A DNA stretch of 64,000 nucleotides, taken from Cupriavidus basilensis (GTDB lineage Bacteria; Pseudomonadota; Gammaproteobacteria; Burkholderiales; Burkholderiaceae). Below the pieces are notes generated by a model. The model searched no databases and was not told where the DNA came from. It saw only the letters and a program-made list of their open reading frames with translations. This document shows, piece after piece, positions 1 to 64,000 of this stretch. Made by a program: the position numbers and the translations under genes. The stretch covers positions 2,790,001 to 2,854,000 of the forward strand of contig NZ_CP062804.1 of the NCBI RefSeq assembly GCF_008801925.2. Reading direction: 5' to 3'. Position 1 is the first letter of the stretch; each line of letters begins with the position of its first letter.

Positions 1-552
1 TTCCTCGAAGCCGGCGCGCAGGCAATGTGGGGCGCGGACTTCCATCGCATGCCCACGCCTTATGGCCAGATGGTGGAAGTGATGGGCCTGACCGCGCCGG
101 CGCAACGGCTGCTGATCATCGCCGCCGCCTTCGGGCTGATGGTGCTGCTGCACCTGTTCCTCACCCGCACCGTGACCGGCTCCACCATCGTGGCGATGGC
201 GCAGAACCGCGAGGGCGCGGCGCTGGTTGGCATCGACGCCACGCGTGTCACGCTGCTGGTGTTTGCCATCTCCGGCGCGCTCGCCGCCATTGCCGCCACG
301 CTCTACGCGCCGATCAACCTGGTCTACCCGAGCATGGGCAACCTGGTCATCACCAAGGCCTTCGTCATCATCATCCTCGGCGGCATGGGCAGCATTCCGG
401 GGGCCATCGTGGGCGGGCTGATCATCGGCATGGCCGAGAGCTTCGGCGGCTTCTACGTCTCGACGGACTACAAGGACATCATCGCCTTCGCGCTGCTGGT
501 GCTCATCCTGTCGATCCGGCCCCAAGGCCTGTTTGCCGGCAAGGCCGCATAA
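1..552 (+). CDS. livH: Branched-chain amino acid ABC transporter permease, LivH type (5' end missing)
   Basis: The reading frame is open from base 1, so the gene begins before the window and only the last 183 residues are seen. These are hydrophobic, with several membrane helices, and carry the conserved LivH-type stretch starting MAQNREGAALVGI, the cytoplasmic loop that contacts the ATPase, and a glycine-rich GGMGSIPGAIVGG segment near the C-terminus. Family knowledge makes it one of two inner-membrane permeases of a HAAT-type importer for branched-chain amino acids or related amides. The stop lies 10 nt before the livM start, and the order livH-livM-livG-livF-livK supports the call. The substrate cannot be read from the sequence. 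Confidence 0.93.
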   Translation, partial: FLEAGAQAMWGADFHRMPTPYGQMVEVMGLTAPAQRLLIIAAAFGLMVLLHLFLTRTVTGSTIVAMAQNREGAALVGIDATRVTLLVFAISGALAAIAATLYAPINLVYPSMGNLVITKAFVIIILGGMGSIPGAIVGGLIIGMAESFGGFYVSTDYKDIIAFALLVLILSIRPQGLFAGKAA

Positions 553-562
553 GGAGCGCACC

Positions 563-1609
563 ATGACAAAGACACTGCAAGGCAAGACCGGCTGGGCCCT
601 GTTGCTGGCACTGGCCATCGCGTTCCCGCTGGTCACGCCCAACAGCTACTACCTGACGGTGATGACGCTGGCCTTTATCTACGCCATCGCCACGCTGGGG
701 CTGAACCTGATCACGGGCTACACCGGCCAGCTCAACCTGGCGCACGGCGGCTTCATGGCCATCGGCGCTTATACGCTGGGTATTCTCACGGTGGATCACC
801 AGGTGCCGTTCTGGGCGGCGTTCGTGCTGTCCGGCGTGGTGTGCATGGCGGTGGGCTACTTCGTCGGCGTGGTATCGCTGCGGCTCAAAGGCCATTACTT
901 CTCGATCTTCACGCTGTGCATCGGCTACATCATCTACCTGCTGATCGAGAAGTGGGAGAGCCTGACGCACGGCACCGTGGGGCTGATCGGCATTCCGGTG
1001 CCGGCCTCGGTGGGCCCGCTCGCGTTCGACAACGTGCAGGCGCAGTACTACCTGGTGCTGTTCTTCCTGGTGGCGGGCACCTTCCTGATGCACCGCATCG
1101 TCACTTCGCTGCTGGGCCGCAGCTTCATGGCGGTGCGCAACAGCGACGCGCTGGCGGAGGCGCTCGGCATCAACCTGATGCGCACCAAGGTGCTGTCGTT
1201 CGTGCTGTCGGTGGGCTATGCCGGCTTTGCCGGCGCGCTGTACGCGGGCCAGGTGCGTTTTCTCGGGCCGGACATCGCGCGCACCGACCTGACCTTCGAG
1301 ATGGTGATGGCGATGCTGGTGGGCGGCACCGGCACGCTGCTGGGGCCGCTGCTGGGCGCGGTGCTGGTGCCGTGGGTCACGCAGACGCTGCAGTTCCTGC
1401 AGGACTACCGCATGCTGGTGTTCGGGCCGGTGCTGGTGCTGCTGATCATTTTCGTGCCGGACGGCATCGTGGGCTCGTGGGCCAAGCGCCAGGCGCGCCG
1501 CGCCGCCGCCGCACGCCGCAGCGGCACGAGCCGCGCGCACCCGGCCGACGCGCCCGTCGCCGGCAACCCGAATGCAAACGCTGCGAATGCAGGGGCCGAC
1601 CATGCTTGA
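563..1609 (+). CDS. livM: Branched-chain amino acid ABC transporter permease, LivM type
   Basis: A 348-residue polytopic membrane protein, second permease of the liv-type importer. It shows the LivM signature region LNLITGYTGQLNLAHGGFMA (about residues 45-65), the conserved loop NSDALAEALGINLMRTK and the later GGTGTLLGPLLGAV segment. The ATG at 563 was chosen because AAGGAG sits at 551-556, overlapping the livH stop; the in-frame codons further upstream lie inside livH. The C-terminus is an Arg/Ala-rich hydrophilic tail that looks like a lineage-specific extension. It overlaps livG by 8 nt, so the two are probably translationally coupled. Confidence 0.95.
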   Translation: MTKTLQGKTGWALLLALAIAFPLVTPNSYYLTVMTLAFIYAIATLGLNLITGYTGQLNLAHGGFMAIGAYTLGILTVDHQVPFWAAFVLSGVVCMAVGYFVGVVSLRLKGHYFSIFTLCIGYIIYLLIEKWESLTHGTVGLIGIPVPASVGPLAFDNVQAQYYLVLFFLVAGTFLMHRIVTSLLGRSFMAVRNSDALAEALGINLMRTKVLSFVLSVGYAGFAGALYAGQVRFLGPDIARTDLTFEMVMAMLVGGTGTLLGPLLGAVLVPWVTQTLQFLQDYRMLVFGPVLVLLIIFVPDGIVGSWAKRQARRAAAARRSGTSRAHPADAPVAGNPNANAANAGADHA

Positions 1610-2366
1610 GATCCGCAACCTGACCAAGAAATTCGGCGGCCTGAGCGCCGTGCACGATGTCTCGATCACCTTCGAGACGGGCCATATCAACGCCATCATC
1701 GGCCCCAACGGCGCGGGCAAGACCACCTTCTTCAACCTGATCGCCGGCACCCATGCGCCGACCTCCGGGCAGATCCTGCTCAAGGGCCGCAACGTGGCCG
1801 GCCTGCGCGCCGACCAGATCGCCCGCCTCGGCGTGGCCCGCACCTTCCAGGCCACGCACCTGTTCGACCGCGCCACCGTGCTGGACAACCTGATCGTCGG
1901 CCACCGGCTGCGCACGCAGGCGGGGCTGGCCGACGTGATCTTCAACACGCGCCGGCTGCGCGAGGAAGAACGGCTGTGCCGCGCCAAGGCCGAGGAGGCG
2001 CTCGACTTCGTGGGCCTGGCGCACCTCGCGCATGAAGTGGCGGCGGACATCACGCAGGAAGAGCGCAAGCGCGTGGCCTTTGCGCTGGCGCTGGCCACCG
2101 ATGCCGAACTGCTGCTGCTCGACGAGCCCGCGGGCGGCGTGAACCCCGAGGAGACCGTGGGCCTGGCCGAACTGATCCGCAAGATGGTCCGCCACGGCAA
2201 GACGGTTTGCCTGATCGAACACAAGATGGACATGATCATGCGGCTGGCCGACAAGATCATGGTGCTGAACTACGGCGAGAAGATCGCCGAGGGGTCGCCC
2301 GCGCAGATCCAGCAAGACCCGCAGGTCATCGAAGCCTATCTGGGAGCCGACCATGTTGCAGCTTGA
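1602..2366 (+). CDS. livG: ABC transporter ATP-binding protein, LivG type
   Basis: A 254-residue ATPase that powers the liv-type importer. Walker A is GPNGAGKT at residues 34-41 and Walker B with the catalytic Glu is [11 protein letters not shown]. The LivG-specific C-terminal part, with [24 protein letters not shown], is present. The signature loop just before Walker B reads [12 protein letters not shown] instead of the usual LSxGQ(Q/R)R pattern, so it is degenerate. The ATG at 1602 lies inside the end of livM and matches the LivG N-terminus ([13 protein letters not shown]). The gene overlaps livF by 14 nt. Paired LivG and LivF ATPases form a heterodimer in this family, so one degenerate site may be tolerated. 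Confidence 0.94.
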
Positions 2367-3060
2367 ACGCGTTTCGCTTTCGTACGGGAGCTTTCGCGCG
2401 CTCGACAACATCACGCTGAACGCCGCCGCCGGCGAGCTGGTGGTGCTGCTGGGCGCCAACGGGGCCGGCAAGAGCTCGATCTTCATGGCGCTCAGCGGCA
2501 TCCACCGCACCAGCGGCGGCAGCATGCGCTTTGATGGCCGCGAGCTGGCCGGCATGAAGCCCTCGCAGATCGTGCAGGCGGGACTGGTGCACTGCCCCGA
2601 GGGGCGCAAGCTGTTTCCCGCCATGAGCGTGCAGAAGAACCTGACGCTGGGCGCCTACGTGCACCGGCGCGACTCCGCCGGCATCAAGCGCTCGCTGGAA
2701 GACGTCTTCGAGATGTTCCCGATCCTGCGGCAGAAAAAAGACGATCCGGCGGGCTCGCTTTCCGGCGGACAGCAGCAGATGGTGGCGCTCGGCCGCGCGC
2801 TGATGGGACGCCCGCGCACGCTGCTGCTCGACGAACCATCGCTGGGCCTGGCGCCACTGGTGGTCAAGCAGATGTTCGAGGTGATCCAGCGCATCAACCG
2901 CGCGGGCACCACGGTGCTGCTGGCCGAACAGAACGCCTATGCGGCGCTGGGCATCGCCCACCGCGCGTATGTGATCGAGAGCGGCCGCATCGTGATGCAA
3001 GGCGACCGCGACACGCTGCTGAAGGACGAAGGGATTCGCCGCGCTTATATCGGTGGCTAG
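2353..3060 (+). CDS. livF: ABC transporter ATP-binding protein, LivF type
   Basis: A 235-residue ATPase, second nucleotide-binding subunit of the liv importer. Walker A GANGAGKS, a canonical signature [16 protein letters not shown] and Walker [16 protein letters not shown] are all intact. [16 protein letters not shown] is typical of LivF, as is the end of the protein, [19 protein letters not shown]. The start overlaps livG, so expression should be coupled. It is the last gene before a 244-nt repeat-rich gap that separates it from the binding-protein gene. Confidence 0.95.
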
Positions 3061-3094
3061 AGCGCGCCAAAGCCGTTGGAAATGACGACGGCAG

Positions 3095-3249
3095 TTGCTC
3101 CCTCTCCCCTCAGGGGGAGAGGGTTGGGGAGAGGGGTGGCTTAGCTAGGAGCCACAAAAAGCGAAGCCAAAGGTCTTGCGCAGCGCGACGGCGCAATGAT
3201 CGCCCGCCCTCTCCCCCCCCCTCTCCCGCAAGCGGGAGAGGGGAGCAAG
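3095..3249. repeat. Composite inverted-repeat element (CCCTCTCCC/GGGAGAGGG hairpins)
   Basis: Two strong hairpins lie in the livF-livK gap. The first has arms 3100-3109 and 3114-3123; the second has 12-nt arms at 3218-3229 and 3232-3243 around a 2-nt loop. The outer edges are themselves near-inverted copies (TTGCTCCCTCTCCCC at about 3095 and GAGAGGGGAGCAAG at 3237), so the whole resembles a palindromic BIME- or MITE-like unit. A related CTCTCCCCCTGAGG fragment lies near 23695. It may also limit read-through from livF into livK. Confidence 0.75.
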
Positions 3250-3304
3250 ACCAGAACCAGCAGGCAAGAACGAACGCAGTGCAAACACAACTGGAGACAG
3301 CCAA

Positions 3305-4477
<1,173 letters not shown>

Positions 4478-4518
4478 CGCACGGCAAGAGACAGGCCCGG
4501 CGCACCGCCGGCGCCATC

Positions 4519-4560
4519 GGCAACGAGCCCGCCCTGGCTAGCCAGGGCGGGCTCGTTGCC
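4519..4560 (+). terminator. Perfect hairpin downstream of livK
   Basis: A perfect inverted repeat: 20-nt arms 4519-4538 and 4541-4560 around the dinucleotide TA. It lies 41 nt after the livK stop and 46 nt before the stop of the convergent DUF6600 gene. There is no clear T-run on either side, so it may end transcription in both directions without being a textbook intrinsic terminator. Confidence 0.7.
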
Positions 4561-4606
4561 CTTCATGCGTGCGGAACCGCGCTCTCCCAAGCGATCCGCC
4601 CCGCCC

Positions 4607-7027
4607 TCACGCGTGGGGTGGCTGCGCATCCGCCGCCGCGGGATGCGGCTGCGCAGCGTGTTGCTGCTGGCGCTGCAGTTCCTGCTGGCGCTTTTGCTGC
4701 TCCTGCTGCTGGCGCTGTTGGTCCTGCTGCTGGCGCTGCTGCTCCTGCTGCTGACGTTGCATCACTTGCTGCTGCCGCTGCTGCTCCTGTATCTGCTGTT
4801 GCTGCTGACGCTGCTGGGCCTGCTGTTGCATGGCCTGTTGCTGCGCTGCCTGTTGCGCGCGCTGCTGCTCCTGCATCTGCCGTTGCATGGCTTGCTGCTG
4901 CCGTTGCTGCTCCTGCATCTGGCGCTGCTGGGCCTGCTGCTGCGCTGCCTGTTGCGCGTGCTGCTGCTCCTGCATCTGCCGTTGCTGCTGCTGACGCTGC
5001 ATCTCTTGCTGCTGCTGGAGCGCCTGCTGCGCGTGCTGCTGGTCGCCCGCCTGCCGCTGTTGCTGCTGGCGCTGCATCTCTTGCTGCTGCTGGAGTGCCT
5101 GCTGCGCGCGCTGCTGGTCGCCCGCCTGGCGCTGTTGCTGCTGGCGCTGCATGTCCTGCTGCTGTTGCAGCGCCTGTTGGCCGCGAGCCATGCCTTGCGG
5201 CTCCGGCTGCGGGCCGCGGCCATTCGGCTGTGCCTGCTGGAGGGGCGCTGCCGGCTGGCCGTTCTGCGGCGGCATGCCGCCGGCCTGGCCCGGGCGCGTG
5301 GTCCAGCCGCGTGTGCGCGGATCGATGCCCTGGGCGGGCGGCTGGGCACCATGCTCGCCTGCCAGGCCCTGCGGCATCGGCGGACGGATCCCGCCTTCCG
5401 CCCGCTGCGGCGCCATGGCCGGGTTGCCGAAGTTACCGCCTGCCGGACCGCCGACCTGGCCGCCTGCGATGCGGCCATGATTGGCCTGGGCTGCCTGGCT
5501 CAGCCGGACTGGCGCGGGCGCAGCCTGGATGGCGGCAGGACCGTTGCCCCGCCCTTGCCAGACTGGCCCGGCGCCAGGCACCGCGCCGCCGGCGCGGGCA
5601 AAACGCTGGGCCAGTTCGTCGCTGGCGGGGCGGCCCGGAGGGCGCGCCGCGATAGCCGGACGCGCAAAGCCTTGCATCGCCGCGGCCGGAGCCGGCCGCG
5701 CGGGCGCCGGGCCGACCAGGCTCGCCTTGACGGGTGCCAGCGGCGGCGCGCCATTGGCCTCGCCCCGCGGCAGGTCACGCCAGGCCACATTGCGGGCACC
5801 CGGAGGCACGCGCTGGCCCTGCACAAAGGCGCGCGCCGGCATGGCGGTGATGGCGCCGGGTACATCGCGGTTGATGTACGTGTTGTGGACGTTGTGATTG
5901 ATCGTCACGTCGTTGACCGTGACGTTGTTGATCCGCGTGATGTATGTCGGGCTTGCGCCGTAGACAGGCCGATAAGCTTCGCGCGGGCCGAGCGGGTACC
6001 AGGCGACGCCAGGACCATTGCCGATCTGGATGGACGCGTTCCAGCCGCCGCCGCCGATAAAGCCGACCAGCGCCGGCGCATAGACCGGGCGCGCCGCGAC
6101 CGGGCCCGGCATCCAGCCCCAGCGCTCGCCAACGCGCGCCCAGCGGCCGTAGTGGAACGGCGCAAAGCCCCAGGGCGCATCGTCGCACCAGCTCCACCCC
6201 CACGGCGCCACCCAGGCCCAGTGGCCTGTGCTGTACGGCGCCCAGTCCGCCGCCACGACACGCGGGAACCACACCGCGCCATAGCCGGGATCTTCTTGCC
6301 AGTCGCCGTAGCTATCCAGCTCGGCGGAGCCGGTCATTTCACGCGGCACGTAGCGTGCCGACGGCGATCCGTCCTCCCGAGCGTCCCGCGCCAAGGCCCA
6401 CTGGTCAAACGCATCCATCGGGGGATTGGAAGCACTGCCGTCTTGCGCCAGGTCGGAGCCATCGAAGCGGATCTGGTCACCGCGCCGCATTACCAGCGAG
6501 TGGTTGTCGCCGTAGACCACGGCAGTGCCGTGATGCATGGTGACGACCGTGCTGGTGCCGTCGGGCGCCACGTCCAGGCGGTAGTCGCCTGGCTCGCTGG
6601 GCACGAACGCCAGGTTGGGCGTATCCACCTCGACCGGCTGGTCCGGCGGCAGCGCGCGCACACGCAATTGCAGCGTGCCCTGGGTCAGCTTGACCTGGGT
6701 AGCGCTGTCGTCGAGGTTGAGCACCGTCACGGCGGTACCGCTGCCAAGCCGGATCGCCGTGGACCCGGCATGCAGCTCGGCACGGCCGCCATTGTCGACC
6801 CACAGGCGGTCGCCCGTGGTAATGGGCCGGTTCAGCGCCGCGGCTGCCCAATCGTCCGAACCCGCCGGGGCAAAGCTCAGGTTGCCGGCAGCATCGGTCA
6901 CGGTGCCGATGCGGCCGGAGGGATCGGCGGATTGCGCCAGCGCCGGCAGTTGCCAAGTGGCGAAAACGATGCCTGCGGCAAGCAGCAAGGCGCGGGCGCC
7001 GGGGCCAAGCCTGCGATCAGAAAACAT
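4607..7027 (-). CDS. Exported FecR-like/DUF6600 protein with glutamine-rich repeat tail
   Basis: An 806-residue protein. Residues 1-32 form a signal peptide (MFSDRRLGPGARALLLAAG... ending ALAQSA). Roughly residues 40-210 resemble a FecR-type domain (GDRLWVDNGGRAELHAGSTA, then TQVKLTQGTLQLRVR). Residues about 240-350 are the Trp/Gly/Pro-rich DUF6600 pattern with repeated W-x-P and G-H/R-W units (YSTGHWAWVAPWGWSW). The last ~200 residues are mostly Gln with Arg, Met, Ala and Glu, including about three copies of a 25-residue unit (75 bp in DNA, about 4950-5175). The start at 7027 has AAGAGG upstream and gives the signal peptide; longer starts do not. No function is known. It probably acts in or beyond the periplasm, and the tail suggests an extended coiled or sticky surface segment. 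Confidence 0.82.
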   Translation of the reverse strand: MFSDRRLGPGARALLLAAGIVFATWQLPALAQSADPSGRIGTVTDAAGNLSFAPAGSDDWAAAALNRPITTGDRLWVDNGGRAELHAGSTAIRLGSGTAVTVLNLDDSATQVKLTQGTLQLRVRALPPDQPVEVDTPNLAFVPSEPGDYRLDVAPDGTSTVVTMHHGTAVVYGDNHSLVMRRGDQIRFDGSDLAQDGSASNPPMDAFDQWALARDAREDGSPSARYVPREMTGSAELDSYGDWQEDPGYGAVWFPRVVAADWAPYSTGHWAWVAPWGWSWCDDAPWGFAPFHYGRWARVGERWGWMPGPVAARPVYAPALVGFIGGGGWNASIQIGNGPGVAWYPLGPREAYRPVYGASPTYITRINNVTVNDVTINHNVHNTYINRDVPGAITAMPARAFVQGQRVPPGARNVAWRDLPRGEANGAPPLAPVKASLVGPAPARPAPAAAMQGFARPAIAARPPGRPASDELAQRFARAGGAVPGAGPVWQGRGNGPAAIQAAPAPVRLSQAAQANHGRIAGGQVGGPAGGNFGNPAMAPQRAEGGIRPPMPQGLAGEHGAQPPAQGIDPRTRGWTTRPGQAGGMPPQNGQPAAPLQQAQPNGRGPQPEPQGMARGQQALQQQQDMQRQQQQRQAGDQQRAQQALQQQQEMQRQQQQRQAGDQQHAQQALQQQQEMQRQQQQRQMQEQQHAQQAAQQQAQQRQMQEQQRQQQAMQRQMQEQQRAQQAAQQQAMQQQAQQRQQQQQIQEQQRQQQVMQRQQQEQQRQQQDQQRQQQEQQKRQQELQRQQQHAAQPHPAAADAQPPHA
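4650..5175 (-). repeat. In-gene glutamine-codon repeat tract
   Basis: Within the DUF6600 gene the DNA is a dense array of CTG/TTG-rich triplets on the plus strand (CAG/CAA on the coding strand). It includes near-identical 75-bp units and shorter derivatives. The repeats stay in multiples of three, so they are coding and not a spacer array. Copy number may vary between strains by slippage or recombination. Confidence 0.85.
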
Positions 7028-7371
7028 TTGGAATACCTCTTGGTCAGTATGGGCGCCCGGGCCGAGACTCGCCGCCCCCGATATCACCATACTTCCGATA
7101 ACGCCACGCAGCCAGACTGGCCGACTTGACTTTGTAAGCACATATGTCCCCGGCCCGGCCATGACCGGCAAGCGCGCCCGCCTGCGTGCCGCGCGCGGCG
7201 GCCCAGGTGCTGCCGGTGTCAGGCGCAGGAGCCCGGTGGCCGGGACAAAGCCGGAAACAATTTGCCGCGAGCCGCGCGAGCGCGGGCCTTGCGCGCAAGG
7301 CCCGCGGCCAGGCCATGGGACGATGGGGAGTAGCGAAAAGTGGCGTAACGTGCCCGGGCAGCCGGCCCGGA
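7028..7371. other. Intergenic gap with perfect 24-bp palindrome
   Basis: This 344-nt gap separates two minus-strand genes. It holds a perfect palindrome at 7282-7305 (GCGGGCCTTGCG and its complement), possibly stopping the upstream GSDEF-EAL transcript although no T-run follows. It must also hold the promoter of the DUF6600 gene. No convincing -35/-10 pair or small gene was recognised. Confidence 0.5.
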
Positions 7372-8721
7372 TCAGCGTGCCGACTGCTGCAGGAACTCGG
7401 TGAACTTGTCGGCGGACATGGGCCTGCCATACAGGTAGCCCTGTACCTCATGGCAGCCATTCTCGGAGAGGAAATCCCGCTGCTCGACGGTTTCCACGCC
7501 CTCGGCCACCACGCCGATGCCCAGGCTGCCACCGACGTTCACCATGGCGCGCACGATGGCGGCGTCGACCGGGTTGTGCGTGACATTGCGGATAAACGAC
7601 TGGTCGATCTTGATCCGGTCCACGGGAAAGGACTTGAGGAAGCTGAGCGAGGCGTAGCCGGTGCCGAAATCGTCGCAGGTCAGGGTCACCCCGTCGCGGC
7701 GCAGGGTCTGCAACTGCCCGGAAAACTCGTCGCCCTGCTGCAGGGCGATGGTCTCGGTGATCTCCAGCTCCAGCCGCTCCGGCGCCAGTGCCAGCTCGCG
7801 CAGCACGTGACGCACTTCGGTCAGCAGCCGGCTCTCGCTAAGCTGCGCGGCAAACAGGTTGATGGCCACCCGCGGTGCATCGGCAAACCCGAGCGACCAC
7901 ATGCGCGCCTGGGCGCAGGCGGTGTGCAGCAGCCAGACGCCGACGTCCGCCGCCACGCTGCTGGCGGCCAGCGCATCGATGAAGCTGGCCGGCGTCAGCA
8001 GGCCCTGGGTGGGATGGCGCCAGCGCATCAGCGCCTCTGCGCCAACCACGCGGCCGTCGCGCAGGTCGATCTGGGGCTGGTACAGCAACTCGAACTGGCG
8101 CTGCGCGTAGGCGTCGCGCAGCGCTTGCACCAGCGACAGGCGGGTCGTCACGTCGGTGCGCATCTGCGGCTTGAAGAAGCGGATGGTGCGGCCGCCGTCG
8201 CGCTTGGCCCGACCCAGGGCCAGGCTGGCCGAGGCCAGGGCATCGGAGGCATTGTCGCCGCCGGCAGGCATCACGCAGGCGCCCAGGCTGGCCAGCACGT
8301 GATGGCGCCGGTTGCCGTACTCGTGGGGCTCGGTCTGCAGCGAAAGGATGGCGGCGCTGACGTGGCGCACCAGGGTGGGATCGGCAATGGAAGGCAGCAA
8401 GACGGCGAACTCGTCGCTGCCGACCCGCCCCAGGATGGCGTCGCGCGGCGAGGCGTCACGCAGGCGGCGGGCCACCCGGCGCAGGATCTCGTCGCCCTCG
8501 GCATGGCCATGCATGTCATTGAACGCGCGGAAATCGTCGATGCCAAGCAGCAATAGCGAGCAGCGCGGGGAAGCCTCCGTGCGCAGGCGGCCTTCCAGCG
8601 TGTTCAAGAATGCCTGGCGCGACGCTACGCCCGTCAGCGGATCAATGTCCGCGTTTGGCGGGGCGCCGGCCTTCGCCTCTGACCTGGCCACCATGCCTGC
8701 CCTGTTCGTGATTATCGACAT
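7372..8721 (-). CDS. GGDEF-EAL protein (degenerate GSDEF, intact EAL): likely c-di-GMP phosphodiesterase
   Basis: A 449-residue soluble protein with no membrane segment or recognised sensor domain. The GGDEF domain (about 25-180) carries GSDEF at 101-105 instead of GG(D/E)EF, so cyclase activity is doubtful; it may bind GTP as a regulator. The EAL domain (about 195-445) has EAL at 229-231, LELEITE, DDFGTG at 350-355, KID at 371-373 and VVAEGVET, so the metal- and substrate-binding set for c-di-GMP hydrolysis is intact. ATG 8721 was preferred over an upstream TTG. It is divergent from wspA, so a phosphodiesterase sits head to head with a cyclase-controlling operon. Confidence 0.88.
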   Translation of the reverse strand: MSIITNRAGMVARSEAKAGAPPNADIDPLTGVASRQAFLNTLEGRLRTEASPRCSLLLLGIDDFRAFNDMHGHAEGDEILRRVARRLRDASPRDAILGRVGSDEFAVLLPSIADPTLVRHVSAAILSLQTEPHEYGNRRHHVLASLGACVMPAGGDNASDALASASLALGRAKRDGGRTIRFFKPQMRTDVTTRLSLVQALRDAYAQRQFELLYQPQIDLRDGRVVGAEALMRWRHPTQGLLTPASFIDALAASSVAADVGVWLLHTACAQARMWSLGFADAPRVAINLFAAQLSESRLLTEVRHVLRELALAPERLELEITETIALQQGDEFSGQLQTLRRDGVTLTCDDFGTGYASLSFLKSFPVDRIKIDQSFIRNVTHNPVDAAIVRAMVNVGGSLGIGVVAEGVETVEQRDFLSENGCHEVQGYLYGRPMSADKFTEFLQQSAR

Positions 8722-8985
8722 CGGTCCGATCTGTCTATCTGGCAAGTGTGACTAAAACCAGGAAAAAATCAAGCCAAGTTAAACGATATGTTGCGGCAAC
8801 AAGTTGCAACGCACCGAATCTCCTTACCGCTGCGCGCGTGCCATTGAAATGGCCGGGGCCTTACAGTACCCTACGCCGCTATCAACCGGCCGCTCGCGCC
8901 CGGTCCGCGCACGCGCGCCGAATCCCGTGCGCCCGGCCGGTCATGGACCGCCTTCCGACAAGAATAAGCAACGGGAAACCGCACC

Positions 8986-10602
8986 GTGACTCACTGGACC
9001 ATCCGCACGCGCATCCTGGCAAGTTTTGCCTTCATCCTGGCGGTCATTTTACTCACGGCGGTGGTCGCCTATGACCGCCAGTCGGCCATCCAGACCCATG
9101 CGAATGCGCTGCGCGACGATGCACTCCCGGGACTCTACTACAGCACCGCGATGCGCGGCGCCTGGGGCGAGACCTATGTGCTGGCCTGGCAGAGCGTGAC
9201 CGCGGCCAATGACGCCGAGCGCCGGCAATACGCCGAGGCCAACTCGGCCCTGCTCAAGCGGCTGGACGGCCTGGAGGCAAAGTACGCCGATTCGATCCGG
9301 CGCGCCGACGATCGCGAGCGCTTCGAGAAATACCGCGAGTTGCGCCGGCACTATGACCAGGTCTCGGCATCGCTGTTCGCGGCGACCGGCCCGGAGGTCG
9401 CCGCCGCCGAAGCCAAGCTGCGCGGACCTATCCACGCCGCCTGGACCGAAGGCCGCACGGCTGTGCAAGCACTGTTGGAAGATAACAACAAAGTGGCCGA
9501 GGAGGGCGCCAGCAGCATCAACCAGGCGGTGCAAACGGCCAAGATCAGCATCGAGATCTCCCTGATCGCCGCCCTTCTGGAGTCGCTGGTGGCCGGCTAC
9601 CTGCTGTTCCGCTCCATTACGGTGCCGATGCGCGCGATCGTCAGGCAGCTCGCCGACATGCGTGGCGGCGACTTTCGCCAGCGCCTGTCGCTAAACCGCA
9701 AGGACGAGTTCCTGGAAGTCGAGCAAGGCTTCAACCAGATGACCGGCGACCTCACCGCGCTGGTCGGGCAGGCCCAGCGCTCGGCCATCCAGGTCACCAC
9801 CTCGGTCAACGAGATCGCCGCCACCGCGCGCCAGCAGCAGGCCACCGCCACCGAAACGGCGGCCACCACCACCGAGATCGGCGCCACCTCGCGCGAGATC
9901 TCCGCCACCTCGCGCGACCTGGTCCGCACCATGACCGAAGTCTCCGGCGCCGCCGAGCAGACCGCTGGCCTGGCCGGCACCGGCCAGGCCAGCTTGTCGC
10001 GCATGGAAGCCACCATGCACCATGTGATGGAAGCCGCCGGCTCGGTCAACGCCAAGCTGGCCACCCTGAACGAGAAGGCGGGCAATATCAACCAGGTGGT
10101 CACCACCATCGCCAAGGTTGCGGACCAGACCAACCTGCTGTCGCTCAACGCTGCCATCGAAGCCGAAAAGGCCGGCGAATACGGGCGCGGCTTCTCGGTG
10201 GTCGCCACCGAGATCCGCCGCCTGGCCGACCAGACCGCGGTGGCCACCTACGACATCGAGCAGATGGTGCGCGAGATCCAGTCAGCGGTGGCCGCGGGCG
10301 TGATGGGCATGGACAAGTTCTCCGAGGAAGTGCGGCGCGGCATGTCGGAGGTGACCCAGGTGGGCGACCAGCTCTCCCAGATCATCGGCCAGGTGCAGTC
10401 GCTGGCACCGCGCGTGCAGATGGTCAACGAGGGCATGCAAGCCCAGGCGGGCGGCGCGGAACAGATCAACCAGGCCCTGATGCAGTTGTCCGAGGCGGCC
10501 CAGCAGACGGTGGAATCCCTGCGCCAGTCCAGCCAGGCGATCGACGAGCTGACGCTGGTCGCCAATGACCTGCGCACCGGCGTGTCGCGCTTCAAGGTTT
10601 GA
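8986..10602 (+). CDS. wspA: Methyl-accepting chemotaxis protein of the Wsp surface-sensing system
   Basis: A 538-residue membrane chemoreceptor. TM1 is at about 8-28, a four-helix-bundle periplasmic part runs to about 188, TM2 is at about 189-209, then HAMP (about 210-262) and a long cytoplasmic signalling coil. The receptor hairpin tip has [20 protein letters not shown] and [17 protein letters not shown]. The start is GTG at 8986. It heads a gene order identical to the Pseudomonas wspABCDEFR operon, in which WspA senses surface contact or envelope stress and activates the WspE kinase. The N-terminal half was not matched to a specific ligand domain. Confidence 0.92.
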
Positions 10603-10638
10603 GCGCACGTTGAGCGCCCCGGGCATCCACGCCACCCC

Positions 10639-11127
10639 ATGAAACTCTTCCTGCTCTTTCGCATCGGGCCCGACCACTACGCGCTGGACGCGAAGGAGAT
10701 CGTCGAAGTGCTGCCCCTGACCACGCTCAAGCACTTGCCCGAGGCGCCGGCCTGGGTCAGCGGGCTGCTGGCGCGGGGCGGCCAGGTGGTGCCGGTCATC
10801 GACATCAATGCGCTGGCCATCGGCACGCCGGTCGCCAGCCGGACCAGCACACGCACCGTATTGGTGCATTACCGCCGGCACGCGGAGGCACCCGCGCGGC
10901 TGCTCGGGCTACGGCTGGAGTACGCTACCGAGACGCTGCGCTGCGAGCCCGCCGAGTTTGTCGACAGCGGCGTGGACACCGCCCCGGCCCGCTACCTGGG
11001 GCCCGTGCGCAGCGGCAGCCAGGGGCTGGTGCAGTGGATCAAGGTCGATGCCCTGCTGCCTGATGACGTGCACGCCAGGCTATTCCCCGATCTGCCGGCG
11101 GCTGACGCCGGCGCGCCAGGGCCATGA
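10639..11127 (+). CDS. wspB: CheW-like coupling protein WspB
   Basis: A 162-residue single CheW domain. It opens with MKLFLLFRIGPDHYALDAKEIVEVLPL, the usual CheW start, and has the conserved VSGLLARGGQVVPVIDINALA region that binds receptor and kinase. In Wsp systems two CheW-like proteins couple WspA to WspE; by position and length this is WspB. The start is 37 nt after wspA, and the stop overlaps wspC by 4 nt (ATGA). Confidence 0.92.
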   Translation: MKLFLLFRIGPDHYALDAKEIVEVLPLTTLKHLPEAPAWVSGLLARGGQVVPVIDINALAIGTPVASRTSTRTVLVHYRRHAEAPARLLGLRLEYATETLRCEPAEFVDSGVDTAPARYLGPVRSGSQGLVQWIKVDALLPDDVHARLFPDLPAADAGAPGP

Positions 11128-12461
11128 CCACCGCCTCCCATATCGAAGCGCTGCTCAAGGAGCGCATTGGCCTGGACGCCGCCACCGTCGGCCCCGGCAT
11201 GATCGAACGCGCGTTGCGCGAGCGCCTGGCAGCGGCCGCGGTGCCCGACCACCACGCGTACTGGAACCTGCTGCACTCGCACCCGGAGGAACTGCAGTCA
11301 CTGATCGAAGCCGTGGTGGTCCCCGAGACCTGGTTCTTCCGCCATCGCGAGGCGCTGCTGGCGCTCGGCCGCTTCGCCGCCATGCGGGTCTTCGGCAGTG
11401 ATCGCGCGCCGGACGACGCCGCGCCCTTGCGCATCCTGAGCGTGCCCTGCTCGACCGGCGAAGAGCCATACTCGATTGTCATGGCGCTGCTGGACGCCGG
11501 TGTGCCGGAGCAACGCTTCCAGGTGGATGCCGTGGACGTGAGCGCCCGCTCGCTGGAGCGCGCGCGCATCGGGCAATACGGCAACAACTCCTTCCGGGGC
11601 GCCCCGCTGGACTTCCGCGACCGGCATTTCACCCCCTGCGCGGGTGGCTACGCGCTCAAGGCCAACGTGCGCGCCAAGGTGCGGTTGCTGCGCGGCAACC
11701 TGCTCGACCCGGGGCTGATGGCCAATGAAGCGCCCTACCACTTTGTGTTCTGCCGCAACCTGCTGATCTATTTCGATCCGCCGACCCAGCGCCGTTCGCT
11801 CAAGATGCTGGAACGGCTTAGCCGGCAGGATGCCACGCTCTTTGTCGGCCCGGCCGAGGCCAGCCTGCTTACGCGGCACGGCTTTATCTCGGCAGGCGTG
11901 CCGCTTGCCTTTGCCTTTACCCGGCGCGGCGCGCACCAGGCGGGCAGCGCCACGCCGGCAGCGCCGCGCTACCCTGCGCACCCGAGTGCGCCGGCCCGGG
12001 CCGCCCCGCAACCGTGGCCGCAGCCGCCACTGCCCCCAAGGCCGCCTGCCGCACGCGGCCAGGCGGGTTCCACCGGCGTGCTGGCGCCCCCGGCACCGGC
12101 ACCTGGCGCCCCCGCCAGCGACAAAACGGCCGAACGGGCCAAGGCCGGCGCCGAGGCGCTGTCCCGGATCTCCCGGCTTGCCGATCGCGGCGAACTGGCC
12201 GCCGCGGTAACGGCCTGCGTGGCGCACCTGGACACGCAAGGTCCGTCGGCTGCCGGCTACTGCCTGCTGGGCGTGCTCTACGACGCCACCGGCCGTCCCG
12301 CCGACGCGCGCGAGTCCTATCGCCGCGCGCTTTACCTCGACCCGGCCCACCAGGAAGCGCTCTACCATATGGCTGCCATCCTGGAAGCGGAAGGCGACGG
12401 CGCGGCCTCGGCCCGCCTGAGAAACCGCGCACAGCGCAAGACCCCGATCCGTCATGGCTGA
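11124..12461 (+). CDS. wspC: CheR-type receptor methyltransferase with TPR tail, WspC
   Basis: A 445-residue protein. The CheR methyltransferase part covers about residues 5-270, with VVVPETWFFR, the SAM-binding PCSTGEEPYS motif, and the FVFCRNLLIYFD motif. A Pro/Ala-rich linker (about 275-340) joins it to C-terminal tetratricopeptide-like helices (about 350-440). This CheR-linker-TPR layout is that of WspC. The reaction is SAM-dependent methylation of glutamates on WspA, which raises signalling. It overlaps wspD by 8 nt. Confidence 0.93.
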   Translation: MTTASHIEALLKERIGLDAATVGPGMIERALRERLAAAAVPDHHAYWNLLHSHPEELQSLIEAVVVPETWFFRHREALLALGRFAAMRVFGSDRAPDDAAPLRILSVPCSTGEEPYSIVMALLDAGVPEQRFQVDAVDVSARSLERARIGQYGNNSFRGAPLDFRDRHFTPCAGGYALKANVRAKVRLLRGNLLDPGLMANEAPYHFVFCRNLLIYFDPPTQRRSLKMLERLSRQDATLFVGPAEASLLTRHGFISAGVPLAFAFTRRGAHQAGSATPAAPRYPAHPSAPARAAPQPWPQPPLPPRPPAARGQAGSTGVLAPPAPAPGAPASDKTAERAKAGAEALSRISRLADRGELAAAVTACVAHLDTQGPSAAGYCLLGVLYDATGRPADARESYRRALYLDPAHQEALYHMAAILEAEGDGAASARLRNRAQRKTPIRHG

Positions 12462-13194
12462 GCCCGCATCGCATCCCTTGGCCGCACATGGCCGGCCGCC
12501 CGGCATGGGCACTGTTACGGTCGCCGTCGACGATTGCTGGCGCCGCATCGGCGTGCTGGGCGATGGCAGCTGTGCGCTGCTGGCCGAGCACATCCATTGC
12601 CGCAACTGCCCAACCTATTCGCGCGCGGCGCTCACGCTGCTGGACAACCTGCCCACCGGCGAAGTCAGCCTGCCGGACGGCCACGCCGTTCATGCCAATG
12701 CCACCGCGCGCGGGCCTGCCATGTCATGCCTGGTGTTTCGTATCGGCGACGAATGGCTGGCGCTGCCCGCGGGCGCGCTGGCGCTGGTCACCGCGCCCTG
12801 CCCCGTGCACTCGCTGCCGCACCGCCGCCACGCCGCGGTACTGGGCCTGGCCAGCGTGCGCGGCAATCTGCTGGTATGCATCTCGCTGGCACGGCTGCTC
12901 GGGCAGGACCCTGCCGCTGGTGCCGCCTCCAACATCGCCTCCAATGCCAAAGGCAGCGCCGGGCACGGCGCCCGGCTGCTGGTGCTGGGCCAGGGCCGCA
13001 CCGCCATCGCGCTGCCTGTGGATGAAGTCACCGGCATCGAACGGATCGCCGAAGCCGACCTGCAGCCTTTGCCGACCACCTTGTCACGCGCCTCGGCGCA
13101 TTTCACCCGGGCGCTGCTGACAAGCGGCCAGCGCACGGTGGGCTTGCTCGACCCGGCCCTGCTGCAACAAGCCTTGAAGCGGAGCCTGGCATGA
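12454..13194 (+). CDS. wspD: CheW-like coupling protein WspD
   Basis: A 246-residue CheW protein with an N-terminal extension that carries a Cys-rich patch, HIHCRNCPTYSRAA, before the CheW domain (about 85-240). CheW landmarks are MSCLVFRIGDEWLALPAGALALV and HAAVLGLASVRGNLLVCISLARLLG. The extension distinguishes WspD from WspB. The start overlaps wspC by 8 nt and the end overlaps wspE by 4 nt, so the operon is tightly coupled. Confidence 0.92.
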   Translation: MAEPASHPLAAHGRPPGMGTVTVAVDDCWRRIGVLGDGSCALLAEHIHCRNCPTYSRAALTLLDNLPTGEVSLPDGHAVHANATARGPAMSCLVFRIGDEWLALPAGALALVTAPCPVHSLPHRRHAAVLGLASVRGNLLVCISLARLLGQDPAAGAASNIASNAKGSAGHGARLLVLGQGRTAIALPVDEVTGIERIAEADLQPLPTTLSRASAHFTRALLTSGQRTVGLLDPALLQQALKRSLA

Positions 13195-15560
13195 ACCCCG
13201 ACCAGTTGCGCGACGCCTCGCTGCTCGAGCTGTTCGCGCTGGAAGCGCAGTCGCAGGCCGAAGTCCTCAACACCGGCCTGCTGGCGCTGGAGCGCGACCC
13301 CGCCGCGGCCGAGCAGCTCGAGGCGTGCATGCGCGCCGCGCATTCCCTCAAGGGGGCCGCGCGCATCGTCGGCCTGGATGGCGGCGTGCGCGTGGCACAC
13401 GTGATGGAAGACTGCCTGGTGGCCGCCCAGCGCGGCGAGCTGCTGCTGCGGCCCGTGCATATCGACACCCTGCTGCATGGCACCGACCTCCTGCTGCGGC
13501 TGGGCTGCCCGCCCGGCGGCGATCTGGACTGGGCCGACCGGGACGGCAAGGCCGAGGTCGATGCGCTGGTGCTGCGCATGGCCGCGCTGCTGGCCGGCGA
13601 AGAGGTGGACTCCGACGCCTGGGCCACGGCTCATGCCTTGGCGGCGGCAACGCCCGGGAGTGCATCCGCGGGCGCGCCAGAGGCCGCGGTGACAGAAGCC
13701 ATCCACCCGACCCCACCCGATGGTCCGGCGGCCGACACGGTCCCCGGAGCGACCAGGGCACCAGCCACGCCAGCCACGTTCGCGCCCGGCGAAGCCCCCC
13801 GCGAGCCGCAGGCCCAGGAGCGCATGCTGCGCGTCAGCGCCGATACGCTGGACCAGCTGCTGGCGCTGTCGGGCGCGGCGATGGTGGAGACCCACTGGCT
13901 CAAGCCCTTCGGCAACGCCCTGCAGCAGACCCGGCGCATGCAGATGCGCGCGCTGCAGGCACTCGACGCCCTGCAGGTCACGCTCGCGGCCAGCGCGGCC
14001 GATCCCACCGCCCACGCCGCGCTGGCAGAAGCACAGCGCCTGCTGGGCGAGAGCCACCAGCAACTGTCGCAACGGGTCACGGAGCTGGAGCAGTACGACC
14101 ACCGCACCGGCCAGCTTTCGCACGAGCTCTATGACCGGGCGCTGGCCAGCCGCATGCGGCCCCTCGCCGACGGGCTCACCGGCTACTCGCGCATGGTGCG
14201 CGACCTGGGGCGCTCGCTGGGCAAGGCCGTGCACCTTGAACTGGTCGGCGAGAGCACCAAGGTCGACCGCGACATCCTGGAACAGCTCGAAGCGCCGCTG
14301 GCGCACCTGCTGCGCAATGCGGTGGACCACGGCATCGAGCCGCCCGAGGCGCGCCGCGCCGCCGGCAAGCCGGTCGAAGGCCGCATCACGCTGAACGCGC
14401 GCCACAACGCCGGCCGCCTGATGATCGTGATTGCCGACGACGGTGCGGGCGTGGACCTCGACGCCCTGCGCGCCGCCATCGTGCAGCGCAAGCTGGTGCC
14501 CGAGGACACCGTGGCCAGGCTGTCGCAGGCCGAGCTGCTCGACTTCCTGCTGTTGCCCGGCTTCAGCATGCGCGACACTGTCAGCGAGGTGTCCGGGCGC
14601 GGCGTCGGGCTCGACGCCGTGCAGGACATGATCCGCCAGGTGCGCGGCAGCATCCGCCTGACGCAGGAAAGCGGACGCGGCATGCAGTTCCACCTGGAGT
14701 TGCCGCTCACCTTGTCGGTAGTGCGCGCCTTGCTGGTGGAGGTGTCCGGCGAGGCCTATGCCTTCCCTCTGGCCTATGTCATGCGGGCCATCAACCTGGA
14801 GCGCGGCAGCATCGAGCAGCTGGAAAACCGCCAGCACTTCCGCTTTGGCGGCCGCCAGGTCGGGCTGGTGAGCGCGGCACAGGTCCTGCAGCAGGCGGAG
14901 ACCCGGCGCGACGAGGACACCGTGCCGGTGGTGGTCCTGGGCGATCACGAACGTACCTACGGCGTGGCGGTGGACCGGCTGCTGGGCGAGCGCATCCTGG
15001 TGGTGCAGCCCCTGGTGGCAAGCCTGGGCAAGATCAAGGACATCGCCGCCGGCAGCCTCACCGAGGATGGCACGCCGGTGCTCATCTTCGACGTGGAGGA
15101 TATGGTCCGCTCGGTGGAGAAGCTGCTCTCGGAGGGCAAGATCGACCGCATCCGCCGCGCTGCGGAGGCAGCCCCGGTGCGGCGCAAGCGCGTGCTGGTG
15201 GTGGACGATTCGCTCACGGTGCGCGAGCTGGAGCGCAAGCTCCTGTCCAACCGCGGCTATGACGTCACGGTGGCGGTGGACGGCATGGATGCCTGGAACG
15301 TGCTGCGCGCGGAGTCGTTCGACCTGGTCATCACCGACATCGACATGCCGCGCATGGACGGCATCGAGCTGGTCAGCCGCATCAAGCGCGAGGGCCGCCT
15401 GATGCACCTGCCCGTGATGGTGGTCTCCTACAAGGACCGGGAGCAGGATCGCCAGCGCGGCCTGCAGGCCGGCGCGGACTATTATCTGGCCAAAGGCAGC
15501 TTCCAGGACGCCGCGTTGCTCGATGCGGTGCAAGACCTGATTGGAGAAGCACGCGCATGA
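13191..15560 (+). CDS. wspE: Hybrid CheA-type histidine kinase with receiver domain, WspE
   Basis: A 789-residue kinase with a CheA layout plus receiver. It has an N-terminal HPt domain with phospho-accepting His51 (MRAAHSLKGAARIVG), an Ala/Pro-rich linker (about 145-205), dimerisation helices, and a HATPase with N-box HLLRNAVDHGIEPPEARR and G-box GRGVGLDAVQDMI. A CheW-like regulatory domain follows, then a C-terminal receiver (about 663-789) with acidic pocket VVDDS, phospho-accepting Asp716 (ITDIDMPRMDG) and Lys768. In Wsp systems it phosphorylates WspR and WspF. All catalytic residues look intact. It overlaps wspD and wspF by 4 nt each. Confidence 0.94.
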   Translation: MNPDQLRDASLLELFALEAQSQAEVLNTGLLALERDPAAAEQLEACMRAAHSLKGAARIVGLDGGVRVAHVMEDCLVAAQRGELLLRPVHIDTLLHGTDLLLRLGCPPGGDLDWADRDGKAEVDALVLRMAALLAGEEVDSDAWATAHALAAATPGSASAGAPEAAVTEAIHPTPPDGPAADTVPGATRAPATPATFAPGEAPREPQAQERMLRVSADTLDQLLALSGAAMVETHWLKPFGNALQQTRRMQMRALQALDALQVTLAASAADPTAHAALAEAQRLLGESHQQLSQRVTELEQYDHRTGQLSHELYDRALASRMRPLADGLTGYSRMVRDLGRSLGKAVHLELVGESTKVDRDILEQLEAPLAHLLRNAVDHGIEPPEARRAAGKPVEGRITLNARHNAGRLMIVIADDGAGVDLDALRAAIVQRKLVPEDTVARLSQAELLDFLLLPGFSMRDTVSEVSGRGVGLDAVQDMIRQVRGSIRLTQESGRGMQFHLELPLTLSVVRALLVEVSGEAYAFPLAYVMRAINLERGSIEQLENRQHFRFGGRQVGLVSAAQVLQQAETRRDEDTVPVVVLGDHERTYGVAVDRLLGERILVVQPLVASLGKIKDIAAGSLTEDGTPVLIFDVEDMVRSVEKLLSEGKIDRIRRAAEAAPVRRKRVLVVDDSLTVRELERKLLSNRGYDVTVAVDGMDAWNVLRAESFDLVITDIDMPRMDGIELVSRIKREGRLMHLPVMVVSYKDREQDRQRGLQAGADYYLAKGSFQDAALLDAVQDLIGEARA

Positions 15561-16579
15561 AGATCGGCATTGTCAACGACTCCCACCTGGCGGTGGTCGC
15601 CCTGCGGCGCGTCATCGCCCTCGATCCCGCGCTGGAGGTCACATGGGTGGCCGAGGATGGCGAGAGCGCCGTGCGCCTGGCCGCCGCGCGCACGCCCGAC
15701 CTGATCCTGATGGACCTGATGATGCCGGTGATGGATGGCGTCGAGGCAACCCGCCGCATCATGGCCGCCACGCCATGCGCCATCGTGGTCGTGACCATGG
15801 ACCTTGGCCGCAACGCCACCCAGGTCTTCGATGCCATGGGACAAGGCGCCATCGACGCTGTGGACACGCCCACATTGACGCAGCCGGATTCGCAACTGGC
15901 AAGCGGCCCGCTGCTGCGCAAGATCCGCAATATCGGCCGCCTGCTAGAGGGCCGCACCGGCCCCGCGCGCGTGGCCGCGGCGCCAAGGCACAAGGCCAGT
16001 GCCGAGCGCCTTGTCGCGCTGGGCGCGTCGGCCGGCGGCCCGGCCGCGCTGGCTACCGTGCTGGGCGGCCTGCCGGCCGGCTTCACCGCCGCCGTGGTAG
16101 CGGTCCAGCACGTGGACGAGACTTTCGCGGCTGGCATGGCCGACTGGCTGGACGCGCAATGCGCGCTGCCTGTGCGCCTGGCCCGCGAGGGCGAGGGGCC
16201 GCAGCCGGGCACCGTGCTGCTGGCTGGCACCAACGACCACCTGCGCCTGGTCGGCGCCTCACGCATGGTCTATACCGAAGAGCCGAGCGACTACCTGTAC
16301 CGGCCGTCGATCGATGTGTTTTTCGAGACCGTGGCGCAACACTGGCGCGGTGACGCGGTGGGCGTGCTGCTCACCGGCATGGGCCGGGACGGCGCGCTGG
16401 GCCTCAAGGCCATGCGCGAGCGCGGCTACCTGACCATCGCCCAGGACCAGGCCAGCAGTGCCGTCTACGGGATGCCCAAGGCTGCCGCCGCCATCGGGGC
16501 CGCCAGCGAAATCCTGCCTTTGCAGCAGATCGCCGCCCGCATCGTACGGGCATGCAATGCCATCAACAACCAGGGGTAG
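15557..16579 (+). CDS. wspF: CheB-type methylesterase response regulator WspF
   Basis: A 340-residue CheB homologue. The receiver domain has phospho-accepting Asp53 (LILMDLMMPVMDG); the N-terminal acidic pocket reads IGIVNDS, the variant usual in WspF, and the position of the receiver lysine reads DTP. The methylesterase domain has the catalytic triad Ser158 (GASAGG), His185 (VQHVDE) and Asp278 (TGMGRDGALG). It removes methyl groups from WspA and so damps the system; loss of wspF in pseudomonads gives the wrinkly high c-di-GMP state. A 112-nt gap with an inverted repeat separates it from wspR. Confidence 0.93.
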   Translation: MKIGIVNDSHLAVVALRRVIALDPALEVTWVAEDGESAVRLAAARTPDLILMDLMMPVMDGVEATRRIMAATPCAIVVVTMDLGRNATQVFDAMGQGAIDAVDTPTLTQPDSQLASGPLLRKIRNIGRLLEGRTGPARVAAAPRHKASAERLVALGASAGGPAALATVLGGLPAGFTAAVVAVQHVDETFAAGMADWLDAQCALPVRLAREGEGPQPGTVLLAGTNDHLRLVGASRMVYTEEPSDYLYRPSIDVFFETVAQHWRGDAVGVLLTGMGRDGALGLKAMRERGYLTIAQDQASSAVYGMPKAAAAIGAASEILPLQQIAARIVRACNAINNQG

Positions 16580-16584
16580 CACAG

Positions 16585-16665
16585 AGGCGCTAACAACATG
16601 AAAAACGATGCGAATCTGGCCGCGCGCACCCGCGCCGCCATGCCAGGATCATGCTGTTAGCGTCT
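16585..16665 (+). promoter_or_regulatory. Inverted repeat with a 20-codon leader frame before wspR
   Basis: Arms at 16585-16601 and 16649-16665 pair over 17 nt with two mismatches and enclose a 47-nt loop. A tiny frame (ATG 16598 to TAG 16660, 20 residues) starts in the left arm and ends in the right arm. It could be an RNA structure that tunes wspR relative to wspA-F. No T-run follows the right arm, so a simple terminator is unlikely. Function is inferred only. Confidence 0.4.
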
Positions 16666-16691
16666 CCAGGTCGGAGAGCACGAGGAAGACA

Positions 16692-17702
16692 ATGTCTAAA
16701 GATACAACCCCTAGAGCGCCCCTGGGCCCGGATGAATACCTGGCCATGGTGCTGCTGGTGGACGACCAGGCCATGGTAGGCGAAGCGGTACGGCGCGAGC
16801 TGGAACCCGAACACGATATCGATTTTCACTATTGCGCCAAGCCTGACGAGGCAGTTGCAGTAGCCGAGCGCACCCGCCCCACGGTGATCCTGCAGGATCT
16901 GGTGATGCCCGGCATCGACGGCCTGACGCTGGTGCGCCGCTACCGCGCCAACCCGGCAACGCGCGATATCCCCATCATCGTGCTGTCCACCAAGGAAGAC
17001 CCGCTCATGAAGAGCGCGGCCTTCGCCGCCGGCGCGAACGACTATCTGGTCAAGCTGCCCGACACCATCGAGCTGGTCGCGCGCATCCGCTATCACTCGC
17101 GCTCGTACCTCAACCTGCAGCAGCGCGACGAGGCCTACCGCGCGCTGCGCCAGAGCCAGCAGCAGTTGCTCGAGACCAACCTGGAGCTGCAGCGGCTGAC
17201 CAACTCGGACGGGCTGACCGGGCTGTCCAACCGGCGTTATTTCGACGAGTACCTCGGGGCCGAATGGAAACGCGCCAATCGCGAGCAAAGCCAGCTGGCG
17301 CTGCTGATGATCGATGTGGACTCGTTCAAGGCTTACAACGACACCTATGGCCACGTGGCCGGGGACGAGGTGCTGCGCCGCGTGGCCCGCGTGATCCGCG
17401 AGAACTGCGCGCGCCCGGCGGACCTTCCGGCGCGCTTCGGCGGCGAGGAGTTCGCCATGATCCTGCCGTCCACCTCACCCGGCGGGGCACGGCTGCTGGC
17501 CGAGAAGGTCAGGCGCGCCATCGAGTCCCTGCAGGTGCCGCATAGCGGGTCGCCGGTGGGGCAGCATGTGACTGTCAGCATTGGGGGCACGGCGATCGTG
17601 CCTGGTGCGGATTTGCCTTTTAGCCGGATTGTGGAGATTGCTGATGCTGGGCTTTATCAGGCTAAGCGGAATGGGAGGAATCAGGTTGTTATGACTTCTT
17701 GA
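16692..17702 (+). CDS. wspR: Receiver-GGDEF diguanylate cyclase WspR
   Basis: A 336-residue response regulator. The receiver domain (about 18-140) has phospho-accepting Asp69 ([12 protein letters not shown]) and Lys121; a helical linker (about 142-170) leads to a GGDEF domain with metal ligand Asp208, active-site GGEEF at 250-254 and an intact I-site RPAD at 241-244 for product feedback. It makes c-di-GMP from two GTP when phosphorylated by WspE. ATG 16692 follows GAGGAAG and gives the WspR-like N-terminus. The 112-nt spacer before it is unlike the overlaps elsewhere in the operon and may mean separate control. Confidence 0.94.
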
Positions 17703-17782
17703 TGGGTGGGTTGGGTAGGTTGGGTTGTTGGAGCTTCAACTTCAACTGCAACTGCGGTTTCACCACGCCTGCGGCGCGGCGA

Positions 17783-17812
17783 CCTACTTTCTTGTCTTGC
17801 CAAGAAAGTAGG
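17783..17812. repeat. CCTACTTTCTT hairpin repeat
   Basis: Perfect 11-nt arms 17783-17793 and 17802-17812 around an 8-nt loop, followed by GCAAAGAAG. The same CCTACTTTCTT...AAGAAAGTAGG hairpin is, from general knowledge, a frequent intergenic repeat in Burkholderiales genomes. It lies just after wspR and could act as a terminator or mRNA-stabilising structure. Confidence 0.7.
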
Positions 17813-17830
17813 CAAAGAAGCGCGCCGGAT

Positions 17831-17955
17831 GGGGCGACTACCTCCTCGGGCTTCGGCGAAAAGAGCGGCCGGGACCCAAACTCGCATCGCCTTAAGGCGA
17901 TACTCAGACATGGGTCCCTCGTTTCCGCTCTTTTCGCCGAAGCCCGAGGCGCCCC
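17831..17955. repeat. Long imperfect inverted repeat (about 125 nt)
   Basis: GGGGCG...CTCGGGCTTCGGCGAAAAGAGCGG at 17831 onward pairs with CCGCTCTTTTCGCCGAAGCCCGAG ending at 17948 and CGCCCC to 17955. The inner parts GGGACCCA and TGGGTCCC also pair, and a small ATCGCCTTAAGGCGAT palindrome sits at the centre. It looks like a single mobile palindromic element or a large cruciform. Copies elsewhere in the genome cannot be checked here. Confidence 0.75.
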
Positions 17956-18001
17956 ATACGGCCTAGGTGAACCTTGACGGCTCGCTTCGCATCGCGCTCG
18001 G

Positions 18002-18029
18002 GTGTTTCGCGCCCTCGGGCGCGAAACAC
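18002..18029. repeat. Perfect 13-bp hairpin
   Basis: Arms GTGTTTCGCGCCC (18002-18014) and its complement (18017-18029) around the dinucleotide TC. It is the last of the cluster of hairpins between wspR and the NarL-type regulator gene. Confidence 0.75.
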
Positions 18030-18178
18030 GGCCGAACCGAATGGCGGCGGCGCGGGCTGCCGCCGGTTTGACCGTATCCGGTGCCGGCGCTACGATTGCC
18101 GCCAGACGCCATCCCATGAATATGGAGTACCGCCCCCCGCCTATCCGCGCCATAGTCGAGACCACTTCAGCCTGAACC

Positions 18179-18886
18179 ATGCCCTCACAGAACCTGTCTG
18201 CGGCCCCGGAGGCCGATATCCGCGTCCTGCTGGTCGAGGATGACCCCGCCACCAGCGCGCGCCTGCAAAGTGCGCTGGCCAGCTTGCCGGGCATTCAGGT
18301 GATGGCGGCCTGCGCGCGGCGCGCCAGCGCCTGCGAGTGGCTGGCGGCGCACGAGCCCGACGTGCTGCTGTGCGATCTCGGGCTGCCGGACGGGTCCGGC
18401 ATCGATGTCATCCGACACGCGCGCCGGCTGTACCCGCGCTGCGACTGCATGGTGATCACCATGTTCGGCGACGAGGCCAATGTGCTGGCCAGCATCGCCG
18501 CGGGCGCCACCGGCTACCTGCTCAAGGACGAGTCGGACGACAACCTGCGCGCCTCCGTGCTGGCGTTGCGCGCCGGCGGCTCGCCGATGAGCCCGGTGAT
18601 CGCGCGCAAGGTCATCACCCGGCTGCGCAGTGCCAGCGTGCCTGGCATCCCGGCGCCGGACGCACAGGGCGCCCCTGGCATGGACGTGACGCTATCCGCC
18701 CGCGAGACCGAGGTGCTCGACCTGATCTCGCGCGGGTACACCTATGCGGAAACCGCCGGGCACCTGGCGATCAGCGTGCACACCGTGCAGGCGCATATCA
18801 AGAACATCTACGGCAAGCTGGCGGTCAACTCCCGCACCGAGGCCGTATTCGAAGCCCACAAGCTTGGCCTGTTGAAGACCTTTTGA
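18179..18886 (+). CDS. NarL/LuxR-family two-component response regulator
   Basis: A 235-residue regulator. The receiver domain (about 13-135) has acidic pocket VLLVEDD, phospho-accepting Asp66 (LLCDLGLPDGSG) and TGYLLKDES with the conserved Lys. The C-terminal LuxR helix-turn-helix (about 170-232) has LSARETEVLDLISRGYTYAETA and HTVQAHIKNIYGKLAVNSRTEAV. The next gene, 5 nt on, encodes a NarL-class histidine kinase, so the two form a pair. Targets are unknown; nearness to the wsp operon suggests, but does not show, a link with surface behaviour. Confidence 0.9.
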   Translation: MPSQNLSAAPEADIRVLLVEDDPATSARLQSALASLPGIQVMAACARRASACEWLAAHEPDVLLCDLGLPDGSGIDVIRHARRLYPRCDCMVITMFGDEANVLASIAAGATGYLLKDESDDNLRASVLALRAGGSPMSPVIARKVITRLRSASVPGIPAPDAQGAPGMDVTLSARETEVLDLISRGYTYAETAGHLAISVHTVQAHIKNIYGKLAVNSRTEAVFEAHKLGLLKTF

Positions 18887-18891
18887 GGCCA

Positions 18892-20811
18892 ATGGCGATG
18901 GCCCTGCTGCCTATCCTGCGGCTGGTGTGCCTGAGTGCCCTGTGGCTCGCCATGGGCTGTGGGGTCACCGCCTGCGGCGCGGCGCACCAGGATCCCTCGC
19001 GGCCATCCGCGCCGGACCCGGCAAACCAGGTGCAGGTGCTGCAGCAAGCGCTGGCCGTGGTCCGCCCCGACGGCGCCGGGCAAGGCCAGGCGCCACAGCC
19101 GGCCGAGGTCGCACTGCCTCACGACTGGGACCGCATCTACCCCGGCCGCAATGGCACGGCGACCTACCGCCTGGCCTTTCCCTACCGCGGCGGCGGGCAG
19201 GACATCCCCGCGCTGTACCTGGCGCGCGCGGCCAACAGCTTCGAGATGCATCTCAACGGCAAGCTGCTGGCCGCCTCCGGCGCCATGGATGCGCCTGCCC
19301 TCTACGGCGGCCAGCGCCCCTTGTACATCCCCGTGCCCGAGGCCATGCTACGGCCCGAGAACGAGCTGACGATCACGATCGCCGCCCGCGCCAATGCCAA
19401 GGCAGGCCTGTCGCGCGTCGAGTTCGGGCCGGGCCAGCTGGTGCATTCGCACTACCTGGGTGCACTTTGGTTCCGCGTGATCGGGCCGTTGGTGATCACC
19501 GCGCTGAGCCTGTTGCTGACGGCGATCTCGCTGCTGATCTGGTGGCGCCAGCGCGATCCGTTGTTCGGCCTCTATGCGCTAGCCGAGATCGCGTGGTCGG
19601 TCAGCGTGGTCGAGCGCCTGCTGGACAGCGCCCCGTTGCCGCTGCACGCGTGGCAGGTGCTGGTGCTGGCCAGCCGGACCCTGTTCATCGTGGCCACCGC
19701 CCGGTTCGCGCTGATCATCATCGACGTTCGCTCACCGTGGCCGGCGTGGCTGGTCACCGCTTTCCTGTGGATCAAGCTGCCGCTGATCGTGGTGATGACA
19801 TTCCTGTTCAACGCCCCCAGCCTCAAGCTGTTCGACTGGGCCATCAACATGCTGCTGGCGTGCGGCATCGCCACGGCGCTGGCGTGGGCGGCGCTGCGGC
19901 GTCCCAGCCGCGAGCGCCTGGTGCTGGCCGCCACGGTGGCGCTGGCCAGCGCGCTGAGCACCGCCGATATGATCCGCATCCAGTTCAGCAACGATTTCTA
20001 CTGGGACACCTCGCTGACCAAGTACGTCTCTCAGCTGTTCAGCCTCAGCATGGCCTGGCTGCTGGTGGACCGCTATACGCGCACCACCAGCACGCTGGCT
20101 GAGCTCAACCGCAACCTGGACCGCAAGGTTGCGCAAAAGGAAGAAGAATTGCATCTGCTCTATGCGCACTCACGCGAGATCGAGCGCGAGCAGGCCACCT
20201 TGCGAGAGCGCGGGCGCATCATGCGCGACATGCACGATGGCCTGGGCAGTACGCTGGTAGGCGCGCTCAGCCTGCTGCGCTCGGGCCATGGCTCGCCCAT
20301 GGTGCTGCAGCAACATCTGCAGCAAGCGCTGGATGCATTGAAGCTCTCGGTGGATGCCATGCAAGACACCGGCGGCGACCTCGCCGTGGTGCTGGGCAAC
20401 CTGCGCTATCGGCTGCGGGCGCGCCTGGAGGCGGCGAAGCTGCGGGTGGACTGGCAAGTGGAGCGGCTGCCGCCCGTGGCCGGCCTGACGCCGCAGATCG
20501 TGCGCGAGCTACAGTACCTGCTGCTGGAAGCCCTCTCCAACGTGATGCAGCATGCCGGCGGCGCGACGGTGCAAGTGGTGGCGCGCAGCTTCGCGGGCAC
20601 CAGCGTCGAGGGCGAGGCCATCCTGATCGAGATCCGCGACGACGGGCACGGCTTCGATGCGGCGTCCGGCGCACCGGGCCATGGCCTGGCCAATATGCGC
20701 AGCCGCGCAGCCGCTATTGGCGGCGAGTTGTCGATTGCATCTTCGGAGCGGGGCACGACCGTCAGCCTGCTGCTCTACCCGGCGCGGTGGGCCGAGGGCG
20801 AGGCTGCCTGA
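18892..20811 (+). CDS. 7TMR-DISM-like sensor histidine kinase (HisKA_3 class)
   Basis: A 639-residue membrane kinase. An N-terminal signal segment (LWLAMGCGVTACGAA, possibly a lipobox) precedes a periplasmic jelly-roll-like domain (about 75-185, with DWDRIYPGRNGTATYRLAFPY). About six or seven membrane helices (about 195-400) follow, then a coiled coil (about 405-450), the dimerisation/H-box RIMRDMHDGLGSTLVG and an HATPase with DDGHGFDAASG and GHGLANMRSRAAAIGG. ATG 18892 or 18898 both fit; the stop of the regulator gene lies 5 nt before. It most likely phosphorylates the adjacent NarL-type regulator. The stimulus is unknown; DISM-type sensors often bind carbohydrates. Confidence 0.87.
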   Translation: MAMALLPILRLVCLSALWLAMGCGVTACGAAHQDPSRPSAPDPANQVQVLQQALAVVRPDGAGQGQAPQPAEVALPHDWDRIYPGRNGTATYRLAFPYRGGGQDIPALYLARAANSFEMHLNGKLLAASGAMDAPALYGGQRPLYIPVPEAMLRPENELTITIAARANAKAGLSRVEFGPGQLVHSHYLGALWFRVIGPLVITALSLLLTAISLLIWWRQRDPLFGLYALAEIAWSVSVVERLLDSAPLPLHAWQVLVLASRTLFIVATARFALIIIDVRSPWPAWLVTAFLWIKLPLIVVMTFLFNAPSLKLFDWAINMLLACGIATALAWAALRRPSRERLVLAATVALASALSTADMIRIQFSNDFYWDTSLTKYVSQLFSLSMAWLLVDRYTRTTSTLAELNRNLDRKVAQKEEELHLLYAHSREIEREQATLRERGRIMRDMHDGLGSTLVGALSLLRSGHGSPMVLQQHLQQALDALKLSVDAMQDTGGDLAVVLGNLRYRLRARLEAAKLRVDWQVERLPPVAGLTPQIVRELQYLLLEALSNVMQHAGGATVQVVARSFAGTSVEGEAILIEIRDDGHGFDAASGAPGHGLANMRSRAAAIGGELSIASSERGTTVSLLLYPARWAEGEAA

Positions 20812-20833
20812 GCGATGGCCAGGTACGGCAGTC

Positions 20834-21130
20834 CTAGCGCGTCTGCTCGATATCGCTTTGCAAGACGTCGAGGTGCGACAGGTATTTGTGCAGTTCTTCG
20901 CGTCCGCTATCGGTAATGCAATAGACGCGGCCACTGCCTTCCACCAGCTCCGCCGTGATCGCGCGTGCGATCATCAGGCTGCGCAGGATGGGCCTGAGCG
21001 AACGGATGTTCTTTTCCACGCCATGCTCGCGCAGGCGGTCGACCAGCGTCATGACCGTCGACGGGCTCGACTGGACAAGCTTGAGGATGTACAGCTTCGA
21101 AACGAAGCCGTCTAGCGTTGGCGCTCTCAT
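20834..21130 (-). CDS. Small PadR-like winged-helix regulator
   Basis: A 98-residue protein with a single winged-helix fold: helices around LDGFVSKLYILKLVQSSP and TLVDRLREHGVEKNIRSLRPILRSL, then the wing ITAELVEGSGRVYCITDSGREEL. The length and the wing motif YxITxxGREEL are PadR-like. It lacks the C-terminal dimerisation helix region of larger PadR proteins beyond a short tail. The start 21130 has AGGAG five nt upstream. It converges on the histidine kinase gene and precedes tctBA with its own gap, so its target is unclear. Confidence 0.7.
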   Translation of the reverse strand: MRAPTLDGFVSKLYILKLVQSSPSTVMTLVDRLREHGVEKNIRSLRPILRSLMIARAITAELVEGSGRVYCITDSGREELHKYLSHLDVLQSDIEQTR

Positions 21131-21254
21131 GCGGCTCCTGTGACACACCAGCCAGCGGTGCGATAGAGCGGATCTACATCGGCAGCCCTGGCGCTGCGAG
21201 CGCACCCGGGCGTGTTACCTGCAAGCGGCCCGGTCGGCACCAGGCACGCCGATC

Positions 21255-21281
21255 AAAAAAACGGGGTGCACGAGGCACCCC
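21255..21281 (-). terminator. Intrinsic terminator of tctBA
   Basis: Read on the minus strand, GGGGTGC (21281-21275), loop CTCGT, GCACCCC (21269-21263), one G, then a run of seven T (21261-21255). It lies 54 nt after the tctA stop and is a textbook rho-independent terminator. Confidence 0.92.
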
Positions 21282-21334
21282 ATTTCTTGCATTGCGCGCG
21301 CCGGCACGAGGCCGGCGCGGGTGGGGCTTGACGA

Positions 21335-22837
21335 CTACTCTTCCTGGAATGCCTCTTCGCGCTTTGCCTTGATGGAAGGCAGGGCAACGATGGCAACCAG
21401 CGAAGCCGCTGCGATCAGCAGGCCCAGCGACAGCGGACGGGTCACGAACACCGTGAACTCGCCGCGCGACAGCAGCAGGGAGCGGCGGAAGTTCTCTTCC
21501 ATCATCGGCCCCAGCACGAAGCCCAGCAGCAACGGCGCCGGCTCGCACTTGAGCTTCAGGAACAGGTAGCCGATGATGCCGAAGCCAGCTGCCATGAACA
21601 CGTCGAAGGTCTGGTTGTTGACCGAGTACACGCCGATACCGCAGAACACCAGAATGGCCGGGTACAGGAAGCGGTAAGGCACGGTCAGCAGCTTCACCCA
21701 CACGCCGATCATCGGCAGGTTCAGGATGATCAGCATCAGGTTGCCTATCCACATCGAGGCGATCAGGCCCCAGAACAGCGCGGGGTTGCTGGTCATGACC
21801 TGCGGGCCCGGCTGGATGTTGTGGATGGTCATCGCACCCACCATCAGCGCCATCACGGCGTTGGGCGGAATGCCCAGCGTCAGCAGCGGGATGAAGGAGG
21901 TCTGCGCCGCGGCGTTGTTGGCCGATTCCGGACCTGCCACGCCTTCGATAGCGCCCTTGCCAAACTCATGTGCGTACTTGGAGGTCTTCTTTTCCAGCGA
22001 GTAGGCTGCGAACGAAGCCAGTGCCGCACCGCCGCCCGGCAGGATGCCCAGCGCGGAGCCCAGGAACGTGCCGCGAAGCACAGCCGGGATCATGCGACGG
22101 AAATCTTCCCTGGTCGGCCAGAGGTTGGTAACGCTGTCGGTGAAGGTCTCGCGGGCTTCCTTCTGCTCCAGGTTCGCGATGATTTCCGCGAAGCCGAACA
22201 TACCCATGGCCAGCGCGACGAAGTCGATGCCGTCGGTCAGTTCGGGGATGTCGAAGGAAAAGCGTGCGGCGCCCGAGTTCACGTCGGTACCGATCAGGCC
22301 CAGCAGCAGGCCCAGCACGATCATCGCCACGGCCTTGGGCAGCGAGCCCGAAGCCAGCACCACGGCGCCGATCAGGCCCAGGCACATCAGCGAGAAGTAC
22401 TCGGCAGGACCGAACTTGAACGCCAGTTCCGACAGCGGCGTAGCAAACGCGGCCAGGATCAGGGTAGCCACGCAGCCGGCAAAGAAGGAACCCAGGCCGG
22501 CGGTGGCCAGTGCCACGCCCGCTCGTCCGCGCCGTGCCATCTGGTAGCCATCGATGGTGGTCACCACCGACGACGATTCACCCGGCAGGTTGACCAGGAT
22601 AGCGGTGGTGGAGCCACCATACTGTGCGCCGTAGTAGATACCGGCCAGCATGATCAGCGCGGCCACCGGGGGCAGCGTGTAAGTCACCGGCAGCAGCATG
22701 GCGATGGTGGCCAGAGGCCCCAGGCCCGGCAGCACGCCGATCAAGGTACCCAGCACACAGCCCAGGAAGGCGTATGCCAGGTTCTGCAACGAAAGCGCCG
22801 TGGAAAAGCCCAAGGCAAGATGGTCAATCAATTCCAT
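21335..22837 (-). CDS. tctA: Tripartite tricarboxylate transporter large permease TctA
   Basis: A 500-residue membrane protein with the TctA hallmarks near the N-terminus: GVLPGLGPLATIAMLLP, GIYYGAQYGGSTTAILVNLPGE, and later GILPGGGAALASFAAYSLEKK with PESANNAAAQTSFIPLLTLGIPPN. About 10-12 helices are evident. It forms the channel of a secondary TTT transporter for tri- or dicarboxylates with TctB and a periplasmic TctC (Bug) receptor. tctB lies 12 nt upstream, but no tctC is present in the window, so the receptor must be encoded elsewhere. Confidence 0.95.
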   Translation of the reverse strand: MELIDHLALGFSTALSLQNLAYAFLGCVLGTLIGVLPGLGPLATIAMLLPVTYTLPPVAALIMLAGIYYGAQYGGSTTAILVNLPGESSSVVTTIDGYQMARRGRAGVALATAGLGSFFAGCVATLILAAFATPLSELAFKFGPAEYFSLMCLGLIGAVVLASGSLPKAVAMIVLGLLLGLIGTDVNSGAARFSFDIPELTDGIDFVALAMGMFGFAEIIANLEQKEARETFTDSVTNLWPTREDFRRMIPAVLRGTFLGSALGILPGGGAALASFAAYSLEKKTSKYAHEFGKGAIEGVAGPESANNAAAQTSFIPLLTLGIPPNAVMALMVGAMTIHNIQPGPQVMTSNPALFWGLIASMWIGNLMLIILNLPMIGVWVKLLTVPYRFLYPAILVFCGIGVYSVNNQTFDVFMAAGFGIIGYLFLKLKCEPAPLLLGFVLGPMMEENFRRSLLLSRGEFTVFVTRPLSLGLLIAAASLVAIVALPSIKAKREEAFQEE

Positions 22838-22849
22838 ATGGCCGACTCC

Positions 22850-23311
22850 TTAACCAGTAATGAAAGCAGGCCACACCGGCATCTGCAGGTTGATGCCGTA
22901 CACGAAGGCGCCCATGCTGATCAGCACCAGGACGATCGCGTTCAAGACCGCGCCCTTCCAGCTGAACTCATGGCTGGCCATCGACGACACCAGCACCAGC
23001 ACGAACACCGACAACACCATGCCGAGCGGCTTGAGCAGCAGGCCGAACAGCACCACCGAACCCAGAATCCACAACAGGGTCTTCAAGTCCCAGCGGGCGA
23101 GCTGGTCAGCTTCACCCTTTTTCGATACCGAGCCGATCAGCACGAATGCACCGAGCACGGCGAGTACCAGGCCGAGTAGAAACGGAAAATATCCGGGGCC
23201 CATCTTGGCGGCTGTTCCCATGGAATAGCCGCGGGCGACCCAGGAAAAGCACAATCCGACCAGAATGAACATCAGGCCGGAGGCAAAGTCCTTTTGGCTG
23301 CGTATGCGCAA
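22850..23311 (-). CDS. tctB: Tripartite tricarboxylate transporter small permease TctB
   Basis: A 153-residue protein with four hydrophobic helices, typical TctB size. I chose a TTG start at 23311 because AGGAG lies six nt upstream and translation then begins MRIRSQKDFASGLMF, the usual TctB N-terminus; a further TTG at 23326 would itself overlap the Shine-Dalgarno. It precedes tctA by 12 nt. It is the first gene of the operon and the promoter should be in the 486-nt gap upstream. Confidence 0.9.
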   Translation of the reverse strand: MRIRSQKDFASGLMFILVGLCFSWVARGYSMGTAAKMGPGYFPFLLGLVLAVLGAFVLIGSVSKKGEADQLARWDLKTLLWILGSVVLFGLLLKPLGMVLSVFVLVLVSSMASHEFSWKGAVLNAIVLVLISMGAFVYGINLQMPVWPAFITG

Positions 23312-23797
23312 AACGATTCTCCTCAAAGTACGTGAAAGCAGTGCCCCTCCGCTCGCAGGCTCTTTGCATGCGGAGGTGGTCCGTTCGGCAGGAAGAAAAT
23401 AGTGTCCCTGCAGGATGGAACGAACATTAGAGAGGCGATCTTTCAGCTTGCTTTCATTTGTCTTGGTTTAGGGGTATTCACCGATACGCCGGGAAAAACC
23501 GCCAAAACATATACATCACGCTGTGATGTAACGCCGAAAGACGAATGAAAGGAAGCCGAAGGGAAACTGAAGGGGACTGAAAGGAAGACGTAAGGAAAGC
23601 ACGAGGATCAACCCGGTGCGGACGCGTGCCGGCAGACCCGAGGGCCGCTTGCATCACCTTACCGGCACGCCAGATATGCGCTGCCGCGCTCGCCTCTCCC
23701 CCTGAGGGACGAGGGAGCGACAGCCGTCGTCACGGCGCGCGGTTTTGCGCCTGTTCAGTGGGCTTCTGCTGGCGCCGGTGACATGCGGGCAAGCGAC
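23312..23797. other. Intergenic gap upstream of tctB
   Basis: This 486-nt gap has no credible gene. It contains an inverted repeat TACATCAC-GCT-GTGATGTA at 23512-23530, a possible regulator site for tctBA. A purine-rich stretch with repeated GAAAGGAAG/GAAGGGGA units runs from about 23535 to 23605. A CTCTCCCCCTGAGGGACGAGGGAG fragment near 23693-23717 resembles the repeat between livF and livK. It also contains the downstream end of the MATE gene transcript. Confidence 0.5.
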
Positions 23798-25324
23798 TCA
23801 GTCGGCGCCCTGCTTCGACATCGCGCGGGACTCGCCCGCCAGCGCCTGCTCGCCGGTGGCGCCGGCCGTGCTCAGGGCTTCCTCGCACGCTGTGCCCATG
23901 CTGGTATCGGGCGCCTGGGGCGCGAACTCCGGCTCCGGGGCCGGCCCGGGCGCGACCGGCAGGATATGGGCGGCGCGCCAGTTGCCAAAACGGTAATACG
24001 CCACGGCCAGCGTGACCGAGACCACCGAGCCCAGCGGAAAGCTCCACCAGATCGCATCGGCGCCAACGGTGCGCTCGAGCACCCAGGCAAATGGCAGGCG
24101 CACCACCCACATCGACAGGAACAGGATCACCAGGGGTGCCATCACCGCGCCGGTGGCGCGCACGGTGCCGAACAGCACGATGGTGAAACCGAACAGGATG
24201 AAGGACCACAGCACGATGGCATTGATATGCTGCGCAATACCGATGGCCGTGCCGTCATCGGGCAGGAACAAGCCCAGCGAGTGACGATTGAACAGGTAGA
24301 TCAGGGCAACCAGCGTGCCGGTCATCAGCAGGTTGAACAGCAGCCCTACACGTGTGATGCGCGCCACGCGACTCCACAGCCCGGCGCCCACGTTCTGCGC
24401 CACCATCGACGACACGCTGGCGCCAACCGCCAGCGCGGGCATCTGCACGTACGTCCACAACTGCGAAGCCACGCCATAGGCGGCGGTGGTCTGCGAGCCG
24501 TAGCGATTGACCAGCGACATCATCACGATCGCCGACGACGAGATCACCACCATCTGCAGCCCCATCGGCAAGCCCTTGGCCACCAGCGCGCGCAGGATCG
24601 CGGTATCGGGCCTCAGGTAGGCGAGCTGGTGGCGCCGCAGTGCCAGGAAGTGGTGGCGGCGGTAGAGCACGATCAGCATCGCGGCCAGGCTCGCCAACTG
24701 CGCGATCAGCGTGGACAGCGCCGAGCCTGCGATGCCGAGCTCCGGGAACGGGCCGATGCCAAAGATCAGCAGCGGATTGAGCACCACGTCCAGCCCCACC
24801 GACAACAGCATGAAATAGAACGGCGTGCGCGAGTCTCCCGCGCCGCGCAGCGTCATCATCACGAAGTTGTAGAAATACATGAAGGGCAGCGCCAGGAAGA
24901 TGATGCGCAGGTAGCTGATGGCAAGCGCCCTGGCATCGGCCGGCGTGCCCATCGCGGCAAGGATGTCGGGCGTGAAGGCGTAGCCCAGTGCCGCCGCCAG
25001 CACCGACAGCAGGATGAAGAAGGTGGTGCTGGTGCCTACCACGCGGCGCGCCTCGACCAGGTCGCGCGCGCCCACGGCTTGCCCGATCATGATGGTGTTG
25101 GCCATGCTGATGCCGAACACCACGCCGAGCAGGAAGAACAGGATGATGTTGGCGTTTGAGGTGGCCGTCAGCGCCGCCTCGCCGAGGAAATGCCCCACCC
25201 ACACGGAATTGATCGAGGCGTTGAGCGACTGCAGGATATTGCTGCCCAGCACCGGCAGCGAAAACAGCAGCAACGTGCGGCCGATCGGGCCCGTGGTCAG
25301 CTGGGCTTTGGATTTTGTTGGCAT
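23798..25324 (-). CDS. MATE-family multidrug/metabolite efflux protein
   Basis: A 508-residue polytopic protein, twelve predicted helices arranged as two MatE repeats. The first repeat has LLLFSLPVLGSNILQSLNASINSVWVGHFLGEAALTA; matching positions in the second repeat have MPALAVGASVSSMVAQNVGAG. MATE proteins export cationic drugs, dyes or metabolites using H+ or Na+ gradients; the substrate cannot be predicted. The C-terminus has a Pro/Glu-rich tail. ATG 25324 gives the normal MATE N-terminus but lacks a clear Shine-Dalgarno. An 11-bp tandem repeat lies directly in the leader. Confidence 0.9.
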   Translation of the reverse strand: MPTKSKAQLTTGPIGRTLLLFSLPVLGSNILQSLNASINSVWVGHFLGEAALTATSNANIILFFLLGVVFGISMANTIMIGQAVGARDLVEARRVVGTSTTFFILLSVLAAALGYAFTPDILAAMGTPADARALAISYLRIIFLALPFMYFYNFVMMTLRGAGDSRTPFYFMLLSVGLDVVLNPLLIFGIGPFPELGIAGSALSTLIAQLASLAAMLIVLYRRHHFLALRRHQLAYLRPDTAILRALVAKGLPMGLQMVVISSSAIVMMSLVNRYGSQTTAAYGVASQLWTYVQMPALAVGASVSSMVAQNVGAGLWSRVARITRVGLLFNLLMTGTLVALIYLFNRHSLGLFLPDDGTAIGIAQHINAIVLWSFILFGFTIVLFGTVRATGAVMAPLVILFLSMWVVRLPFAWVLERTVGADAIWWSFPLGSVVSVTLAVAYYRFGNWRAAHILPVAPGPAPEPEFAPQAPDTSMGTACEEALSTAGATGEQALAGESRAMSKQGAD

Positions 25325-25663
25325 GTTCGAGGGGTCTCGTGTTCTTATCGTGTTCTTGTCGTGTTCTTGTCGTGTTCTTGTTGCGACTGGGCTCGTTGGA
25401 AACCGCGGGGCAATGCCATGTGCGATGCCCATGTTCGCCACTATGTCACACCTTGCTGACAGCCCTTGTCGGTAGTCGTCTGTCAGACAGAAAGCCAATT
25501 GTAAGCAGTTGTTTGGATCAGGGCACGGGCTCTGCGCGCGAGGAGTCAAACATGGGCGAAACGCAATACGCAAGTGGCACTTGGTGTCTCGCAGAGCGGC
25601 CATCGCGGCGTCCCCGCCATGGCGTCCAAGCGCCGTTTCCATCCATGAACCGTGAGGTCCGAT
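25325..25663. other. Divergent intergenic region, MATE and small exported protein
   Basis: A 339-nt region between the MATE gene (minus) and the lysine-rich exported protein (plus). Apart from the 11-bp tandem repeat, no confident promoter or gene is seen. The reverse frame remains open upstream of the MATE start, but its residues do not resemble a MATE N-terminus. Confidence 0.5.
25337..25380. repeat. 11-bp tandem repeat, four copies
   Basis: TCGTGTTCTT(A/G) repeats four times head to tail at 25337-25347, 25348-25358, 25359-25369 and 25370-25380. Three copies are identical and one differs by a single base. It lies 13 nt upstream of the MATE start codon, where copy-number change could alter promoter spacing or leader structure. 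Confidence 0.9.
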
Positions 25664-26014
25664 ATGACGAAGAACAAGCCGATTCGCTTTTTGCAAGCTT
25701 CCACCGCCCTGGCTGCCGGCCTGCTATGTGCGGCCGCCTTTGCCCAGACGCCCACCGTTCCTGCCGATAGCGGCAATGCCGCGGTGCCGGCCGGCATGAC
25801 ACAGATCGAGCCGCCGAAGGATCCGCTGGTCCAGCGCCGCGATGCCAACAAGCAGGCCTCGGACGAATACAAGGCCAAGAAGAAGGCCGCCAAGACAGAG
25901 TACAAGCAGGATGTGAAGTCCGCCAAGCAGCAAAAGAGCGCCGAGAAGAAGGCCAACAACGACACCATGAAGCAGGAGATGTCGGCCGCGCCCGCCGACG
26001 CGCAGAAGAACTAG
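25664..26014 (+). CDS. Small exported lysine-rich protein of unknown function
   Basis: A 116-residue protein. Residues 1-28 form a signal peptide (KNKPIRFLQASTALAAGLLCAAAFAQ, cleavage near AFA-QT). The mature chain has a Pro-rich start, then a highly charged Lys/Ala/Gln segment (YKAKKKAAKTEYKQDVKSAK and KSAEKKANND) that should be helical. Similar small Lys-rich periplasmic proteins are common in Cupriavidus and Ralstonia but have no assigned role. ATG 25664 has GTGAGG upstream. It stands alone and is followed by a strong terminator. Confidence 0.78.
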   Translation: MTKNKPIRFLQASTALAAGLLCAAAFAQTPTVPADSGNAAVPAGMTQIEPPKDPLVQRRDANKQASDEYKAKKKAAKTEYKQDVKSAKQQKSAEKKANNDTMKQEMSAAPADAQKN

Positions 26015-26077
26015 GCGCATACGCTCGCCCCCTGCGCCCGACGCATTGCCCATTGCCCCGTACGGGCAACCACACTG

Positions 26078-26113
26078 AAACGCCCCGCCTCCCCCAAGGA
26101 GGCGGGGCGTTTT
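26078..26113 (+). terminator. Intrinsic terminator after the lysine-rich exported protein gene
   Basis: Perfect 15-nt arms 26078-26092 and 26098-26112 (AAACGCCCCGCCTCC and its complement) around CCCAA, ending in TTTT. The A-run on the left makes it potentially bidirectional, but no minus-strand gene needs it. It isolates the three-gene cassette that begins at 26226. Confidence 0.93.
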
Positions 26114-26225
26114 AGCGTGGTGAACGCTTGAACCGCGACGCCGTTGGGCGAGCCATGGAGCGCATTTTCCGGGTCTGTGGCATCTCCGGGTAGAATCGCG
26201 CGTTAAGTGAAAATTAGATCACATT

Positions 26226-28583
26226 ATGGAAAGATCCGTGGATAGCAATGGCAACGCATTGACCGGTGTTCATCTGGAACAGTTACTGGATCGCCTCGAA
26301 GCCGATCTCGAGGAAGGCAATTCAAGCGAAGCCGCTGATTTGCTGGCCAGATTGCGCGCCAAGCCTTTGCGGGCCGATTCCCTTGAGTCCATCGACCGGC
26401 TGCATACGCTATGGATGCGCGCGGGGGATCCGGCGGCGGCGCTGGCGGTGGTCAACGCAGACGGCGCCGGCACGCTGGAAGCCACGCCGCGCGAAGCGCA
26501 GGCCGAGCTGCGCATGCACCTGGCGCTCTATCGCCTCCAGATAGCCAACCACGTCAACGAGGAAGAGAGCATCCAGCGTGCCCTCGCTGAGATGCGCGCC
26601 ATCGTGGCAGGGATGCCGGAGCTGAATGCGGACCGATATCGGCAGCTTCGCGTGTTCGATAGCCTGGAGCTGCGCAAGCTGGGCATTGCGCTGGAGACGA
26701 TTGACCTGCGCCATGCATTGAACGCGGCCATCGCGGAACGCGCGCCGTTCCGTGCATGGGACCTCGCCGACTATCATCGGCGGCGCGCCTGGGCGCTGTC
26801 GCGCCATGACAGCAACGACGAGGCCCGCGCAGCGGCTGGCGCGGCCATCCTGGCGCTGCAGACGGCTGACGCGGAACAGGACGTCGACGAAAACGACTGG
26901 CTGCGCCTGGGCAGCGCCCTGATCGGCATCGCGCCCGAGCGCCTTGCCGACTTCCAGCAGGCCACGAGGGCCCTGAGCGCGCAATGGTCCTTGCCGCAGC
27001 GCCGTGAGCTGGAAGTCCGGCTGTCCCGGCTCGCGGCGCGCGCCTTGTACGCGCAAGGCGATTTGCCCGGCGCGCTGAACGCCTGCTCCGCCGCGCGCCA
27101 TAGCCTGTCGTCGAACGGCAGCGATGACTTCATCGAATACGAGCTGCCGTGGCTGATGGAAGCCCAGCGCGCTGACGAGGCCGGCCGCCGGGCGTTCCTG
27201 CACATCTATCAGGTCGAGGACAAGATGTGGGACGGCGCCGCGCAGCTGGTTCACGCGCGGCTGGCCGATGCGGCCGACGACTCGGCCTGGTGGCCATTGT
27301 GCGCCATGCGGGCCTGCAACACGGAAGAGACGCTGGCGGCCTTCCTGTCAAAAGCGCAAGAGGGAGAACAGGATTTGCGGACCCTCTCCCCGACCCATGA
27401 AGCGCTCTTTGGCGCCGTGGGTGAGCAAGTGGATGCGCAGGCCCTGCAGGCGGTATTCGACGCAGCACGCGCGCTGGCCGAGCAGCGTTCGCCGGGCCAT
27501 CCATGGATCGCAAGACTGGCGGCGGTCAACGACGGCGCGGCGGGCCGCATCGATGCCACGACGCAAGCGGCGCGGCTGTATGCGGCGGCGCAGGAAGGCA
27601 GCATGCAGGACAACCGCACGGCCTATGCCCTGTTCGAGGCACGGGTGCAATCGCTTGGGGTGATCCAGACGCTGAAGCTGCCGGCCTTCTCGCTGCCAAG
27701 CGGGCTGTGGGCGTACAACTTCGGGGTCGCGCTTGGCGATTTGCTCGGGGAACACCTGGACCGCGTCCCCGCCGAGTCGCGCAATGAAACCTACAGCGAT
27801 TTCATCAAGCTGCAGATTGCCGCCTACGAACAAGGGCAGGCGTGCCTGGAGCGCTATTTCGAGAGCGGCGCCGGCCATCCGTACGATGCCTGCGCGCACC
27901 TCTACTCCATGCTGTGCAACAACCTGGCCATCATCTACCGGTACGACGAGCGGCGCTACGAGGATGCTGTCGAGCTGCACAGGCGCGGCATCGCCGCCAG
28001 CCCGTTTGCCGAACACTACGCCGGCCTGCTGAGCGTGCGGATCGCAATGCAGGATTCCGAGGGGATCATCAGCGCCGCCGAGCAGCTCTGGCACTACGCC
28101 GCCGAGTTTGGCTACAGCCGGCACGACCCCAACGACTACCTGAGCGAGGTGTCGCAGGCCCTGTACAAGCTCGATCGCGACCGCGAGATTCCCATCTGGG
28201 TGGAGCGCCTGGTGAAATGGGAGCGGGAAGAAGGCCAGGACGGCAGCAAGCTGTCGAGCAAGGACTTGGGCGTGCGCCTGCAAATGGCTTTCAACCTGGC
28301 GCATCACTGCCCGGAAGAAGCCGCGGCCCTGTGGAGCCGCATCGCGCGCCACGTCGATCATTGCTCGGAATCCTGGATGGTCAGCCTGGCGGCCGACACA
28401 CTCAGCGGGCTGCAGCGCCACGCCGAGGCCGCCGCGCTCTTCGAGCGTGCCATCGCACTCAATCCGCGCAGCAACGAAGACGAGCTCGCCGATGTCAAGG
28501 CGATGGAGGAAAAAGTGGCGCTCTACCGCGCGCAAGCCAACCCCGCCGGCAAGAGCAAAAGCTGGTGGCAAGTCTGGAAATGA
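26226..28583 (+). CDS. Large helical-repeat (TPR-like) protein of unknown function
   Basis: A 785-residue protein without signal peptide or membrane segment, almost wholly alpha-helical. Repeat-like helical pairs occur throughout, for example ALYAQGDLPGALNACSAARHSL and, near the C-terminus, GLQRHAEAAALFERAIALNPRS, which fit tetratricopeptide spacing. No catalytic motif was recognised. ATG 26226 follows an AT-rich leader with no strong Shine-Dalgarno. The stop overlaps the next gene by 4 nt (ATGA), and a third gene is coupled the same way. It is likely a scaffold for the PcfJ-like and DUF1266 proteins; that role is inferred from gene order only. Confidence 0.78.
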   Translation: MERSVDSNGNALTGVHLEQLLDRLEADLEEGNSSEAADLLARLRAKPLRADSLESIDRLHTLWMRAGDPAAALAVVNADGAGTLEATPREAQAELRMHLALYRLQIANHVNEEESIQRALAEMRAIVAGMPELNADRYRQLRVFDSLELRKLGIALETIDLRHALNAAIAERAPFRAWDLADYHRRRAWALSRHDSNDEARAAAGAAILALQTADAEQDVDENDWLRLGSALIGIAPERLADFQQATRALSAQWSLPQRRELEVRLSRLAARALYAQGDLPGALNACSAARHSLSSNGSDDFIEYELPWLMEAQRADEAGRRAFLHIYQVEDKMWDGAAQLVHARLADAADDSAWWPLCAMRACNTEETLAAFLSKAQEGEQDLRTLSPTHEALFGAVGEQVDAQALQAVFDAARALAEQRSPGHPWIARLAAVNDGAAGRIDATTQAARLYAAAQEGSMQDNRTAYALFEARVQSLGVIQTLKLPAFSLPSGLWAYNFGVALGDLLGEHLDRVPAESRNETYSDFIKLQIAAYEQGQACLERYFESGAGHPYDACAHLYSMLCNNLAIIYRYDERRYEDAVELHRRGIAASPFAEHYAGLLSVRIAMQDSEGIISAAEQLWHYAAEFGYSRHDPNDYLSEVSQALYKLDRDREIPIWVERLVKWEREEGQDGSKLSSKDLGVRLQMAFNLAHHCPEEAAALWSRIARHVDHCSESWMVSLAADTLSGLQRHAEAAALFERAIALNPRSNEDELADVKAMEEKVALYRAQANPAGKSKSWWQVWK

Positions 28584-29815
28584 GTACTGCCAGGCGGACA
28601 ACGGGGTACGCGCCGCGCAACGCCCTCAATGCCGGCGCCCTTAAGGCGGGCATCGCTGCGCGCAGCCAGGCGCGCGGCGACGATGCGGCGGTGCGCGCCT
28701 GGCTGCTCAACCACTTCTATCGGCATCTCGTCGCCAACTTCGAGCCGGCCGTCAAGATTGATTCGCTCGACGGTGCGCGACAGGCCCTGAGATCCGAGGC
28801 GATGCCGCAGTGGGTTGCGGCGCGCTTTGGCGCGCCGGCCAAGGCAAGCGGCGGTGAAACAGCAGCGCCACCGGCCCCGGTCGTCTGGGTGGATCCTGTC
28901 GAGCCGCGCCTGCTGGCGCTGGAAGCGCGGCTCGTCGAGTTCCTGACCTCGCGCAAGGGCACCGCTCTCGACGGCAAGCTCGACCGCATCACCTGCCCGC
29001 AGGCGCTGGCGCTGTGGGACAAGGAACACGCCGAGATGGCCACGCGCATCGAGCGCGGCTGGCGCCATAGCCAGCCCGAAGCGCTGCGCACCTTGCTGCC
29101 GACGCCGCATGGCGTGTTCGTGGAGTTGCTGCCCGACAGCGCGCTGCTGCGCGCGGAAATGGCCTTTGAAAGCTATGTCATGCGGCATTGCCTGGGGCAG
29201 TTTTCCGACCGGCGCGCGCTGTCCGGCGGCTACGGCGAGCGCTATGCCGAAGCGGTGGCGCAGCAGCGCCTGCGCCTGCTGAGTTTCCGCGATGCCAGCG
29301 GGCAACCGCATATCACCATCAGCGTGCATGTGCAGGCCAATGGCGCGCTCACCGTCGACCAGGTCAAGGGCAAGCAGAACAAGCCGCCCATCGCGCGCTA
29401 CGTGGAAGATGTGCTGGCCTGCCTGAACGCCCTGGGTACCGACGAGGAAACCCCCGACGATTGCATCGCCATCGGCGTGGTACGCACGCCAGCCGGCTGG
29501 GCGCGCATTGAAGACGTGGCCGACGCCACGACGCAGACCCGCTTGGTCGCCCGCTACCCACAGCTCTTTGTCAGGCTCAGCGCGCCGACGCCAATGGTGG
29601 AGTGGCTGGTCGCCGCGCGCCAGCCTGGCTTGCTGGCGCAGCGTTCGCCGATGGCGGCATCGGTCCGGTATGCCACTCGGCAAACGCCGGGCGCGGGTGA
29701 CGCCGAGGCGGTTGTCGCCACCGAAGGCGTGCCGTGGCCGGACATCTCGCTGTCGCGCGCGGCGCAAATCCAGGCTTCGCCCTCGCGAGGTGTCACGGAG
29801 CGCCAGATCGGATGA
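28580..29815 (+). CDS. PcfJ-like domain protein
   Basis: A 411-residue protein. The central part (about 195-275) carries the PcfJ-type pattern: MRHCLGQF with the His-Cys pair at 203-204, an LSFRD strand at 234-238, HITISV at 244-249 and QVKGKQNKPP at 261-270. The N-terminal half is helical with no recognised domain. PcfJ proteins were named from the enterococcal conjugative plasmid pCF10, but chromosomal members have no established function. No relaxase or conjugation gene lies nearby here. ATG 28580 overlaps the TPR-like gene by 4 nt, and the stop overlaps the DUF1266 gene by 4 nt. Confidence 0.75.
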   Translation: MSTARRTTGYAPRNALNAGALKAGIAARSQARGDDAAVRAWLLNHFYRHLVANFEPAVKIDSLDGARQALRSEAMPQWVAARFGAPAKASGGETAAPPAPVVWVDPVEPRLLALEARLVEFLTSRKGTALDGKLDRITCPQALALWDKEHAEMATRIERGWRHSQPEALRTLLPTPHGVFVELLPDSALLRAEMAFESYVMRHCLGQFSDRRALSGGYGERYAEAVAQQRLRLLSFRDASGQPHITISVHVQANGALTVDQVKGKQNKPPIARYVEDVLACLNALGTDEETPDDCIAIGVVRTPAGWARIEDVADATTQTRLVARYPQLFVRLSAPTPMVEWLVAARQPGLLAQRSPMAASVRYATRQTPGAGDAEAVVATEGVPWPDISLSRAAQIQASPSRGVTERQIG

Positions 29816-30477
29816 ATGGCATCAATGTCTTCTACCTGCTCCTCGGGGCCTTTGTGCTATGGCGGGTCTACCGCTTCCTGCGCCCCAAGCGTCCCGCTGT
29901 GTTCACGCCGCGCAAGCAATGGGCATTGACGTTGGCGCAGCCCATGGTCGATGCCACCAGCATGACGGGGTTTTTCGACCCCGCCTCGGACCACATGACC
30001 GACGCGACGCGCGCGTTGTTCCGCGTGCAGTTGCTGCATCAGATGGAGTTCCGCGCCAATGCCACGGATGACGAAGTGCGCCAGCACCTCGCCCAGGTGT
30101 TCGAATCCCGGTGGTTTCGCGCCGACCTGCATGCGCTGCTGCCGACCGACGATCCACGCGCCGCGCTGGCCTTCGCCTGCGTCCGGATGGCCTTTTTTGC
30201 ACGCACCGTCATGCTGATGGGCTGGGTCGAGCCGATGGCCGCCTGGCGCGTGCTCCTGCTCAACGCGCAGCGTGCGCAGGACTGCTTTGCCAGCTGGGAA
30301 GACTTCGGCCATGCCTTTATCGCCGGCCGCCAGCAATGGCTTGCCGCATTCCGCGCCGACCCGCTGGGCAAGGCCTTCGATGCAGCCAGCTTGCGCCAGC
30401 TGCTGGCGCCGCCCAAGGGCGCCTGGGCAGCGCTGGCATGGCCGGACCTGCCGGCGTTCAGCCCCGAGCCGCGCTGA
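29812..30477 (+). CDS. DUF1266 family protein with N-terminal membrane anchor
   Basis: A 221-residue protein. One membrane helix (about 5-22, FYLLLGAFVLWRVYRFL) precedes a cytoplasmic or periplasmic domain that ends with the DUF1266 pattern WRVLLLNAQRAQDCFASWEDFGHAFIAGRQQW: a W...A helix, then SWEDFG and a GRxxW. E. coli YbeR and YbeU belong to the same family and lie beside Sel1-repeat and J-domain genes, so pairing of DUF1266 with helical repeats recurs. ATG 29812 overlaps the PcfJ-like gene. It is convergent with the crotonase gene, only one base apart. Confidence 0.75.
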   Translation: MNGINVFYLLLGAFVLWRVYRFLRPKRPAVFTPRKQWALTLAQPMVDATSMTGFFDPASDHMTDATRALFRVQLLHQMEFRANATDDEVRQHLAQVFESRWFRADLHALLPTDDPRAALAFACVRMAFFARTVMLMGWVEPMAAWRVLLLNAQRAQDCFASWEDFGHAFIAGRQQWLAAFRADPLGKAFDAASLRQLLAPPKGAWAALAWPDLPAFSPEPR

Positions 30478-30478
30478 G

Positions 30479-31234
30479 TCAGCGCCTGGACGCCGCCCGG
30501 TAAGCGGCGATGCGCGCCTTGAGGCCCGGCCGGGCAGCGGAGCGCACCAGCTCGGCCAGCTGCGCCGCGCGCGCCGCTTCGGCCATGGCGTGGCCGCCCT
30601 GCGTGGCGGCCTGGATAGCGGCATGGGTTGGCGCATCCAGCCGGCGTGCACGCTGTGCCAGCGTGGCAAGCGCGGCGGCGCGCGCCTGCGGCGCCATCAA
30701 ATTGCCGGCCATGTCGCAGGCCAGCGCTTCCTCGGCCTGGACCGCCCGTCCGCTCGCGATCCAGTCCCGCGCCGTCGCCACGCCCACCAGCTGCGCCAGC
30801 CGCGCGCTGCCCAGCACCAGGCCGAAGGCCGCGCCGGGGAAAGCCAGCGTGCTGCCCGGCGCGATCCAATGCTGCTCGCAGGCCACCATCAGGTCGGCGC
30901 CCGCGCCCATGGCGCGGCCCTGGACCAGCGCTACGGTGGTAAAGGGCGCGCCATGCACGCTTTGCAGCAGCAGTTCGACGCGCACGAAACGCGCCAGCAG
31001 CGAATCGTCGCTCTCGCCATCCAGCTCACCCAGGTCGAACCCCGTGCAGAAATGCGCGCCGGCGCCGTCAATGGCGAGCAGGCGGGTGCCATCGTGGTAG
31101 CACGCCAGCACCGCCGCCGCGAGTGCCTCCACCAGCCCGGCCGACAGCGCATTGCCGCGCTCGGGCCGGTTCAGCGTCAATCGGGTGACGTCGCCTTGCT
31201 TGTCAATCAGCAGACCGGCTTGTTCCACGTTCAC
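30479..31234 (-). CDS. Crotonase-superfamily (enoyl-CoA hydratase/isomerase-like) protein
   Basis: A 251-residue crotonase fold: TLNRPERGNALSAGLVEAL, the oxyanion-hole segment FCTGFDLGEL and VQGRAMGAGADLMVACEQHWIA. The two glutamates that catalyse hydration in mammalian enoyl-CoA hydratase are not seen: the first site reads GADL and the second reads FPGAAFGLVLG. It may catalyse another crotonase reaction such as isomerisation, hydrolysis or decarboxylation. The start is GTG at 31234 overlapping the dioxygenase stop (GTGA); a second GTG at 31228 is possible. It is the last gene of the CoA-transferase/dioxygenase operon. Confidence 0.82.
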   Translation of the reverse strand: MNVEQAGLLIDKQGDVTRLTLNRPERGNALSAGLVEALAAAVLACYHDGTRLLAIDGAGAHFCTGFDLGELDGESDDSLLARFVRVELLLQSVHGAPFTTVALVQGRAMGAGADLMVACEQHWIAPGSTLAFPGAAFGLVLGSARLAQLVGVATARDWIASGRAVQAEEALACDMAGNLMAPQARAAALATLAQRARRLDAPTHAAIQAATQGGHAMAEAARAAQLAELVRSAARPGLKARIAAYRAASRR

Positions 31235-31854
31235 CCCTGCGCCGGTGGTGCCACTGGCGCCCACAGGTTGGGCACCAGCGCGTTGGAGTAGCCGGATACA
31301 AACGGCTTGGTGGCGCCGCTGGCGGCGTCATACACGTGACGCTGTATGCGGCCGATATTGCCGCCATAGAGATGCACGCTGATCGACACCCGGTCGTCAT
31401 GCGCATTGCGCACGCGGTGCACATCGCCCAGCGTGGGCGAGACCGCGGCCACCTGGCCCGCGCTCAGCACCACGCCATCGCCGTCTTCCACCAGCCGGCC
31501 GCCTTCCACGCGGTAGTGCTGGTCCACCTCGGCGCCGCGCAGCATGCCGATCAGGCCCCACACCGTGTGGTCGTGCACGGGCGTTTGCTGGCCCGGCCCC
31601 CAGACAAAGCTGACCAGCGAAAAACGATCGAGCGGATCGCCATAGAGCAAATGCTGCTGGTAGTAGACGGGATGCGGGCGCGCCATGGCCTCAGGCAGCC
31701 AGTCGTCGTGCGCCACCAGTTCGCTCAGCGCGGCGCTGGCTTGCGCGAGGATGTCCGCCTCGCTGCTGCCCGCAAGTTCCGCCTGCGTGACCACGCGGCT
31801 GATGGTGGCAACGAACGCGCGCAGCCGATCGATGTTGCCGGTCTTGTCGCTCAT
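31231..31854 (-). CDS. Cysteine dioxygenase-family cupin, Gln-type (candidate 3-mercaptopropionate dioxygenase)
   Basis: A 207-residue cupin of the cysteine dioxygenase family. Iron ligands are His94 and His96 (VHDH) and His146 (GDVHRV); the Ser-His-Tyr relay is Ser159, His161, Tyr163 (ISVHLYGG). At the place where true cysteine dioxygenases have the carboxylate-binding Arg (YTRN), this protein has Gln (YYQQHLLY, 66-67), the mark of Gln-type enzymes, several of which oxidise 3-mercaptopropionate to 3-sulfinopropionate. ATG 31854 has AGAGGA upstream. It lies between a family III CoA-transferase and a crotonase, which fits sulfinate activation as a CoA ester. Substrate is inferred. Confidence 0.85.
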   Translation of the reverse strand: MSDKTGNIDRLRAFVATISRVVTQAELAGSSEADILAQASAALSELVAHDDWLPEAMARPHPVYYQQHLLYGDPLDRFSLVSFVWGPGQQTPVHDHTVWGLIGMLRGAEVDQHYRVEGGRLVEDGDGVVLSAGQVAAVSPTLGDVHRVRNAHDDRVSISVHLYGGNIGRIQRHVYDAASGATKPFVSGYSNALVPNLWAPVAPPAQG

Positions 31855-31880
31855 GATGGTTCCTCTATCTGCCTTTGACT

Positions 31881-33077
31881 TTACGTAGGGTCTTGTTCCG
31901 TGGCTGCCGTGGCCGCCTGGTAACGGGCGCGCACGGCGGCGTTGTGCTCGCCCAGCGCCGGCGGGTCGCGGCGGATCGGCAAGCCCAGCCCGTCGAAACG
32001 CAGCGGCGAGGCGAAGGTGCGGGTCTGGTGGCCGCCAGGCAGCGTCAGCGGGCGCACCCAATCCATATGCGCCACCTGCGGATCGTCCAGCGCGGCGGCA
32101 TAGTCGTTGATGCGCGCATGCGGCACGCCAGCGGCATTGAAGGCGGCTATCCAGTGCGCCACGCCAGCGGTGGCAAAGCGCTCTTCCAGCAGGATCTTCA
32201 GCGCGGCCTGGTTGGCCGCGCGGTCGCGCGTGGTGGCAAAGCGCGCGTCCTGCGCCAGGGCGGGCAGTGCCACCACGCGCACCACTTCGAGCCACAGCTT
32301 CTGGTTGCCCGCGGCGATGGCAAAGTAGCCATCGGCGGCCTGGAAGGCCTGGTAGGGCGCATTGCGCGGATGCGCGGAGCCCAGCTTGGCCGGGCTCCTG
32401 CCGGTGCCGAAGTACTCGCTGGTCTGCAGTGCGGCGATGCCGAGCGTGCAGCCGTACATCGGCACATCGATATGCGTGCCCGCGCCGCCGGCCCGCACAC
32501 GCGTGAGCGCGCTGGCAATGGCAAAGGCACCGTACAGCCCCGAAGCGAAGTCCGCCAGCGGCACGCCGCATTTCACCGGCGCGCCATCGGGCTCCCCGGT
32601 CACGCTCATCACGCCGGCGGCAGCCTGGATGGTGAGGTCAAACCCGCCCTCGCCTGCGCGCGGGCCGCTCTGGCCATAGGCGGACACCGAGCAATACACC
32701 AGCCCTGGCTTTTGCTCGCGAAAGCTGGCGTAGCCCAGCCCGAGCCGGTCCATCACGCCGGGACGGTTGTTCTCGATCACCACGTCGGCATCCAGGATCA
32801 GCGCACGCGCCAGCGCCACGTCGGCGGCATCCTTCAGGTTCAGCGCCACCGACTCCTTGTTGCGGTTGAGCGAGGCGAAGTTCTCGGAGAAGCCATCGGA
32901 CAGCGGCGGCCACTGCCGCAAGGTGTCGCCCTCGGGCGCTTCCACCTTGATCACCTCGGCGCCCATATCGGCCAGCAACATGGCGCAAAAGGGCCCGGCG
33001 GCAACGGTACAGAATTCCACGACCCGCACGCCTTGCAGCGGCAGGTCCTGTTGGTCGAGATCACGCATGGGAAGCAT
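31881..33077 (-). CDS. Family III CoA-transferase (CaiB/BaiF)
   Basis: A 398-residue protein with the family III layout: GVRVVEFCTVAAGPFCAMLLADMGAEVIKVE at the start, NRNKESVALNLK, NNRPGVMDRLGLGY, and catalytic Asp176 in PLADFASGLYG, which forms the acyl anhydride with CoA. It moves CoA from a donor acyl-CoA to a carboxylic acid. ATG 33077 and 33068 are both possible; neither has a strong ribosome-binding site. It is 26 nt upstream of the dioxygenase gene and divergent from an IclR regulator. Family III transferases activate 3-sulfinopropionate in Advenella and Variovorax, which supports the operon hypothesis. Confidence 0.9.
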   Translation of the reverse strand: MLPMRDLDQQDLPLQGVRVVEFCTVAAGPFCAMLLADMGAEVIKVEAPEGDTLRQWPPLSDGFSENFASLNRNKESVALNLKDAADVALARALILDADVVIENNRPGVMDRLGLGYASFREQKPGLVYCSVSAYGQSGPRAGEGGFDLTIQAAAGVMSVTGEPDGAPVKCGVPLADFASGLYGAFAIASALTRVRAGGAGTHIDVPMYGCTLGIAALQTSEYFGTGRSPAKLGSAHPRNAPYQAFQAADGYFAIAAGNQKLWLEVVRVVALPALAQDARFATTRDRAANQAALKILLEERFATAGVAHWIAAFNAAGVPHARINDYAAALDDPQVAHMDWVRPLTLPGGHQTRTFASPLRFDGLGLPIRRDPPALGEHNAAVRARYQAATAATEQDPT

Positions 33078-33175
33078 CCACAGGCAAGGAGAGAGAGGCG
33101 GCGGCGGCAGTGAATCAGCCGACCTCTTCGGCAGGCTGCCTGCCGCGTTGCGACGATTATAGGGAGTTGCAAAAT

Positions 33176-33203
33176 ACGATACTATCGTTCCACATTTGAG
33201 AAC
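33176..33203. promoter_or_regulatory. Candidate IclR operator in divergent promoter
   Basis: Two overlapping symmetric elements lie in the 160-nt gap between the CoA-transferase and iclR-type genes. A perfect palindrome ACGATA-C-TATCGT sits at 33176-33188, and GTTC-N9-GAAC at 33187-33203. IclR proteins usually bind such sites between divergent genes. The location is right for control of both, but no binding data exist here. Confidence 0.5.
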
Positions 33204-33237
33204 AGGGTTGCGCCATTCGCATTAAGACATCGCTTCA

Positions 33238-34038
33238 ATGAACAACACCTTGATCAAGGGCCTCGGCGTGATCGAGTTGCTGGCGCACAGCGACCGGCCG
33301 CTGGGCCTCACCGAGATCGCCACCCACCTGGGCCTGGCCAAGAGCAATGTGCATCGGCTGCTGCAAGCGCTGACCGAGCTCAACTATGTGATTCGCGACG
33401 CCTCCGGCACCGGCTACAGCGCGTCGATCAAGCTCTGGGAACTGGGCTCGGCGGTGCTCTCGCGGCTGGACCTGCGCCGCCATGCCCAGGCGTGGATGGA
33501 CAAGCTGATGCACGCCAGCGGCGAGAGCGTGCACCTGTCCGTGCTGGACCGCGCCGAGGTAGTCTACGTGCACAAGATCGACAGCCCCAACCCCGTGCGC
33601 GCCTATACCCAGATCGGCGGGCGGGCGCTGGCGCACTGCGTGGCCACCGGCAAGGCGATGCTGGCCTTCCAGCCGGACACCGCGTTGCAGCGCATGTTCA
33701 CCACGCTGGTGCCGTCCACACCTAACAGCATCGTCGAGCCCGAGCGTTTCCTGCGGGAGATGGCCAAGGTGCGCAAAGAGGGCTATGCGGTCAACCGCGG
33801 CGAGTGGCGCGAGACCGTCTACGGCGTGGCCGCGCCGATCTGCGACGGCAACGGGCACGTCATCGCCGCCATCGGGCTGTCGGGGCCCGCCGAGCGGTTC
33901 AAGCCGCACAAGATCAAGGGCTTTGCCGCGCTGGTGCTGAACGCGGCCACGGCGATCTCCGATGACCTGGGCGGCGGCAACCGGCACAACGCACTAGCGC
34001 TGGCTACGCGCAGCATGGTGGCGATGCGGCGCGGCTGA
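33238..34038 (+). CDS. IclR-family transcriptional regulator
   Basis: A 266-residue regulator. The N-terminal winged helix (about 3-65) has [38 protein letters not shown]; the C-terminal effector domain (about 75-250) has [54 protein letters not shown] and [10 protein letters not shown]. It is divergent from the CoA-transferase operon and upstream of an aldehyde dehydrogenase gene, so it most likely controls one or both in response to a carboxylate intermediate. Confidence 0.92.
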
Positions 34039-34256
34039 GCCCGGGGCATCAGCCATTCTTCCTGGCCCGTGAGTGGGCACGGACGGTGGCCTTTGCAGCA
34101 CTTCCCACGCCCCCTCGGAAACGCCGGCGCCTGCCGATGCACAAAACCGGCCGACGCGTTAAGCTTGCGGTTTGGCCGCCGCGCCCACGCGCGGCACCCC
34201 CCACCGCGGCGGCACCGGCTGCGCTTGTCGCACGCAACCTTCTTCAGGAGAAAGGC

Positions 34257-35684
34257 ATGTACCAGGATCTCGCCCTCTACATCGACGGGGAATTCGTCAA
34301 GGGAGGGGACCGACGCGAGCAAGACGTCATCAACCCCGCCACCCAGGAACTGCTGGGCAAGCTGCCGCATGCCAACCGCGGCGATCTGGACCGCGCCCTG
34401 GCCGCCGCGCAGCGCGCCTTTGAAAGCTGGAAGAAGACCTCGCCGCTGGAGCGCTCCAAGATCCTGCGCCGCGTGGCGGAACTGACCCGCGAGCGCGCCA
34501 AGGACATCGGCCGCAACATCACGCTGGACCAGGGCAAGCCGCTGGCCGAGGCCATCGGCGAAGTCATGATCTGCGCCGAGCACGCCGAATGGCACGCCGA
34601 GGAGTGCCGCCGCATCTACGGCCGCGTGATCCCGCCGCGCCAGCCCAACGTGCGCCAGATCGTGGTGCGCGAGCCGATCGGCGTGTGCGCTGCCTTTACG
34701 CCGTGGAACTTCCCCTTCAACCAGGCGATCCGCAAGATGGTCTCGGCCATCGGCGCCGGCTGCACGCTGATCCTCAAGGGACCGGAAGACTCGCCCAGCG
34801 CGGTGGTCGCGCTGGCCCAGCTGTTCCACGATGCAGGCCTGCCCCCGGGCGTGCTGAACATCGTCTGGGGCGTGCCGGGCGAGATTTCCACCTACCTGAT
34901 CGAATCGCCGATCGTGCGCAAGATCTCCTTCACCGGTTCGGTGCCGGTGGGCAAGCAACTGGCCGCGCTGGCCGGCGCCCATATGAAGCGCGTGACCATG
35001 GAACTGGGCGGGCACTCGCCGGTGCTGGTGTTTGACGACGCCGACATCGAGCCGGCAGCGGAGATGCTGGCGCGCTTCAAGCTGCGCAACGCCGGCCAGG
35101 TGTGCGTGTCGCCCACGCGCTTCTACGTGCAGGAAAAAGCCTACGACAAGTTCCTGGCGCGCTTTACTGAGGTGATTGGCTCGATCAAGGTTGGCGACGG
35201 CCTGGACGACGGCACCCAGATGGGGCCGCTGGCGCACGAGCGCCGCATCGCCTCGATGGAGCAGTTCCTGGACGACGCCAATTATCGCGGCGGCAAGGTG
35301 GTGGCGGGCGGCAAGCGCATCGGCGACAAGGGCTTCTTCTTTGCCCCGACCGTGGTCACCGACCTGCCCGACGACGCCAAGCTGATGGTCGACGAGCCCT
35401 TCGGCCCGGTAGCGCCGGTGACGCGCTTCAAGGACGTGGAAGAAGTGCTGCGCCGCGCCAACAGCCTGCCGTTCGGCCTGGCCTCGTACGTCTTCACCAA
35501 CTCGCTGAAGACCGCGACGGTGGTGTCCAACGGCCTGGAAGCCGGCATGGTCAACATCAACCACTTCGGCATGGCGCTGGCCGAGACGCCGTTTGGCGGC
35601 ATCAAGGATTCCGGCATCGGCAGCGAAGGCGGCCAGGAAACCTTCGATGGCTACCTGGTGACCAAGTTCATCACGCAGGTCTGA
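34257..35684 (+). CDS. NAD(P)-dependent aldehyde dehydrogenase (succinate-semialdehyde dehydrogenase-like)
   Basis: A 475-residue ALDH. Catalytic Cys283 ([12 protein letters not shown]), general base Glu249 (TMELGGHSP), Asn151 (TPWNFPF) and Lys174 ([10 protein letters not shown]) are in place; [12 protein letters not shown] binds the nucleotide. The motif KGPED in place of the usual KPSE or KPAE is slightly unusual. ATG 34257 has CAGGAG ten nt upstream. It may oxidise a semialdehyde formed by the neighbouring pathway, for instance malonate or succinate semialdehyde, but the substrate is not fixed by sequence. It converges on the DUF2252 gene. Confidence 0.88.
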
Positions 35685-35692
35685 TGTACCGT

Positions 35693-35718
35693 CCTGGCCG
35701 GGCAACCGCCCGGCCAGG
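35693..35718. terminator. Hairpin between convergent ALDH and DUF2252 genes
   Basis: Perfect 11-nt arms CCTGGCCGGGC (35693-35703) and complement (35708-35718) around AACC, 8 nt after the ALDH stop. It is followed by AAAAA on the plus strand, not T, so it is a stable hairpin but not a canonical intrinsic terminator in either direction. Confidence 0.55.
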
Positions 35719-35759
35719 AAAAACTGGTTGGCGACGGCTGGCGAGCGCGCAAACCAGGC

Positions 35760-36965
35760 TTATTTCCCCCGGGCCTTGCGGTAATCCTCGGCAAAGTCCT
35801 TCCACTGCGCCTGGGCCATCTCGCAGCCGTGCCGCGCCAGGCGCAGCACCGGCGCGCGCCAGCGCGTACCGGCGGCAAATTCCTGCAACGCCTCGATCCG
35901 ATCGGCGGCTTCATGTCCGCAGCCGCGCAGGTGCGCCCAGGCCGCCGAGCGCGCCATCGTGAGAAGCACCTCATTCAGGCTGGCGCGATCGGTGTGAGGC
36001 CCAAGGTTCACGCGGTCGGCCGTGGGCTGCAGGCTCTTGACGATATAGGACGGGCTTGCTGGCCCGTCACCCATCGTCACCGCCGAGAGCAGCGCAGGCG
36101 AAGCCGCCTGCATGGCGTGCTGGATATGCACCACGCGCGACGCGTCGCTGCCCCACGCGGGTTGCGCGCCATACGGCAAGCCTTGCCACGCGCTAGGCGC
36201 GGCGCGCTTGATGTCGATAAGCCGCTGGGCGGTGGGCGTGCCGGGCGCATGCGCGAGCACCACATAGCGCTCCAGCCCCAGGCTGCCCACGCCCGCCACC
36301 CGCCGCGCGGCGTCGTCGGCCACGAACTGGCCGTGATGGGCCTGCCGCGCGAACTCGCGCAGGATGGCGCCAGCGCGCTTGCGCTCGCCCTTGAGCGGGG
36401 CCAGCGCATGGGTGTTGTCGATCAGCAGGCGCCGTTTCCCGCCACGCCGCACGGTGCGCGCCGCCAGGATCTCGCCGCGGCGGCGGCGTTTGACGCGGCG
36501 CAGCAGCGTCGCCACCAGCCCGGTGGCGGTGGCGCGCTCCACCCAGCGCGGCTTGCCGCTGGCCAGCACCGCCGCGTAGGTATCGAGCATGCGCTCGGCG
36601 CCCGCGCGCGCGTCGGCAGCCGACAGGCCAAGCTGCGGCGCCGCGATCATCAGGCTGGACAGCAGGCGCACGAGGTCCACCGTCAGCGGTGCGACCATCG
36701 CGTCGTCGAAGTCGTTCAGATCGAAATAAACCAGGCCGTTGTCGCCCTTGAAGCTGCCCAGGTTCTCCAGATGGAGATCGCCGCAGACATAGGTGGTGGG
36801 TGCTTCCATCAGCGCGGCCTCGGTGCCCACCGAGGCCGCGTAGAGATGGTTGGTGCCGCGCAGGAAGGCGAAAGGATCGGCGGCGATGGCGGCGAGCTTG
36901 CGGGTCAGCCGCTCGGGATCGCGGCCATGGTTATAGATCAGGATGGCTTCCGTAGCTGGGTGCAT
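35760..36965 (-). CDS. DUF2252 family protein (kinase-like fold)
   Basis: A 401-residue DUF2252 protein. It carries YVCGDLHLENLGSFKG (about 58-74) and YFDLNDFDDAMVAPLTVDLVRL (about 79-100), which resemble the catalytic-loop GDxHxxN and metal-binding DxD of aminoglycoside-phosphotransferase-like kinases. A basic segment RRVKRRRRGE follows at about 155-165. The N-terminus MHPATEAILIYNHGRDPERLTRKL is typical. The family has no proven reaction. It appears monocistronic between the ALDH and oxidase operons. Confidence 0.85.
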   Translation of the reverse strand: MHPATEAILIYNHGRDPERLTRKLAAIAADPFAFLRGTNHLYAASVGTEAALMEAPTTYVCGDLHLENLGSFKGDNGLVYFDLNDFDDAMVAPLTVDLVRLLSSLMIAAPQLGLSAADARAGAERMLDTYAAVLASGKPRWVERATATGLVATLLRRVKRRRRGEILAARTVRRGGKRRLLIDNTHALAPLKGERKRAGAILREFARQAHHGQFVADDAARRVAGVGSLGLERYVVLAHAPGTPTAQRLIDIKRAAPSAWQGLPYGAQPAWGSDASRVVHIQHAMQAASPALLSAVTMGDGPASPSYIVKSLQPTADRVNLGPHTDRASLNEVLLTMARSAAWAHLRGCGHEAADRIEALQEFAAGTRWRAPVLRLARHGCEMAQAQWKDFAEDYRKARGK

Positions 36966-37045
36966 GGTTTCCTCTTATTGGCGGGCAACCGGGCAAGTGT
37001 ACCCGGATGGCCCGCACGGAACATGCACCGCACGCGCAGGCACGC

Positions 37046-37447
37046 TCAGCGGAAGAAGACGCCGCGCAATAGGAACGTATAGTCCGCCTCGGCCGCCATC
37101 AGGCCTACCAGCACCAGCAGGCAGAGCGGCGGCAGCAGGATGGCGCAGATCAGCGCCAGCCGCTCCCAGGCCATGTGCATGAACACGGCCACGATCAATC
37201 CGGCCTTCATCACCATGAAAAGCAGGATCAGGGTCCAGCGCAGATAGCCTTCGAAATGGAAGTAGTCCACCAGGTAGGACAGCGTGGACAGCACGAACAA
37301 CAGTGCCCAGATCTTCAGGTACAGGCCAATGGGGTGTTGCTGCCCATGTTGCTGCCCATGCGGTTGCCCATGCGGCAGATCGCCGTGCGAGCCGGCAACC
37401 GCGGGGGCCTGCGCGGGCAATTCGGGAGACGGGGTCGACGCAGCCAT
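37046..37447 (-). CDS. Heme-copper oxidase subunit IV (COX4_pro type)
   Basis: A 133-residue membrane protein with three helices (about 45-62, 70-90, 100-120). The N-terminal 40 residues are rich in His, Gln, Gly and Pro (HGDLPHGQPHGQQHGQQH), encoded by short tandem DNA repeats. Core features YLKIWALLFVLSTLSYLVDY and LILLFMVMKAGLIVAVFMHM match the bacterial oxidase subunit IV family, which stabilises the complex. Start 37447 is 9 nt after the subunit III stop. It is the last gene of the oxidase operon. Confidence 0.86.
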   Translation of the reverse strand: MAASTPSPELPAQAPAVAGSHGDLPHGQPHGQQHGQQHPIGLYLKIWALLFVLSTLSYLVDYFHFEGYLRWTLILLFMVMKAGLIVAVFMHMAWERLALICAILLPPLCLLVLVGLMAAEADYTFLLRGVFFR

Positions 37448-37455
37448 GAGGGGCC

Positions 37456-38139
37456 TCACCAGAGATAGAACAGCGCGAAGATAAACACCCACACCAGGTC
37501 CACGAAGTGCCAGTAGAGCCCGGCGATTTCCACGATCTGGTAGTTGCCCGTGCGCTCGTAGCGGCCCCGCAGCACCTTGGTGGCGACGATCAGCAGGTAG
37601 ATCACGCCGCAGCTCACGTGCAGGCCATGGAAGCCGGTGATCATGAAGAAAGCGGAGCCGAACTGCGGCGCCCCCATCGGGTTGCCCCACGGGCGCACGC
37701 CCTCGGTCACGATCAGCTTGGTCCATTCAAAAGCCTGCATGCTGACGAAGGAAACGCCGAACAGCGCCGTGGCAAACATCAGCAACGCGCATTTCACGCG
37801 ATCGCGCCGGTAGGCAAAGTTGACGGCCATCGCCATCGTCCCGCTGCTGCTGATCAGCACGAAGGTCATGATGGCGATCAGCAGCAACGGCACCTCGGTG
37901 CCGCCCACCTTGAGCCCGAACACGATGCTGGGGTTCGGCCAGGGCGCCGTGCTGGCGATCCTGACCGTCATGTACCCAGTCAGGAAGCAGCTGAAGATGA
38001 AGGTGTCGGACAGCAGGAAGATCCACATCATCGCCTTGCCCCACGACACCTTGAAGGCCTGCTGGTCCGAGGACCAGTCAGCCACCAGCCCGCGCAAGCC
38101 GGTCACCGCCGGTGCGGATGAAGTGGGTAGCGAAGACAT
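37456..38139 (-). CDS. Heme-copper oxidase subunit III (first of two III-like proteins)
   Basis: A 227-residue protein with five to six helices and the COX3 motifs FLLSDTFIFSCFLTGYM, FAYRRDR, FEWTKLI and TGFHGLHVSCGVIYLL, ending WHFVDLVWVFIFALFYLW. The ATG at 38139 has GGAG eight nt upstream; a GTG at 38145 is also possible. Its size is that of a fused or core COX3. A second COX3-like protein is encoded immediately upstream (38173-38811), giving an operon with two such subunits. Confidence 0.9.
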   Translation of the reverse strand: MSSLPTSSAPAVTGLRGLVADWSSDQQAFKVSWGKAMMWIFLLSDTFIFSCFLTGYMTVRIASTAPWPNPSIVFGLKVGGTEVPLLLIAIMTFVLISSSGTMAMAVNFAYRRDRVKCALLMFATALFGVSFVSMQAFEWTKLIVTEGVRPWGNPMGAPQFGSAFFMITGFHGLHVSCGVIYLLIVATKVLRGRYERTGNYQIVEIAGLYWHFVDLVWVFIFALFYLW

Positions 38140-38172
38140 GGGCACGTCTCCTTCGGGAATTGGTGGGGCCGC

Positions 38173-38811
38173 CTAGCCGCGGCCGCAGATAAAGCGAACG
38201 AACTCCGGCGTGAGCCAGCCAAGCGCGGCCAGCAGCACCAGCCACACGGCCAGCAGGAAATGCCAGTAGCGCGCGCACAGGCGAATGCGCAGCGCGCTGC
38301 CCGGCCCGGCGCGCATGGCCATCGCCCAGCCGGCCAGGCCGCCCAGCACATGCAGGCCATGCATGGCGGTCAGCAGGTAGAAGAAGCTGCCGGACGGGTT
38401 ATTGGCAGGCACCACGTGGATGGCGAGCAGGGCCTGCCATGCCCACAACTGCGAAGCCACGAACGCTGCCGCCGCCAGTCCGCCAAAGCACAGCGCGCGG
38501 TGCGCCACCGTGACACGTCCGGCGCGGGCCGCGCGCGCGGCCACCAGCATTACCCCGCTGCCCGCAGCCAGCAAGGCCGTGGACAGCCAGACCTGCCACG
38601 GCAACGCCACGGCGTGCCAGTCCGGCGAATCCATGCGCATGGCGTACGCGGCGATAAACAAACCAAACAGCGAACTCACCACGCCCATGAACACCCACAG
38701 CCCGATGCTGGCCGGCGCGGGCCCCGCGCGCTGCCTGCCCACATCGCCGGGGCCGGGGCCCGGGCGCCGCTCGCCGTCGGCACCGGTGCGATAGACCAGG
38801 TTCGCGTTCAT
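38173..38811 (-). CDS. Second heme-copper oxidase subunit III-like protein
   Basis: A 212-residue protein with about five helices: IGLWVFMGVVSSLFGLFIAAYAMRM, then WLSTALLAAGSGVMLVAARAARAG, SQLWAWQALL, LLTAMHGLHVLGGLAGW and RYWHFLLAVWLVLLAALGW. The MHGLHVLGG motif matches COX3, but the acidic residue of the standard SDxxxF helix is replaced. The first 35 residues are a Gly/Pro/Arg-rich tail. ATG 38811 overlaps the subunit I stop by 4 nt (ATGA). It is likely a divergent COX3 or a structural partner of the other III-like protein. Confidence 0.82.
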   Translation of the reverse strand: MNANLVYRTGADGERRPGPGPGDVGRQRAGPAPASIGLWVFMGVVSSLFGLFIAAYAMRMDSPDWHAVALPWQVWLSTALLAAGSGVMLVAARAARAGRVTVAHRALCFGGLAAAAFVASQLWAWQALLAIHVVPANNPSGSFFYLLTAMHGLHVLGGLAGWAMAMRAGPGSALRIRLCARYWHFLLAVWLVLLAALGWLTPEFVRFICGRG

Positions 38812-40565
38812 GCTACCGCTCCATGGCGGGTATGCGGCTCGGGTTCGGCGCCCCCGGCCTCGGGTGGCGCGTTCTGTGCAATGAAATCCTCGCTCGCGCC
38901 CGGCACGCTATAGGCATAGGCCCAGCGATGCACCACCGGCTGCTCCGCGCCCCAGTTGCCGTGCACGGGCGGCGTGTCCGGCGTCTGCCACTCCAGCGAG
39001 GCCGCGCGCCAGGGATTGGACCCCGCCGGCCTGCCGTGCCTGACGCTCCAGGCCAGGTTGAAGATGAACAGCAACTGCGCCGCCGCCACGATAAACGCCG
39101 CCACGGAGATATAAGCGTTCATGGTGTGCGCCGACTCGGGGATGAAGGCGTAGTTGTCATAGGCGTAGTAGCGCCGCGGCATGCCAAGGATCCCCAGGTA
39201 GTGCATCGGGAAGAAGATGGCATAGGTGCCGACGAACGTCACCCAGAAATGGATGTGCCCCAGCTTGTCGTTGAGCATGCGGCCGGTGACCTTGGGGTAC
39301 CAGTGATAGATCCCGCCAAACACCACCAGGATCGGCGAAACGCCCATCACCATATGGAAGTGCGCGACCACGAAATACGTGTTCGACAGCGGAATGTCCA
39401 CGCTGACATTGCCCAGGAACAGCCCGGTCAGCCCGCCGATCACGAAGGTGCTGATAAAGGCGATGGCAAACAGCATCGGCACCGAGAAATGGATGTCGCC
39501 CCGCCACAGCGTGATGACCCAGTTATAGACCTTGATGGCGGTGGGAATGGCGATGATCAGCGTGGTGGTGGCAAAGAAGAAGCCAAAGTACGGGTTCATC
39601 CCGCTCACGAACATATGGTGCGCCCACACCACCACCGACAGCACGCCGATGGCCAGGATGGCCCACACCATGGTGCGATAGCCGAAGATGCTCTTGCGCG
39701 AATGCACGCTGACCAGGTCGGAGACAATGCCGAACGCCGGCAACGCGACGATGTACACCTCCGGGTGGCCGAAGAACCAGAACAGGTGCTGGAACAGCAG
39801 CGGGCTGCCGCCCTTGTAGTTCAGCTGCTGGCCCAGCGAAACAATCGCCGGCATGAAAAAGCTCGTGCCCAGCGTGCGGTCCAGCAGCATCATCACGCCT
39901 GAGACGAACAGCGCGGGAAACGCCAGCAACGCCAGGATGGTGGCCATGAAGATGCCCCACACGGACAGCGGCATGCGCATCAGCGTCATGCCCTCGGTAC
40001 GCGCCTGCAGCACGGTGGTGACGTAGTTGAGCCCGCCCATGGTGGCGGCCACGATGAAGATCACCAGCGACACCAGCATCAGGATGATGCCCCACTCATA
40101 GCCGGGCGTGCCCGGCAGGATGGCCTGCGGCGGATACAGCGTCCAGCCGGCGCCGGTGGGCCCGCCCGGCACGAAGAAGCTCGACAGCAGCACCAGCACC
40201 GAGAGGAAGTAGACCCAGAAGCTCAACATGTTGAGGTACGGGAACACCATGTCGCGCGCCCCCACCATCAGCGGGATCAGGAAATTGCCGAAGCCGCCGA
40301 GAAAGAGCGCCGTGAGCAGGTAGATCACCATGATCATCCCGTGCATGGTCACGAACTGGTAGTAGCGGTTGGCATTGATAAACGTGAAGTGCCCGGGAAA
40401 GCCCAGCTGCAGGCGCATCAGGTTGGAGAGCACCACGCCCACCAGACCAACGAAGATGGCAACCAGCGTGTACTGCACCGCGATCACCTTGTGATCCTGG
40501 CTCCAGATGTAGCGGGTAAAGAAGCTCTGCGGTCCGTCGTGGGCGGCGTCGTCGGCGTATGCCAT
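38808..40565 (-). CDS. coxA: Cytochrome c oxidase subunit I
   Basis: A 585-residue subunit I with twelve helices. It has FVTMHGMIMVIYLLTALFLGGFGN with a heme ligand His, the WFFGHPEVYIVALPAFGIVSD motif carrying the CuB His and cross-linked Tyr, WAHHMFVSG with the His-His CuB ligands, and HFHMVMG with both heme ligands in YFVVAHFHMV. The intact HPEVY site suggests a proton-pumping type A oxidase. Start 40565 has GGGAG upstream. The C-terminus extends into a Pro/Glu-rich tail. It works with the cytochrome c-fused subunit II to reduce O2. Confidence 0.95.
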   Translation of the reverse strand: MAYADDAAHDGPQSFFTRYIWSQDHKVIAVQYTLVAIFVGLVGVVLSNLMRLQLGFPGHFTFINANRYYQFVTMHGMIMVIYLLTALFLGGFGNFLIPLMVGARDMVFPYLNMLSFWVYFLSVLVLLSSFFVPGGPTGAGWTLYPPQAILPGTPGYEWGIILMLVSLVIFIVAATMGGLNYVTTVLQARTEGMTLMRMPLSVWGIFMATILALLAFPALFVSGVMMLLDRTLGTSFFMPAIVSLGQQLNYKGGSPLLFQHLFWFFGHPEVYIVALPAFGIVSDLVSVHSRKSIFGYRTMVWAILAIGVLSVVVWAHHMFVSGMNPYFGFFFATTTLIIAIPTAIKVYNWVITLWRGDIHFSVPMLFAIAFISTFVIGGLTGLFLGNVSVDIPLSNTYFVVAHFHMVMGVSPILVVFGGIYHWYPKVTGRMLNDKLGHIHFWVTFVGTYAIFFPMHYLGILGMPRRYYAYDNYAFIPESAHTMNAYISVAAFIVAAAQLLFIFNLAWSVRHGRPAGSNPWRAASLEWQTPDTPPVHGNWGAEQPVVHRWAYAYSVPGASEDFIAQNAPPEAGGAEPEPHTRHGAVA

Positions 40566-40606
40566 TGCACTCCCTCCTGTAGCCTTCCTTGCAACCTGCC
40601 TGCGAT

Positions 40607-41785
40607 CTACCTGGCCGCAGCGCCGGACGCGGCGCCCGCCTGCGTCGCCGCGCCGGGCGCGCCGTTGGCGCGGATGTAGGCAATCAGCGCGCTCACCTCC
40701 TCGTCGCTCAGGGCCATCTTTGGCATGAGCGGGCCGAAACCCTTGACCAGGCGTGCCTGCGGATCGGTGATCTCCGTCTTCAGGTAGGCGTCGTCGACCT
40801 TCGCGCTGCTGCCGTCGGCAAAGGTCCCGGTACTGCCATACAAGCCCTTCCAGCTTGGCCCCACGCCAACGGTGCCATCCATGCTGTGGCAACCCACGCA
40901 GCCCTTGCTCTGTGCCAGCGCGCGGCCCTGCTCGGCGAGCGTATCGGCCGCCGGCGCGCCAGCAGGCGCTGCCCCTGCCGCCACAGCGGGCGTCTTCACC
41001 ATGGTCAGCGCGAACGTCGGCTGGCGCGCAAGCCATGCCTGGAACGCTGCCTCGTCCTCCACCACCACATGGCCGCGCATGTTGTAGTGGCCGACCCCGC
41101 ACAGTTGCGCGCACAGGATCTCGTACGTACCCGCCTTGGTCGGCGTGAACCAGAACGACGTGACGGTGCCTGGCACCATGTTCATGCGGGCGCGAAACGG
41201 CGGCACGTAGAAATCGTGGAGCACGTCCTTGGAGCGCAGCAGCACCTTGACCGGCCGATTCAGCGGCAGATGGACTTCCTGGCCGGCGACGATGATGTCG
41301 TCCTGCCCGCGCGGGTCGTCCGGGTTCACGCCCAGCGGATTGGCAGGCGAGACAAAGCGCGGGTCCGAGGTGCCGAGCTGGCCGCCCCGGCCGGGAAAGC
41401 GAAAGCCCCACTGCCACTGCTGGCCCACCACCTCCAGGACCATGGCGTCGCCAGGCGGGCGCACGTACTCGGCATAGACGAACAGGCCCGGCGCCAGCAG
41501 CGCAATCACCCCAAGCGTGGTGCCGGCGGTCAGCCACAGCTCCAGCTTGCGGTTCTCCGGCTGATAGGCCGCGCGCGCGCCGTCGCGATGGCGAAAGCGC
41601 CAGACGATGTAGGCGACGAACAGGTTGATGATGACGAAGAAGATGCCGGTGATGACCAGCGTGATGGTCAGCGTGTCGTCCATCTGCTTCCAGTTGGAGG
41701 CAAGCGGCGTCGCCCACCACGGGCTCAGGAAATGGAAGAGCACCGAAGCAACGACGACGATCACGATTGCAATGGCTATCGCCAT
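40607..41785 (-). CDS. coxB: Cytochrome c oxidase subunit II with fused cytochrome c domain
   Basis: A 392-residue protein. Two N-terminal helices (about 1-20 and 40-62), then the cupredoxin CuA domain with the aromatic region VGQQWQWGFRFPG and the CuA ligands in CAQLCGVGHYNMRG (Cys-x3-Cys-x3-His-x2-Met). A Pro/Ala linker joins a class I cytochrome c domain with CVGCHSMDG (heme-binding CxxCH) and LMPKMALSDEEVSALIAYI, with the axial Met. The fusion means electrons may enter without a separate cytochrome c, as in caa3 oxidases. ATG 41785 follows a GC-rich leader; it is the first gene of the operon. Confidence 0.95.
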   Translation of the reverse strand: MAIAIAIVIVVVASVLFHFLSPWWATPLASNWKQMDDTLTITLVITGIFFVIINLFVAYIVWRFRHRDGARAAYQPENRKLELWLTAGTTLGVIALLAPGLFVYAEYVRPPGDAMVLEVVGQQWQWGFRFPGRGGQLGTSDPRFVSPANPLGVNPDDPRGQDDIIVAGQEVHLPLNRPVKVLLRSKDVLHDFYVPPFRARMNMVPGTVTSFWFTPTKAGTYEILCAQLCGVGHYNMRGHVVVEDEAAFQAWLARQPTFALTMVKTPAVAAGAAPAGAPAADTLAEQGRALAQSKGCVGCHSMDGTVGVGPSWKGLYGSTGTFADGSSAKVDDAYLKTEITDPQARLVKGFGPLMPKMALSDEEVSALIAYIRANGAPGAATQAGAASGAAAR

Positions 41786-41941
41786 ACCGACCCTCCCCGC
41801 TTGCGTACAGATGGCTGCAAACTACACGCAAGCTGAGATAAGACTAGTGCATCTGGTCCGCCACCGGCAAGGCGGCCTTGACAGCGCTTTGGGTGCGATG
41901 CCACACAAGATCGGCCCGGCTACGCGCCACCAGCGGCAAAA

Positions 41942-41980
41942 CAAAAAGCGGCGGAGAAAGCCGATGCTTTCCTCCGCCGC
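41942..41980 (-). terminator. Intrinsic terminator after the membrane protein gene
   Basis: On the minus strand, GCGGCGGAGGAAAGC (41980-41966), a short loop, GCTTTCTCCGCCGC (41961-41948), then TTTTTG. One base is bulged. It ends the transcript of the gene at 42151-42654 before the oxidase operon, so the two are separate units. Confidence 0.88.
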
Positions 41981-42091
41981 CGCCAGCCCGCACGGCCCGT
42001 GTAGTGGCAATGCGCGGGTCTAAATCGCTAAACCGCTAAACCGCGCGTAGACGCAGGGCAATGAAAACAAGGATGCGCCGCGGCACGCGCC

Positions 42092-42127
42092 GATGGATTC
42101 GCTGATGGATTCGCTAATGGATTGGCT
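42092..42127. repeat. 12-bp tandem repeat, three copies
   Basis: GATGGATTCGCT at 42092-42103 and 42104-42115, followed by AATGGATTGGCT at 42116-42127. It is non-coding and lies just after the stop of the membrane protein gene. Confidence 0.85.
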
Positions 42128-42150
42128 GGTATTTCCTCCGGTTTGCGTGC

Positions 42151-42654
42151 TCAGTGAGATACATCCTTGCTTTCGAGCTTCCAGTAGGCAATGGCAGCGG
42201 TCATGCCAAAGATCATGTGGCCAACCAGCGTATGCCAGCCACGCGCATCGGCGAACCAGGTGAAAAAGCGCGTCATGCCGTAGAAGTTGAACAGGTACAC
42301 GGCAATGCCGAATACCGCGCCGGTGAGCAACGCCAGGCCCGTGCTCGAATCCAGGTGAAATGGCGCGATGATCGCTGCCAGGATCATGCCCAGCACCGCG
42401 CCGAGCACAAAGTGGATCATCAGCGCCGCGGCCACGGTACTCACGCTGAACAACGAAGTCTGGAGCACGTCCTGCCCCATCAGGATCGCCGCGATCATCC
42501 GCGTCGTGCCCCACGGGTTGATGCCCGCCACCATCGTCGACCAGAACAGCTCGATCACCATCAGCAGCGCCCCGGCCGCCAGCCCCGACACCGCTGCCGC
42601 GGTCCAGTCTGGCATGCGGCGCACGTAGTGGTGCGATTGCATGTGAAGTTCCAT
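42151..42654 (-). CDS. Conserved hypothetical membrane protein
   Basis: A 167-residue protein with four predicted helices: AAVSGLAAGALLMVIELFWSTM, FVLGAVLGMILAAIIA, ALLTGAVFGIAVYLFNFYG and HMIFGMTAAIAYW. Conserved-looking polar positions include PWGTTRM and NFYGMTRFFTWFADARGW between helices. No family name is recognised. ATG 42654 has CCGGAGG five to six nt upstream. It sits upstream of the oxidase operon but is separated by a terminator, so a link with respiration is only suggested by position. Confidence 0.75.
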   Translation of the reverse strand: MELHMQSHHYVRRMPDWTAAAVSGLAAGALLMVIELFWSTMVAGINPWGTTRMIAAILMGQDVLQTSLFSVSTVAAALMIHFVLGAVLGMILAAIIAPFHLDSSTGLALLTGAVFGIAVYLFNFYGMTRFFTWFADARGWHTLVGHMIFGMTAAIAYWKLESKDVSH

Positions 42655-42877
42655 AGCCACCTCCGGATATGCTGTTGCGCTGCGGTAGCGCTTGAAATAC
42701 GCAAGCTGCGACTCGATTGCTGATCAGGCCTGCGTATCTGCACAGCATAGGACACGCCGGCCTGATCGTTTGACCGCACACGCGCAAATAAGTGCTGGAG
42801 GCGGGCCGGCGCCACGTTGGCGCCGCAACGTGCCACGCGCGGGTGGCAGGATCGGTACTTGGCGCTCGGCGATCCGT

Positions 42878-44413
42878 TCAGGCGGAGCTGTCCTGCGTGC
42901 CGGCGACCGCCGCGAGTGTCGCCAGCACGCCGCGCTCGCGCAGCATGCGCGTAGGCTTGGCCAGCGTTTCGACGAACACCCGCGAAGCAGCCAGATCCCC
43001 GAACACCGGCGTAAACGACGCGATGGCCGCGATGCGATCCGCTTCCCCTGCACGCCGGGCATCGGCCGCGGCCAGCAAGGCATGCAGCGAAGAGGCCAGC
43101 GGGTCTTCGATACGGTACTCGGCGCCGTGCTCGTCCCGGCCGCGCAGGAAATGCAGCCAGCCGGCCACGCCCAGCGCCAGGCGCGGAAACGGGGCACCGG
43201 CACGCAAGCGCTCGCGGATCGGCGCCAGCAAGCGCTGCGGGATCTTCTGCGAGCCGTCCATGGCAATCTGGCTGGTCTTATGCTGCAGCGCGGGATTGGC
43301 AAAGCGCGCCAGCAGGTCGCGCCGGTAGGCCGCGGTGTCCAGCCCCGGCAGCGCGGGCAAGGTTGGCAGCATTTCCTGCTCCATCATGCCGTCCACCAGC
43401 GCGCGCACAGCCGGCACGGCGATGGCGCGGTCGGTGGTGGCCCACCCGGCCACCATGCCCAGGTAAGCCATGGTCGAATGGCTGCCGTTGACCAGGCGAT
43501 GCTTGAGCGTCTCGAACGGGTGCGCGTGTTCGACAAACTGCGCGCCGCCCACCTCCCAGCGTGGCCGGCCGGCCACGAAGCGGTCTTCCATCACCCACTG
43601 CAGGAAGGGCTCGCCCACCACCGGCCATGCGTCCTCCACGCCAAGCGCGGCGCTGATGCGGGCGGCATCGTCCACGGTGGTCTTGGGCACGATGCGGTCG
43701 ACCATGGCATTGGGAAAGCCGCAGCGCTCTGCCACCCAATCGTGGAGCGCGCCATCCACGCGGGCGCAGAAGGCCAGCAGCAAGCCGCGCAGCGTGTCAC
43801 CGTTGGCGGCGATATTGTCGCAGCTGAGCAAGGTCAGCGGCGGCAGGCCGCGTGCCATGCGCCGTTGCAGGCCGCGCGCCAGATAGCCGATGGCGGTCAC
43901 CGGGGCGCCCGCGTGCAGCAGGTCGTGCGCGATGCCCGGGTCGTTGAAGTTCAATGTGCCGGTGGCGGGGTCATGGCAGTAACCCTTCTCCGTCACAGTA
44001 AGGCTGACGATGCGCGCGTCCGCATGCGCGATGCGCTCCAGCACGGCATCGGGATCATCGGCGGCCACCAGCACCGCAATCACCGCGCCGATCACCTGCA
44101 ACTGCGTGAAGCGGCTGCCGTCGTCCCGCACCCCGCGCAGCGCCAGCGTGTACAGGCCTTGCTGTGGCGCCAGCGCGTCGCGCGTGTCAGGCCGGCGCAG
44201 CGAGACGCCGACGATGCCCCAGTCTAGCGAGTGCGCGTCGGCGGCATCGGCGTGCAGCGCGGCCTCCGTCGCCGCCGCCTGGTGCGCGCGGTGAAAGGCG
44301 CCGATGCCCAGGTGGACAATGCCGCCACGCAGGCGCTCGCGCGCATAGCGCGGGCGCAGTACGTCATGCGGAAGCCGCGCGAGCGTGTCGGGATGCAGTC
44401 TTGGCGTCGTCAT
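42878..44413 (-). CDS. Mannitol dehydrogenase-family oxidoreductase (fructuronate reductase-like)
   Basis: A 511-residue long-chain polyol dehydrogenase. The N-terminal NAD site reads IVHLGIGAFHRAHQA; catalytic regions SLTVTEKGYCHD, LLSCDNIAANG, MVDRIVPKTT and VNGSHSTMAYLG carry the Lys, Asn and His used by mannitol-2-dehydrogenase relatives. UxuB reduces D-fructuronate to D-mannonate; altronate-type relatives reduce tagaturonate. Position next to mannonate dehydratase favours D-fructuronate to D-mannonate. ATG 44413 is the first start that keeps the family N-terminus. It is the last gene of the sugar-acid operon on the minus strand. Confidence 0.88.
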   Translation of the reverse strand: MTTPRLHPDTLARLPHDVLRPRYARERLRGGIVHLGIGAFHRAHQAAATEAALHADAADAHSLDWGIVGVSLRRPDTRDALAPQQGLYTLALRGVRDDGSRFTQLQVIGAVIAVLVAADDPDAVLERIAHADARIVSLTVTEKGYCHDPATGTLNFNDPGIAHDLLHAGAPVTAIGYLARGLQRRMARGLPPLTLLSCDNIAANGDTLRGLLLAFCARVDGALHDWVAERCGFPNAMVDRIVPKTTVDDAARISAALGVEDAWPVVGEPFLQWVMEDRFVAGRPRWEVGGAQFVEHAHPFETLKHRLVNGSHSTMAYLGMVAGWATTDRAIAVPAVRALVDGMMEQEMLPTLPALPGLDTAAYRRDLLARFANPALQHKTSQIAMDGSQKIPQRLLAPIRERLRAGAPFPRLALGVAGWLHFLRGRDEHGAEYRIEDPLASSLHALLAAADARRAGEADRIAAIASFTPVFGDLAASRVFVETLAKPTRMLRERGVLATLAAVAGTQDSSA

Positions 44414-44444
44414 GGTGCCTGCCTGTGTTTGCCTGGCATTGGAA

Positions 44445-45656
44445 CTACCAGTGCCACAGCGTGCCATCGTGGGCAAGCCGATTCACCGGCAGGTAAGCGC
44501 GTTGATAGGGATACCTGGCCGCCAGCGTCTCATCGATATCCACGCCATGTCCCGGCGCATCGCCGGGATACAGCATGCCGTTGGCAAAGGTGTAGGCGTG
44601 CGGGAACACCGCATCCGTCTCCTCGCTATGACGCATGTATTCCTGGATGCCGAAGTTGGGCACCCACAGGTCGAAATGCAGCGCGGCGCCCATGCACACC
44701 GGCGAAAGGTCGGTCGCGCCATGCGAGCCGGTGCGGACCTGGTGCATCGCGGCGAAGTCCGCGATGCGGCGCAGGTGCGTGATGCCACCCGCATGGACCA
44801 CGGTGGCGCGGATGTAGTCGATCAACTGCTCCTGGATCAGCGTCTTGCAGTCCCAGATGGTGTTGAAGACCTCGCCCACCGCCAGCGGCGTGGTGGTGTG
44901 CTGGCGGATCAGCCGGAAGCTCTCCTGGTGCTCCGCGGGCGTGGCGTCTTCCATCCAGAACAGGCGGAACGGCTCCAGCGACTTGCCCAGGCGAGCCGCC
45001 TCGATCGGCGTGAGCCGGTGGTGCACGTCGTGCAGCAGGTGCAGATCCCAGCCAGCCGCGTCGCGTACCTTCTCGAACAGGCGCGGCGTGTGGTCCAGGT
45101 AGCGCTCCGTGCTCCAGTCGTGCTCCGACGGCAGCGAGGCATCAGCCGGCTCGTAGAACAGGCGGTCCGACGACACGCCATACACCTTGTTAAGCCCCGG
45201 CACGCCCGATTGCGCGCGCACCGCGCGGTAGCCCATTTCCTTGTAACGCAGCACCTCGTCCACCGTGGACTCGATATCGCTGCCATTGGCGTGGCCGTAC
45301 ACCATCACGCCGGTGCGGCTCTTGCCGCCCAGCAACTGGTAAAGCGGCATGCCCGCTGCCTTGGCCTTGATGTCCCACAGCGCGGTATCGACGGCGGCGA
45401 TCGCGCTCATGGTCACCGGCCCGCGCCGCCAGTACGCGCCGCGATACAGGTACTGCCAGATGTCCTCCACCTGGTGCGGGTCGCGCCCGATCAGGCAGGG
45501 CGCCACGTGGTCCTCCAGGTAACTCGCCACGGCCAGCTCGCGGCCGTTGAGCGTGGCGTCGCCGATGCCGCTCAGGCCCTCGTCGGTCTCGATCTTCAGC
45601 GTCACGAAGTTGCGTCCCGGGGAACACACGATGACGCGCGCGGCGGTGATCTTCAT
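44445..45656 (-). CDS. manD: D-mannonate dehydratase, enolase superfamily
   Basis: A 403-residue member of the mannonate dehydratase subgroup, matching residue for residue the numbering of characterised ManD enzymes. Metal ligands are Asp210, Glu236 and Glu262; catalytic residues are Arg147, Tyr159 and His212. Position 314 is Ala ([10 protein letters not shown]). Dehydration of D-mannonate gives 2-keto-3-deoxy-D-gluconate. Length and the C-terminal LWHW are typical. Start 45656 has AGGAG upstream. It lies between the fructuronate-reductase-like and altronate dehydratase genes, so the pathway step is well supported. Related RspA-type proteins can be slow mannonate dehydratases. Confidence 0.93.
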
Positions 45657-45705
45657 GCTCTCTCCTGCGTGGTTTTTTTTGATGGTTCGCTGCGCCCGCT
45701 CGCGC

Positions 45706-47253
45706 TTACATGACCGCGCCCAGCGACCACGGCACGAACTCGTTCTGCCCGTAGCCATGCAGCTCGCTCTTGGTCTTTCGCCCCGATGCGGTCTCCAGCA
45801 TCAGCCGGAAAATCTGCTCGCCCTTGTGCGCGATGCTGGCACCGCCGTCGACGATGTCGCCGCAGTTGATGTCGATGTCGTCGGCCTGCCTTTGCCACAA
45901 CGCGCTGTTGGTCGCCAGCTTGAGCGAGGGCGATGGCGCGCAGCCATAGGCCGAGCCGCGCCCGGTGGTAAAGCAGATCAGGTTGGCGCCGCCCGCCACC
46001 TGGCCAGTGGCCGAGACCGGGTCGTAGCCGGGCGTGTCCATGAAGACCAGGCCGCGCGCGCGCACCGGCTGCGCGAACTCGTAGACCTCCACCAGATTGG
46101 TGGTGCCGCTCTTGGCCACCGCGCCTAGCGACTTCTCCAGGATGGTGGTGAGCCCGCCGGCCTTGTTGCCGGCCGAGGGGTTGTTGTCCATGCTGCCGTG
46201 GTTGCGCGCGCAATAGTCTTCCCACCAGCGGATCCGCGCCAGCAGGCGCGCGGCCACCGCCGGCGACGCCGCGCGGCGCGTCAGCAGATGCTCGGCGCCG
46301 TAGATCTCAGGCGTCTCGGACAGAATGGCGCCGCCGCCATGGCGTACCAGCAGATCCACGGCCGCGCCCAGCGCCGGGTTGGCAGTCAGCCCGGAGTAGC
46401 CATCCGAGCCGCCGCATTGCAGGCCCACCGTGATGTGGCTCGCCGGCACGGCTTGCCGGCGCACGCGATTGGCATCGGCAAGCAGGTCCTGCACGATGGC
46501 CACGCCGCGCGCCACCGCGCCAGCGGTGCCGCCGCTGTCCTGGATGTTGAACGCATGCAGGCGCGGGCCGCCGGCCATGCCAGCGAGATCCTCCTCGGCC
46601 AGCAGGCCATCGATCTGGTTGGCCTCGCAGCCCAGCCCCACCACCAGCACCGCGGCAAAGTTCGGGTGGCGCGCGTAGCCCGCCAGCGTGCGGCGCAACA
46701 CCCGCAGGTTCTCGCCCTCGCTATCGGTGGCGCATCCCGCGCCATGCGTGAGCGCCACCACGCCATCCACGTTGGGAAACGCGGCCAGCGCCTCGGGGCG
46801 AAGCTCGCGCCGGAAGTGATCGGCAATGGCACGCGCCACCGTGGCCGAGCAGTTCACCGAGGTAAGGATGCCGATGTAGTTGCGGGTGGCCACGCTGCCG
46901 TCGGCGCGGATGATGCCGTCGAAGCTGGCAGGTGCGTCAACGTATTCGGTGGCGCGCGCATCGGCGCCGGCAGCGTGTTCGCGTGCGAACTCGCCCATGG
47001 CCAGGTTATGCGTATGCACGTGCTGGCCCGGCGCGATCGGCTGGCGCGCAAAGCCGATGATCTGGTTGTAGCGCCGCACCGGCGCGCCCGCGGCAATGGC
47101 GCGCACGGCGAGCTTGTGCCCTGGCGGCACCAGGCTGGCGACGGTCACGCCCTCGGCGGCGATGACGGTGCCCGGCACCAATTGGCGGCAGGCGATGACG
47201 ATGTCGTCGGCGGGATGGATGCGGATGACATTGAGAATGTGATCGGCTGGCAT
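45706..47253 (-). CDS. uxaA: Altronate dehydratase (UxaA)
   Basis: A 515-residue protein with an N-terminal SAF domain ([40 protein letters not shown]) and the C-terminal altronase domain containing [52 protein letters not shown] and [21 protein letters not shown]. Conserved cysteines and the CGGSD site fit the iron-dependent dehydratase family, which converts D-altronate to 2-keto-3-deoxygluconate. It could serve other hexonates or galactarate-like acids. Start 47253 has GGAG upstream. Confidence 0.92.
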
Positions 47254-47301
47254 GCTGGCTCCGGGCGGGTGGCTGAGAGGGGACGAGCGGGATGTGCCGC
47301 C

Positions 47302-48057
47302 TCAGTTGGACCAGCCACCGTCGATCACCTGCGCCGTGCCGGTGGTGAATGCCGATTCGTCCGAGCCGAGGTACACCGCCAGCGCGGCGATCTCTGCGGC
47401 GCTGCCGATGCGTCCCATCGGCTGGCGGGCCACAAAGGCGGCTTCCACCTCGGCCAGGCTCCTGCCGCCATCACGCGCCTGGTCCGCGATGCGCTGGCGC
47501 AGCGAGGGCGACTCCACCGTGCCGGGACAGATCGCATTGCAGCGGATGCCGTGGCCGATGTAGTCCGCCGCCACCGACTTGGTCATGCCGATCACCGCCG
47601 CCTTGGTGGCGCCGTAGACGAAGCGGTTGGGCGCGCCCTTGATGCTGCCTGCCACCGACGCCATGTTGATGATCGAGCCGCGGCGCTGCGCCACCATGGC
47701 GGGCAGGAAGGCGCGCATCATGCTGTACATGGCGCGCACGTTCAGGTTCATCGAGAAATCGAACGCCGCTTCGTCGCATTCCAGGATGGTGCCGTGGTGC
47801 ACGAAGCCCGCGCCGTTGAACAGGATATCGAGCGCGCCGGCCTGCTTCGCAGCAGCCTGCACCGCGGCGCCGTCCGTCACGTCCAGCCGCAGCGTGGTGC
47901 AGCCGGGCTGGCCGGCCAGCGCCTCGAGCAAGCGCGCGTTGATATCGGCGGCGATCACGCGCGCGCCTTCACGCAGATAGGCTTCGGCGGTGGCGCGGCC
48001 AATGCCCTGCCCGGCCGCGGTGACGAGGGCCAGCTTGCCGGCGAGTCGTTGCGTCAT
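47302..48057 (-). CDS. SDR-family oxidoreductase (sugar-acid dehydrogenase-like)
   Basis: A 251-residue classical short-chain dehydrogenase. The cofactor motif is TAAGQGIGRA (13-22), with Asp in AADIN (38) suggesting NAD preference; NGAG sits at 81-84, and the catalytic set is Ser134, Tyr148 and Lys152 (YGATK). SPSLRQRIADQARDGGRS downstream resembles the 2-keto-3-deoxy-L-fuconate dehydrogenase and 3-hydroxybutyrate dehydrogenase type 2 group. In this locus it could oxidise a 2-keto-3-deoxy acid or an aldonate. The substrate is unassigned. Confidence 0.85.
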   Translation of the reverse strand: MTQRLAGKLALVTAAGQGIGRATAEAYLREGARVIAADINARLLEALAGQPGCTTLRLDVTDGAAVQAAAKQAGALDILFNGAGFVHHGTILECDEAAFDFSMNLNVRAMYSMMRAFLPAMVAQRRGSIINMASVAGSIKGAPNRFVYGATKAAVIGMTKSVAADYIGHGIRCNAICPGTVESPSLRQRIADQARDGGRSLAEVEAAFVARQPMGRIGSAAEIAALAVYLGSDESAFTTGTAQVIDGGWSN

Positions 48058-48109
48058 CAGTCATTCTCCATAAGCGGTTCCGGCCACGTTTTCGTAGCCG
48101 GTGAAATCA

Positions 48110-49216
48110 TCAGGAAACCAGCGCGCGCGCCACTGTGCGGCGCCCGATCGCGGCCCAGTCCCATTCGATGCCAAGGCCCGGCGCGTCCGGGGCGATGGCA
48201 TGGCCAGCCTCGATGCGCACGCTGCTGGCGGCAATCTCGTCGAGCTGCGGGATGTACTCCACCCAGGCCGCGTTGGGCACCGCGGCGCATAGCGACACAT
48301 GCAGCTCCATCAGGAAGTGCGGGCAGATCGACAGGTTGTGGGCTTCGGCCAGGTGCGCCACCTTGAGCCAGGGCGTGATGCCGCCAATGCGTGCCACATC
48401 GGCCTGCACGATGCCGCAGGCGCCCTGGCGCACGTACTCGGCAAACTGGCCGGGCGAGTACAACGACTCGCCCACCGCGATGGGCACCGGGGTGGATGCG
48501 GCCAGCCGCACGTGCCCGCCGATATCGTCGGCCGGCAGCGGCTCCTCGAACCACGCGATGCCCAGCTCGGCGTAGCGCGGCGCGCGCCGGATGGCCTCGG
48601 CAGCGGTGAAGCACTGGTTGGCATCCACCATCAGCTCGAAGCCGTCACCCACGGCAGCACGCACCGCTGCCAGGCGCGCCACGTCCTCGCTCGCCCGCGT
48701 GCGGCCCACCTTCAGCTTGGCCCCGCGAAAACCCGCCTCGCGCGCCGCCACGGCCTCGCTCACCAGCGTATCGGCATCCAGGTGCAGCCAGCCGCCTTCG
48801 GTGGTGTAGACCGGCACGCGCGGTTGTGCCCCGCCGGCGGCGAGCCACAGGGGCTGCCCGTCGCGCCGGCAGCGCCAGTCCCACAGCGCCGTATCGATGG
48901 CGGCCAGCGCCAGGCTGGTGATGGCGCCGACCGAGGTGGCGTGCGTGGCGAACAGCAACTCGCGCCAGATCGCCTCGATCTGGGCGGGATCGCGCCCGAT
49001 CAGGCGTGGCGCCAGGTGATCGCGCAGCAGCGCCATCACCGATGAGCCGCCGGTGCCGATGGTGTAGGCGTAGCCCGTGCCCTCGGTGCCATCGTCGCAG
49101 CGGATGCGCACCATGGGCGTTTCCTGCGTGACGAAGGACTGGATGGCGTCTGAGCGCGGCACGCGCGGCGGCAGGTCCACCTGCAGCAGTTCGACCTCGA
49201 CGATGGTGGCGCTCAT
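48110..49216 (-). CDS. Mandelate racemase/muconate lactonising enzyme-type sugar-acid dehydratase
   Basis: A 368-residue enolase-superfamily member. It has a KxK acid/base pair Lys167 and Lys169 (AKLKVG), metal ligands Asp198 (MVDAN), Glu224 (WFEEP) and Glu250 (AVGE), and Asp273 with His300 (SICPHFLMEL) as the second acid/base dyad. This is the mandelate racemase subgroup layout with both faces of the active site equipped. Candidate substrates are acid sugars such as gluconate, talarate/galactarate or a pentonate. ATG 49216 overlaps the TRAP permease stop by 4 nt, so it is directly coupled to transport. It differs clearly from the ManD encoded further down. Confidence 0.86.
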   Translation of the reverse strand: MSATIVEVELLQVDLPPRVPRSDAIQSFVTQETPMVRIRCDDGTEGTGYAYTIGTGGSSVMALLRDHLAPRLIGRDPAQIEAIWRELLFATHATSVGAITSLALAAIDTALWDWRCRRDGQPLWLAAGGAQPRVPVYTTEGGWLHLDADTLVSEAVAAREAGFRGAKLKVGRTRASEDVARLAAVRAAVGDGFELMVDANQCFTAAEAIRRAPRYAELGIAWFEEPLPADDIGGHVRLAASTPVPIAVGESLYSPGQFAEYVRQGACGIVQADVARIGGITPWLKVAHLAEAHNLSICPHFLMELHVSLCAAVPNAAWVEYIPQLDEIAASSVRIEAGHAIAPDAPGLGIEWDWAAIGRRTVARALVS

Positions 49217-50616
49217 TTGCTGCCCACCAGGTTCGGCAGCCACAGCGTGATCGCCGGGAAATAGGTGATGGCGATCAACGTCAGGAACAATGGCACCAGC
49301 CACGGCAGGATGGCCACGGTGGTGCGCTCCACCGACAGCTTGGCCACACGCGCCAGCACGAACAGCACCATCCCCAGCGGCGGATGCAGCAGGCCGATCA
49401 TCAGGTTGAGCGTCATCACCAGCCCGAAGTGGATCGGGTCGATGCCGAGCTTGAGCACGATGGGCAGCAGGATCGGGACCAGGATGGTGATCGCCGCCGT
49501 GGTGTCGATAAAGCAGCCCACGATCAGGATCAGCACATTGGCCAGCAGCAGGAACACCCATTTGTTGTGGGTGAAGCCAAGGATGGCGTCGGACAGCATC
49601 TGCGCGGCCTGGCTGGTGGTGAGCAGCCAGGCGAAGATCGATGCCGCGGTGACGATGAACAGCACCGATGCGGTGGTCTCGATGGTGTCGAGCGTGGCCT
49701 TGGCCAGCGAGCGCAGCGTCATGGAGCGGTAGCGCACCAGCCCGAGGAACAGCGCCCAGATCACCGCCGCCACGGCGGCCTCGGTCGGCGTGAACCAGCC
49801 CAGCGTCATGCCGCCGATCAGGATCACCGGCGCCATCAGCGCCATCACCGCGGAAAAGTCGAAGTACCAGTCCAGCGCCAGCAGCACCGCCAGGGCGATC
49901 AGCGCGGCCACGTTGGTGGACACGCCAAAGCGCGTCATCAGCCAGATCGCCAGCGGAAAGGCCAGCACCACCGCGATCTCGACGCTGGCGTTGCCCAGCA
50001 GCTTCCAGGAGAACGCCGTATCGCTGCCCCAGCCGCGGCGGTGGGCAAACCACGCCACCGTGCCCATCATGAACAAGGTCAGCACCAGGCCCGGCACGAT
50101 GCCAGCCAGGAACAGCGAGCCGATCGACACATTGGCCATCATGCCGTAGATCACGAACGGCAGCGACGGCGGGATGATCGGCCCGAGCGTGGCCGAGGCC
50201 GCCGTCACGCCCACCGCGAACTCGGTCTCGTAGCCGTGGTCCTGCATGGCCTTGATCTCGATGGTGCCCAGGCCGGCCGCATCGGCAATGGCGGTGCCCG
50301 ACATGCCGGAGAAGATCACCGAGCCGATGATGTTGACGTGGCCCAGCCCGCCGCGCATCCAGCCCACCAGCGCCACGGCGAAGTTATAGATGCGCCCGGT
50401 GATGCCGGCCACGTTCATCAGGTTGCCGGCGAGGATGAAGAAGGGCACGGCCAGGAGCGGGAAGCTCTCCACGCCGGCAATCATGCGCTGCGCCAGGATC
50501 ACGTCCGGCACCGTGCCGGAGGCCCAGATATACAGCAGCGAAGCCACCGCCATCGCAATGGCGACCGGCAGGCCCACCAGCATCAGCAGCAGGAAGGAGA
50601 CAATCAGGATCCACAT
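49213..50616 (-). CDS. TRAP transporter large permease (DctM type)
   Basis: A 467-residue permease with about twelve helices. Family motifs include LAVPFFILAGNLMNVAGITGRIYNFA, GSVIFSGMSGTAIADAAGLGTIEIKAM and GVTAASATLGPIIPPSLPFVIYG, plus GCFIDTTAAITILVPILLP. It forms the transport channel and uses a sodium gradient in known TRAP systems. Together with the small subunit and binding protein encoded upstream it makes a full DctPQM set. It overlaps the sugar-acid dehydratase gene, so the substrate is probably an acid sugar. Confidence 0.94.
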   Translation of the reverse strand: MWILIVSFLLLMLVGLPVAIAMAVASLLYIWASGTVPDVILAQRMIAGVESFPLLAVPFFILAGNLMNVAGITGRIYNFAVALVGWMRGGLGHVNIIGSVIFSGMSGTAIADAAGLGTIEIKAMQDHGYETEFAVGVTAASATLGPIIPPSLPFVIYGMMANVSIGSLFLAGIVPGLVLTLFMMGTVAWFAHRRGWGSDTAFSWKLLGNASVEIAVVLAFPLAIWLMTRFGVSTNVAALIALAVLLALDWYFDFSAVMALMAPVILIGGMTLGWFTPTEAAVAAVIWALFLGLVRYRSMTLRSLAKATLDTIETTASVLFIVTAASIFAWLLTTSQAAQMLSDAILGFTHNKWVFLLLANVLILIVGCFIDTTAAITILVPILLPIVLKLGIDPIHFGLVMTLNLMIGLLHPPLGMVLFVLARVAKLSVERTTVAILPWLVPLFLTLIAITYFPAITLWLPNLVGSK

Positions 50617-50668
50617 GGCGGGGGGCGCTCCGGGTTGGACGTCGGTCGTCGGTTGTCGTCGGTCGTTG

Positions 50669-51301
50669 TCAGTCGTCGCTGGCCTCGAACGCTTCGGGGC
50701 GCTCCAGGATGGAAAAACCCTGCGTCCAGTTCAGCCAGCTCACCTGGCAGGAGCGCAGGCACATCAGCACGAATCCTGCCAGCACCAGGTAGTAGATCCA
50801 GCTCTTGTTCCACGCGATGGTGGTCATCGGCTCGTCGCCCACTACCAGGATGTAGCGCCAGACCAGCCAGCCCGCATAGCCGAGAAAGGCAGTGCGCACA
50901 ATGTCCACCAGCGTGGACAGCACGCGTGCCAGCGCATGCGGCAGGTAGCGGTAGATCAGGTCCACCTGGATATGCCGGCTCTTGCGCACGCACATGGCCG
51001 CGCCGATGAACACCACGCCGATCAGGCAGTAGGTGGCCAGCTCCTCGGTCCAGGCCAGCGAGTCGTTCATCACGTAGCGGGTGAAGAACTGCAGGAAGAC
51101 CAGCGCGGTCATGAGCCAGAACAAGCCCAGCGTGAACCAGTCCTCGGCGGCGTAGCCGGCAAGGTCCACCTGCTTGTTGTCCGCCTCCTCGAAGCTGTGC
51201 GCCAGCTCCGCGACGGTGGCCAGTTGCGGCGCACCGCCTGAGGTCTCGCCGGCAACGGCCTGCGCGGGAAGGTCATCGGCAAGTCGGGAACGCATTTCCA
51301 T
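50669..51301 (-). CDS. TRAP transporter small permease (DctQ type)
   Basis: A 210-residue protein with four helices: LGLFWLMTALVFLQFFTRYVM, EELATYCLIGVVFIGAAMCVRKSRHI, TLVDIVRTAFLGYAGWLVW and WIYYLVLAGFVLMCL, the standard DctQ layout. The 50-residue hydrophilic N-terminus is longer than usual. Start 51301 (MEMR) has CGGAG seven nt upstream; the next ATG is at 51295. The gap to DctM is 52 nt and holds a short GTCG-rich repeat. Confidence 0.9.
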   Translation of the reverse strand: MEMRSRLADDLPAQAVAGETSGGAPQLATVAELAHSFEEADNKQVDLAGYAAEDWFTLGLFWLMTALVFLQFFTRYVMNDSLAWTEELATYCLIGVVFIGAAMCVRKSRHIQVDLIYRYLPHALARVLSTLVDIVRTAFLGYAGWLVWRYILVVGDEPMTTIAWNKSWIYYLVLAGFVLMCLRSCQVSWLNWTQGFSILERPEAFEASDD

Positions 51302-51368
51302 GGTGTTGCTCCGCAAAGACTGCGATCTGCCTGATCTTTGATCTGGCATCTGGCGCCTGCCGCCGGGG

Positions 51369-52370
51369 TCACTGCACGGCCTGGATCTTGTCCCAGTCGG
51401 CCTTGCGATAACCCTGCGATTCAAAGCTCACGTTCTTCAGCACCGCGTCGCGGTACTCCGGCACATTGATGTCGGTGACCGTCAGGCCCTTTTGCTTGAA
51501 TACCGCCACCAGCTCCTTCTCGCGTGCCACCACGTCGGCGGTGGCGCGCGTGGCGGCTTCCTGCGCCACGTCGCTGAACATCTTGCGGTCGGCCTCGGAG
51601 AGCTTCTTCCACAGGCCGCCCGAGATCACCGTGTTGAGGTGGTCGACGATATGGCCCGTGAGCACGATGTACTTCTGCACCTCATAGAATTTCTTGGCTT
51701 CGATGGTGGGCAGCGGGTTCTCCTGTGCCTCCACGGTGCCGTTCTGCAGCGCCAGGTACACCTCGGCAAAGGCAATCGGCGAGGTATTCACACCGCAGGC
51801 GCGCGGCATGGCAAGGTAGGCTGGCACATCGGGCACGCGCATCTTCAGGCCCTTCATCTCGGCGCAATGCGAGAAAGGCTTGTTGGAGGTGGACTGGCGC
51901 GTCCCGTAGTAAGTCGTGGCGACGATGTGGTTGCCCGATTTTTCCTCGTAGCCGCGCGTGAGTTCCTTGTAGATATCGCTCTTGGTATAGGCCAGCAGGT
52001 GGTTGGCGTCGCGGAAGGTGTAGGGGTAGTAGGTCACGCCGATGCGCGGAAACGACTTGGCGGCAAAGCTGGAACCCGAGATGATGATATCGACCGAGCC
52101 CATCGCCAGGCCCTGGTTGATGTCGTTCTCCTTGCCGAGCTGGGAGGCGGGGAACACATCGATCTGGTACCTGCCGTTGCTGCGCTTCTTGATCTCCTCG
52201 GCGGCCCACACCGACCACTTGTGAAACGGCTCCGAGGTCTCATACACGTGCGCCCATTTGAGCTTGGTCTGGGCCAGCGCGCTGCCGCAGGCCAGGCTGG
52301 CCACGCAGGTTGCCAGCACAAGGGCGGCCGGCAGCAACGTTGACGGCAGGCGCAGGGAAAATGGCTTCAT
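51369..52370 (-). CDS. TRAP transporter substrate-binding protein (DctP type)
   Basis: A 333-residue exported protein. The signal peptide (about 1-33) ends SALAQT. The mature protein has TKLKWAHVYETSEPFHKWSVWAAEEIKKRSNGRYQIDVFPASQLG, GSVDIIISGS and, at the conserved carboxylate-binding Arg, MKGLKMRVPDVPAY. FAEVYLALQNGTVEAQENPLPTI is the DctP hallmark. The locus suggests a hexonate or hexuronate ligand. Start 52370 has GGAG upstream. It heads the transporter part of the operon. Confidence 0.93.
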   Translation of the reverse strand: MKPFSLRLPSTLLPAALVLATCVASLACGSALAQTKLKWAHVYETSEPFHKWSVWAAEEIKKRSNGRYQIDVFPASQLGKENDINQGLAMGSVDIIISGSSFAAKSFPRIGVTYYPYTFRDANHLLAYTKSDIYKELTRGYEEKSGNHIVATTYYGTRQSTSNKPFSHCAEMKGLKMRVPDVPAYLAMPRACGVNTSPIAFAEVYLALQNGTVEAQENPLPTIEAKKFYEVQKYIVLTGHIVDHLNTVISGGLWKKLSEADRKMFSDVAQEAATRATADVVAREKELVAVFKQKGLTVTDINVPEYRDAVLKNVSFESQGYRKADWDKIQAVQ

Positions 52371-52449
52371 GCTTCGTCTCCTTCGGTGTGGTGGGCCTTG
52401 CGCTCTCTTGCGGATGCGCTTGCGGCGCTCAGGTGCTGCGTGGATGGAT

Positions 52450-53481
52450 CTATGCGGCGGTGAGCTGTACCTTGGTGCTGCGCGTCTTGTCGGCGGCCAG
52501 CGTGAATGCCGCCACGGCCTGCGCCAGCGGCAGCTGCGCCGACAGCAGCGGGCGCACGTCGAGGCGGCGTTGCGTGAGGTAGCGCACGGCCCAGTCGAAC
52601 TCGCGCCCGAAGCGGAACGCGCCGACATACTCCAGCTCGCGCGCCATGATGTTGTTGGCCGGAAAGTGCAGGCCCTCGGCCGGCAACGTGCCGATCTGCA
52701 CGATGCGCGCGCCACGCCGCGCGGCCAGCAGGCAGGTGTCCAGCGCCGCGCCGCTGCCGGCGGCTTCCAGGCAGACATCGGCGAGGTCCTGCAGCGCCTG
52801 CGGCGGCTCCCGGTCGGTGCGGATCACCTGGTCGGCGCCAACCTGCAACGCCACTTCGAGCGGGCGGTCCGCGATATCGCAAGCGATGATGTGCGCAGCG
52901 CCGGCCAGGCGCGCGGCCATCACCGCCAGGCTGCCGATGGTGCCGCCGCCGGTGACCAGCACGGTCTTGCCCAGCAGCTCGCCCGCGCGGTTCACACCAT
53001 GCAGCGCCACCGAGAGCGGCTCGGCAAACGCCAGCTCACCCAGCGAGATATCGCTGTCCACCGGCGTCAGCTGGCGCTCGTGCATCAGGAAGTGCTCGCG
53101 GAACATGCCTTGCACATGCGGATAGATGCTGGCGCTGCCGAGAAAACGCATGTTCCGGCAAAGGTTGTCGCGCCCAGCCCGGCAGTAGTCGCATTGCCCG
53201 CACGCATGCGAGGGATTGATCGCCACCTTGTTGCCCGGCGCGACGCGCGTGACACCGCTGCCAACGCGCGAGACGATACCGGCCGCTTCGTGGCCCGGCG
53301 TCAGCGGCTCGCGGATCACGAAGGCGCCGACCTTGCCGTGGAAGTAGTAGTGCAGGTCCGAGCCGCAGATGCCAGCCGCGCCGAGGCGCACCTCGACCTC
53401 GAACGGCCCGGGAGCGGCAGGCTCCACCTGCGTGAAACGCAGGTCTTCGCTCGCATGGATATGGCAGACCAGGGACATCAT
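52450..53481 (-). CDS. Zinc-dependent alcohol dehydrogenase, L-idonate/L-gulonate 5-dehydrogenase-like
   Basis: A 343-residue MDR enzyme. The catalytic zinc site has Cys39 (GICGSDLHYY) and His64-Glu65 (TPGHEAAG); the structural zinc is held by Cys94, Cys97, Cys100 and Cys108. The Rossmann motif is VTGGGTIGSLAV. YYFHGKVGAFVIREPL is the idonate 5-dehydrogenase pattern. RspB-type relatives oxidise L-gulonate at C5 to D-fructuronate, which would feed the reductase and mannonate dehydratase here. ATG 53481 overlaps the GntR stop (ATGA); ATG 53478 has better spacing from GAGGAG. Confidence 0.88.
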   Translation of the reverse strand: MMSLVCHIHASEDLRFTQVEPAAPGPFEVEVRLGAAGICGSDLHYYFHGKVGAFVIREPLTPGHEAAGIVSRVGSGVTRVAPGNKVAINPSHACGQCDYCRAGRDNLCRNMRFLGSASIYPHVQGMFREHFLMHERQLTPVDSDISLGELAFAEPLSVALHGVNRAGELLGKTVLVTGGGTIGSLAVMAARLAGAAHIIACDIADRPLEVALQVGADQVIRTDREPPQALQDLADVCLEAAGSGAALDTCLLAARRGARIVQIGTLPAEGLHFPANNIMARELEYVGAFRFGREFDWAVRYLTQRRLDVRPLLSAQLPLAQAVAAFTLAADKTRSTKVQLTAA

Positions 53482-54245
53482 GACTCCTCGGCAAGCTTGC
53501 GCGGCTTGCGCCGCGTTGGGATTGGCTCGGTGGGCTCGGTGGGCTCGATTGGCGCGCCCGCGGGCCACGCCGCGTAGAAGCGGCTGTGCGAGGCTTCCAG
53601 GTGCAGGCACATGGCCTCGCGCGCGGCATCCGGCGAGCCCGAGGCGATGGCTGCCACCACGGCGCGATGCTCGGCAATGGCCGCGTGCCAGCTGGACGCG
53701 TTCTCGAAGTGGCTGCCGAAACGGGCAAAGAGCGGGTTATGACGCTCGTCGAACAACTCGGCCACCAGGCGCTGCAGCACGGCATTGCCCGAGACTTCGG
53801 TAATCCGCAAATGGAACAGGCGATCGCCCTTGACCGGAATCTGTCCGGCGCCGGCCTCCTCCTGCATGATGGCAATCGATTCTTCCAGCGCCTCCAGCAA
53901 GGCCGGCGTGGCATGCCGCGCGGCGTTGGCCGCCATCTCGCCTTCGATGGTCTGGCGCGCGCGGATCACATCCAGCGGCGGCTCGGCCATCACGCTGGCA
54001 GCGCGCGCACGTTCCGGCGGACAGGCGTAGATGCCAGAGCCCATCCGCACCTCCACCAGACCCTCCACCTCCAGCGCGATCAGCGCTTCGCGCACCGACG
54101 GCCGCGATACGCCCAGTTGCACCGCAAGGTCTCGCTCCGGCGGCAGGCGCGCGCCCACGGGAAACTCCCCGTTCTCGATCAGCCGGCGCAACTGGTCGGC
54201 AATCTGGCGGTAAAGGCGGCGGGGTTCGATCTGCTGCAGGGGCAT
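53478..54245 (-). CDS. GntR-family (FadR subfamily) regulator of the sugar-acid operon
   Basis: A 255-residue regulator. The winged helix (about 10-75) has RLPPERDLAVQLGVSRPSVREALIALEVEGLVEVRMGSG; the FCD ligand domain (about 95-230) has ARQTIEGEMAANAARH, DRLFHLRITEVSGN and the histidines of the metal site near HRAVVAAIASG and HLEASHSRFY. The C-terminus has a PTEPTEP repeat and a basic tail. It is the first gene of the ten-gene operon and most likely represses it until an acid sugar binds. A candidate operator lies 44 nt upstream. Confidence 0.92.
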   Translation of the reverse strand: MPLQQIEPRRLYRQIADQLRRLIENGEFPVGARLPPERDLAVQLGVSRPSVREALIALEVEGLVEVRMGSGIYACPPERARAASVMAEPPLDVIRARQTIEGEMAANAARHATPALLEALEESIAIMQEEAGAGQIPVKGDRLFHLRITEVSGNAVLQRLVAELFDERHNPLFARFGSHFENASSWHAAIAEHRAVVAAIASGSPDAAREAMCLHLEASHSRFYAAWPAGAPIEPTEPTEPIPTRRKPRKLAEES

Positions 54246-54288
54246 GTCGGCGCGCGGTCCCGAAAATGATTTGGGCCAGGAGGTAAAG

Positions 54289-54299
54289 TGGCCTGACCA
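54289..54299. promoter_or_regulatory. Candidate GntR operator
   Basis: TGG-CCTGA-CCA is symmetric at its outer three bases and is followed by AATTTTTAGG, in the leader of the GntR gene. FadR-type regulators bind short TGG/CCA palindromes, so this is a plausible autoregulatory site. The match is short and could be chance. Confidence 0.35.
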
Positions 54300-54497
54300 A
54301 TTTTTAGGAAGTTTTTACGCGCTCTACAAGGGGAATTTATGCAGCGCTGCAGCAGGCCGGCGGCAGTGACTGCCCTGGCGCCCGCGCCAGAGGCCAATAT
54401 GGCACGGGCGGCGGCTGCAGCAAGGGATGTGGCGAGGCGGCTTGTGCACGCGTCCCGACGAAATGCAGCTTACGGGACAACCCCAATGTCATCGTCC

Positions 54498-54525
54498 TTG
54501 GCCTCCCTGCGACACTTTCTATACT
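54498..54525 (+). promoter_or_regulatory. Sigma-70-like promoter for small membrane proteins
   Basis: TTGGCC (54498-54503) and TATACT (54520-54525) with a 16-nt spacer. It points toward the 60-residue membrane protein at 54557, giving a leader of about 25 nt with AGGAG near the start codon. Confidence 0.55.
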
Positions 54526-54556
54526 GGAAGCACAAGTAGAGAGACAGGAGACGGCA

Positions 54557-54739
54557 ATGCTGCACTTCACGTCACATGATCTTGTGTTCCTGATTCCGAT
54601 GGCGTTGGTCGGCATGATTGCCTTCGGCGGGATCCCCTTCACAGCCCGGGCCTTGCGCATCAGTTGCCGCGCGGCGGGTGCGATCTTCGGGGCTCTGCTG
54701 GCGGTGGCCTTGCTGGAGGCGCTTCCGTTGCTGATCTGA
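54557..54739 (+). CDS. Small membrane protein (60 residues)
   Basis: A 60-residue hydrophobic protein with two likely helices: VFLIPMALVGMIAFGGIPF and AIFGALLAVALLEALPLLI. The start has GACAGGAGACGGCA directly upstream and a promoter-like pair before that, so it is likely real. No homology is recognised. A second small membrane protein gene follows 44 nt later. Confidence 0.65.
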   Translation: MLHFTSHDLVFLIPMALVGMIAFGGIPFTARALRISCRAAGAIFGALLAVALLEALPLLI

Positions 54740-54783
54740 ACGCTTCGAGCGTTCCCGGCTTGCTTGTGAAAAAGGGGGCCGCT

Positions 54784-54942
54784 ATGACACTGAGCCTGTT
54801 GGCTGTCTTGATGGCGGCGTTCCTGCTGGTCACCGTGGCCACGGCGATCTGGCGCTGTAGCCACCCCTACCGCATGCGCTATCGGCGCTGCGCCGAGCAG
54901 CGCAAGCGCGCCGGCATCTGCCGGCAAATGCAGCGGCACTAA
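54784..54942 (+). CDS. Small membrane protein (52 residues) with basic tail
   Basis: A 52-residue protein with one N-terminal helix (LLAVLMAAFLLVTVATAIW) and a strongly basic tail rich in Arg, His and Cys (RCSHPYRMRYRRCAEQRKR). The start is preceded by AAAAAGGGGGCC, an acceptable ribosome-binding site. It may be co-transcribed with the preceding small gene. No family is recognised. Confidence 0.5.
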   Translation: MTLSLLAVLMAAFLLVTVATAIWRCSHPYRMRYRRCAEQRKRAGICRQMQRH

Positions 54943-55027
54943 GCCGCCCTCTGTGAGATATCGTCATCCGGGCCGGAAGCGCCCGGTAGCTGGTCGTTTG
55001 CCTGGCTGCGTTTGCCTGTCCGGCCGA

Positions 55028-55213
55028 TCAGATCTCGATCATCGCGAATTCGCCCTTGCCCACGTCACATTCGGGGCAACGCCAGTCATCCGGAATGTCA
55101 TCCCAGCGCGTGCCCGGGGCAATGCCATCGTCCGGCCAGCCCTGCTCTTCGTCGTAGACCCATCCGCAAATCAAGCAAACCCAAGTCTTGTAAACAACGG
55201 CTTCCTGCTGCAA
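55028..55213 (-). CDS. Rubredoxin
   Basis: A 61-residue rubredoxin: CLICGWVYDEEQG with the first Cys pair and CPECDVGKGEF with the second, plus the conserved Tyr, Gly and Pro between them. It carries one electron on a Fe(Cys)4 centre. Translation must begin at TTG 55213, which has AGGAG six nt upstream; no ATG or GTG gives a full protein. No alkane hydroxylase, rubredoxin reductase or diiron partner lies beside it in the window. Confidence 0.92.
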   Translation of the reverse strand: MQQEAVVYKTWVCLICGWVYDEEQGWPDDGIAPGTRWDDIPDDWRCPECDVGKGEFAMIEI

Positions 55214-55348
55214 AACGCACTCCTGTATCGATTCCGGGCGAAATGATACAGCGTTTTTTGCTCGTGCCCCGCCGATTGGGCCGGGCCGCGGGGCGCAGGG
55301 GACGGCACCGCCACCCCCTGCGCGGGCAAGGCCAGGTTTGCCGGCGAT

Positions 55349-58300
55349 TCACTGCCGAATGGTGAAATCGACCCGGTTGGGTGCGCCCTTGTCCTTGATG
55401 CCATCGGCGTTGAGCTTCGAGGCGGTCAGGAACAGGCGGCTTTCCGGCACCTTGGCATCGCGCTCCAGCGCCTGCTTGACCGCCAGCGCCCGCTGCTCGG
55501 CCAATTGCCGGAGTTCCACCTCGGTCACCGGCGCATTCTCCAGCAGCAGCGCCTCCATCTCCTTGGTGGGCAGGGATTTCGCCAGCCCGACCACATTGCG
55601 TGGCTTCTTGAAGGAGGCGCGCTTGTAGACCGCTTCCAGGTACTTCGGGTACTCCTGAGGCGACACCGTCACCTTGGCGCCTTGCTCGCCCTCTTCGCTC
55701 TCTTCGGCCACGGCGCCCGCCTTCGCGCTGGCGCGCATCTCGCGCGACTTTTGCTCGGCCACGCGCGCGTCCAGCCAGGCGCGCTTGGCGCCGGCGGTAT
55801 CTGTGGCGGGATCGATGCGGCCGCTGATCTCCAGGCGCAGCGCCGGGCGGTCGGCCAGGGCCTTGCCCAGTGTCGCGATCTTCTGCGTGGCCGCCGGCGT
55901 GAGCGTGGAGGTGCCGGGCGCAAACTCCACGTAGCCCAGTTCGTCGCCACCGCCAAAGGCAGAAGCAATCAACGAGAACGGCGAGGTGATGGCCTTGGTG
56001 AGCAGATTGACGATCACCCGCACGATCACGCCACCGATGCTGAACTCCGGGTCCGACAAGGAGCCCGACACCGGCAGGTTGATGTCGATCACACCATTGC
56101 GGTCCTTTAGCAGCGAGACCGCCAGCAGCACCGGCAGCTTGGTCGCGCTAGGGCTGTCGACCTTGTCGCCAAAGGTGAGCTGGTCGAGGTAGAGGTGGTT
56201 GCGCGCGTCCAGCTTGCCGTTCTCGATCTTGTACGCCACATCGACCGTGAGCTTGCCCTTGGTGATCGGGTAGCCAGCGTACTTGGCCGCGTACGGGGTC
56301 AGCCGGGTCAGCTCCACGCCCGCGGCCTTGGCGGCGATATCGAGGTAGAGCGTATCGGCCAGCGGGTTGAGCTTGCCGTCGATCGTGACCGGCGCATCAT
56401 CGTCGATGCGGCCTGCCAGCGTGAGGTCGGCGGGCGCCGGCTCCGTCGAGGACACCTTGGAGACCGAGCCCTTCATGTCGGTCAGGTTGGCGGTGTAGTT
56501 CGGCTTGATGAAGAAGTCCGAGAAATTGATGTTGCCTTTCTCCACCGTCACGCCGCCAATCCGGATCTGCGGCTTGGCCGCGGCGGAAGCCACAGGCGCG
56601 GGCACCGGGGCCGGTGCGCTGGCGGCGCTCGGCGAAGCGGGATTGGCTTGCGTCAGGCTGGTGCTGGGCGCGGCCTCGCCCTTGGCCGCGCCGCCGGCCA
56701 TCACATCCTGCAGGTTCAGGCGGCCGTTGGCATTCAGGATCACCCGCGCGTAGAAATCCGACAGCGCGACACCGGCCACGCCGAGCTTCATCGGCCCCTT
56801 GGCCTCATCCATGGCGAAATCGATGCCGTTCACCGCGAGCGAGCGCCAGCGCAGGAAGTCGTCACCGGTCACCCGGTCGACGCTGCGCACATTGCCGAGC
56901 AGCGCGTTGCCGGTGAAGCGCGCGGCGATTGGCTTGCCGGTGGGCGCCTCCACGCCGAGGCGGCCCTTGACGGTAGCGGCGCCGCCACGCAACGCCGCGT
57001 TGAAGCGGTCGGCCAGGTAGGGCTGCAGCGGCGCGAGGTCCAGTTCTCGGAAGTCGACCTGCAGTTGCGCCGCGGGCCCGGTAGGCAGCACGGTGCCGTC
57101 GAGCGCCATCGCGCCGCGCCGGCCCACATCGGCCTTGAACTTCACCGGGATGGCCCCGGCCGCCATCGGCCAGTTGAGCGCGCCCGTGCCGAGGCTGATA
57201 TTGCGGAATTGATGGACCACGGGGCGGTCGCGGTTGGCGGCCGCGGGCGCATAGTCGGTCACGCGCAGGCTGCCGCCATCGAGCGTGAACTTGCCGAGCT
57301 GCGCCTTCCAGGGCAATGGCTTGGCGGCAGCCGCGCTCTCGGGCTGGACAGCCTTGGCCTGGACGGCGGTGCTGCGTTGGGCGGACTTCTGCCTGGATTG
57401 CACAGCCCACAGGCGCGCGCTTTCGAGCAATTCGCCGCGGAAGTCACGCGTGATGGCGATCTGCGGCTTGGCGACCACCAACTGGCCGGCCTGGAAGGAA
57501 TGCGCGCCAAGATCGAACGCGATGTCCTCCAGCGCCACGCGCTCGGCAAGCATCACCGGCAGGTTGGCGGTGTCGCTGTCGTCGCGGGCGCGCGCGCGGC
57601 GCGCGTCGCGCCGGCGGTCGCTATCGGCAGCGGCAGGTTGGCTTGCGCCAGTCGTGGCGGCTGCCACTTGCGCCACCGTCACCGGCTCCCGGGTGGTCAG
57701 GTAGAGCGGCGCCAGTTCGACGCGGGATTTTTCCAGCGAGAAGGCAAAGGCGGGGCCACCCCACGCCATCTTGTAATGCAGCTCGGCATTGATGGCCGTG
57801 TCGCCAAGCCGGGTCTGGAGCTCCGCCGGCCACCATGCGGCAAACCCTTGGGGCTTCACGCCGCTGGCTTGCAGCGTGCCGTCCATGGTGCCGCCACGCA
57901 GGGACAGCTCGCCTTCGTGGCTGAGCGTCTGGCCCTCGCCGATCGCCAGCTTGGCCTGCACCTTGGCCGGCTTGTCGCTGTCGCCGGAAAGACCCGCCAC
58001 GTCGGCGTCAAGCGGCCCGAGCGCGAGCGTGCCGGGCCCGGAAGGCGCCGAGTCGTCGCGCAGGCCCAGGCGGGCCTCTTTGACGGTAATCTGGTCGATC
58101 GCGTAGCGCCAGGGCTTTTCAGGCACCGGCGCAATGCCGGCGGCAGCGGGTGCCGATGCAGGGCCGGCCTTGGCCACGGCCGGCGCGGATGCGGATGCGG
58201 GGGCCGCCGCGGCTGCCGATGCGGCTGCAGCCGGCGCGTGGGCAGGCTTTTCTGCCTTGGCGGCTTCCGGCAGGAACGCGTCGGCCAGGTCGAGCGAGCC

Positions 58301-59314
58301 ATCGGCGCGCCGCACTGCCTGCACGGCCAGGCCCTCCACGGAGAGGCTGCGCAGGTGGGCCATCCGCCCCAGCGGTTCAATGCGCGCGATGTCCACGGCT
58401 ACCCGCCCGGCCTTCACCAGGGGCGATCCATCATGCTTGCGGATATCGGCTTCGCGCAGCGCCGCGGTGCCTGCCAGGAAGACGTCCTGCTTGTCCTTGT
58501 CCTGGATAAAGCCCAGCGTCAGCCGTGAATCCAGCAGCCCGCCCTTGATATCCGCATCCTTGAGCTTCGGCGCGAACGGCATGTAGCGCGCCAGCTCCAG
58601 GGCGTCGAGATTGATATTGAGGTGGGTCTCGCGTGATGCCGCGAATGGCAGCATGGTGCCGTCCAGCTCCAGCGCGGAGCCGTTGATGTTCGCGCTCAGC
58701 GTGGGCCGGGTGACGATCTCCACGTCATGCGGCAGGTTGGACAGGAACGGCAGCGTGATGGTCAGGTTGTCCACGCGCTGCGTCTGGTTGAGCAGCTTGT
58801 CGTCGAACACCAGGCTGCCGCCGGTCAGCGCGATATTGTTGACCGAGAAGCGTGCCGGCTCGGATTTTGGCGCAGGTGGCTTGGCCGCGAAGCGCTCCTC
58901 GATGTCGGCGTAGTTCATGCGGCCGTTGGCGTCGCGCGCAAGATGCAGCGCGGGCCGGTCGATATGCACGGCATCCACCACCGGGGCGAAGTGCCACAGT
59001 GACGCGATGGCGCCATCGATCTTGGCTTCGCCCACGCTCAGCATGGGCGTGGTGCCGTCGGGCTCGTAGATGGTAATGTCGGAAACGTCGACGGCCAGCG
59101 AGAACGGATGCACCTCGGCACCCCCAATCGTGACCTTGCGCCCCAGCGCTTCGCTGGCTTGCTTGGCTGCAAACGATTTGATCAACGGTGGCCCGCCAAA
59201 ATACCCGGCCAGGCCAAACACCGCCAGCGCGGCCACAATGCCGCCGGCCACCCGCAGGCCGGCCCGGCGACGTGGCGTTGCAGTTGCTGCCTGCATGGAG
59301 AACTTGATTGCCAT
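55349..59314 (-). CDS. Very large DUF748 family (AsmA-like) protein
   Basis: A 1321-residue protein. One N-terminal helix (about 20-40, VAGGIVAALAVFGLAGYFGG) anchors it in the inner membrane. The rest is periplasmic, with long beta-rich repeats of the DUF748 type, for example ALGRKVTIGGAEVHPFSLAVDVSDI at the N-terminal end and later KLPVLLAVSLLKDRNGVIDINLPVSGSLSDPEFSIGGVI. Low-complexity Ala/Pro linkers lie near 345-390 and 895-925. The C-terminal part (ATLGKALADRPALRLEISGRID) recalls OmpA-like folds. AsmA-related proteins help move lipids between membranes; a similar role is possible. It is divergent from the MFS gene. Confidence 0.86.
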   Translation of the reverse strand: MAIKFSMQAATATPRRRAGLRVAGGIVAALAVFGLAGYFGGPPLIKSFAAKQASEALGRKVTIGGAEVHPFSLAVDVSDITIYEPDGTTPMLSVGEAKIDGAIASLWHFAPVVDAVHIDRPALHLARDANGRMNYADIEERFAAKPPAPKSEPARFSVNNIALTGGSLVFDDKLLNQTQRVDNLTITLPFLSNLPHDVEIVTRPTLSANINGSALELDGTMLPFAASRETHLNINLDALELARYMPFAPKLKDADIKGGLLDSRLTLGFIQDKDKQDVFLAGTAALREADIRKHDGSPLVKAGRVAVDIARIEPLGRMAHLRSLSVEGLAVQAVRRADGSLDLADAFLPEAAKAEKPAHAPAAAASAAAAAPASASAPAVAKAGPASAPAAAGIAPVPEKPWRYAIDQITVKEARLGLRDDSAPSGPGTLALGPLDADVAGLSGDSDKPAKVQAKLAIGEGQTLSHEGELSLRGGTMDGTLQASGVKPQGFAAWWPAELQTRLGDTAINAELHYKMAWGGPAFAFSLEKSRVELAPLYLTTREPVTVAQVAAATTGASQPAAADSDRRRDARRARARDDSDTANLPVMLAERVALEDIAFDLGAHSFQAGQLVVAKPQIAITRDFRGELLESARLWAVQSRQKSAQRSTAVQAKAVQPESAAAAKPLPWKAQLGKFTLDGGSLRVTDYAPAAANRDRPVVHQFRNISLGTGALNWPMAAGAIPVKFKADVGRRGAMALDGTVLPTGPAAQLQVDFRELDLAPLQPYLADRFNAALRGGAATVKGRLGVEAPTGKPIAARFTGNALLGNVRSVDRVTGDDFLRWRSLAVNGIDFAMDEAKGPMKLGVAGVALSDFYARVILNANGRLNLQDVMAGGAAKGEAAPSTSLTQANPASPSAASAPAPVPAPVASAAAKPQIRIGGVTVEKGNINFSDFFIKPNYTANLTDMKGSVSKVSSTEPAPADLTLAGRIDDDAPVTIDGKLNPLADTLYLDIAAKAAGVELTRLTPYAAKYAGYPITKGKLTVDVAYKIENGKLDARNHLYLDQLTFGDKVDSPSATKLPVLLAVSLLKDRNGVIDINLPVSGSLSDPEFSIGGVIVRVIVNLLTKAITSPFSLIASAFGGGDELGYVEFAPGTSTLTPAATQKIATLGKALADRPALRLEISGRIDPATDTAGAKRAWLDARVAEQKSREMRASAKAGAVAEESEEGEQGAKVTVSPQEYPKYLEAVYKRASFKKPRNVVGLAKSLPTKEMEALLLENAPVTEVELRQLAEQRALAVKQALERDAKVPESRLFLTASKLNADGIKDKGAPNRVDFTIRQ

Positions 59315-59723
59315 GTGATCCCAGAAGATTCGACCCCCAACTACCCGCGTCCGCTATGCGAACCCGCTGGAGAGCACGATGGAGCAAGCATTCCACACGG
59401 TGCCACCAGCCGGATCGGCCACTTTGTGGCCCGGATTTCACTTTTTAACGACATTATCGCAACGCTTGGGGGCAAAGCAAAGGCATTCAAAGGGAATTAA
59501 AAAGGATTTCAGAACGGTCCAGAAAGGAATGCAAGCGCGCCTTCTGGCGCCGGTTCAACGCCGATCTGGTATCGTCACGCCTTTGCGAAGCGTCTCGTCG
59601 CATGCCAGCGGCTTATCCGCCACTTAGTGCCTGCTTCTCCCGCGCTGTATCCTCCGGCCAGAACCCTCCACGTCAACCGTGTTGCGCGCTTCGCATGCGA
59701 ACCATTTCCATGCGAGTCTCCTC
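59315..59723. other. Divergent intergenic region, DUF748 and MFS genes
   Basis: A 409-nt region. An A-rich stretch (about 59470-59515, with AAAGGGAATTAAAAAGGATTTC) is the most promoter-like part. No regulator site, RNA gene or reliable small gene was recognised. Confidence 0.4.
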
Positions 59724-61034
59724 ATGCCTACCATCAGCAGTACTGCCGGAGCAGATAGCGCGCACAGCCAGCAAGCGCGCCCGCTGACCGGACAGGATTA
59801 CAAGACGCTTGCCCTTGCCGCCCTCGGGGGGGCGCTCGAGTTCTACGACTTCATCATCTTTGTCTTCTTCGCCACCGTCATCGGGCAGTTGTTCTTCCCG
59901 CCGTCGGTGCCGGACTGGCTGCGCCAGTTGCAGACCTTCGGCATCTTTGCCGCCGGCTACCTGGCGCGCCCGCTGGGCGGCATCATCATGGCCCACTTCG
60001 GCGACCTGCTTGGCCGCAAGAAGATGTTCACGCTTTCCATCCTGCTGATGTCGGTGCCGACACTGCTGATGGGCCTGCTGCCGACTTACCATGCGATCGG
60101 CCTGCTGGCGCCCCTGGCACTGCTGCTGCTGCGCGTGATGCAGGGCGCGGCGGTTGGCGGCGAAGTGCCCGGCGCCTGGGTGTTCGTCTCCGAGCACGTA
60201 CCGGCGCGCCGCACCGGCTATGCCTGCGGCACGCTGACCGCAGGCCTGACGGCCGGCATCTTGCTGGGCTCCCTGGTGGCCACCGGCGTCAATACCATCT
60301 TCACCCCGGCCGAGCTTGTCGACTGGGGCTGGCGCATGCCTTTCCTGCTGGGCGGTGTGTTCGGCATCGGCTCCATGTACTTACGCCGCTGGCTGCACGA
60401 AACCCCGGTGTTCGCCGAGCTGCAGAAGCGCAAGGCGCTGGCCGCGGAAATGCCGCTCAAGACGGTGGTGCGCGATCACCGCGGCGCGGTGGCGGTATCG
60501 ATGCTGCTGACGTGGATGCTGTCCGCGGGCATCGTGGTGGTGATCCTGATGACGCCCACCTTCCTGCAGAAGATCTATGGCTTCGATGCGCGCACCGCGC
60601 TGGTAGCCAATAGCGTGGCCACGCTGTGCCTGACGGTCGGCTGCGTGGTGGCCGGCCTGATGGCCGACAAGGTGGGCCCGCGGGTCACCCTGTTCGTTGG
60701 CGGCCTGCTGCTGGCGATCAGCTCGTACGTGTTCTATAGCACCCTGCACACACGCCCGGACCTGCTGATCCCGCTGTACGCAGTAGCCGGCTTCTTCGTG
60801 GGCACCATCGGCGCGGTGCCGTATGTGCTGGTCAAGGCGTTCCCGGCCCAGGTGCGGTTCTCCGGGCTGTCGTTCTCGTACAACCTGTCGTACGCGATCT
60901 TCGGCGGGCTGACCCCGATGATCGTGACGCTGATGCTCAAGAACGATCCGCTGGCCCCGGCCTACTACGTGGTGGCGTTGTGCCTGCTGGGCATGGCGAC
61001 GGCGCTGTTCGTCAAGGACCGATCGCTCGCCTGA
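59724..61034 (+). CDS. MFS transporter, metabolite:H+ symporter type
   Basis: A 436-residue MFS protein with twelve helices. MHS-family motifs are present: ALEFYDFIIFVFFATVIGQLFFP in helix 1, GRKKMFTLSILLM after helix 2 (the MFS motif A region), GEVPGAWVFVSEHVPARRTGYA and GWRMPFLLGGVFGIG. Members import organic acids, betaines or proline with protons; the substrate is not fixed. ATG 59724 was chosen over an upstream non-ATG start because it gives the normal length, but its ribosome-binding site is weak. A bidirectional terminator follows. Confidence 0.88.
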   Translation: MPTISSTAGADSAHSQQARPLTGQDYKTLALAALGGALEFYDFIIFVFFATVIGQLFFPPSVPDWLRQLQTFGIFAAGYLARPLGGIIMAHFGDLLGRKKMFTLSILLMSVPTLLMGLLPTYHAIGLLAPLALLLLRVMQGAAVGGEVPGAWVFVSEHVPARRTGYACGTLTAGLTAGILLGSLVATGVNTIFTPAELVDWGWRMPFLLGGVFGIGSMYLRRWLHETPVFAELQKRKALAAEMPLKTVVRDHRGAVAVSMLLTWMLSAGIVVVILMTPTFLQKIYGFDARTALVANSVATLCLTVGCVVAGLMADKVGPRVTLFVGGLLLAISSYVFYSTLHTRPDLLIPLYAVAGFFVGTIGAVPYVLVKAFPAQVRFSGLSFSYNLSYAIFGGLTPMIVTLMLKNDPLAPAYYVVALCLLGMATALFVKDRSLA

Positions 61035-61085
61035 ACCTGATGGCAACGGCTGCGCCGGCGTTAAGCCACACGCCGGCCGTGAAAG

Positions 61086-61119
61086 AAAAAGGAGGGCCGC
61101 ATCCGCGCCCTCCCTTTTT
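61086..61119. terminator. Bidirectional intrinsic terminator
   Basis: AAAAAGGAGGGC (61086-61097) pairs with GCCCTCC plus TTTTT ending at 61119, with one bulged C. T-runs result on both strands, so it can end the MFS gene (plus) and the esterase gene (minus), which converge here. Confidence 0.88.
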
Positions 61120-61140
61120 ACGCCCATGCGCTGGCCAGCG

Positions 61141-62313
61141 CTAGCGGCGATGCTGCTTGAAAAACGCCCACATCAACGCGCTGGCGTCGGGGCCGATCGG
61201 CGCATGGTAGGGGTAGTCGCCATCGCCGCCGCTCCAGGCATGATCGAGGCCCGCAACCTCGCACAGCTCGACCAGTTCACGGTTCCAGGTGCCGAAGCTG
61301 GCTTCCAGGTAGTCCCCGGCCGGCAGCAGGAGACTGGCTGGCTGGCCGTTGGCGCTGTCAGCCTGCGCCACACCGGCATCAGCATCCGCCGCCACAGCGG
61401 CTTCCTGCTCCGCGCCGGTGAGGTGCCGCACCGCAGCGCCATTCATCCGCTCCTCGACCCGGTCGTTCATGCCGTTGTAGGCCAGGAACTGGCGCGCAAG
61501 CAAGCGGGCGTTGATGGGATGCACCGCACCGTCGTCCATGCCGTGCAGCACGATGGCCGGCATCTTCGGTCCGCCCGGCGTCACGCCGGCGGCATCCAGC
61601 AACATCGCCGGGTCGGCTTGCGTGCCGTGCTGCATGGCACGCAAGCCGTCGCTGGCCGTGTGGCCCGCACCGATCACGACCCCGGAATGCAGGCCCACGG
61701 CGGCAATCTTCTCGGGATAGCGCAAGGCCACGACCGCCGCCATGCTGGCGCCCGCGGACAAGCCCGCCAGATACACCTGGTCGGCACGGACGTCCCGCCT
61801 GGCCGCCAACGCATCGATCAATACCGCCAGCGCCTGCGCCTCACGGCCGCCTTCGGTGGCACCCAGGTCGAACCACTGCCAGCAGCGCTGCATCTGGCGC
61901 CGCAGGGGCTGCTGGGGATAGGCCACCATGAAGCCTTCGCGCTCGGCAAGCGCGTTCATGCGCGTGCCCGCCGCGAGATCTTCCGGCGTCTGCCGGCAAC
62001 CATGCAGCATCACCACCAGCGGCATAGGCCGCTTGGGCGCGCCGGAAGGCACGTATAGCCAGTAGGGCAAGCGAGGCACCAGCTCACCCGGCAGCGGCGC
62101 GAGGCGGTGGTGGTGGGGAGCCCATTCTCCGGGCAAGGGGTGGCGCGGCGGCAAAGGCAGCGGCGCCGGCGAACGCGCCCGAAGACGGGGCGCTGCGGGA
62201 TTAAGGGTAGCGATACGGTTGAACCACGTTTTGAGATGGTGCGCGGACTGGGGTTGCGCCCGGCTGATCTGCCGGAGCTGCGCATGCCAGTCCGCCGAAA
62301 GGCTTTTGGTCAT
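61141..62313 (-). CDS. PHB depolymerase-family esterase
   Basis: A 390-residue alpha/beta hydrolase. The oxyanion-hole motif HGC lies at 104-106 (VVMLHGCRQTPEDLAAGTRMNALAE), the nucleophile is Ser186 in the lipase box GLSAGAS, with Asp in HGMDDGAVHP and His in LDHAWSGGD. The pattern is that of the intracellular or secreted poly(3-hydroxybutyrate) depolymerase/feruloyl esterase family. No signal peptide is seen, which favours a cytoplasmic role. Start 62313 has AGGAG five nt upstream. Polyester storage is typical of the inferred genus, but the ester substrate is not proven. Confidence 0.86.
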   Translation of the reverse strand: MTKSLSADWHAQLRQISRAQPQSAHHLKTWFNRIATLNPAAPRLRARSPAPLPLPPRHPLPGEWAPHHHRLAPLPGELVPRLPYWLYVPSGAPKRPMPLVVMLHGCRQTPEDLAAGTRMNALAEREGFMVAYPQQPLRRQMQRCWQWFDLGATEGGREAQALAVLIDALAARRDVRADQVYLAGLSAGASMAAVVALRYPEKIAAVGLHSGVVIGAGHTASDGLRAMQHGTQADPAMLLDAAGVTPGGPKMPAIVLHGMDDGAVHPINARLLARQFLAYNGMNDRVEERMNGAAVRHLTGAEQEAAVAADADAGVAQADSANGQPASLLLPAGDYLEASFGTWNRELVELCEVAGLDHAWSGGDGDYPYHAPIGPDASALMWAFFKQHRR

Positions 62314-62409
62314 GAAGACTCCTGCTATCGATATTGTTGCGATGCAGCATAGCACACGACAACCCGGCGCTTGCTGTCGCTTTTCCATCACATGTTATGA
62401 AGACAAGAC

Positions 62410-62429
62410 ATTAGATTCTTTCATCTAAT
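62410..62429. promoter_or_regulatory. AT-rich inverted repeat in divergent promoter
   Basis: ATTAGAT-N6-ATCTAAT, perfect 7-nt arms, lies between the esterase gene and the FNR-type gene in an otherwise mixed region. It is a candidate operator for either gene. Confidence 0.45.
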
Positions 62430-62548
62430 CCGGCATGCGCCCGCAGATGCACTTCCGTTCGCGCCCACAATTACCAAAACACTGAATTCAGCCGACGAAA
62501 GAATGCAGATCACTAAGAGATAGCGGCAAAAGGCGTGCGGTTATACTG

Positions 62549-62573
62549 CGTTTGCGTGTATCGCAGGCAAACG
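62549..62573. promoter_or_regulatory. Palindrome before the FNR-type gene
   Basis: CGTTTGC (62549-62555) and GCAAACG (62567-62573) form perfect 7-nt arms around 11 nt, 10 nt upstream of the start codon. It could be an operator or a leader hairpin. It is not a standard FNR box. Confidence 0.4.
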
Positions 62574-62582
62574 GAGAATGTC

Positions 62583-63410
62583 ATGACCACGCCCGACGCA
62601 GCGTTTCCAAGCTGCTCGCTGTGCTTGTTCCAGCCAATCTGCCGCAACTCGGAAGCGTCAGTTGCAAACGATCGGCGGCAGCGCAGCCTGGCCCCGGCCA
62701 GCATGCTCTGGCGCGCCGGAGAAACGGTGCATCGCCAGGGCCGGCCTGTGCTGGCCGTGTTTCCCGTGCGCGACGGCAGCGCCAAATCCGTGTTCGAGTC
62801 CCCGCTTGGCTGGCGCCAGGTCACCGCCTTCGCGCACCCGGGCGAAGTGCTCGGGCTGGAAGATCTCGATGGCCAGGCCCATTGCACCAGCGCAGTGGCC
62901 ATGCAGGACACGCGCTGCTGCGTGGTGCCGGTGGAGACGGCACGCGCGCACCTGCTCAGCGCCGAGTACCGCGAGCCAATGCTCAGCACGTTGCGCCGCA
63001 ATGCCGAGCGCGAGCGCACGCTGCTGGTCGCGATCGGATCGATGAAAGCCGCCCAGCGGCTGGCTATGCTGCTGCTCGACCTTGCCGGCGAACAACGCCG
63101 CCGGGGCAATGCCGGAGCGGCGCTGACCCTGGCGATGTCGCGCAACGATATCGCCAGCTACCTGGGACTGACGCTGGAAACCGTATCCCGTCTGCTGGCG
63201 CGTTTTGCCACGGTCGGGCTGATCACCGTGCGGCAGCGGCAATTGCGCATCGTCGATCCGGCTGGGCTGGGCTCCGTCTATGAAGACCCCGAGCGGGTGC
63301 CGCTACGCCCGCCCGAACCGGCGACGGATAGCCCGTCCGCCTCCGCTCCGGGCCAGTCCCGGCTGGACACCGCCAGAAGCGTGCGCACCGCGGGCGCCTC
63401 GGTTGCGTAG
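62583..63410 (+). CDS. FNR/CRP-family regulator with FNR-like cysteines
   Basis: A 275-residue regulator. Cys11, Cys14 and Cys20 (CSLCLFQPIC) and Cys101 (AHCTSAVAM) match the spacing of the four [4Fe-4S] ligands of FNR. The CRP-type helix-turn-helix has SRNDIASYLGLTLETVSRLLARF with the conserved Glu and Ser-Arg of the FNR recognition helix. It should sense oxygen by loss of the cluster and bind FNR-like boxes. The C-terminal 40 residues are a Pro/Ser/Ala-rich extension absent from E. coli FNR. The start has GGAGA upstream. A TTTGC...GCAAA repeat (62549-62573) lies just before it. Confidence 0.92.
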   Translation: MTTPDAAFPSCSLCLFQPICRNSEASVANDRRQRSLAPASMLWRAGETVHRQGRPVLAVFPVRDGSAKSVFESPLGWRQVTAFAHPGEVLGLEDLDGQAHCTSAVAMQDTRCCVVPVETARAHLLSAEYREPMLSTLRRNAERERTLLVAIGSMKAAQRLAMLLLDLAGEQRRRGNAGAALTLAMSRNDIASYLGLTLETVSRLLARFATVGLITVRQRQLRIVDPAGLGSVYEDPERVPLRPPEPATDSPSASAPGQSRLDTARSVRTAGASVA

Positions 63411-63541
63411 GACAGACGCCGACAGCAAGCCCGTGCAAACGCGGCTATGTTCAGACTATGCCGCCGTATGCGGGCTAGCCTTCAGGAGGACATCACCCTG
63501 CGGCCATGCCGCTGGCGCTCGACATCGCTTCCGGTACCTGT

Positions 63542-64000
63542 ATGTCTATGCGGGACTTTTCTTCTGCCGTGCGCGCGGGCCTGGCGCCGCTTGGCTTCCT
63601 GATGGTGACCGGACTGACGCCTGCGGCCGCCGCGCAGGCCAACGCACCGGCCTCGCTGTCAACGCTGGCGAGACTGCTGCTAGGCACCGTCGATGGCAGA
63701 AGCACCGGCATGAGTGGCGTGACACGCCTCACCGGCAGCGTGGCCAGCTCAGATGCGGAACTCAACACGGCATGCCAGGAACTGACTCGCGCCGGGCCAT
63801 TCACGCTGGACGCCGCGACGCGGCTGGAGGGATGCAGCGTCTCGCCAGGCAAGCGCGTGCAGTTCCGCCTCAGCCTGGTTGGCGTGGATGCGACCCGCGA
63901 GGGCACCGTGGCGTTCATGGCGAGCGCCCGCCCCGTGCTCGAGCGCGGCATCTGCCGCAACCCGGATGTGCCGGTACTGGGCCAGCTGGGTGTCACGCTG
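63542..64000 (+). CDS. Exported protein of unknown function (3' end missing)
   Basis: The frame is open to the last base, so the gene continues beyond the window; 153 residues are seen. The N-terminus is a signal peptide, with Arg residues, a hydrophobic core (GLAPLGFLMVTGL) and PAAAAQA as cleavage site. The mature part has two or three Cys residues (TACQEL, EGCSV, GICRN) that may form disulphides. ATG 63506 in the same frame would add 12 residues; 63542 gives the better signal peptide. No family is recognised. It follows the FNR-type gene after 131 nt. Confidence 0.6.
   Translation, partial: MSMRDFSSAVRAGLAPLGFLMVTGLTPAAAAQANAPASLSTLARLLLGTVDGRSTGMSGVTRLTGSVASSDAELNTACQELTRAGPFTLDAATRLEGCSVSPGKRVQFRLSLVGVDATREGTVAFMASARPVLERGICRNPDVPVLGQLGVTL

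Follow-up and report, generated by a model that had tools for sequence, protein, structure and literature searches.

Whether three genes packed head to tail form a single system, and what such a system might do, is the question raised by a 64,000-nucleotide stretch of Cupriavidus basilensis DNA (here, the window) in a genome of 8.94 Mb. The first gene (26226..28583), recognized as an ORF and by homology, encodes a 785-aa TPR-like helical-repeat protein that is a probable scaffold. The second (28580..29815) encodes a 411-aa PcfJ-like protein, a probable transferase subunit with a helical N-terminal part and a predicted GNAT-like domain, and the third (29812..30477) encodes a 221-aa DUF1266 protein (PF06889) with a short hydrophobic N-terminus. 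The layout in the original prediction, with 4-nt overlaps at both joints, is confirmed: the three ORFs lie on the forward strand, with ATGA as the overlap in each case (28580-28583 and 29812-29815). The cassette was also proposed to be unrelated to its neighbors, and the three flanking ORFs scanned agree with this: a TctA transporter, an enoyl-CoA hydratase, and a 120-aa ORF without any match. The original prediction also placed a strong terminator 5' of the cassette. A stable, terminator-like hairpin is present on the forward strand (26075..26115; -37.4 kcal/mol, z of -7.1 against 200 shuffles), but its U-run is short and it is absent from the output of a simple terminator scan. A simple scan of 25500-31500 found no sigma-70-like promoter, so the case for co-transcription rests on the ATGA overlaps and the conserved gene order.

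To follow the cassette across genomes, we searched a profile of the PcfJ-like protein in 200 Burkholderiaceae genomes, 15 of which match, including the window's own genome. A subfamily-specific DUF1266 profile matches the identical 15 genomes, and the two genes are adjacent on one contig in 14 of them, being split over contigs in the other (G137). The probability of drawing identical sets of 15 from 200 by chance is 7e-23, which overstates the case because the genomes are related. The general Pfam DUF1266 model matches 14 of the 200 genomes, all within the same 15 (G143 is missed). Of the 15 genomes with a PcfJ-like gene, 10 match the TPR profile strongly (E at most 4e-283) and precisely the remaining 5 match DUF4034 strongly (E at most 1.9e-39), so that none has both partners. 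Among the genomes that lack a PcfJ-like gene, 23 have weak, partial matches to the TPR profile (E 9e-6 to 2e-55) and two have weak DUF4034 matches.

Gene order was assessed in 80 of the 113 loci that a scan of species genomes for PcfJ motifs had yielded, many of them from close relatives. A TPR gene lies 5' of the PcfJ gene, on the same strand and within 1.5 kb, in 76 of the 80 loci; three of the others are contig ends (L005, L036, and L078), and one is of the DUF4034 type (L081). DUF1266 is a separate gene in 74 loci, is fused in 5, and is cut by a contig end in 1 (L006), and PcfJ-DUF1266 fusions number 7 among the 120 homologs listed. The last four bases are ATGA-like in 43 of 76 TPR genes and 51 of 74 PcfJ genes (the relatives' start codons being predicted), so many relatives, but not all, have the overlap. 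The original prediction had staked itself beforehand on recurring co-occurrence of the three genes, and both the shared set of 15 genomes and the upstream TPR genes bear it out.

The helical protein is the part of the cassette that changes. The best TPR unit of the window's protein is TPR_7, just below the Pfam cut-off (27.0 versus 27.9 bits); many of its homologs carry TPR families, and its profile matches designed and natural TPRs in the PDB. In Salmonella, Escherichia coli, and some Burkholderia, the order is instead PcfJ, DUF1266, DUF4034. We rejected the idea that the TPR and DUF4034 proteins are homologs, as no homology between them was detected (hhalign probability of 1.4 percent), and both have weak helical-repeat matches (TPR and Sel1). 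On these grounds, two unrelated helical proteins seem to serve the same PcfJ-DUF1266 pair. The Salmonella and E. coli cassettes by yegQ, whose genes are annotated as hypothetical or after a domain, resemble that of the window in their homologous, adjacent PcfJ-like and DUF1266 genes and in a third protein with weak helical repeats; they differ in that the third protein is DUF4034, comes last, and is without detectable TPR homology. The genes of one further DUF4034-type cassette (L136; G143:C5:10000-26000) have probably decayed: the PcfJ-like gene is in two adjoining out-of-frame pieces, and the DUF4034 match contains one stop.

In Salmonella, the DUF4034-type cassette sits between baeR and yegQ, while in E. 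coli Nissle 1917 it lies between yegQ and yegP, near baeR, where K-12 has nothing between the two genes. It is as if the yegQ neighborhood were an insertion hot spot. With an E. coli-type PcfJ-like sequence as query, 297 of 5,426 E. coli genomes have a gene of 95 percent identity or more. The baeR-side positions are what would commend a reading of the cassette as a BaeSR-linked module for envelope stress or for metal or drug tolerance. However, its orientation relative to baeR is opposite in E. coli Nissle and Salmonella (L148 and L097) despite the same yegQ neighborhood, and the window has no baeSR-type neighbors; we consider this link very unlikely. For the envelope stress suggested in the original prediction, the support is positional and comes from the enteric loci.

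Together, the comparative data make it almost certain that the three genes are one real, conserved module. Their matched presence and absence, fixed order, fusions, and partner replacement strongly support one functional unit, and it is plausible that the three products form one physical complex.

What the module might do depends largely on the PcfJ-like protein. The Pfam PcfJ model (PF14284) scores the window's protein at 16.8 bits, below the gathering cut-off of 25, over a stretch that spans the HC and Q-x-K-G-K-x-N region, and a search of the window's own genome with PF14284 at an E value of 0.001 gave no match. An E. coli-type relative (L084) reaches 26.2 bits, and at least seven homologs carry PF14284. 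Judged by score, the window's protein is PcfJ-like and outside PF14284. Its closest named homolog among the matches listed, from Cupriavidus basilensis, is 96 percent identical. The PcfJ family motif comprises HC-G and Q-x-x-G-x-x-N residues. In an alignment of the window's protein with 47 relatives, which include distant viral-contig proteins (L089 and L091), all 48 rows have the same His-Cys and Q-x-K-G-K-x-N residues, as expected from the His-Cys and QVKGKQN motifs first noted as conserved.

Residues 150 to 352 (29027..29635, forward strand) are modeled as a GNAT-like domain with a pLDDT of 91.8 and a pTM of 0.85. The invariant His203-Cys204 pair (29186..29191, forward strand), placed by alignment and model, lies just past helix alpha1, and Q261-V-K-G-K-Q-N267 (29360..29380, forward strand) occupies the end of beta4 and the loop ahead of alpha3, the place of GNAT motif A. 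A fold search had been suggested at the outset, and acyltransferases make up most of the Foldseek and VIA-align rows that it returned for this model, with Z scores below 8 and low TM-scores. The core is modeled with high confidence, and its predicted fold resembles that of GNAT acyltransferases. Twelve invariant residues, among them His203, Cys204, Arg237, Thr246, Gln261, Lys263, Gly264, Lys265, and Asn267, gather round the likely cleft of the model. GNAT motif A is Q/R-x-x-G-x-G/A between beta4 and alpha3. QVKGKQN is located at the place of the GNAT CoA loop but departs from canonical motif A, and we do not assign the protein to GNAT because Gln replaces the last G/A. The original prediction identified the three genes but mentioned neither the GNAT-like fold nor the DUF4034 variant. 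The His-Cys motif had also prompted the idea of a papain-like or NlpC-type protease, which was dropped once the model gave GNAT topology. Malonyl-CoA decarboxylase and leucyl/phenylalanyl-tRNA-protein transferase are both present in the fold lists and did not stand out; the VIA lists carry no weight as evidence against folds that are missing from them.

The PcfJ family consists of plasmid and phage proteins, and the likeness of the window's protein to it lies in the sub-threshold match and in a Foldseek comparison with viral models, where PcfJ-like phage proteins rank first (E 2.2e-10). Unlike that family, the window's protein falls below the Pfam cut-off, is encoded on a contig that is 2.85 Mb or longer, and belongs to a type with fixed partners, DUF1266 plus TPR or DUF4034. 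A role in conjugation, as the name PcfJ might imply, was rejected: relatives of the window's protein are absent from 50,697 phage records at an E value of 1e-5 and occur in 8 of 72,556 plasmid records, and transposon insertion into pcfJ is reported to have left a pCF10-like plasmid able to transfer (PMC10269796).

The DUF1266 protein scores 56.8 bits with PF06889 against a cut-off of 27, over profile positions 83 to 175 only. It had been described as membrane anchored, and a hydrophobic N-terminal segment is present in 65 of 95 DUF1266 homologs (each of at least 200 aa); however, the window's copy has weaker N-terminal hydrophobicity, and its most hydrophobic segment is internal, at residue 118. 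A hydrophobic segment lies between the two domains in 6 of the 7 PcfJ-DUF1266 fusions, and if it forms a hairpin, both domains would face the cytoplasm. The general Pfam model finds a second DUF1266 copy in the window's own genome alone among the 200; a second DUF1266 gene, without PcfJ, is located about 1.1 kb from a RelA/SpoT-type gene (G000:C1:1139649-1140170; L001 and L109).

DUF1266 also occurs in the E. coli ybe/hscC cluster, which had been cited as a parallel to the cassette. There, ybeR and ybeU are indeed DUF1266 genes close to Sel1 helical-repeat genes, and like the window's gene each overlaps a neighbor (ybeR-djlB and ybeU-djlC), but these partners encode J-proteins rather than PcfJ, and the Hsp70 HscC is present. 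That DUF1266 is paired there with tail-anchored J-proteins, close to HscC, is a hint that the module may work on membrane proteins. It also lends support to a chaperone-like alternative, in which the cassette would be a membrane-side quality-control or adaptor module, with DUF1266 and the helical repeats binding clients and the PcfJ-like protein, its chemistry lost or changed, acting as a binding partner in the way that J-proteins do next to DUF1266 in E. coli. One report suggests that HscC with tail-anchored DjlB/DjlC is active at the plasma membrane (PMC8215388). DjlB, DjlC, and HscC match none of the 80 loci at an E value of 1e-3, a weak test because the control YbeU found DUF1266 in only 5 of them, and neither a J-domain nor an Hsp70 is among the matches of the three cassette proteins. 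The twelve invariant residues clustered in the fold, which look like an active site, argue against a purely adaptor role, and we regard this alternative as unlikely.

Presence of the cassette is patchy not only in the family but also in the genus (5 of 60 genomes) and in a class sample (2 of 369), the window's own genome being counted in each. Genome G212, which is related, has a clean empty site: it has no PcfJ-like match, both flanks match, and the stretch 25962..30487 (ends approximate) is replaced by about 134 bases. In G214, a closer genome, the cassette is complete. Such a pattern would suit an anti-phage or inter-bacterial defense system carried as an accessory module, as would the few PADLOC families in the flanks. 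For these, 160 flank proteins were selected in 20 loci, and 124 from 16 loci were scanned, four loci having been set aside for redundancy or size. PADLOC matches at an E value of 1e-10 comprise 17 families with one member each, the strongest being RtcR-type regulators and a type II methyltransferase (4.5e-101), but the 25 of 170 flank Pfam families listed are mainly housekeeping. The three cassette proteins themselves each match 0 PADLOC-DB families up to an E value of 1, and the absence of PcfJ-like relatives from phage records points the same way. We rejected defense islands as the setting, the case for them being unconvincing, and consider a defense function very unlikely; the original prediction's suggestion of inter-bacterial defense is not supported, and no evidence was found for nucleic-acid handling, which it also suggested.

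The reading that we prefer draws on a eukaryotic system. In NatA, Naa10 is the GNAT catalytic subunit and Naa15 is the TPR scaffold. The cassette is similar in design, setting a large TPR-like helical protein alongside a predicted GNAT-like one; it differs from NatA in being bacterial, in its extra DUF1266 subunit, in its departure from the canonical CoA motif, and in being known from genes and models. We tentatively propose, with somewhat less than even confidence, that the cassette is one accessory operon encoding one complex, in which the PcfJ-like protein is a GNAT-like transferase that modifies target proteins. The TPR (or DUF4034) superhelix would hold the transferase and recruit protein substrates, the PcfJ-like subunit would act through the invariant residues round its predicted cleft, and DUF1266 may place the complex at the inner membrane. 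Working in the manner of Naa15 and Naa10, the complex would then transfer to its targets either an acyl group, with acyl-CoA as the donor, or an amino acid, with aminoacyl-tRNA as the donor. A fuller claim is possible but more doubtful: that the cassette encodes an undescribed, horizontally spread protein-modification machine in which a GNAT-like transferase, carried by an exchangeable helical scaffold and acting with DUF1266 at the inner membrane, acylates or aminoacylates selected proteins. If true, bacteria would have a machine built on the same plan as NatA, and the PcfJ family at large, with its plasmid and phage members, would gain its first biochemical identity.

The module seems undescribed in the literature searched: no mention of DUF4034 was found, and in literature joining PcfJ with acetyltransferase and GNAT, PcfJ appears as a table entry. 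From neighboring locus tags, we presume that STM2133 is a member of the Salmonella cassette. One paper has a table in which STM2133 is listed among hypermotile mutants of Salmonella. PcfJ-like, DUF1266, and DUF4034 are named families without known function, and one shared module turns them into a single testable question. As the DUF4034 version is present in E. coli Nissle 1917 and missing at the K-12 site, E. coli offers a convenient host in which to address it.

All three genes are under purifying selection, with dN/dS below 1 in every comparison. Across six comparisons, the values are 0.28 to 0.38 for TPR, 0.19 to 0.24 for PcfJ, and 0.12 to 0.30 for DUF1266; in the three comparisons over the greatest distance, dS is close to 1 or higher. 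The outlier is TPR against Cupriavidus basilensis OR16 (0.70; L042:8106-10004), whose copy is shorter (632-aa frame). In Massilia rubra (L053:5488-16655), further TPR-like genes surround the cassette, one upstream and two downstream, and are perhaps spare scaffolds. A frame of about 650 aa (G000:C1:4329617-4330225) resembles positions 400 to 614 of the TPR profile and is matched in 22 sampled genus genomes. A broken TPR-gene remnant in three pieces is found in a genome without a PcfJ or DUF1266 match (L137; G132:C27:138000-152000). Farther afield, a Desulfovibrionaceae MAG carries TPR with a PcfJ-DUF1266 fusion (L038), and a Treponemataceae MAG protein (P0182) shares 45 percent identity with the TPR protein, each reflecting either transfer or mis-binning.
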